A stretch of 33,130 bases of DNA, from assembly GCA_029246605.1 (NCBI GenBank), contig JAQWMV010000069.1, positions 1 through 33,130 of the forward strand, given 5' to 3'. The translations under genes were made by a program, and so were the position numbers. Positions within the stretch are counted from its first letter, which is position 1, and each line of letters starts with the position of its first letter. This DNA comes from Pseudomonadales bacterium (GTDB lineage: Bacteria > Pseudomonadota > Gammaproteobacteria > Pseudomonadales > Azotimanducaceae). Below are positions 1-33,130 of this stretch, one piece after another. The notes beneath the pieces were generated by a model. That model did not search any database. It had not been told where the DNA came from and saw only the letters and a list, made by a program, of their open reading frames with translations.

Positions 1-197
1 CGCTCCCCCTATTTGAAACACAGCAGAATCTTCGTGCCTTGTTAGCGCCGTTACACGCGGGTGCTTATGTTGATAAAATAACTTGTCATTATCTCAGTTA
101 AAGTATCTGCTAAACTGAAAAAAACGCATTTAAATAAATCAACCAACTCATAAGAATTGGTCATGTCAATATTTAACGATTTAATCTGACCAGAGAA

Positions 198-638
198 ATG
201 AAAATGATAAAGCTTAATAAAAGTGCCGTTCATGAAATCCTGAATCAGATCATAGAATGCGAAATGGCGGGGGTAGTAAGATACGCTCACAGCTCTTTAA
301 TGATTACAGGGCCATACAGAAAGCCAATTGTGGAATTTTTGCAAGATCAAGCAAATGAAAGCCTGCGACATGCGTTACAGGCAGGGGAATTAATCACAGG
401 GTTTGGTGGCCATCCCAGTCAAAAGATATCATTTATTAGAGAATCAAATGACCATAGTGTTTTGACTATTCTGCAAGAGAGTCTGGAGCACGAAGAATTT
501 GCTGTCAGCATATACAGAAAGCTATTGGAAATAGTGAGGGATGAAAGTGTGATGCTAGAAGAATATGCGAGAGCACAAATTGGTATGGAGGAACAGCACG
601 CGTTAGAAATTGAGAAAATGCTGAGAGATTTCAGTTAA
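198..638 (+). CDS. Ferritin-like (bacterioferritin/Dps-type diiron) domain protein
   Basis: 146-aa ORF; helical, Glu/His-rich pattern ECEMAGVVRYAH..QANESLRHALQAGE..GGHPS..SLEHEEFA..EEQH typical of ferritin-like proteins; start 198 or 204. Confidence 0.75.
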   Translation: MKMIKLNKSAVHEILNQIIECEMAGVVRYAHSSLMITGPYRKPIVEFLQDQANESLRHALQAGELITGFGGHPSQKISFIRESNDHSVLTILQESLEHEEFAVSIYRKLLEIVRDESVMLEEYARAQIGMEEQHALEIEKMLRDFS

Positions 639-719
639 AGGTTGAACCAGGATTTGCGTTTTTTTACCTTAAAACCCCTTAAACCCTCGTTTATGGCTAA
701 TTGCAGCCTGTTTATTCGG

Positions 720-748
720 TTGACCCTACTTCCCTACGAACCTATAAT
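720..748 (+). promoter_or_regulatory. Sigma70-type promoter for initiator tRNA gene
   Basis: TTGACC (720-725), 17-nt spacer, TATAAT (743-748), GC-rich discriminator, tRNA begins at 764. Confidence 0.8.
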
Positions 749-763
749 TCTGCCCCTTGTTGT

Positions 764-840
<77 letters not shown>

Positions 841-851
841 CATTAAGTGCT

Positions 852-874
852 AGCCCCTCTTTAGGGGCTTTTTA
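852..874 (+). terminator. Intrinsic terminator after tRNA-fMet
   Basis: AGCCCCT-CTTT-AGGGGCT followed by TTTTTATT. Confidence 0.8.
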
Positions 875-914
875 TTAACTTCGGTCATTGGTTGTGATTA
901 TCGAAGAGTGGAGC

Positions 915-978
915 GACGAGGGTTGACCCATCGTCAAACGTTTGGAATGGGCTTTGTGCCCATTTTTGCTTTATGGGC
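915..978 (+). promoter_or_regulatory. Structured leader / putative attenuator upstream of rimP-nusA-infB
   Basis: Hairpin 915-935, terminator-like hairpin 946-964 with T-run, alternative pairings 927-931/947-951 and 958-962/974-978 next to rimP ATG at 980. Confidence 0.4.
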
Positions 979-979
979 G

Positions 980-1447
980 ATGGCAGGAGAGAGAACGTTG
1001 GATGAGTTGCTGAATGGCTTGATTGAGCCGGTTGTCGAAGGTCTGGGTTTCAGGCTTTGGGGAATTGAGCGGTTGTCGAGAGGCAAGCACACAGCACTCA
1101 AGGTATATATTGATGCAGAAGCTGGCATTAGTGTAGATGATTGCGCAAGGGTTAGTCGGCAGATCAGTAGTTTGTTGGATGTGGAAGATCCGATACCAGG
1201 TGAATATATCCTGGAGGTATCTTCGCCAGGGATGGATAGACGGCTGTTCACGAAAGCGCAGTTCGAGGAGTTTGCTGGCGTGCTCGTTCGTATTAGTTTG
1301 CGGCGCGCCTATGAAGGAAGAAAGAGATATAAAGGTTTGTTGGCAGGGTTGGAGGGTGATGATGTGATCCTGCGGACAGATGAAGAAGAGGAGTTTTTGT
1401 TTCCCCTTGAGCAGGTTGAAAGGGCAAACGTTATTCCTGAGGTATGA
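980..1447 (+). CDS. rimP: Ribosome maturation factor RimP
   Basis: MAGERTLDELLNGLIEPVVEGLGFRLWGIE..VDDCARVSRQISSLLDVEDPI..LEVSSPGMDR; ORF track start 908 probably too long. Confidence 0.92.
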   Translation: MAGERTLDELLNGLIEPVVEGLGFRLWGIERLSRGKHTALKVYIDAEAGISVDDCARVSRQISSLLDVEDPIPGEYILEVSSPGMDRRLFTKAQFEEFAGVLVRISLRRAYEGRKRYKGLLAGLEGDDVILRTDEEEEFLFPLEQVERANVIPEV

Positions 1448-1503
1448 CATTTTTGGCGTGTTGCATTAGCAACATTGCTTGTCGCGAGTTTTGAGGCAAT
1501 GAC

Positions 1504-3000
1504 ATGAGCAAAGAAATACTGCTAGTAGTTGAAGCAGTTTCCAATGAGAAAGGTGTGCCGGCTGAGATTATTTTCGAGGCGCTGGAACTTGCATTAGCAA
1601 CTGCGACTAAGAGACGTTACGAAGAAGAGGTGGAACTCAGAGTTTCTATGGACAAGGAAACGGGTGAGTACGAAACCTTTCGGCGTTGGGAAATTATGCC
1701 AGACGACGAAGAGCTGGAGTTCCCTGCAGCGCAAATGTTCCTGGCAGAGGCGAAAGAGAAAGATGCCTCATTGGAAATTGGATCGTTCTACGAGATTCCA
1801 GTGGAGTCGGTAGACTATGGAAGAATTGGCGCACAGACTTCTAAACAGGTGATTGTTCAGAAGATTCGTTAAGCTGAGAGGGCGCAGGTCGTCGATGCCT
1901 ATCGTTCTAAAGTTGGTGAATTGGTGAGTGGCCAGGTTAAAAGGGTTACCAGAGAGGCAGTTATTGTTGATCTTGGTAATAACGCGGAAGCTGTGTTGCC
2001 TCGCGAAGAGTGGATTCCACGGGAAATGTTCCGAGTGGGAGATCGTTTGCGTGCCCTGTTGAAAGAAATCAGACCGGATGCAAGAGGCCCACAACTCGCA
2101 TTGACTCGTACGTCACCTGCGATGCTAGTAAAGCTGTTTACCATAGAAGTGCCAGAGATTTCCGATGGTGTCATTGAAATACTGGGCTCCGCACGTGACC
2201 CAGGGTCGAGAGCTAAGATTGCCGTAAAAACCAATGATGGCAGAATTGATCCCGTTGGATCCTGTGTCGGTATGCGAGGCTCCCGGGTACAGGCAGTATC
2301 GAGTGAGCTCGCGGGCGAGCGGATTGACGTCGTCCCTTGGGATGACAATATCGCTCAGTTGGCGATCAACGCAATGTCACCCGCTGAAGTTGTAAAAATT
2401 GTTGTTGATGAAGAGACGCGAAGTATGGATATCGCAGTTGGCGAAGAGAATCTCGCCCAGGCTATTGGTAAGGGCGGGCAGAATGTAAAGCTAGCCAGTG
2501 AGTTGACCGGTTGGGAACTCAACATCATGACTGAAGAACAAGCCGATGAAAAACATCAGCAGGAAGCTGGAAATATCATTGAGCGCTTCATAGAACAGTT
2601 GGATGTTTCCGAGGAGGTTGCGGTTGTGTTGGTGGAGGAGAACTTCACCACACTCGAAGAAATAGCCTACGTGCCTATTGAAGAGATGATGGCAATCGAA
2701 GGGTTCGATGAAGATATCGTAGAAGAATTGCGCAACAGAGCAAAAAATGCGCTGACGACGATTGAGCTCGCGAGTGAAGAGGAGATTGGTAATCAACAAC
2801 CCGCCGATGATCTTCTGAATATGGATGGCATGGATAAGCGTCTGGCATTTCAGTTGGCGCAGATGGGTGTCATCACCATGGAAGATCTTGCAGAGCAGGC
2901 GATTGATGAAATTATGGATGTAGAAGATATGACCGAGGAGAGAGCCGGCGAACTCATCATGACTGCGCGGGCCCCCTGGTTTGAAGAAGATGAGACCTAA
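1504..3000 (+). pseudogene. nusA: Transcription termination/antitermination factor NusA, interrupted by an in-frame TAA at 1870-1872
   Basis: ORFs 1504-1872 and 1921-3000 are in the same frame and together give full NusA (NTD, S1, KH, acidic repeats); ..KQVIVQKIR*AERAQVV.. versus recalled E. coli KQVIVQKVREAERAMVV. May be a sequencing error, in which case the gene is intact. Confidence 0.9.
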
Positions 3001-3048
3001 CGTAGCGATCAAGACAAAGGTGGCGTAATTACTACCAGGAACATTTAA

Positions 3049-5640
3049 ATGGCAGATAAATCTGTAGAGCAGCTTTCGGAAACACTCAGCGTAACAGTGG
3101 AGCGTTTGCTAGAGCAGATGCAGGAAGCTGGTTTACCTCAAAAAAAATCCGATGACCAGGTTACTGAGGAACATCAAACGGAACTTTTGGCGTACCTGAA
3201 ACGTAGCCATGGTGAGTCTGAGCCTGAACCTAAAAAGATCACCCTAAAGCGTCGCACGAACCTGACGCTAAAAGGTGGCGGTAGCGGCAGAGGCCGCTCG
3301 GTATCGGTCGAAGTACGTAAGAAACGTACCTATGTTCGTCGTGGCACTGCAGAAGGGGAAAACGCTGAATCACTTTCCGTTGAACCTGAAAAGTCTGACA
3401 TCGCAAGTATCTCAGAGGATGAGGCTCGTCGAAGGGCTGCACACGAAGAGGCCGAGGCTCAGGCAGAAAAAAGACGTGAGGAAGTAGCCCGTAAGGCAGC
3501 GGAGCTCGCCGAGAAGAAAGATAAAGAAGAGGCGCAAAAGAAAGAATCCGCGAAACCTGGTGAAGCCAAACCGGCTCAAACCGCAGCAGAGATTGAAGAG
3601 AGCAGGGTTAGTGCACGCAAAGACAAGCGCGACCGCCATGATCTAGATGATGGTGATGTGCTGCAGAAAAAGTCTAAACATGGTGATCGCAAACGGCGTG
3701 TAGAGGAACTTCTCGAGCACGAGGTTGAAGAAATCTTAGTCGATGTTGATGTTGTTGTTGATGATGATGTTGCGGAAGTCAAAGATGATTCTTCAACGTT
3801 AGGCCTGCAGGTTGGTGCGCGACCGAAGAAACGCAAACCTGTTCGTATGGCTGCCCAACAGCATAAATTCACGGCGCCTACGGAGGACGTTAAGCGGGTA
3901 GTTGAATTGGGAGAGGCGATCTCAGTACAGCAACTTTCTCAGCGGATGTCTGTAAAGGCCACCGCAGTGATCAAGAAATTGTTTGAAATGGACATCATGG
4001 CCACGATTAATCAGGTGATAGATCAAGATACGGCGATGCTCGTCGTTTCCGAATTTGGACTTGAATCGAAAGCCATAGATTCCGACACGGCCGAAAAATC
4101 GTTAACTGAAGAATTGGTATATGAAGCCGACGCTGTTTCCCGTGCACCAGTGGTTACTGTTATGGGGCATGTGGATCATGGGAAAACTTCACTCTTGGAC
4201 TACGTCAGAAAAGCTACTGTAGCTGAAGGCGAGGCTGGCGGGATTACTCAGCATATTGGTGCATATAGGGTGCAAACCGAGCGCGGTGAAATATGCTTTA
4301 TCGATACCCCGGGACATGCAGCCTTCACTGCAATGCGCGCAAGAGGTGCGAACTGTACGGATATCGTAATTCTAGTGGTTGCTGCTGACGATGGCGTTAT
4401 GCCGCAGACCGAAGAAGCGATTGCGCATAGTAAAGGTGCTGAAGTTCCGATGGTGGTTGCCATAAATAAGATTGACACCGAAGGCGCGGATCCAGACCGA
4501 GTGAAAAATGAGTTGGCTTCCCGCGAGGTCATTCCCGATGATTGGGGTGGAGATACTCAGTTTGTGTCACTTTCCGCCCTGACGGGTGAAGGTGTTGATG
4601 CATTACTTGAAGCCGTACTGTTACAAGCAGAATTGCTGGAGCTTACAGCTGTTGAAGACGGACCCGCACAAGGGGTTGTAATAGAGTCTGAGCTTGATAA
4701 GGGGCGTGGTCCTGTTGCGACATTGCTCATCCAAGAGGGTACGTTGTCGCAGGGTGACATTATTGTTGCCGGTGAGCAGTTTGGTCGGGTAAGGGCGCTT
4801 TTGGATGAGAACAATAAACCGGTCAAAAAAGCTGGACCAGCGACCCCGGTCGCGGTACTCGGTTTAGACGGTACCCCTGGAGCTGGAGACAGCTTCATGG
4901 TGACCAAGGATGAAAAACGTGCCAGAGAGGTTGCTCAGTTACGCCGGGACAAGGCGAATGACCAGCGCCTGGCAACGCCTGCTGTTTCTCTTGATAACCT
5001 GCTCGAGTCCTTTGGCGCCTCAGAGACCCAGCTGCTTAATATTGTAGTCAAAGCCGATGTTAGGGGATCCCTGGAGGCTATCGTTTCTTCACTGAAGGAT
5101 CTTGGTAATGACGAGGTTCAGGTTAATGTCGTGTTATCAGGTGTTGGTGCGATAACAGAATCTGATGCGACCTATGCGGTAGCATCGGGTGCAGTATTAT
5201 TTGGTTTTAATGTTCGTGCTGATAGTTCTGCTAAGAGAATCATTGAGTCAGAAGGTCTGGATTTAAGATATTACAAAGTTATTTACGATTTGGTTGATGA
5301 TGTTAAAGCTGCTCTATCCGGGATGCTCTCACCGGAGATAAGAGAGGATATTGTCGGCATTGCACAGGTCAAAGAAGTATTCGATTCGAAAAAATTTGGC
5401 AATATCGCGGGTTGTATGGTTACCGAAGGTACTGTTTCAAGGCAAAAGAAAATTCGCGTTCTGAGGGAAAACGTTGTTATTTATGAAGGCGAACTGGAAT
5501 CGCTGCGTCATTTCAAAGATGAGGTGGAGGATGTCCGCAGTGGAACCGAGTGTGGGATAGGGGTTCGTAATTACAACGACGTCAAAACGGGTGACCAGAT
5601 TGAGGTTTTTGATACGCGTGAAGTCGCGCGTCAGCTCTAA
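3049..5640 (+). CDS. infB: Translation initiation factor IF-2
   Basis: 863 aa; [29 protein letters not shown]-domain motifs; IF2 N-terminal domain. Confidence 0.97.
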
Positions 5641-5655
5641 CGTCGGATAGTCGCC

Positions 5656-6030
5656 ATGCCAAAGGAATACAGTCGCGGCAGTCGAGTCGCTAACCTCGTC
5701 GCACAAGAAATGGCGGTGTTGATTCAACAGGAACTCAAAGACCCCAGACTCGGAATGATCACAATAAACGATGTGAAAATTTCAAGAGATCTAGGGTTTG
5801 CGGATATCTATTTTACTGTACTGCCCGATGAAAAATCTGAGGAGTCAGAAGAAATTCTTAATGGTGCTGGTGGATATTTACGTACACGGTTAGCGAAGAG
5901 AATTAGTCTGCGAACCACACCCAGTCTTCGTTTCCATTACGACAATACGATTAATCATGGTGCCCAATTGAGTAGGGCAATCAATGAAGCGATCGCCAGT
6001 GATCAGCATAAATGCCGGTCAGGTAAATAG
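5656..6030 (+). CDS. rbfA: Ribosome-binding factor A
   Basis: MPKEYSRGSRVANLVAQEMAVLIQQELKDPRLG; position between infB and truB. Confidence 0.95.
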   Translation: MPKEYSRGSRVANLVAQEMAVLIQQELKDPRLGMITINDVKISRDLGFADIYFTVLPDEKSEESEEILNGAGGYLRTRLAKRISLRTTPSLRFHYDNTINHGAQLSRAINEAIASDQHKCRSGK

Positions 6031-6032
6031 AG

Positions 6033-6959
6033 ATGGCACGACGAAAACAACGCGGTCGTCATGTGGACGGTATATTGCTCTTGGATAAACCCCCTGGGTT
6101 GACGTCAAATGGCGCATTGCAGCAGGTCAAAAGATTTTTTTCAGCGGCGAAAGCTGGGCACACGGGGAGTTTGGATCCACTGGCAACGGGTGTTTTACCG
6201 TTGTGTTTCGGAGAGGCAACGAAGTTTTCCCAGTTTTTGTTAGAAGCAGACAAAAAATATAGGACAACAATTAAGTTGGGAATTGCCACTAAAACGGGCG
6301 ATTCTGATGGTGAGATCATTGAGGAAAAAGAAGTTCCGCTGGTCGCCGGTGTCGAAGCGGTCCTCAAGCAATTCCGAGGGGCGATTAATCAGGTGCCCTC
6401 GATGTACTCGGCATTGAAAGTAAATGGTCAACCACTCTATAAACTTGCACGGGCAGGGATTGAAGTGGAGCGCAAAGAACGTCAAGTAATGATCTATGAA
6501 TTGGAAATTCGTGAGCAGGCAGACACTGAATGGGTGTTGGATATTGTTTGTTCAAAAGGGACTTATATTCGTACTTTGGCTGAAGATATCGGTAAGGTCA
6601 TTGGTTGCGGGGCACATGTGTATCAATTAAGACGTTTAAAATCAGGGCCTTACGAAATCGAAGAGACAGTAACGATGGAACAGTTGGAACAGCTGAAGGA
6701 TGACGGTTATGATGCGCTCGACAGAACATTGCTGCCAACCTGTACAGCGGTTCAGCAATGGCCATCTGTAGAGCTGACTGATATCACAGCCTCATATTTT
6801 CGACAGGGACAACCTGTCCAGGTTGCGAGCTCACCAACCAGTGGGTGGGTACGAATTTTTAACGAATCTCGCGCTCAGGAAGAATCCAATTTTGTTGGAG
6901 TTGGAGAGATTCTGGACGATGGAAGAATTGCGCCGCGACGATTGGTCGTGGCTCACTAA
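6033..6959 (+). CDS. truB: tRNA pseudouridine(55) synthase TruB
   Basis: GILLLDKPPGLTSN..KAGHTGSLDPLATGVLPLCFGEATKF. Confidence 0.96.
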   Translation: MARRKQRGRHVDGILLLDKPPGLTSNGALQQVKRFFSAAKAGHTGSLDPLATGVLPLCFGEATKFSQFLLEADKKYRTTIKLGIATKTGDSDGEIIEEKEVPLVAGVEAVLKQFRGAINQVPSMYSALKVNGQPLYKLARAGIEVERKERQVMIYELEIREQADTEWVLDIVCSKGTYIRTLAEDIGKVIGCGAHVYQLRRLKSGPYEIEETVTMEQLEQLKDDGYDALDRTLLPTCTAVQQWPSVELTDITASYFRQGQPVQVASSPTSGWVRIFNESRAQEESNFVGVGEILDDGRIAPRRLVVAH

Positions 6960-7068
6960 GCGTACGTTTAGCGTACATAAAATGATTGGGCCGTCTGTAA
7001 ATATGCACGGATAGCTTATTTGATCTTAATCACCACGATGAAGTGGTTGGCATATTGGAGAAAACATA

Positions 7069-7341
7069 ATGGCATTATCGACAGAACGTAAAGCTGAAAT
7101 AGTAAAAGAATTCGGATTGTCAGAAGGCGATACCGGATCTCCCGAAGTTCAGATAGCACTGCTAACTGCAAATATAGAAGGTTTGGTGCAGGACCACTTT
7201 AAAGATCATGGTCATGATCACCATTCAAGAGTTGGTTTGCTGAGAATGGTTAGTCAGAGGAAAAAACTACAGGACTATCTGAAGAAGAAAGATTCAGAAC
7301 GTTATGCAAGCCTGATTACAAGATTAGGGCTCAGAAGATAA
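7069..7341 (+). CDS. rpsO: 30S ribosomal protein S15
   Basis: 90 aa; [42 protein letters not shown]. Confidence 0.98.
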
Positions 7342-7370
7342 ACGTCGGACAAGAATAGTTGGAGTATAAA

Positions 7371-9470
7371 TTGATAAGTAAAAAATTTAAGTATGGTGAT
7401 CATGAAGTGATCATCGAGACAGGCAAGATTGCCAGACAGGCAACTGGGTCTGTAGTTGTTATTATGGAAGATACGGTTGTTTTGGTTGCTGTAGTAGCAC
7501 AGAAAGATTCAAGACCGGGTCAGGATTTCTTTCCTTTGACAGTCAATTACGAGGAAAAGATGTATGCCTCTGGAAAGATTCCAGGTGGATTTCCGCGTCG
7601 AGAAACACGCCCGGGTGAAAAAGAAACCCTGACATGCCGTCTCATCGATCGGCCAATTCGACCTCTTTTCCCAAAGGGGTTCATGAATGAAGTACAAATA
7701 ACCTGTCAGGTTATGTCTGCAAACAAGAATATTGATCCCGATATTCCAGCCATGATTGGTGTGTCTGCAGCGTTGTCGTTGTCGGGTGTGCCGTTTGCTG
7801 GTCCTATCGGTGCGGCCAGAGTTGGGTTTGTCGAAGCTGGCTATGTACTCAATCCCGGCTACGATACTCTCGAGACATCTCATCTTGATATGGTTGTTGC
7901 GGGCACCGAGTCGGCTGTTTTGATGGTTGAATCACAGGCTAATCAACTGACAGAAGATCAAATGCTGGGTGGTGTGTTGTTCGCACACCAGGAGATGCAG
8001 ACAGTTATTGCCGCGGTCAAAGAGTTGACTGCAGAAGCTGGTAAGCCTTCCTGGGATTGGCAGCCACCAGAGGAAAATGTCTCATTGCAGCAGGCCGTTA
8101 ATGAGGGCTATGGCGATGAGATGGCAGCGGCATATCAGATTCAGGAAAAAATGTCCCGGCAGGACACAGTCGCTGCACTTAGGGACAAAGCAATCGCCGC
8201 ACTATCTTCTCAAGAAGACGATAGCGCAGATGATGTTAGTGATGCTTTTGGCCGGCTCGAGAAAAAGACGGTACGGCGCGCCATTATTGATGGTCAACCC
8301 AGAATAGATGGCCGGGACAACCATACGGTCAGGGGAATCGATGTTGAAGTGGGTGTTTTACCGAAAGCCCATGGTTCTGCACTATTTACCCGTGGTGAAA
8401 CACAGGCGATCGTGACGACGACTCTTGGCTCGATGCGAGACGCTCAAATTGTCGATGCTCTGAGTGGATCTTTTCGAGATCCGTTCTTTCTACATTACAA
8501 CTTCCCTCACTATAGCGTGGGTGAGACGGGTTTTTCAGGTGCACCAAAACGCCGTGAGATCGGCCATGGTCGATTGGCACGGCGTGGTATTACAGCGGTG
8601 TTGCCTACCGTGGAAGATTGGCCATACACGGTTCGTGTCGTTTCTGAAATCACGGAATCCAATGGCTCCTCATCGATGGCCAGTGTTTGTGGTGCCAGTC
8701 TCTCTTTAATGGACGCAGGCGTGCCACTCAAAGCACCCGTGGCTGGTGTAGCTATGGGATTGGTCAAGGAAGATGATGATTTCGCTGTGCTGACAGATAT
8801 TCTGGGTGATGAAGATCATCTGGGTGATATGGACTTCAAAGTTGCTGGAACTGAGACCGGCGTCACAGCGCTGCAGATGGATATCAAAATCCAGGGAATC
8901 ACCGAGCAGATCATGGAGACTGCACTTGCACAGGCTCAAGTCGCAAGACTGCACATTTTGGGTGAGATGAATCAGGTGTTGGGCCGTTCCAGAGAGAATG
9001 TCTCTGAAAATGCCCCATCTATGGTAACCATGAAGGTCGATACCGACAAAATTCGTGATGTTATCGGTAAGGGTGGTGCGACCATTCGATCTATTACAGA
9101 AACGACTGGCGCGACCGTCGATATTGATGACGATGGCACGATTACGATATTTGGCGAAGGTGCTGAGTCCCGTGATGCAGCGATACTGCAAATCGAAGCA
9201 ATTACTGCTGAGCCAGAGGTTGGGCAGGTCTACAACGGTAAGGTTGCAAAAATTGCTGACTTTGGTGCGTTTGTCACTATCCTTCCTGGTAAAGACGGCC
9301 TGGTGCATATTTCTCAGATTGCGAAAGAGCGAGTTGAGAAGGTGTCCGACTATCTGACCGAAGGTCAGGAAATACGGGTGAAAGTTCTGGATGTTGAGCG
9401 CGGAAGAATTAAGCTATCAATTAAGGAGCTGCTCGAGGATGAGTCTGAAGAGGATGAATCTGCAGAGTAA
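7371..9470 (+). CDS. pnp: Polyribonucleotide nucleotidyltransferase (PNPase); likely TTG start
   Basis: Two RNase PH-like domains plus KH and S1; GGAG 6 nt before TTG at 7371 fits better than the track start at 7359. Confidence 0.95.
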
Positions 9471-9482
9471 GATAAGATAGAT

Positions 9483-9517
9483 GCTGTTGCCCGCCCCTGG
9501 TGGCGGGCAACAGCTTT
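9483..9517. terminator. Bidirectional intrinsic terminator between convergent pnp and acs
   Basis: GCTGTTGCCCGCC-CCTGGT-GGCGGGCAACAGC, 13-bp perfect stem. Confidence 0.85.
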
Positions 9518-9518
9518 A

Positions 9519-11459
9519 TCACCCCGTCACCGGACTTTTGGCAATCAGGTCTTCTACAACGCTGGGGTCAGCGAGGGTAGTTGTATCACCAAGATTGTCC
9601 AAGTCATTTTCCGCAATTTTACGTAGAATCCTCCGCATTATTTTTCCTGATCGTGTTTTGGGTAATCCTGGAGCCCACTGCAGAATATCAGGTTTCGCGA
9701 AAGCACCTATTTCTGTCCGTACGAGACCGATTAATTCCGCTTGCAGTTCATCAGATCCTTCAATACCGTGCATGAGAGTCACGTAAGCGTAAATTCCCTG
9801 ACCCTTAATGTCGTGGGGATACCCCACAACCGCAGCTTCTGCGACTGCCTCGTGGAGTACGAGCGCACTTTCAACTTCGGCAGTCCCCATTCGATGTCCT
9901 GAGACATTCAGAACGTCGTCGACACGTCCTGTGATCCAAAAGTAACCATCTTCGTCACGACGCGCACCGTCGCCGGTAAAATAATATCCATCGTAGGTGG
10001 AATAATAGGTATCGATACAGCGTTGGTGATCACCGTATACAGTACGAATTTGACCGGGCCACGATCCGCTAATTGCTAGGTTACCCGATGCAGCACCTTC
10101 GAGTTCCTTGCCATCGGGATCGAGTAGAACCGGTTTTACACCAAAAAAAGGTCGAGTTGCAGAGCCTGGTTTCAATGCCGTTGCTCCGGGTAGCGGGGAA
10201 ATCATGATGCCGCCTGTCTCAGTTTGCCACCAGGTATCCACAATCGGACATTTTTCTGCGCCGACAACGTGGTAATACCATTCCCAGGCCTCTGGATTAA
10301 TTGGTTCACCAACAGTGCCCAGCAGGCGCAGCGATGATCTTGATGTGTTGTTGACGAAGTCATCGCCCTCGGCCATTAATGCCCGGAGCGCTGTCGGAGC
10401 CGTGTAGAAAATATTCACCTTGTGTTTATCGACTACTTGCCAACATCTCGATGCGTCGGGATAAGTTGGGATACCCTCAAACATCAATGTCGTTGCGCCA
10501 TTAGCAAGTGGGCCATAGACAATATAGGAGTGCCCGGTTACCCAGCCTACATCTGCTGTGCACCAGTAAATATCACCATCATGATAATCGAACACGTACT
10601 TATGGGTCATTGCAGCATAGAGAAGGTAGCCTCCTGTCGTATGTAGAACACCCTTAGGTTTGCCCGTAGAACCTGAGGTATAGAGGATAAACAGAGGATC
10701 CTCGCTGTCCATGTTCTCTGGGTCGCAATCAGGTTCAGCCTGCTCGGTTGCATCTTGGTACCAAATATCGCGCACGTCATCCCATGCAATATTTCCACCG
10801 GTTCGTTTTACAACAACGACGGTGTGAACGTTGGGGCAGGCGCTAAGCGCATCATCAGTATTCTGTTTTAAAGGAACGGGTTTGCCGCCGCGTACACCTT
10901 CATCGGCTGTGATCACGGTTTGACAATCCGAGTCTAGAATTCGATCCCGGAGAGACTGAGGCGAAAATCCACCAAAGACGACAGAGTGAATCGCACCGAT
11001 GCGAGCGCATGCCAGCATTGCATAAGCTGCTTCTGCGATCATAGGCATATAGATGCAAACTCGGTCTCCCTTTGTTACACCGCGGCTCTTCAGGACATTT
11101 GCGAGACGACAGACGTTTTCATGGAGCTCTCGATAGGTAACCTTTTTGTCATCATCCGGATTGTCGCCTTCCCAGATAATTGCAGTTTGATCGGCGCGTA
11201 GGGGTAGGTGTCGATCAATACAATTGACCGAGGCGTTCAGTTCAGCGCCCAAAAACCACTTTGCCGTACCTTTGCTTAGGTCAGACTCTGTTAGCGTGTC
11301 CCAGGGTTTTGTCCATGTCAAAAACTCATCTGCTTTTTGATTCCAAAACTCCTCTGGCCGCTCAATGGAAGCAGCATACATGGCGAGATACTGATCATTT
11401 CTGATATGTGCACGAGATTCGGCATCCTTCTGAACAGTGTAGATTTTTTCTTCCGACAT
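9519..11459 (-). CDS. acs: Acetyl-coenzyme A synthetase
   Basis: [47 protein letters not shown] before ATG at 11459. Confidence 0.96.
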
Positions 11460-11527
11460 ATGATTCTCCAACATTTACAGAAGATGATGATAGCTAAAAA
11501 AAGCCCAGCGGAAACGTCAATTATTGT

Positions 11528-12178
11528 TTATATCAACTTGGGGACTGGATTGTAGTAATGCCTCCCCTGTTTGGTAGATAAGATGAATTTTACAAGCGCT
11601 TCATATTCCTCATTGTTGTTGACCAGGTCGATAGCCGCTGCGTTAACAATCACCAGCGTTGATTTGTCATAGTGGTGAAAAAAGCTAGTGTAAGCATCAG
11701 CAAGTTGTCCCATGTAGTTAACATCTAGATGATCGAATTTTTCACCGCGTTGTGATATCCGGTCAATAAGAATCTCGGCGGGTGCTTGAAGATAGATCAC
11801 GAGGTCTGGTGTTATCGGGGCGATATCGAGGTGGCGACAGATATTATCGTAGAGATTAAGTTCATCGGCATCCAGATTGGCTTCCGCATAAATCCTGTCC
11901 TTCTCGATCATAAAATCCGTGATGCGAAATTCGCTAAATAGCTCTGACTGGCGCAACTCCTGGACCTGGCGGGCTCGCTCAAATAGAAAAAACAATTGGG
12001 TTTGTAACGCGCTCTGGCGTCGGTTCTGATAAAAACGCTTTAAAAATGGATTTGAACCAGAGGATTCTAAAACCGCTTCGAAATCCAATGTCTCGGCTAG
12101 GCGTAGGGCGAGGCCTGATTTCCCGACGCCAATAGGGCCTTCGATGGCAATGAGTTTCGGTAGACTAGAACGTTGCAT
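11528..12178 (-). CDS. Deoxynucleoside kinase family protein
   Basis: LIAIEGPIGVGKSGLALRLAE P-loop, ITDFMIEKDRIYAEANL; ATG start 12178, alternative TTG start 12190. Confidence 0.85.
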   Translation of the reverse strand: MQRSSLPKLIAIEGPIGVGKSGLALRLAETLDFEAVLESSGSNPFLKRFYQNRRQSALQTQLFFLFERARQVQELRQSELFSEFRITDFMIEKDRIYAEANLDADELNLYDNICRHLDIAPITPDLVIYLQAPAEILIDRISQRGEKFDHLDVNYMGQLADAYTSFFHHYDKSTLVIVNAAAIDLVNNNEEYEALVKFILSTKQGRHYYNPVPKLI

Positions 12179-12203
12179 ATCCGGCTTCAATTAAGGCACC
12201 TGT

Positions 12204-13427
12204 TCAGCTTGGTTTCTCTTGTGTTCTCCTTGGCCACCGTCTTCGTCTTGGCTTTGTGGGTTGACGCTCGGTTGGGTTGTCTTCCTGATACTTTGTCCAC
12301 CACGCGCCGAGATTATCCAGTTTTTCACCCGCAAGTTCTCGCAGTAAAAGAAAATCGTAGGCTGCTCGAAAACGTTTATGTCCGACGAGCGCTTTTGCCT
12401 TTTTCCGATTAGGCAGACGAAATTGTAGATTCCAGATTTCTCGCATAGGGGTGGAGAATCTTCGCGGAATAGAGGTAAACAACAGTTGTTTAGCAATAAC
12501 ATTCGCTGCCGCTTCGTTACTTGCATCTGGATGGCTTGCCCCTTCTTGTTCTAACCGCCGTTTCTCATCAACAAACGGATACCAAAGTAGTGCAGCGTAA
12601 ACGAAAGCGGGCGTCACCGGTAGATCCTGTTCGATCCTCCTGTCAGTGCTGAGCAACGCCTCGCGGATCAGATTTTTGGCAGGGTACTGGTTCATGGCAC
12701 GTTTGGCATCTGGAAATAGCCAACCGAAGATGTCATATGCCAGTAATTCATCAAATACCACATTCGCTTGCCCGGACATAAACAACTTAAGTAGTTCCTC
12801 AAACAACCTGGCTGGAGAAACGTCCTGTAAAAGGTAACCAAGCTTAAACATCGGTTGTTCTGAGTTCGGATCAATAGAAAAACCGAGTTTTGTCTTAAAT
12901 CGAATAGCGCGTAACATCCTCACTGGATCTTCGCGATATCGGCTTTCGGGTTCGCCGATCAATCGGATAATCTTTGCGTCGATATCTGCCTGGCCATCAA
13001 CCAGATCGGTAACCTTATGTGTATCTGGTGAGTAGTAAAGTGCATTGATCGTAAAATCTCTGCGGAATACATCCTCTTCAAAGGAGCCGTAGTCATTGTC
13101 AGATAACAACAGGCCTCTTTCAGTTTGGTCAGTTTCCTCGATATTTTTTGACGCTCTGAAAGTTGCTACTTCTATAATATCTCGGCCGAAACGCACATGA
13201 ACGATTTTGAATCGTCTGCCGATCATTCGAGAATTTCGGAATAACTCATGAACATCTTCAGGGTGTGCATCGGTAGCCACATCGAAATCTTTTGGCGTTT
13301 GGTTGAGCAGGATGTCTCGGACACTACCGCCGACAAGATATGCCTGATAGCCGTGCTCGCTCAGTCTGCTTAGCACTTTCAGTGCGTTAATGCTTACCTG
13401 CTCTTTTTCGAGCAGTACTTCATTCAT
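12204..13427 (-). CDS. pcnB: Poly(A) polymerase I
   Basis: YLVGGSVRDILLNQTPKDFDVATDA..RDFTINALYY..EDPVRMLRAIRF; basic C-terminus. Confidence 0.95.
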   Translation of the reverse strand: MNEVLLEKEQVSINALKVLSRLSEHGYQAYLVGGSVRDILLNQTPKDFDVATDAHPEDVHELFRNSRMIGRRFKIVHVRFGRDIIEVATFRASKNIEETDQTERGLLLSDNDYGSFEEDVFRRDFTINALYYSPDTHKVTDLVDGQADIDAKIIRLIGEPESRYREDPVRMLRAIRFKTKLGFSIDPNSEQPMFKLGYLLQDVSPARLFEELLKLFMSGQANVVFDELLAYDIFGWLFPDAKRAMNQYPAKNLIREALLSTDRRIEQDLPVTPAFVYAALLWYPFVDEKRRLEQEGASHPDASNEAAANVIAKQLLFTSIPRRFSTPMREIWNLQFRLPNRKKAKALVGHKRFRAAYDFLLLRELAGEKLDNLGAWWTKYQEDNPTERQPTKPRRRRWPRRTQEKPS

Positions 13428-13466
13428 TTTGATGTTTCATGTGGCATGGCGGGTAAGTGTTGCGAA

Positions 13467-13552
13467 GGAAAAGAAGTGGGAAAAGCAATGCTTTTCCCAC
13501 TCAGTGAGCCAGCTCTTATTCTTGTTATTTATTGTTGTTATTCTTCTTTTTC
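13467..13552 (-). ncRNA. Candidate CrcZ-like Hfq/Crc-sequestering small RNA (predicted)
   Basis: Minus strand: ARN repeat AAA AAG AAG AAU AAC AAC AAU AAA U AAC AAG AAU AAG AGC (13551-13512), then 12-bp terminator stem (13501-13475) and U-rich tail; candidate -35 TTGTTG (13587-13582), 17-nt spacer, -10 TTTAAT (13564-13559). Confidence 0.5.
13468..13501 (-). terminator. Intrinsic terminator in gluQ-pcnB intergenic region
   Basis: Minus strand AGTGGGAAAAGC-ATT-GCTTTTCCCACT followed by TCTTTTCC. Confidence 0.8.
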
Positions 13553-13631
13553 GCGTCGATTAAACGACACGGCCAGCGGTACAACAACTGACGAACTCAG
13601 ATTAGCTAAAACGGGATTCATCTGCAACTGC

Positions 13632-14480
13632 TTAGTTCCCGGTAAAGATAAAAGGTGTCTGTGGCAAAAGCGATCTGTCCCACGAACGTACGGCGCTCGT
13701 TAGTAGTTGGGTCACGGAGATTGCTCGATTCTGCGTATCTTGTCCCAATGCGATGAGTGCTTGTCTTAACAAGACCAGCGGTGATGACGTGTCGATTTCT
13801 AGCGCATGAGATTGTTTGCTAAGTTTCTGACCGGAAGGATTGACCGCGAGGCGAATGTGCCCGTACGTAGGTTCGGGAAGATTCAATTGTTGAGCGATGA
13901 TGATTTGTCTCGGGGTAGATTCGAGCAAGTCTACACCTCGGATGACGTGATTTATTTTTTGGTATACATCATCGATAATGACGGCAAGTTGGTAGGCGAA
14001 TAAGCCATCTTTACGTTTGATAATGAAATCGCCAAGGTCGTTGTCAAAGGTTTGCTTCCCAAGGAACAGATCCGCAATTTCTATCGGTTTTTTATGTGTC
14101 TTGAGCCGTATTGCATAGGGTGTTTTTGTTTGTGAGAAAGTTCGCATTCGGCAAGTGCCCGCGTAGGCACTAGGGCTTCTAGGACATATACAGGGGTAGG
14201 TAACAGTGCTTAGTGTATCCAAATAGGACTGGTAGGCGTCTAATCTAGAATGTTGAAATAAGACATCCTGATCCCAATGCAGGCCACATGCATGTAGTTG
14301 TGACATGATCTGTTTAGGCGCAGATTCTAACTCTCGTGGAGGGTCGAGGTCCTCGATTCGAAGCAGCCATAAACCATCGTGATGTTTGGCGTCCAGGTAG
14401 CTCGCAAGAGCAGCAATCAGGGAACCGAAATGCAAGGGCCCGGTTGGTGATGGAGCGAAACGGCCGACGTAACTCGACAT
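13632..14480 (-). CDS. gluQ: Glutamyl-Q tRNA(Asp) synthetase
   Basis: GRFAPSPTGPLHFGSLIAALASYLDAK, truncated GluRS-like, next to dksA. Confidence 0.93.
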   Translation of the reverse strand: MSSYVGRFAPSPTGPLHFGSLIAALASYLDAKHHDGLWLLRIEDLDPPRELESAPKQIMSQLHACGLHWDQDVLFQHSRLDAYQSYLDTLSTVTYPCICPRSPSAYAGTCRMRTFSQTKTPYAIRLKTHKKPIEIADLFLGKQTFDNDLGDFIIKRKDGLFAYQLAVIIDDVYQKINHVIRGVDLLESTPRQIIIAQQLNLPEPTYGHIRLAVNPSGQKLSKQSHALEIDTSSPLVLLRQALIALGQDTQNRAISVTQLLTSAVRSWDRSLLPQTPFIFTGN

Positions 14481-14493
14481 GGCGCCTCTATAC

Positions 14494-15405
14494 TTAGCCG
14501 CGGATTTGCTTTTCCCTAATCTCTGCTAGTGTCTTACAGTCAATGCACAAAGTTGCCGTGGGCCGCGCTTCCAGACGACGAATGCCAATCTCAACACCGC
14601 AGGATTCACAGTAGCCATAGTCATCCTGTTCAATAAGCTCGATAGTGCTATCAATCTTACGGATGAGACGCCGTTCGCGGTCCCGTGTTTTAAGTTCGAG
14701 ACTGAATTCTTCTTCTTGGCTGGCACGGTCGGCAGGGTCCGGGTAGTTAGCTGCTTCTTCCTGCATGTGATTAACGGTGCGATCAACTTCTTCCATTAAC
14801 TGGTACTTCCAGACCAGCAGGATATCCCTGAAATGGTCTTTCTGTTCAGCGTTCATATACTCTTCATTTTTTCTTGGAGTATATGGCACAAAATCCTGAT
14901 CTGACTTGGCCCTTTTTTTGGCAGCAGGCTTTCGTTGGGTGGCAGGTTTTGTCTTCTTGGCTGGCTTGGTTGTTATTTTTTTTGCAGACTTCGTCGGTGC
15001 CACCTTTGTGGTTTTCTTTGGCGTTTTTGTAGGTGCCTTTGCTTTTGCCTTAGTTTTTGTTTTTTGTGCTACAGCTTTCTTCTTGGTTACTACGGGCACC
15101 TTTGTCTTTACCTTATTTTTAACTTTTACCTTTGCTTTGGCTTTTACCTTAGTTTTTGGCTTTGCCTTGGGTTTTGACTTTGCCTTAATTTTTGTTTTTG
15201 GTTTTGCCTTCACCTTCACCTTGGCTTTAAATTTGGTTGGTGTCTTGGCTTTAGCGCTAGCTACGCTTTTCTTTGCTTTCGTTTCGGTCTTTTTCTTTGC
15301 TGCAGTCTTAGTCTTCGCCTTTGCCTTCACCTTAGGGGTTTTCGACGCTTTGGTGGTTGCCTTGGCTTTACGTTTTGCTGCAGGCTTTTGTTTTTTTGCT
15401 GCCAT
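14494..15405 (-). CDS. dksA: DksA/TraR-family RNAP-binding protein with long Lys/Ala/Thr-rich N-terminal extension
   Basis: C-terminal ~130 aa: [74 protein letters not shown]-terminal ~180 aa low-complexity KAKVK/KTKxK. Confidence 0.92.
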
Positions 15406-15549
15406 AGCTTTATCCGATTGTCTGTGTCGCAAAAACTGGGTTCACAAATCGAGCCGCGAACATTACCAGATCGTCCCTAAAACGCCAAGTGAGAATTGAG
15501 TGGCATTTTAGCGATGTTATGATGCAGGTATTCTCTGAGCGGAGCAACC

Positions 15550-16728
15550 GTGTCAAAAGTGCAGGCGGGAAGCCGGTTATCTTCAATTAAGCCATTCAAA
15601 GCTATGCAGGTTCTACGTCGCGCCGGTGAACTTGAAAGCCAGGGATTTGAGGTAATCCATATGGAGGTGGGTGAACCTAGTTTTTCTACGCCCGCACCGA
15701 TTGTGGCTGCAGGACAGACTGCGCTTGCAAGGGGACAGACGAAGTACACCGATGCCAGGGGTATCGTTAAGTTACGTAAAGCCATATCTGACTACTATCG
15801 CGATGATTATGGTCTGGATATTAGTGAGGAGCGAATATTTGTTACGTCAGGAGGCTCCGGAGCGCTCCTGCTGTCCACTGCGTTACTCCTGAATCCGGGC
15901 GAAAGCATCATCATGGGTGATCCCGGTTACCCCTGTAATCGTCATTTTATGACAGTGTTTTCTGGGTCAGCGACATTAGTTCCCGTTGGTCCCACAGAAA
16001 ACTACCAGCTCAATGAAACATTGTTGAATGCGAATTGGCAAGAAAGCACACGCGGTGTACTGCTTGCTTCGCCAGCAAACCCTACTGGGGCGGTGGTTGA
16101 TGAAAATGAGCTGGCATCAATGTCTTCGTTTATCTGTAAAAAAAACGGTTACCTGATCAGCGATGAGATATACCACGGCTTGGTGTATACCGATGACGCT
16201 AAGAATTCTGCACTAAACATTTGTGCAGATGCATTTGTGGTGAATAGTTTTTCTAAGTATTTTGGTATGACGGGTTGGCGATTAGGGTGGTTGATAGTGC
16301 CTACCTGGGCCGTCAATGAAGTTGAAAAACTGGCACAAAATCTCTTTATTTGTCCTTCAACGATAGCGCAGCATGCGGCTGTTGCCGCCTTTTCACCAGC
16401 CGCTCGAGACATTATGGAATCACAGCGGGAGTCGCTTTGTGCCCGTCGTGACTTTTTGTTGCCAGCACTCAGGGAATTGGGATTTTCGATCCCCAGGGAG
16501 CCGGACGGTGCCTTCTATATATATGCCGGTATTCCAGAAGGTTTTTCGGATAGTGAAACTTTTACGAATTCTCTGTTGGAAAACCACCATGTGGCGATCA
16601 CGCCGGGTACGGACTTTGGTAACTATCTTGCCAACCGTCATGTAAGGTTCACCTATACCTCAGAGATCGATCAACTGCGTGAAGCCGTTGATAGGTTATC
16701 CCGGGCAATGCAGACGAGTGAGTTCTAG
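15550..16728 (+). CDS. PLP-dependent class I/II aminotransferase
   Basis: VGEPSFSTPAPI..SPANPTGAVV..DEIYHGLVY..NSFSKYFGMTGWRLGW; GTG start with GGAG upstream. Confidence 0.92.
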   Translation: MSKVQAGSRLSSIKPFKAMQVLRRAGELESQGFEVIHMEVGEPSFSTPAPIVAAGQTALARGQTKYTDARGIVKLRKAISDYYRDDYGLDISEERIFVTSGGSGALLLSTALLLNPGESIIMGDPGYPCNRHFMTVFSGSATLVPVGPTENYQLNETLLNANWQESTRGVLLASPANPTGAVVDENELASMSSFICKKNGYLISDEIYHGLVYTDDAKNSALNICADAFVVNSFSKYFGMTGWRLGWLIVPTWAVNEVEKLAQNLFICPSTIAQHAAVAAFSPAARDIMESQRESLCARRDFLLPALRELGFSIPREPDGAFYIYAGIPEGFSDSETFTNSLLENHHVAITPGTDFGNYLANRHVRFTYTSEIDQLREAVDRLSRAMQTSEF

Positions 16729-16731
16729 TCG

Positions 16732-17457
16732 ATGAGTGATCTTGTTCCGGGGAAATTGATCAGGCGATATAAACGATTTCTAGCCGATGTGTATTTGTCT
16801 GATGGCGAACTACTTACGGTTCATTGCCCAAATACTGGTTCGATGAAAAACTGTGTAGAGGAAGGTGCAGCGGTTTGGCTCAGTCGTTCTTCAAACCCAA
16901 AGCGCAAATACGCCTACACGTGGGAATATATACAAACCAGATTGGGGCACTATATTGGCATCCACTCGGCACAAGCCAACAGGCTGGTGAAAGAGGGCAT
17001 CGAACGGGGTACCGTGGGTGAACTGGCACATTATTCAACGCTTCAAAGCGAAGTTAAGTATGGCACTGAGAACAGCAGGATTGACTTTTTACTGACAGCG
17101 CACGGCATCCCAGACTGCTACGTTGAGGTTAAGAGCGTGACGTTATTGGAGGCACCCTTCTCAAAAGGTGTTGGCTATTTTCCCGATGCTATCAGCGAGC
17201 GGGGTAGCAAACATTTACGAGAATTGGCGGAAATAGCGAAACAGGGTAAGCGCGCTGTGTTGCTTTTCTGTGTGCAGCATTCCGGGATTAGACGTGTCAG
17301 AGTGGCTGATCACATAGATGTGCACTATGGTAAAGCGCTGCGAGACGCTGTTAGTCATGGTGTTGAAATACTTGCTTACAAGACCAGGTTCAATCATCTT
17401 CAAACCAGGCTTTGGAAACCGATACCCTTTGAAACGATTACTGACAATGCGTTTTAG
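16732..17457 (+). CDS. sfsA: Sugar fermentation stimulation protein SfsA
   Basis: LIRRYKRFLADVYLSDGELLTVHCPNTGSMKNC..SRIDFLL..CYVEVKSVTL. Confidence 0.95.
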   Translation: MSDLVPGKLIRRYKRFLADVYLSDGELLTVHCPNTGSMKNCVEEGAAVWLSRSSNPKRKYAYTWEYIQTRLGHYIGIHSAQANRLVKEGIERGTVGELAHYSTLQSEVKYGTENSRIDFLLTAHGIPDCYVEVKSVTLLEAPFSKGVGYFPDAISERGSKHLRELAEIAKQGKRAVLLFCVQHSGIRRVRVADHIDVHYGKALRDAVSHGVEILAYKTRFNHLQTRLWKPIPFETITDNAF

Positions 17458-18418
17458 CGTACTGCTACTCTCCTTGCTGCTGGCCATCCTAACGTCACTG
17501 ACGTTTGGTTCTGCGCTAATACCTCTGGCAGATGTGTTTGCTGCATTAACTGGTGGTGACGTAACCGATATTCGGCGGACGATCGTTCTCGATATCAGGC
17601 TCCCGAGAATACTGCTTGCCATACTGGTTGGGGGAGGCATCGCGGCTAGTGGAGCCGCCATCCAGGGTCTATTTCGTAATCCTCTTGCCGATCCTGCGCT
17701 TATTGGTGTATCTAGCGGCGCGGCGCTTTGTGCCGCACTATACCTGGTGCTCGGTGCTGCACTATTACCGGGTCTCACAGCAAGCGCTTTTGTAGGCGGG
17801 TTGTTGACAACTTGGCTGGTTTTGGAAATCGGTCGTCGAGGGGGCACGATTTCTGCGATGTTGCTGGCCGGGATTGCCATTAATGCGCTTGCGATTGCAG
17901 GCATTGGCTTGTTGTCATACGTGTCGACAGATGTACAGCTTAGGTCGGTGACATTTTGGGCGTTGGGAAGTTTGGGTGGTGCAGATTGGTACAGCGTAGC
18001 CGTAGCCAGCATCATTCCAGTCGCAATTATGCTGCTATTTGCTGAACGTCATAAGTTGAATGCTATTACGTTGGGGGACCAGGAAGCAGCATATCTTGGT
18101 ATATCGGTTCCCGGGTTAAGAATTCGCATCGTTATATTGACTGCACTTGCGGTTTCTATTGGCGTGGCACTGACAGGGGTGATTGCCTTTATAGGTCTGG
18201 TAGTGCCGCACCTGGTTCGTATGACTATGGGATCGACGCATCAGGTTGTTATCCCGGCATCTGCCATTCTCGGTGGATTGTTGCTGTTAATAGCCGATAC
18301 GCTTAGCAGAAGTGTTTTTGCTCCAGCGGAAATCCCTGTGGGTATTCTGACGGCATTGTTGGGGGGTCCCTTCTTTATTCTGTTGATCATTCGGCAGAAA
18401 GGAAAACTTGGGATATGA
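17447..18418 (+). CDS. FecCD/BtuC-type (heme/siderophore-like) ABC transporter permease
   Basis: RLPRILLAILVGGGIAASGAAIQGLFRNPLADPALIGVSSGAAL; ATG 17447 overlaps the sfsA stop. Confidence 0.85.
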   Translation: MRFSVLLLSLLLAILTSLTFGSALIPLADVFAALTGGDVTDIRRTIVLDIRLPRILLAILVGGGIAASGAAIQGLFRNPLADPALIGVSSGAALCAALYLVLGAALLPGLTASAFVGGLLTTWLVLEIGRRGGTISAMLLAGIAINALAIAGIGLLSYVSTDVQLRSVTFWALGSLGGADWYSVAVASIIPVAIMLLFAERHKLNAITLGDQEAAYLGISVPGLRIRIVILTALAVSIGVALTGVIAFIGLVVPHLVRMTMGSTHQVVIPASAILGGLLLLIADTLSRSVFAPAEIPVGILTALLGGPFFILLIIRQKGKLGI

Positions 18419-19182
18419 GCCTGGCACTGCGTAACGTAAGTTTTGAAATTGATGGGACATACCTGCTTAATCAAGTGAGCGTTGATATAAGACCAGCTTG
18501 TATAACGGCATTGATAGGCCCCAATGGTGCAGGTAAAACAACGCTGCTTAGAACAGCTAGCGGCGAACTAGTCGCCGACGGTGTTATGTTGGATGGTCAA
18601 CCGATTTCAGATATAGCGCTAGAGGTCCGTGCCCAGAGGATCGCTTTCCTCACGCAGAGTTCTGCGCTGGATTTTCCATTTACCGGCTTGGAAGTAATGC
18701 ATATGGGCCGTATACCCCATCTTACTGGCGCGATACATGACAGGCGCATGGTAGAGGAGGTTGTCGATAAGTGTGATCTTGGTAGTCTTTCCCAGCGTAT
18801 CTATACGACATTGTCTGGTGGAGAAAAGCAGCGCATCCAAATTGGCCGGATATTATGTCAGGTATGGGATGACCTTGAATCTGCTTACGTCCTGTTTGAT
18901 GAGCCAACCGCAGCACTTGATCTGGCCCATCAACTGACTTTTTTTAACATCATTCAGATGTTAAGAGACTGCGGTGCTGCAGTTGTGGTCGTGCTCCATG
19001 ATATCAATCTCGCTTCGAAATTTGCGGATCAGATCTGTGTATTGGCATCTGGGGAGGTACTTGCAACGGGCTCGCCGAGTGAGGTGATCAATGCTGGCAA
19101 TATTGGTAAGGCCTTTGGTGTGAGCATTGACACTTTGGGCTCATCGGAAAGACCGATCATTCAGGTCAGGACAATCCTCTGA
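18415..19182 (+). CDS. Heme/iron-type ABC transporter ATP-binding protein (HmuV-like)
   Basis: ALIGPNGAGKTTLLR Walker A, LSGGEKQRIQIGRIL signature, VLFDEPTAALDL Walker B; ATGA overlap with permease. Confidence 0.87.
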   Translation: MSLALRNVSFEIDGTYLLNQVSVDIRPACITALIGPNGAGKTTLLRTASGELVADGVMLDGQPISDIALEVRAQRIAFLTQSSALDFPFTGLEVMHMGRIPHLTGAIHDRRMVEEVVDKCDLGSLSQRIYTTLSGGEKQRIQIGRILCQVWDDLESAYVLFDEPTAALDLAHQLTFFNIIQMLRDCGAAVVVVLHDINLASKFADQICVLASGEVLATGSPSEVINAGNIGKAFGVSIDTLGSSERPIIQVRTIL

Positions 19183-19184
19183 TC

Positions 19185-21512
19185 ATGTTCGAGACGGAAG
19201 GTTTCATTCTAAGCCGTCAATTCAAAGACCATCAGGATGGGGAGGAATTGATCTTTTGGCTCGTTACCGATGGTGAACCGCTACAGATTGTTCTTTCCCA
19301 ACAACCCTCGGTGTTTTTTGTTGCAGAATCCGATTTAGCCGCAACGATAAAGTTGCTTTCCGACATCAAGGGTTATACCCACGAGCTCGTTGAGCTCAAG
19401 ACCTTTTCTACAGCTGATACTGCCGTTGCTTTGTATTTTCCAGGTCAACGAGAACTTCATTTCGCTCGGACTAGATTGGAAAATGCTGATATTACGGCGT
19501 ACGAAGCAGATCTTAGACCCACCGATAGATATTTAATGGAAAGATTCATTATGGGTGCGGTGCATGTTCGGGGACAACTTAAAGAAGGTAGTCGGATCTG
19601 CGTTGATCCGAAGCTCCGCCCCAGCGAGTTCAAACCTGACTTGAAAGTAGTTTCTCTGGATATCGAAACCTCCTATACGGAGAATATCCTATATTCCATC
19701 GCTGTTTATGGCGCAACAGAGCGTATTGTCATGATGGTGTCAGACACTCCGGTGACCTCTCAGGATTTTGAGATTGAATGTTTCCCTGACGAAAGATCGC
19801 TCATCACAGGATTCCTATCGTGGGTAGCAAAGGTAGATCCTGATGTCATTATTGGCTGGAGCGTCGTTGCTTTTGACCTTCACTTTTTACAGGAAAGATG
19901 CAACGCATTGGGTATCGATTTTCGTCTGGGACGCGCCCAGGAAAAGATTGTCTGGCGCACCGCGAGTACGCAAAGGCACTATGCCCTGGTTCCCGGAAGG
20001 GTAGTGTTAGACGGTATAGAGCTCTTAAAGACAGCGACATTCTCTTTTGAAAGTTTTTCACTGGATTACGTTGCACGAGAACTCCTTGGGGAAGGGAAAC
20101 TTGTAGACGACGTCGATGCAAGGGCTGCTGAAATTCAGGATATGTATGCGCATGATCGTGATCTGCTCGCGGCATACAATCTGCAGGACTGTCGTCTGGT
20201 ATGGGAAATTTTTGAGAAGACGGATCTCATTAATTTTTCGATAGAGCGATCCGTGTTGACAGGCCTGGATCTTGATCGTCCCGGCGGTTCGGTTGCTGCT
20301 TTTGATTTTCTTTATTTACCCCGACTGCATAGGGAGGGGTTTATCGCGCCCACGGCAGGAGAGGCGAATGCGGAGGGGAGCCCTGGTGGTTTTGTGCTCG
20401 ACTCGAAAGCTGGCCTGTATGACGATGTTATTGTTCTGGATTTCAAGAGCCTATATCCGAGCATTATTCGGACCTTTCATGTAGATCCCTTGGCGATGAT
20501 CACGGCAGAGGTGGATGCGATTCCAGGATTCAAAGGTGGTACGTTTTCCCGAGACAGAACCATTTTGCCAAAGATCATCGAACGCTTATGGCTAGCTCGA
20601 GATAAGGCGAAACAGGATGGCGATGGCGCGATGTCACAAGCCATTAAAATTATCATGAATTCTTTTTACGGTGTTTTGGGAACTTCTGTGTGTCGTTTTT
20701 TTGATGGGCGACTGGCAAGTTCGATAACCATGCGTGGTCACGATATTCTTCGTCAGACTCAAGATCTCATTGAAGCGAGAGGTTTTCGCGTGATATATGG
20801 AGATACCGATTCCGTATTTGTCCACATGAGTGATGGGGATGTGGCCAACCGCGCGGCAGATCTGGTTAGTTTTCTGAATGAATGGTGGCGTAGTCACTTA
20901 CAGCAGCAGTACGCTATTGAGAGTTTCTTGGAGCTGGAGTACGAAACTCACTTTGACAGGTTCCTTATGCCAACTGTTCGCGGCTCGGAGAAAGGTAGTA
21001 AAAAGCGTTATGCGGGGTTGGTGTGCAAGGATGGGCAATCACATCTTGTTTTTAAGGGCCTGGAGACGGTTAGAAGCGACTGGACGCCGTTGGCGAGAGA
21101 CTTCCAACAGGAACTCTATAGGAGAATATTTCTTGATGAGCCCTACGTTGACTACGTCAAGCAGATAGTCAGTGCCGTTCAGAATGGAGAGGTGGATAGT
21201 CAGTTAGTACTAAGACGTCGTATGCGTAGGAAGATAGATGATTATGTAAAAAATGTGCCCCCGCATGTTCGCGCGGCTCGCATTGCACGCGATGCACGGG
21301 CAAGTAGGGGTCTCCCAGAGATTGATACAAATGGTAGTTGGGTCGAGTATCTGATGACGCTTAATGGCCCTGAACCGAAGCAGTATGTTAAGTCGCGACT
21401 TGACTATGACTTCTACGTTGAACGTCAGTTGATGCCAATTGCCGACGCAATACTGTCGTTCAAATCTACCTCACTGGGTGATATCACTGATCGTCAGTTG
21501 TCATTGTTTTAG
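19185..21512 (+). CDS. polB: DNA polymerase II (family B)
   Basis: Exonuclease SLDIETS, DFKSLYPSII, IMNSFYGVLG, YGDTDSVFV motifs; 775 aa. Confidence 0.95.
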   Translation: MFETEGFILSRQFKDHQDGEELIFWLVTDGEPLQIVLSQQPSVFFVAESDLAATIKLLSDIKGYTHELVELKTFSTADTAVALYFPGQRELHFARTRLENADITAYEADLRPTDRYLMERFIMGAVHVRGQLKEGSRICVDPKLRPSEFKPDLKVVSLDIETSYTENILYSIAVYGATERIVMMVSDTPVTSQDFEIECFPDERSLITGFLSWVAKVDPDVIIGWSVVAFDLHFLQERCNALGIDFRLGRAQEKIVWRTASTQRHYALVPGRVVLDGIELLKTATFSFESFSLDYVARELLGEGKLVDDVDARAAEIQDMYAHDRDLLAAYNLQDCRLVWEIFEKTDLINFSIERSVLTGLDLDRPGGSVAAFDFLYLPRLHREGFIAPTAGEANAEGSPGGFVLDSKAGLYDDVIVLDFKSLYPSIIRTFHVDPLAMITAEVDAIPGFKGGTFSRDRTILPKIIERLWLARDKAKQDGDGAMSQAIKIIMNSFYGVLGTSVCRFFDGRLASSITMRGHDILRQTQDLIEARGFRVIYGDTDSVFVHMSDGDVANRAADLVSFLNEWWRSHLQQQYAIESFLELEYETHFDRFLMPTVRGSEKGSKKRYAGLVCKDGQSHLVFKGLETVRSDWTPLARDFQQELYRRIFLDEPYVDYVKQIVSAVQNGEVDSQLVLRRRMRRKIDDYVKNVPPHVRAARIARDARASRGLPEIDTNGSWVEYLMTLNGPEPKQYVKSRLDYDFYVERQLMPIADAILSFKSTSLGDITDRQLSLF

Positions 21513-22505
21513 GCTGTTGACCATGTCTGTGGTCAGTCGAGCACCAAAATTAGCAACAAGTAATGAGGCGGATTGATTGGCGTATGCTGTGGCGGTACGT
21601 AAATCGCTACCGCTACACATTTTAGCAAGAAATGAACCCGCGAAATTATCACCGGCACCGGTTGTATCTACAGCTGTGGTAGGAACTCCGGGTACATGAA
21701 TGACATCCTGCCCGTTCGAGACCATTGCGCCGTCTTTACCGCAAGTCATAGCAAAGAAAGGGCAGGCCTCTCGAATAACCGCAACAGCATCCTCGGGTGT
21801 TGACGTGCTGGTCCACAGGTTTGCTTCCTCTGTGTTGCAGAAAAGTATGTCTATACCTCGACTAATGATGGTATCGAAAGCGCTCTTAAAATTTTCTACC
21901 ATGGCTGGGTCTGAAAGCGTCAGCGCAACCTTTACACCCGCAGTCCGGGCTATAGATTGTGCTTCGAGTACCGCCTCAAATGCGGAGGGCGAACTCACCA
22001 GGTAACCTTCGATGTATAGGATACTGGAGTTTCTCAATGCATCAGGATTTAGCTCTTGAATCGAAAATTGTTGAGTGATGCCGAGGTGAGTTGTCATGGT
22101 ACGTTCCGCATCTGGGGTAACCATGGAAATGCACTCTCCGGTGACGCCGGGTTCTCGGTGAGCAGTGAGATTCGTACTTATGCCGAGGTCTTCCAAGTCC
22201 TTGACGAAAAAGTCTCCCGTTTGGTCGTTTGCCACTTTGCAACTATAGAACGCGCGGCAACCCAATTGGGATACTGCGACCACCGTGTTGGCTGCAGAAC
22301 CGCCTCCAGAAAGTTTCACTATCTGATGTTCGTGTTCACGTTCAAGCAACTGAACCAGACGCACTCTGTCCTCGGCATCGATTAGTGTCATGACTCCTTT
22401 GGGTAATTTGGCGAGATCGAGGAAGTCGTTAGTTACCTCGTATTCGGTATCTACCAGCGCGTTACCGATCCCATACACATCGTATTTGTCTATTTTAGTA
22501 TCCAT
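21501..22505 (-). CDS. PfkB-family carbohydrate/adenosine kinase
   Basis: KLSGGGSAANTVVAVSQLG..VDTTGAGDNFAGSFLAK. Confidence 0.9.
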   Translation of the reverse strand: MDTKIDKYDVYGIGNALVDTEYEVTNDFLDLAKLPKGVMTLIDAEDRVRLVQLLEREHEHQIVKLSGGGSAANTVVAVSQLGCRAFYSCKVANDQTGDFFVKDLEDLGISTNLTAHREPGVTGECISMVTPDAERTMTTHLGITQQFSIQELNPDALRNSSILYIEGYLVSSPSAFEAVLEAQSIARTAGVKVALTLSDPAMVENFKSAFDTIISRGIDILFCNTEEANLWTSTSTPEDAVAVIREACPFFAMTCGKDGAMVSNGQDVIHVPGVPTTAVDTTGAGDNFAGSFLAKMCSGSDLRTATAYANQSASLLVANFGARLTTDMVNSLKQ

Positions 22506-23788
22506 TACTTGAGTGCATGAAATGCCTGTTCTGCGGCTTCCAGTGTAAGTTTAAACTCAGCATGACCATGTGCGCTCGACACGAATGCAGCTTCAAAAGG
22601 GGAGGGCGCAAAGTTAACACCCTCTGCTAACATCTTAACGAAAAATTTACTGAACAGGTCTCCATCGGCATTCATGACTTGATTAAAGTTAGTCACTGGA
22701 TTGACCGAAGTGAAAAAAAAGCCAAACATCCCGCCGACCTGGTTGGTTGAGAACGGGATCCCAGCGTTGTTTGCCAAATGCTGCAACTGATCAACCAATT
22801 GTTTAGTAGCTGTGCTTAGATTATTGAAAAAGGAAGCCTCCTCGATGATAGATAGTGTTGCCAGACCCGCAGTCATTGCTATCGGATTGCCGGATAGCGT
22901 TCCTGCTTGATAGACATCACCAAGTGGTGCGAGTTTGGACATAACATCTTTTCGACCTCCAAATGCACCAACTGGCATGCCACCACCAATGACTTTTCCT
23001 AGTGTCGTCAAATCTGGTTTTATATTGTATGTCGTCTGAGCACCGCCTAATGCGACGCGAAAGCCGGTCATTACTTCGTCAAAGATGAGCAGGCTGCCAT
23101 GATGGTTACAAACATCTCGCAGGCACTCTAAGAAACCTTCCACCGGCGGTATACATCCCATATTTCCGGCAACCGGCTCGATAATAATTGCTGCGATCTC
23201 GTCACCAATCTGGGTAAACAATTCCCGCACCTGTGCCGGATTATTAAATTCCAGCGTTAGTGTATTTTCGGCAAAACTATTGGGTACACCCGCCGAGTCA
23301 GGTTGCCCAAGTGTTAAAGCACCGGATCCTGCCTTAACGAGCAAAGAATCTGCATGTCCGTGATAGCAACCTTCAAATTTGACGATCTTGTCTCTACCAG
23401 TGAAACCACGGGCCAGACGGATGGCACTCATCGTAGCTTCAGTACCCGAATTGACCATTCGAATCATTTCGATGCTGGGCAAGAGTGAGCAAATCTTTTC
23501 TGCCAGTTCGGTTTCAAGTTGTGTAGGTGCGCCGAAGCTAAGCCCCAGTTCTGCTGTTTCCTGTATTTTTTTAATCACCAAAGGATGCGCATGCCCGAGG
23601 ATCATGGGTCCCCAGGATCCAACATAGTCGACGTAGCTGTTGTCATCGACATCGTGTAGATAGGCCCCTTTTGCACTGGCAATAAATATGGGTTCCCCAC
23701 CAACGCGCCTGAAGTCCCTAACCGGTGAGTTGACACCTCCAGGTGCGATTTTTTTCGCTGCTGCAAAAAGATTTTGTGAACGCGTCAT
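22505..23788 (-). CDS. hemL: Glutamate-1-semialdehyde 2,1-aminomutase
   Basis: [59 protein letters not shown]. Confidence 0.96.
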
Positions 23789-23841
23789 CGCATGCCCGTC
23801 ATTAGTTGAGGTGCGAATTCAAGCACAAGAGCCGCTGCGTT

Positions 23842-25584
23842 TCAAAGCTGGTAGTGAGACTCGATATCTTCCTTGGTCACGATCCCGACAGGATAGTCGA
23901 TGAGTGGGGCAGAAATACGATTCACATAGAGTGCTCCAACACCGGCACCGTTGATCGTATCCAGTGCTTCACTGAGGGTTGCCTGCAACAGGATTGACGT
24001 CACGTCTTTGCGAGTAGCGGGTATCTCATTCAGATTTATTGGGCGCATATTTTCGTCACCAAGATCGATATTGTTGACATCTAGATAGGTCACCAGATCC
24101 GCAGTTCGAAGGATAGTGTCAGGTCTCTGGTCACCATCAATGAGCAGCCATTGTGGTTTGCTGGCGTTAATTTCATTGATGCGTTCAGCGTCAATTAGTT
24201 GAGAGACACGCAGAAAACTTCGCGACATGATGCTGGCAACAGAGGCTCTGTTCAGTGCCATTGATAGCGGGTTTTGACGGAAATCCAGACCTAGCATTTC
24301 CATCTGGGTAATAAAGATCGATTTCTGTCCATAGAGTTCACTGGCGACAATGTTGGCGACAACAATGACTAGCATGGCAGGTAAAATAATATTCGGATTG
24401 TGTGTCATCTCGACGATCGCCATCAAGGCTGCGAGTGGGGCTTGCAGGGCAGCCCCCATCATGGCTCCCATACCCAGCATGACGTAGAAGGCAGGTGAAG
24501 AAAGACCATCCGTTAAATAATGGGCGAAGGCCGCTAATATTCCGCCAGCCAGCGCACCTATAAAAACAGTCGGGCCTATCAAACCAACAGGCATCCCAAG
24601 CGCGACACTGGTTGCGCTGGTCAGTAGCTTCAAAAAGCACACCGCAATTAGGATAAGTAACGGGATCTCGCCGAGCAGCGCACTGTGGACAGTGTCGTAG
24701 CCTACACCGAGCACCTGGGGTACGAGTAGTGCAACTAGGCCGGTCACAGTTGCTGCAATCATGAGTTTCAGGGGTAACGATTTTGGTGCCGCATCGTGAA
24801 TAACCTGGATTGTCTTAACGAATAGTGCTGCAACCGACCCAATAAATATGCCCTCCAGGATCAAAAACGGCAGATCGAAGAATGAAAGCATGGCAACCGG
24901 GGGTACACCGAAGGCAATATCTGCACCGAAGACCAGTTGATTGAGTAAAGCCGCAACCACCGCTGCGAGAATAACGGGTACGAAACCGGCAATCGTGTAC
25001 TCGAGGATGATGACTTCCATTGAAAAAATAACACCCGCGATGGGCGTATTGAAGGAGCCAGCGATAGCGGCAGCTGCGCCACAGCCCACCAGTATTCGAA
25101 TACTGTTGTTCGGCAGGTTTAGGGATTGCCCCAGCAAACTGCTGCCTGCGGCCCCCAGATGGATGGCAGGGCCTTCTCTACCGCCGGATTGTCCGGATAC
25201 AAGGCCAATCGTACCGGCGAATAGTTGAGTCAGGAGGTTGCCTACCGGCATGTGACCCTGATATCGCCCCAGGCGCTGCAACACGTGGGTGACGCCAACA
25301 GGCCGATGGTCCGGTTTAATTAGCCTCATAAAGAGCGCCAGGAAAAGTCCACCGACGAACGGCATGATGAAAAAATACGGCCAAGATAACCCTTCAAAAT
25401 TCTCGGAATGGCCTGGAAGCATTATAGATAGGGGTATTTCCACCATTTTTCTAAATACTATGATGACCAGACCCGTCACCAGGCCCGAGCAAATACCGAG
25501 TAGTGCTAGCTGTGGAGTCGAGTCTACAGAAGCCAACTGGCGCCTAAAGGTATCCATCGAGACTCTTGCAAAGATCCGTTTCAT
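23842..25584 (-). CDS. ClC-family chloride channel/transporter with C-terminal CBS-domain region
   Basis: SGQSGGREGPAIHLG, GSFNTPIAGVIFSMEV, GLIGPTVFIGALAGG; alternative start at 25557. Confidence 0.88.
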   Translation of the reverse strand: MKRIFARVSMDTFRRQLASVDSTPQLALLGICSGLVTGLVIIVFRKMVEIPLSIMLPGHSENFEGLSWPYFFIMPFVGGLFLALFMRLIKPDHRPVGVTHVLQRLGRYQGHMPVGNLLTQLFAGTIGLVSGQSGGREGPAIHLGAAGSSLLGQSLNLPNNSIRILVGCGAAAAIAGSFNTPIAGVIFSMEVIILEYTIAGFVPVILAAVVAALLNQLVFGADIAFGVPPVAMLSFFDLPFLILEGIFIGSVAALFVKTIQVIHDAAPKSLPLKLMIAATVTGLVALLVPQVLGVGYDTVHSALLGEIPLLILIAVCFLKLLTSATSVALGMPVGLIGPTVFIGALAGGILAAFAHYLTDGLSSPAFYVMLGMGAMMGAALQAPLAALMAIVEMTHNPNIILPAMLVIVVANIVASELYGQKSIFITQMEMLGLDFRQNPLSMALNRASVASIMSRSFLRVSQLIDAERINEINASKPQWLLIDGDQRPDTILRTADLVTYLDVNNIDLGDENMRPINLNEIPATRKDVTSILLQATLSEALDTINGAGVGALYVNRISAPLIDYPVGIVTKEDIESHYQL

Positions 25585-25652
25585 ATACCAGATTGGTTCG
25601 TTTTCATTATTTTCTGCTAAGCTATTCGATCCGCGGTCGGAAATGAAGCCCT

Positions 25653-26390
25653 ATGGCGGCAGTAAAAGGTAGCAAACAGCACCAGATGGTGGTCGTACCA
25701 TACCGTCCTTTGTACAAGGTGGCTATTTTCTGTGTGTTTTTAGTCTTTATGGCAACCTTTAGTTGGTTGACCTACGAATTCGGCATGAGTCAGGGTATTG
25801 CACTTAAAGTCGCGGTTGTTAAGGAAAGAGATGAAATTCGCCAACAGTTGGACGAGGCGCGGTCGAGCATTCAAAGAATGCGAGGTGAAATAGCAGAATT
25901 GAAACTTGGCGGGGAGGTGGATTCAATTGCAACGGAGGAGGTACGACAGTCAGTCGAAGCGCTGCAAGCGCAAATAGCCCTGCTAGAGGAAGAAATCATA
26001 TTCTATAAGGGTGTGATGGTGCCTAACGTAGGAGATAAGGGTCTACGTATCGAGCGCCTGGATATGTTGAAGACAGTTGCCCCAAATCGTTTTAAATATA
26101 AACTGTTATTGACCCAGGTAGTGGATAAGCACGAATACGTAGAAGGGGGTGTTTTTATCAACCTACGGGGGCTGGAAGGACAGAACGAAAAAGAATTCAA
26201 ATTGAGCGATTTGGATAGTGGCAAGCAGGAAGGGATTCGGTACAGATTTAAATACTTTCAGAATATTGATGGTGAATTGACACTGCCGCAAGGATTTGAA
26301 CCGACACAAATAATGATAGTTGCGCAGCCTAGTGGACGTAATGCGCAACTTCTGGAACGAAAATTTGATTGGCATTTAACGGGAGGATAG
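25653..26390 (+). CDS. Single-pass membrane coiled-coil protein, DUF6776-like
   Basis: N-terminal TM helix (KVAIFCVFLVFMATFSWLTYEFG), coiled coil, C-terminal beta-rich domain; upstream of bactofilin. Confidence 0.6.
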   Translation: MAAVKGSKQHQMVVVPYRPLYKVAIFCVFLVFMATFSWLTYEFGMSQGIALKVAVVKERDEIRQQLDEARSSIQRMRGEIAELKLGGEVDSIATEEVRQSVEALQAQIALLEEEIIFYKGVMVPNVGDKGLRIERLDMLKTVAPNRFKYKLLLTQVVDKHEYVEGGVFINLRGLEGQNEKEFKLSDLDSGKQEGIRYRFKYFQNIDGELTLPQGFEPTQIMIVAQPSGRNAQLLERKFDWHLTGG

Positions 26391-26394
26391 ACAA

Positions 26395-26847
26395 ATGTTT
26401 GGTAAGGAAAACCGACCAGAAGCCGGCGTAACGTTGGTCGCGACCAATTGTGAGTTAGTGGGCGACATTCATTTTAGCGATCAACTTTTGATCAATGGCA
26501 TAGTGAAGGGGAATATATATGCTCAGGCAGGGTCAAAAGCGACGGTTACAATCAGCGAGAAAGGCAGAGTTCGTGGAGAGATTCGTGTTCCTAACGTGAT
26601 AGTCAACGGCAAGGTATTCGGTGATATCAACTCAGATAAACACCTGGAGCTGGCGGCAAAAGCTGAAGTCAAAGGCAGCGTATATTACAGTTTGATCGAA
26701 ATGGTTATGGGTAGTCGGGTTGACGGACATCTCATCCATGCACCCGATGGAAAGAAAGAGGCTAAAGCAGCTGGAGAAACCAGAGAAGACAGCAATATTA
26801 AGAAACCTAAAGTAGCGGCGGTCAACACTGCTACCGGTAATGCTTGA
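26395..26847 (+). CDS. Bactofilin (polymer-forming cytoskeletal protein)
   Basis: VTLVATNCELVGDIHFSDQLLINGIVKGNI..VNGKVFGDINSDKHLELAAKAEVKGSVYYSLIEMVMGSRVDG beta-helix repeats. Confidence 0.9.
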   Translation: MFGKENRPEAGVTLVATNCELVGDIHFSDQLLINGIVKGNIYAQAGSKATVTISEKGRVRGEIRVPNVIVNGKVFGDINSDKHLELAAKAEVKGSVYYSLIEMVMGSRVDGHLIHAPDGKKEAKAAGETREDSNIKKPKVAAVNTATGNA

Positions 26848-26879
26848 ATAAATTGATGGTTGATGCCAGATAGACACCT

Positions 26880-27224
26880 ATGAACGACATGTCCTTACCA
26901 CAAGTATCCTTTTCTAAGGCAGCGGCGACAAAGGTCAAGCTGTTGGTTGACGAGGAAGACAATGAAGATTTGAAGCTCCGCGTTTTTGTCACAGGTGGAG
27001 GGTGCTCTGGGTTTGAATATGGGTTTACCTTTGATGAAGATATGGAGGAAGACGACACGAGTATTGAAGAGCAGGGAGTCGTTTTGCTGGTCGATGCATT
27101 GAGCTTTCAGTATCTCGTGGGTGCCGAGATTGATTATATGGAAGATTTACAGGGCTCACGGTTCGTGGTGAAAAATCCTAACGCAGCATCAACCTGTGGA
27201 TGCGGAAACTCGTTTTCTATCTAA
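26880..27224 (+). CDS. erpA: Iron-sulfur cluster insertion protein ErpA (A-type carrier)
   Basis: [28 protein letters not shown]. Confidence 0.95.
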
Positions 27225-27239
27225 ACTATTGCCTGGCGA

Positions 27240-28559
27240 CTACTCTGACGCATTAGCATCGGGTGTGGAATTTCTTGCCCGTGCATATCCTGTTTTACCC
27301 TGTATTGCTGCGAGTTGCGTTAAAAAGCCAGTGGTTTCTCTGTGGAAATGTTCGAGGTCGGAAGCGGCAATAGGATCTGCTTTAGGCAGTTTGACGGTTC
27401 TTGGATTGCGGTGGACACCACTGACCAGGAACTCGTAGTGCAGATGCGGTGCTGTTGCCCATCCAGTTGATCCTACATAGCCAATGGTTTGTCCCTGCCG
27501 AACCGATGCACCTGCCCTGATGCCCTTACCGAAGCTCGATAGATGTAAGTACTTGGTGGTGTATTGCTGACCATGTTGGATAACAACGTACTTTCCAGAT
27601 GCGCTATTTTGTCTCGAAATGGAGACTTTACCATCACCCGCTGCAACAACCGGTGTGCCTTTATTCGCCGCATAGTCTATGCCTCGGTGAGGCATGACTT
27701 TCTTGTGAATCGGATGAAGACGACGCAGATTGAATCGTGAACTGACGTGTGAAAAGTGTACCGGGTCACGGATAAAGGCTTTCCTGAGGCTCAAGCCCTG
27801 TGGTGTGTAGTAATCCTGGCGACCACCATGGTCGAGATATCGAACGGCAACATGAGTCTTGCCCATGTTGGTAAATTCCGCTGCCAAGATGATGCCGTCT
27901 TTGACTTTTTGACCCTCGACATAAATTTCTTCGTAAAGTAGTGCGAAAGAGTCACCCTGGCGCATATCCAGTGCAAAGCTGATATCCCACTGAAACACAT
28001 AACTAAGTTGCATAATGATATTGTCTGACAGACCGGCTCTCTTGCCGGCCAGATACAAACTTGGAGCATCCTCATCGATCGATGCTATTTGATAGGCGGT
28101 TAGACTTTCAGTAGGTAATTGAATCTGTTCGGCACTAAAACCGTTATCGGTACGCTGTATCAACAAAGTGTTAAAAGCGCTGGGCTGGTAACGCAGGCCC
28201 ATAAGAATGCCTTCCTCGTTGACTTGGAAACTAAGCTTTTTACCCGGGAGAATCTTCACCAGGACAGAGACCTCGGAACCGATATCTACAATAGTCTGCA
28301 GGTCGGCAGCGGGTAAGCCCAATCGTTGGAAAATTTTGGAAAGATTGTCACCAGATTTGATCGTGAGATCTGTCCACGGGACTTGTTGGTCTACTTCTAA
28401 CACTGTTTGCTCAGTGACCGGCGCGGGTGCTTCTACCGCCAGAGAAATAGGGACTCTTACGGTGTCACTCTGCTGAGCAGGGACCATCGTAAAAACAACG
28501 GCTAGAAAACTGGCCAGAACGAGTGCGGTCTTGATATGAGATCTTGGGTATCGATTCAT
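27240..28559 (-). CDS. M23-family murein endopeptidase (MepM-like)
   Basis: MPHRGIDYAANKGTPVVAAGDGKV..YLHLSSFGKGIRAGASVRQGQTIGYVGSTGWATAPHLHYEF; OapA/LysM-like N-terminal region. Confidence 0.92.
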   Translation of the reverse strand: MNRYPRSHIKTALVLASFLAVVFTMVPAQQSDTVRVPISLAVEAPAPVTEQTVLEVDQQVPWTDLTIKSGDNLSKIFQRLGLPAADLQTIVDIGSEVSVLVKILPGKKLSFQVNEEGILMGLRYQPSAFNTLLIQRTDNGFSAEQIQLPTESLTAYQIASIDEDAPSLYLAGKRAGLSDNIIMQLSYVFQWDISFALDMRQGDSFALLYEEIYVEGQKVKDGIILAAEFTNMGKTHVAVRYLDHGGRQDYYTPQGLSLRKAFIRDPVHFSHVSSRFNLRRLHPIHKKVMPHRGIDYAANKGTPVVAAGDGKVSISRQNSASGKYVVIQHGQQYTTKYLHLSSFGKGIRAGASVRQGQTIGYVGSTGWATAPHLHYEFLVSGVHRNPRTVKLPKADPIAASDLEHFHRETTGFLTQLAAIQGKTGYARARNSTPDANASE

Positions 28560-28809
28560 AAAAAATGACTGATATAGCGCTTCTTTTTTAGTGTGGCTTG
28601 TAACGATCTGATGCTAACTATATAAAAAATAAAGAAATAATAAAACTTTATATTAAATTAATTCACTCGTCGCTCACATTCCTGCAGCTTGTATTTCCGC
28701 AGATATACTGTATTTTTGCGCCCAACAGCAGACAGTGGTGAGCGCAAGAGTACATAAGTACTAAAGTCGCTACAAATTAGGCGTTTTTCAATTATCGTTA
28801 GAGTACCGT

Positions 28810-30102
28810 ATGGATAATTTCCTCGAACATCTCAAATTACTTGGCCTAGTCGCCCAGGGGAGCCAGGAAGAAGCACTTGCAGAGCATCTATCCGGGGGTT
28901 CTCGCACCGTCTATTGTGGGTTCGACCCGACAGCCGATAGTTTACATATTGGAAATCTTGTTCCGCTGCTGGCTCTCCGTCGCTTCCAGATGGCGGGCCA
29001 TCGACCTATTCTATTGGTGGGAGGGGCAACCGGCTTGATCGGTGATCCAGGTGGCAGGAACAGTGAACGTGATCTCAAACCAACTGAGGTTGTACTCGAT
29101 TACGTCGAAAAAATACGTGTTCAGGCTAGTCAATTTCTGGATTTTGATTGTGGTGAGACCTCCGCCATTGTCGTTGACAATGCCGAATGGACAAAAGATC
29201 TGACAGCAATTGCTTTTCTTCGTGACATAGGCAAACACTTTAGCGTTAATGCGATGATCAACAAGGAGTCGGTACGACGTAGGATCGAAGATGATTCTTC
29301 GGGTATTAGCTACACGGAATTTAGCTATATGATTCTCCAGGCTTACGACTTTGTAATATTGAATCGTCGCTTCGATTGCACGATCCAGATGGGTGGTAGT
29401 GATCAATGGGGCAACATCACCAGTGGTCTGGATTTGATTCGTCGCATCGAGAACAAGCAGGCCTATGCGTTAACTTATCCTTTACTGACTAAATCTGATG
29501 GCTCCAAATTCGGCAAGAGTGCAGGAGGAGCGGTTTGGTTGGATGCTGCGAAAACCTCGCCCTATGCCTTCTTTCAATTCTGGCGTAATGCTGATGATCT
29601 CGATGTATCAAACTTTTTGAAAGTATTTACTTTTCTGGATCTCTCAGAGATTGAGAAATTGCTGCAGGGGATGCAGCAGGATCCTGGTATGCGGCTACCA
29701 CAGATAAGACTGGCCGAAGAAGTCACCAGTCTGGTGCATGGTGAACAAGGATTGCTAGCCGCACAACGTATTAGTGAGGCACTGTTTAGCAATGCGATTC
29801 AGTCTTTGGGTGAAAGTGATCTGGCCCAGGTGGCGTTGGATGGATTACCTGTTACCAAGGTCTCAGAGTTGGAAAGTTCGCTGGTCGAAGTTCTCGTGAA
29901 TTCGGGGCTAGCCAGCACACCCAAGGGTCAGGTGACAGCGGGACAGGCCCGCAAGTTGATTAAAAGCAATGCTGTATCCGTGAATGGTGAGAAGGTCTCC
30001 GATGAGGGGATCGTGCTTACCCGGGATGAGGCGCTATTTGGTAAGTATGTGATTGTTCGGAAAGGTAAGAAGAATCATCATTTGGTGGTTTTTGAGGGGT
30101 AG
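28810..30102 (+). CDS. tyrS: Tyrosyl-tRNA synthetase
   Basis: YCGFDPTADSLHIGNLVPLLALRRFQ..GGSDQWGNI..KFGKS; C-terminal S4 domain. Confidence 0.97.
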   Translation: MDNFLEHLKLLGLVAQGSQEEALAEHLSGGSRTVYCGFDPTADSLHIGNLVPLLALRRFQMAGHRPILLVGGATGLIGDPGGRNSERDLKPTEVVLDYVEKIRVQASQFLDFDCGETSAIVVDNAEWTKDLTAIAFLRDIGKHFSVNAMINKESVRRRIEDDSSGISYTEFSYMILQAYDFVILNRRFDCTIQMGGSDQWGNITSGLDLIRRIENKQAYALTYPLLTKSDGSKFGKSAGGAVWLDAAKTSPYAFFQFWRNADDLDVSNFLKVFTFLDLSEIEKLLQGMQQDPGMRLPQIRLAEEVTSLVHGEQGLLAAQRISEALFSNAIQSLGESDLAQVALDGLPVTKVSELESSLVEVLVNSGLASTPKGQVTAGQARKLIKSNAVSVNGEKVSDEGIVLTRDEALFGKYVIVRKGKKNHHLVVFEG

Positions 30103-30115
30103 GGGCTGGGTTTTG

Positions 30116-30197
30116 GTTTTCGAAGGCACTGTCTCTAGGTGTTTCTGCGAAATACCTACCGACCATTGCGTTTGCGCCGTTGGCGCAAGCCACAATT
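30116..30197 (-). repeat. Copy B of tRNA-trailing twin-hairpin repeat
   Basis: Minus strand AATTGTGGCTTGCGCCAACGGCGCAAACGCAATGGTCGGTAGGTATTTCGCAGAAACACCTAGAGACAGTGCCTTCGAAAAC, directly after tRNA-Ala CCA; similar to 32235-32314. Confidence 0.75.
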
Positions 30198-30273
30198 TGG
30201 TGGAGCCAGGCAGGATCGAACTGCCGACCTCCTGCGTGCAAGGCAGGCGCTCTCCCAGCTGAGCGATGGCCCC
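30198..30273 (-). tRNA. tRNA-Ala (TGC)
   Basis: Cloverleaf, G3:U70, TGC anticodon, encoded CCA. Confidence 0.97.
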
Positions 30274-30329
30274 AAAAATCGGGATACTTAAATACTAACC
30301 GCAATTACTAACACCAATTCAATTAAAAT

Positions 30330-30406
<77 letters not shown>

Positions 30407-30444
30407 AACAAGGCATTAACACCCAATTGCGGCCGAGGGCGCGT

Positions 30445-30472
30445 ATTATACGTGTGGTAATCCTTTTTACAA
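30445..30472 (-). promoter_or_regulatory. Promoter for tRNA-Ile/tRNA-Ala
   Basis: Minus strand TTGTAA (30472-30467), 16-nt spacer, TATAAT (30450-30445), GC-rich discriminator. Confidence 0.65.
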
Positions 30473-30518
30473 ATCCGCAGTTTGCAAATTTCGCTGTAGC
30501 GGGTAACAGTGTGGCGCC

Positions 30519-31421
30519 ATGGAACAAAAATTACTTACTCAGCTTATTCAGACAGGGTGTCAGGAATACACCCATGCGCTCGAAGAACAAGCGCAGGCTT
30601 ATGGGATACCGGTTGTTCGCGAGCAAAATAAGCTCAGGTTAACGAGTTCAATTGAATTGCTCTCTGAAGAGAAAATACGGTCCACTTTGAAAAGGCCCGT
30701 GAACCTGGAGCTTTTCTGGTCGATAGGTTCGACCAATTCTCATCTAATGAATTCAACAGATCGATTTGCGGGCTATCGGGTTTGTCTTGCGGAGCAGCAA
30801 ACAGCAGGTCGAGGACGGCGGGGACGAACCTGGGTCAGTCCGTTTGGAGACAATCTTTATATAAGTATCGCGCGGAGATTCAAGCGCAGCATCACTGATC
30901 TTGGTGGTCTGAGTCTTGCCGTGGGCATGCAGGTTGTGAAAGAGCTGCGCCGATGCGGTGTTCAGCATATTGGTGTGAAATGGCCTAACGATATTATACT
31001 GGGGCAAGGGAAGCTGGCGGGGATTCTCGTGGAAATTGGTGCCCCGGTGGCGGATGAATTTAACGTAGTGGTAGGGATCGGTGTGAATACTCGTTTTCGT
31101 GGTGAAGACGCTAAACTAATTGATCAGCCTTTCAGCACTTTGGAGGGAATCGTGGACCTATCCAGGAACGACCTTGCGGGCAACATAGTAAATTGCGTGC
31201 TTGAAGGGCTTGATGTGTTTGCTCTAGATGGTTTCGACAGTTTTTACCCTGAGTGGGATATGCTTAATCTTTATGCTGGTCAGCCAGTATTTGTAAGCCT
31301 TGGCGATAGTGTTATCAGGGGGCAAGATGCAGGAATCGATCATGGGGGGAATTTTAGGCTCAAGACCGATGATGGCATCCGGATATTTAATGCCGGTGAG
31401 ATAAGTCTGAGGGCGGAATGA
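30519..31421 (+). CDS. birA: Biotin--[acetyl-CoA-carboxylase] ligase BirA with shortened N-terminal domain
   Basis: AEQQTAGRGRRGRTWVSPFGDNLYISIA..VKWPNDIILGQGKLAGILVEIG; 300 aa. Confidence 0.93.
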   Translation: MEQKLLTQLIQTGCQEYTHALEEQAQAYGIPVVREQNKLRLTSSIELLSEEKIRSTLKRPVNLELFWSIGSTNSHLMNSTDRFAGYRVCLAEQQTAGRGRRGRTWVSPFGDNLYISIARRFKRSITDLGGLSLAVGMQVVKELRRCGVQHIGVKWPNDIILGQGKLAGILVEIGAPVADEFNVVVGIGVNTRFRGEDAKLIDQPFSTLEGIVDLSRNDLAGNIVNCVLEGLDVFALDGFDSFYPEWDMLNLYAGQPVFVSLGDSVIRGQDAGIDHGGNFRLKTDDGIRIFNAGEISLRAE

Positions 31422-31425
31422 TTAG

Positions 31426-32097
31426 ATGCGTTTAGTGGTGGTTGCTCTAGTTGTTATGAATATTGGATATGCGCTGTGGCATTGGCAGCGCAGTCCGATT
31501 ATCGCATCCACACAACAAATCGCGAAAGAAGCTGCACCGACCATTACGTTGTTGGCGGAGGTGGAGCGACAACAGGAGCTCGATGAGGTGGTGAGTAACC
31601 CTGTCCGGGTCGACAATAATACAAACAATGCAACATGTGACGCGTTGGGACCTTTTTCAGATATCGTCGATGGACAGTCAGTTCTGGAGCGACTAGAAGC
31701 CCTTGATATACCTGTCAGGCTGCAGGCACTGGACGAGGCAACGGGTGAATATGACTTTCGTGTGATGATTCCGCCTGCGTCTTCTCTTGAGGATGTTTTT
31801 AGGAAGCTACGCGAGCTTCAGCTACGGGGTATAGACAGCTATGTCATCGCCAAAGGCGAGGATGCATTAGCGATTTCGCTGGGTGTCTATTCATCGGATA
31901 CTGCAGCGAAAGTAGCTCAGAGTGCCCATGTCAAAGATGGATACCAGAGCCGTATCACCAGAATCCCCCGTTTAAATCGCAATTTCTGGCTTATTCACCA
32001 AAAATTTAGTTCACTGATGCCTCCAGAGCCGGTATTTCAGGAATTTTTAATTGAATTTCCTCAGATTGCGTATTCTAGCTTGAGCTGTGCACGGTGA
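31426..32097 (+). CDS. SPOR-domain-like membrane-anchored protein
   Basis: N-terminal TM helix; C-terminal SPOR-like repeat (YDFRVMIPPASSLEDVFRKLRELQLRGIDSYVIAKGEDALAISLGVYSSDTAAKV). Confidence 0.7.
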   Translation: MRLVVVALVVMNIGYALWHWQRSPIIASTQQIAKEAAPTITLLAEVERQQELDEVVSNPVRVDNNTNNATCDALGPFSDIVDGQSVLERLEALDIPVRLQALDEATGEYDFRVMIPPASSLEDVFRKLRELQLRGIDSYVIAKGEDALAISLGVYSSDTAAKVAQSAHVKDGYQSRITRIPRLNRNFWLIHQKFSSLMPPEPVFQEFLIEFPQIAYSSLSCAR

Positions 32098-32100
32098 TCA

Positions 32101-32129
32101 TTGATAGGGCGCGCGTCTTAGCCTACAAT
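32101..32129 (+). promoter_or_regulatory. Promoter for tRNA-Thr(TGT)
   Basis: TTGATA (32101-32106), 17-nt spacer, TACAAT (32124-32129), GC-rich discriminator. Confidence 0.75.
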
Positions 32130-32157
32130 CCGCCACCTCAATCCACCTCAATGTGAA

Positions 32158-32233
<76 letters not shown>

Positions 32234-32234
32234 A

Positions 32235-32314
32235 CCCAATGGCTTGGCCGTAGGCCAAACATTGGGGTCGGCAGGTGTTTCGCAGAAACACCGAGAGACA
32301 GGGCATCCGAACAA
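32235..32314 (+). repeat. Copy A of tRNA-trailing twin-hairpin repeat
   Basis: CCCAATG-GC-TTGGCC-GTA-GGCCAA-A-CATTGGG then GTCGGCA GGTGTTTC-GCA-GAAACACC GAGAGACAGGGCATCCGAACAA, directly after tRNA-Thr CCA. Confidence 0.75.
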
Positions 32315-32464
32315 GGCCCGGTTTTTACAATTTGCTTTTGAGTGCGACAAACACAAGCTAACAGTCCCAAAAAAGGACAAAACTAAGCAACAAGAATCGA
32401 CACTGCGCAGAAGGCGCAGGTCGAAAAGGTTCTGGGAACCGAGACATAAATGACATAAAGCGGC

Positions 32465-32500
32465 CGAAAAGCGTTGCAAGGTACGCTTTTCGCTGAATTT
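32465..32500 (+). terminator. Terminator-like hairpin between tRNA-Thr and tRNA-Tyr
   Basis: CGAAAAGCGT-TGCAAGGT-ACGCTTTTCG, 10-bp perfect stem; following T-tract weak (CTGAATTTTC). Confidence 0.5.
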
Positions 32501-32503
32501 TCA

Positions 32504-32532
32504 TTGACATCAGAAGGTCCCAAAGGCAGAAT
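32504..32532 (+). promoter_or_regulatory. Candidate second promoter for tRNA-Tyr/Gly/Thr-tuf
   Basis: TTGACA (32504-32509), 17-nt spacer, CAGAAT (32527-32532); tRNA-Tyr begins at 32548. Confidence 0.5.
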
Positions 32533-32547
32533 CTAGCGCCTCATTTT

Positions 32548-32631
32548 GGAGGGGTTCCCGAGCGGCCAAAGGGATCAGACTGTAAATCTGACGCGTAAGC
32601 TTCGGTGGTTCGAATCCACCCCCCTCCACCA
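32548..32631 (+). tRNA. tRNA-Tyr (GTA)
   Basis: Long variable arm, CAGACTGTAAATCTG anticodon arm, encoded CCA. Confidence 0.97.
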
Positions 32632-32721
32632 TTGGGGAGTGAGCGAACAAGTGAGGCGTAGCAAGTACTACAAGTAGTTAAATCCGTAGTGCATCGGTGG
32701 TACATGAGTAGCACATGAAAG

Positions 32722-32795
<74 letters not shown>

Positions 32796-32811
32796 TAAAA
32801 GGGAAGGATCG

Positions 32812-32887
<76 letters not shown>

Positions 32888-32976
32888 TATTGGCTTTGTG
32901 ATAGTTGGCTGAGTAAGAAAATAGGCCATTAAAGATAGTTGGCGATAGAAAATTTAATTTAATTCTGTTCTGGTGA

Positions 32977-33130
<154 letters not shown>

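Follow-up and report, generated by a model that had tools for sequence, protein, structure and literature searches.

A short ARN-repeat RNA upstream of pcnB, homologous to the CrcZ locus, is a candidate Hfq sponge retained without CbrAB and Crc

The small RNA CrcZ of Pseudomonas (RF01675; with CrcY and CrcX) is 426 nt long, contains six A-rich stretches and titrates Hfq with a Kd of ~7 nM (PMC6422490, PMC5501646). It takes six ARN triplets to fill the distal face of a single Hfq hexamer (PMC6422490). In the open literature the cbrA-cbrB-crcZ arrangement is confined to Pseudomonas and Azotobacter (PMC8871633, PMC6296734), and a 2022 review that describes it only in these two genera regards it as unique to the Pseudomonadaceae (PMC8871633). 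Another RNA of comparable description is sRNA99 of Acinetobacter baumannii, an AAN-motif RNA likened to CrcZ from Hfq RIL-seq (PMC12802169), and it is by description only that we set it beside the RNA considered here.

The window, a 33,130-nt stretch of DNA from a Pseudomonadales bacterium of the family Azotimanducaceae, carries on its minus strand gluQ, a candidate sRNA and pcnB in this order. The core of the candidate is AAAAAGAAGAATAACAACAATAAATAACAAGAATAAGAGC, in which eight ARN triplets, one extra T and five more ARN triplets follow one another, confirming the 13 triplets with one additional nucleotide described in an earlier reading of the sequence alone (hereinafter the sequence-only reading). 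This is the sole run of at least seven ARN triplets on either strand of the whole 33-kb window, and none of 2000 first-order Markov sequences reached its density of 13 triplets per 45 nt. In an alignment of 21 relatives (A3), the A positions of the block are largely invariant and the terminator is kept, and the window has one of the longest pure runs of its genus at eight triplets. The terminator hairpin, GAGTGGGAAAAGC-ATT-GCTTTTCCCACTT (13502-13474), is followed by the tail CTTTTCCTTC; hairpin and U-rich tail had both been recognized before, the former as 12 bp rather than the 13 bp that we count. It is the only terminator-like site between 12800 and 14400, where shuffled sequences average 1.3. 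The predicted RNA folds with -40.5 kcal/mol (z -5.2 versus shuffles), mostly owing to this terminator. Upstream of the ARN block, hairpin 1 has 7 bp with TTTAAT as its loop, and its arms differ among relatives but change together: a 5'-arm is fully complementary to the 3'-arm of its own genome but, for the most part, not to those of other genomes. Between ARN block and terminator, GCTC is invariant in the 21 relatives and the preceding G nearly so.

Table 1 Features of the gluQ-pcnB locus (window coordinates)
Feature	Position	Strand	Basis or remark
pcnB, poly(A) polymerase I	12204..13427	-	Pfam PF01743, PF12626, PF12627
Rho-independent terminator hairpin and U-rich tail	13464..13502	-	Kept in alignment A3; model R1 match
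Predicted sRNA, ~124 nt	13469..13592	-	Start estimated 7 nt past the -10; end at the U-rich tail
Linker TGGCTCACTGAG, GGCTC motif largely conserved	13500..13511	-	Alignment of 21 relatives
ARN block, 8+5 triplets, predicted Hfq distal-face binding site	13512..13551	-	Room for about two hexamers
Hairpin 1, CGTGTCG-TTTAAT-CGACGCG	13552..13571	-	Arm pairing across genomes; folds
Predicted sigma70-type promoter, TTGCAG (13627-13622) - N17 - TAATCT (13604-13599)	13599..13627	-	Starts 4 nt past the gluQ stop
gluQ, glutamyl-Q tRNA(Asp) synthetase	13632..14480	-	Pfam PF00749; synteny position

Elsewhere in the window, dksA (14494-15432) encodes a long Lys/Ala-rich, histone-H1-like N-terminal extension with the DksA domain starting at about residue 197; similar extensions are present in L031 and, shorter, in L032. 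A tRNA-Ile(GAT)/tRNA-Ala(TGC) pair, such as rRNA spacers typically contain, lies at 30198-30406 with no rRNA gene in the window, perhaps because the rRNA operon was lost in assembly.

To place the element, we compared the pcnB upstream regions of relatives in one order and of named MAGs. The same element lies upstream of pcnB in many genomes of the order, and most relatives have the order gluQ-(cbrA)-cbrB, then a sigma54 site, ARN blocks and a terminator, then pcnB. In most element-bearing genomes cbrB, often together with cbrA (~1000 aa), is found between gluQ and the RNA, and a sigma54 -24/-12 site resembling TGGCAY-N5-TGC precedes the RNA in most of these relatives. The present data put a cbrA-cbrB-crcZ-type arrangement in many families of the order.

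The Rfam CrcZ covariance model, proposed as a check by the sequence-only reading, gives no match at the gathering score in the window or its own genome (G000), nor any in 14 control genomes. At the pcnB locus its scores pass the cut-off in G058 (307 bits) and G037 (111 bits), whereas those in G045 and G057 fall short of it. A second covariance model, R1, was derived from 21 window-like RNAs with the window among the training sequences; its match to the window (13464-13545, 83.5 bits) is accordingly that of a training sequence. R1 matches the position upstream of pcnB in held-out genomes, and in G037, which belongs to another family, it has a match within the Rfam CrcZ match (L060/L149 590-671, 34.4 bits, E 0.0013). 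No R1 match was obtained in the hfq-deleted genomes L041, L091 and L092, in L044, where hfq is truncated, or in Vibrio (L034). Since both models match in G037 and the locus is shared, the window element is a homologue of the CrcZ locus, though Rfam misses it.

As the sequence-only reading had stated, cbrA and cbrB are missing from the gluQ-pcnB interval, and the rest of the window's 97%-complete genome yielded no orthologue of either. Neither gene is present at the locus in G000, G001, G003, G004 and G005, where genome-wide searches return only HK-domain matches for CbrA and paralogue-level NtrC-like matches for CbrB. These five genomes of the window's genus have lost cbrAB yet keep the RNA; their congener G006 still has gluQ-cbrA-cbrB-[TGGCACGAACCCTGC]-RNA-pcnB. 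No sigma54 site lies upstream of the window RNA, in agreement with the earlier observation, and rpoN itself is present.

Close to the end of gluQ, within a stretch that is otherwise poorly conserved among the five genomes, TTGCAGA is invariant and is followed at the same 17-nt spacing by TAATCT, TACTGT, TACTCT or TAACCT. We take this pair as the predicted vegetative promoter, from which the window RNA would be ~124 nt long. The pair falls below the threshold of a simple sigma70 scan, so that the only site called by the scan in the region is 14047-14020, inside gluQ. The promoter proposed by the sequence-only reading, TTGTTG (13587-13582) with TTTAAT (13564-13559), does exist as two hexamers 17 nt apart, but it is not conserved and its TTTAAT forms the hairpin 1 loop; we therefore reject it as a promoter, and the ~85-nt RNA predicted from it is probably the wrong size. 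In G001, a -24-like AGGCATC stands at sigma54 spacing from the TTGC of the new -35, and we speculate that the new -35 may derive from the old sigma54 -12.

Replacement of the sigma54 site is also seen elsewhere in the family. Both states occur in g22: in L184-L186 cbrB persists along with a perfect sigma54 site, TGGCACGAAAYATGC, and in the genomes with gluQ directly upstream cbrB is gone, the RNA is kept and an invariant extended -10-like sequence, CCTGCGATAGT, replaces the sigma54 site. L054, whose contig ends before the upstream gene, has CCTGCGATAGT as well. In g24, several genomes keep the RNA with an orphan cbrB and no good sigma54 site was seen; in L031 and L032 cbrB follows gluQ with no cbrA in between, and a GGGATAGT-like replacement promoter is found in several members. 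These intermediate g22 and g24 loci resemble the window in keeping the RNA, in g22 without cbrAB, and differ from it in their promoters. By eye, the receiver domain of the orphan CbrB (L031 3217-4533, L032 1707-3002) looks degenerate around the phosphorylation site. In other genera of the family (L065, L068, L072, L074, L077 and L078), cbrB stands beside pcnB across a short gap (27-160 bp) with no CrcZ-like RNA, apparently a cbrB lacking its sponge.

Hfq is present in 179 of the 207 family genomes. The gene has dropped out of the miaA-hflX interval in G002, G013, G019, G068 and G083 and is truncated in G029; L153, L155, L156, L202 and L203, from G002 and members of g8 and g14, show the deletion to be clean and so represent relatives naturally devoid of Hfq. 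The RNA was scored by a strict classifier or the covariance model, one genome cut by a contig end being set aside; the classifier missed the RNA in G004, G190 and G204, and the covariance model finds all three. By both methods, no RNA is present at pcnB in G002, a sixth genome of the window's genus with hfq cleanly deleted, in G013 and G019, members of genera g8 and g14, where Hfq has been lost, or in G029, which belongs to another genus. Conversely, all of the ~48 genomes with detectable hfq and complete flanks in the ten RNA-carrying genera have the RNA, a plain count that ignores kinship. The in-genus contrasts number two (G002 and G029), and the co-loss rests on few independent events. G088 was not counted as a further hfq loss: hflX is also missing from its assembly, and its RNA lies further upstream. 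In many other genera of the family Hfq and cbrB occur without the RNA, often with a short gap, indicating that Hfq does not require the RNA.

A genome search for hfq, crc and cbrAB, suggested by the sequence-only reading, recovered the hfq locus but neither Crc nor cbrAB. The window genome's hfq (L122 1320-1550, G000:C196) has an in-frame TAG at codon 33 and, stop included, radical changes at 3 of 58 positions that are invariant in congeners, compared with ~1% for most window genes; hfq is intact in G001, G003, G004, G005 and G006. The window strain may therefore lack a working Hfq. The essential nusA (1504-3000), however, also carries an in-frame stop, TAA at 1870-1872, at a codon invariant in five congeners. 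The nusA stop is likely an assembly or sequencing error, which makes the same plausible for hfq and weakens any pseudogene claim for this MAG. As for Crc, the only relatives seen in the window's genus and the other inspected family members are of ExoIII type and retain their catalytic motifs (GD-x-N and SDHCP) intact, as judged with a query checked against PDB (4jg3, 598 bits over 1-259). Crc with degenerate ExoIII motifs is found in other families of the order, and that of G058 is 86% identical to P. aeruginosa Crc. Titration of Hfq/Crc as in Pseudomonas, which the sequence-only reading had invoked, does not fit this genome, and the RNA would instead act on Hfq alone.

Compared with CrcZ, the window RNA has the same position directly upstream of pcnB (its cbrB neighbour lost), ARN/CA motifs that could fill the Hfq distal face and are predicted to be single-stranded between hairpins, a Rho-independent terminator, and descent from the cbrA-cbrB-crcZ-pcnB arrangement that persists in G006. 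It differs in its predicted length of ~124 nt rather than ~426 nt, in having one two-part ARN block rather than six A-rich stretches, and in lacking the CbrB-activated sigma54 promoter, CbrAB, Crc and a match to the Rfam model. Because of its promoter, length, Rfam score and the missing Crc, we do not class it as CrcZ but as a homologue of the CrcZ locus, whose mode of action is probably that of a reduced CrcZ. The earlier proposal of a minimal CrcZ-type sponge, kept after cbrAB loss under different control, is supported by the order-wide synteny, the covariance-model bridge to Rfam CrcZ, the loss of the sigma54 site with cbrAB and the joint loss of RNA and hfq. We consider it probable that the element is a free-standing ~124-nt sRNA whose ARN block binds the Hfq distal face in competition with A-rich mRNA leaders.

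Three other explanations were weighed. The element is on the gluQ strand, 3' of that gene, and its hairpin would stop gluQ transcription, so it might be only the gluQ terminator with an A-rich stretch upstream and no independent RNA. This is improbable: cbrB or cbrA-cbrB intervenes between gluQ and the RNA in most relatives, where a sigma54 site precedes the RNA, the promoter-like site between gluQ and the RNA is conserved in the genus, and a mere terminator would leave the conserved ARN phasing, the GGCTC linker and the co-loss with hfq unexplained. It also seems unlikely that the RNA is a relic that has been decaying since cbrAB and, in this strain, hfq were lost. The window has indeed lost a 5' ARN loop kept by relatives, its tail CTTTTCCTTC is less U-rich and its own hfq has a stop; yet its ARN run is among the longest of the genus, neither its hairpins nor its promoter are damaged, the RNA persists without cbrAB in four congeners whose hfq is intact, and the nusA nonsense codon suggests sequence errors.

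ARN-bearing base-pairing sRNAs are known in enterics, and the ARN block might only dock the RNA on Hfq while hairpin 1 or the GGCUC linker supplies the pairing seed. In alignment A3, hardly any change is seen across genera in GGCUCGCU, which links the ARN block to the terminator, a constancy for which a pure sponge would have no use. Outside the ARN block and terminator, however, the RNA is mostly short and structured, and the homologous CrcZ acts by titration (PMC4063720, PMC5501646), making a base-pairing role quite improbable in our view.

If the element is indeed an Hfq sponge, the vegetative-type promoter behind gluQ would transcribe the ~124-nt RNA, whose single-stranded ARN block would take up Hfq on its distal face; by competing with A-rich mRNA leaders for Hfq, the RNA would relieve Hfq-mediated repression. 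At six ARN triplets per distal face, the 13 triplets would hold about two hexamers, whereas Pseudomonas CrcZ holds several. With Crc and CbrAB gone, the RNA would buffer Hfq and be made in amounts dictated by a housekeeping promoter, and with the sigma54/CbrB input gone its level is probably basal or growth-set and not raised on poor carbon sources. Around start codons in the window, Hfq-type ARN sites do not exceed three triplets, and we name no target.

More broadly, we tentatively raise the possibility that CrcZ-type RNAs are an order-wide, Crc-free Hfq buffer older than the Pseudomonas catabolite-repression circuit, which repeatedly exchanged CbrB/sigma54 control for a housekeeping promoter and was lost only with hfq or when the whole locus was dismantled. 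If so, an inducible decoy became a standing Hfq buffer. The lineages described here, in which the sponge outlived both its switch (CbrAB) and its protein partner (Crc), offer natural tests of whether Hfq titration is the essential function of CrcZ and Crc an add-on, and G002 set against its congeners provides a contrast within one genus in which loss of hfq coincides with loss of the RNA.
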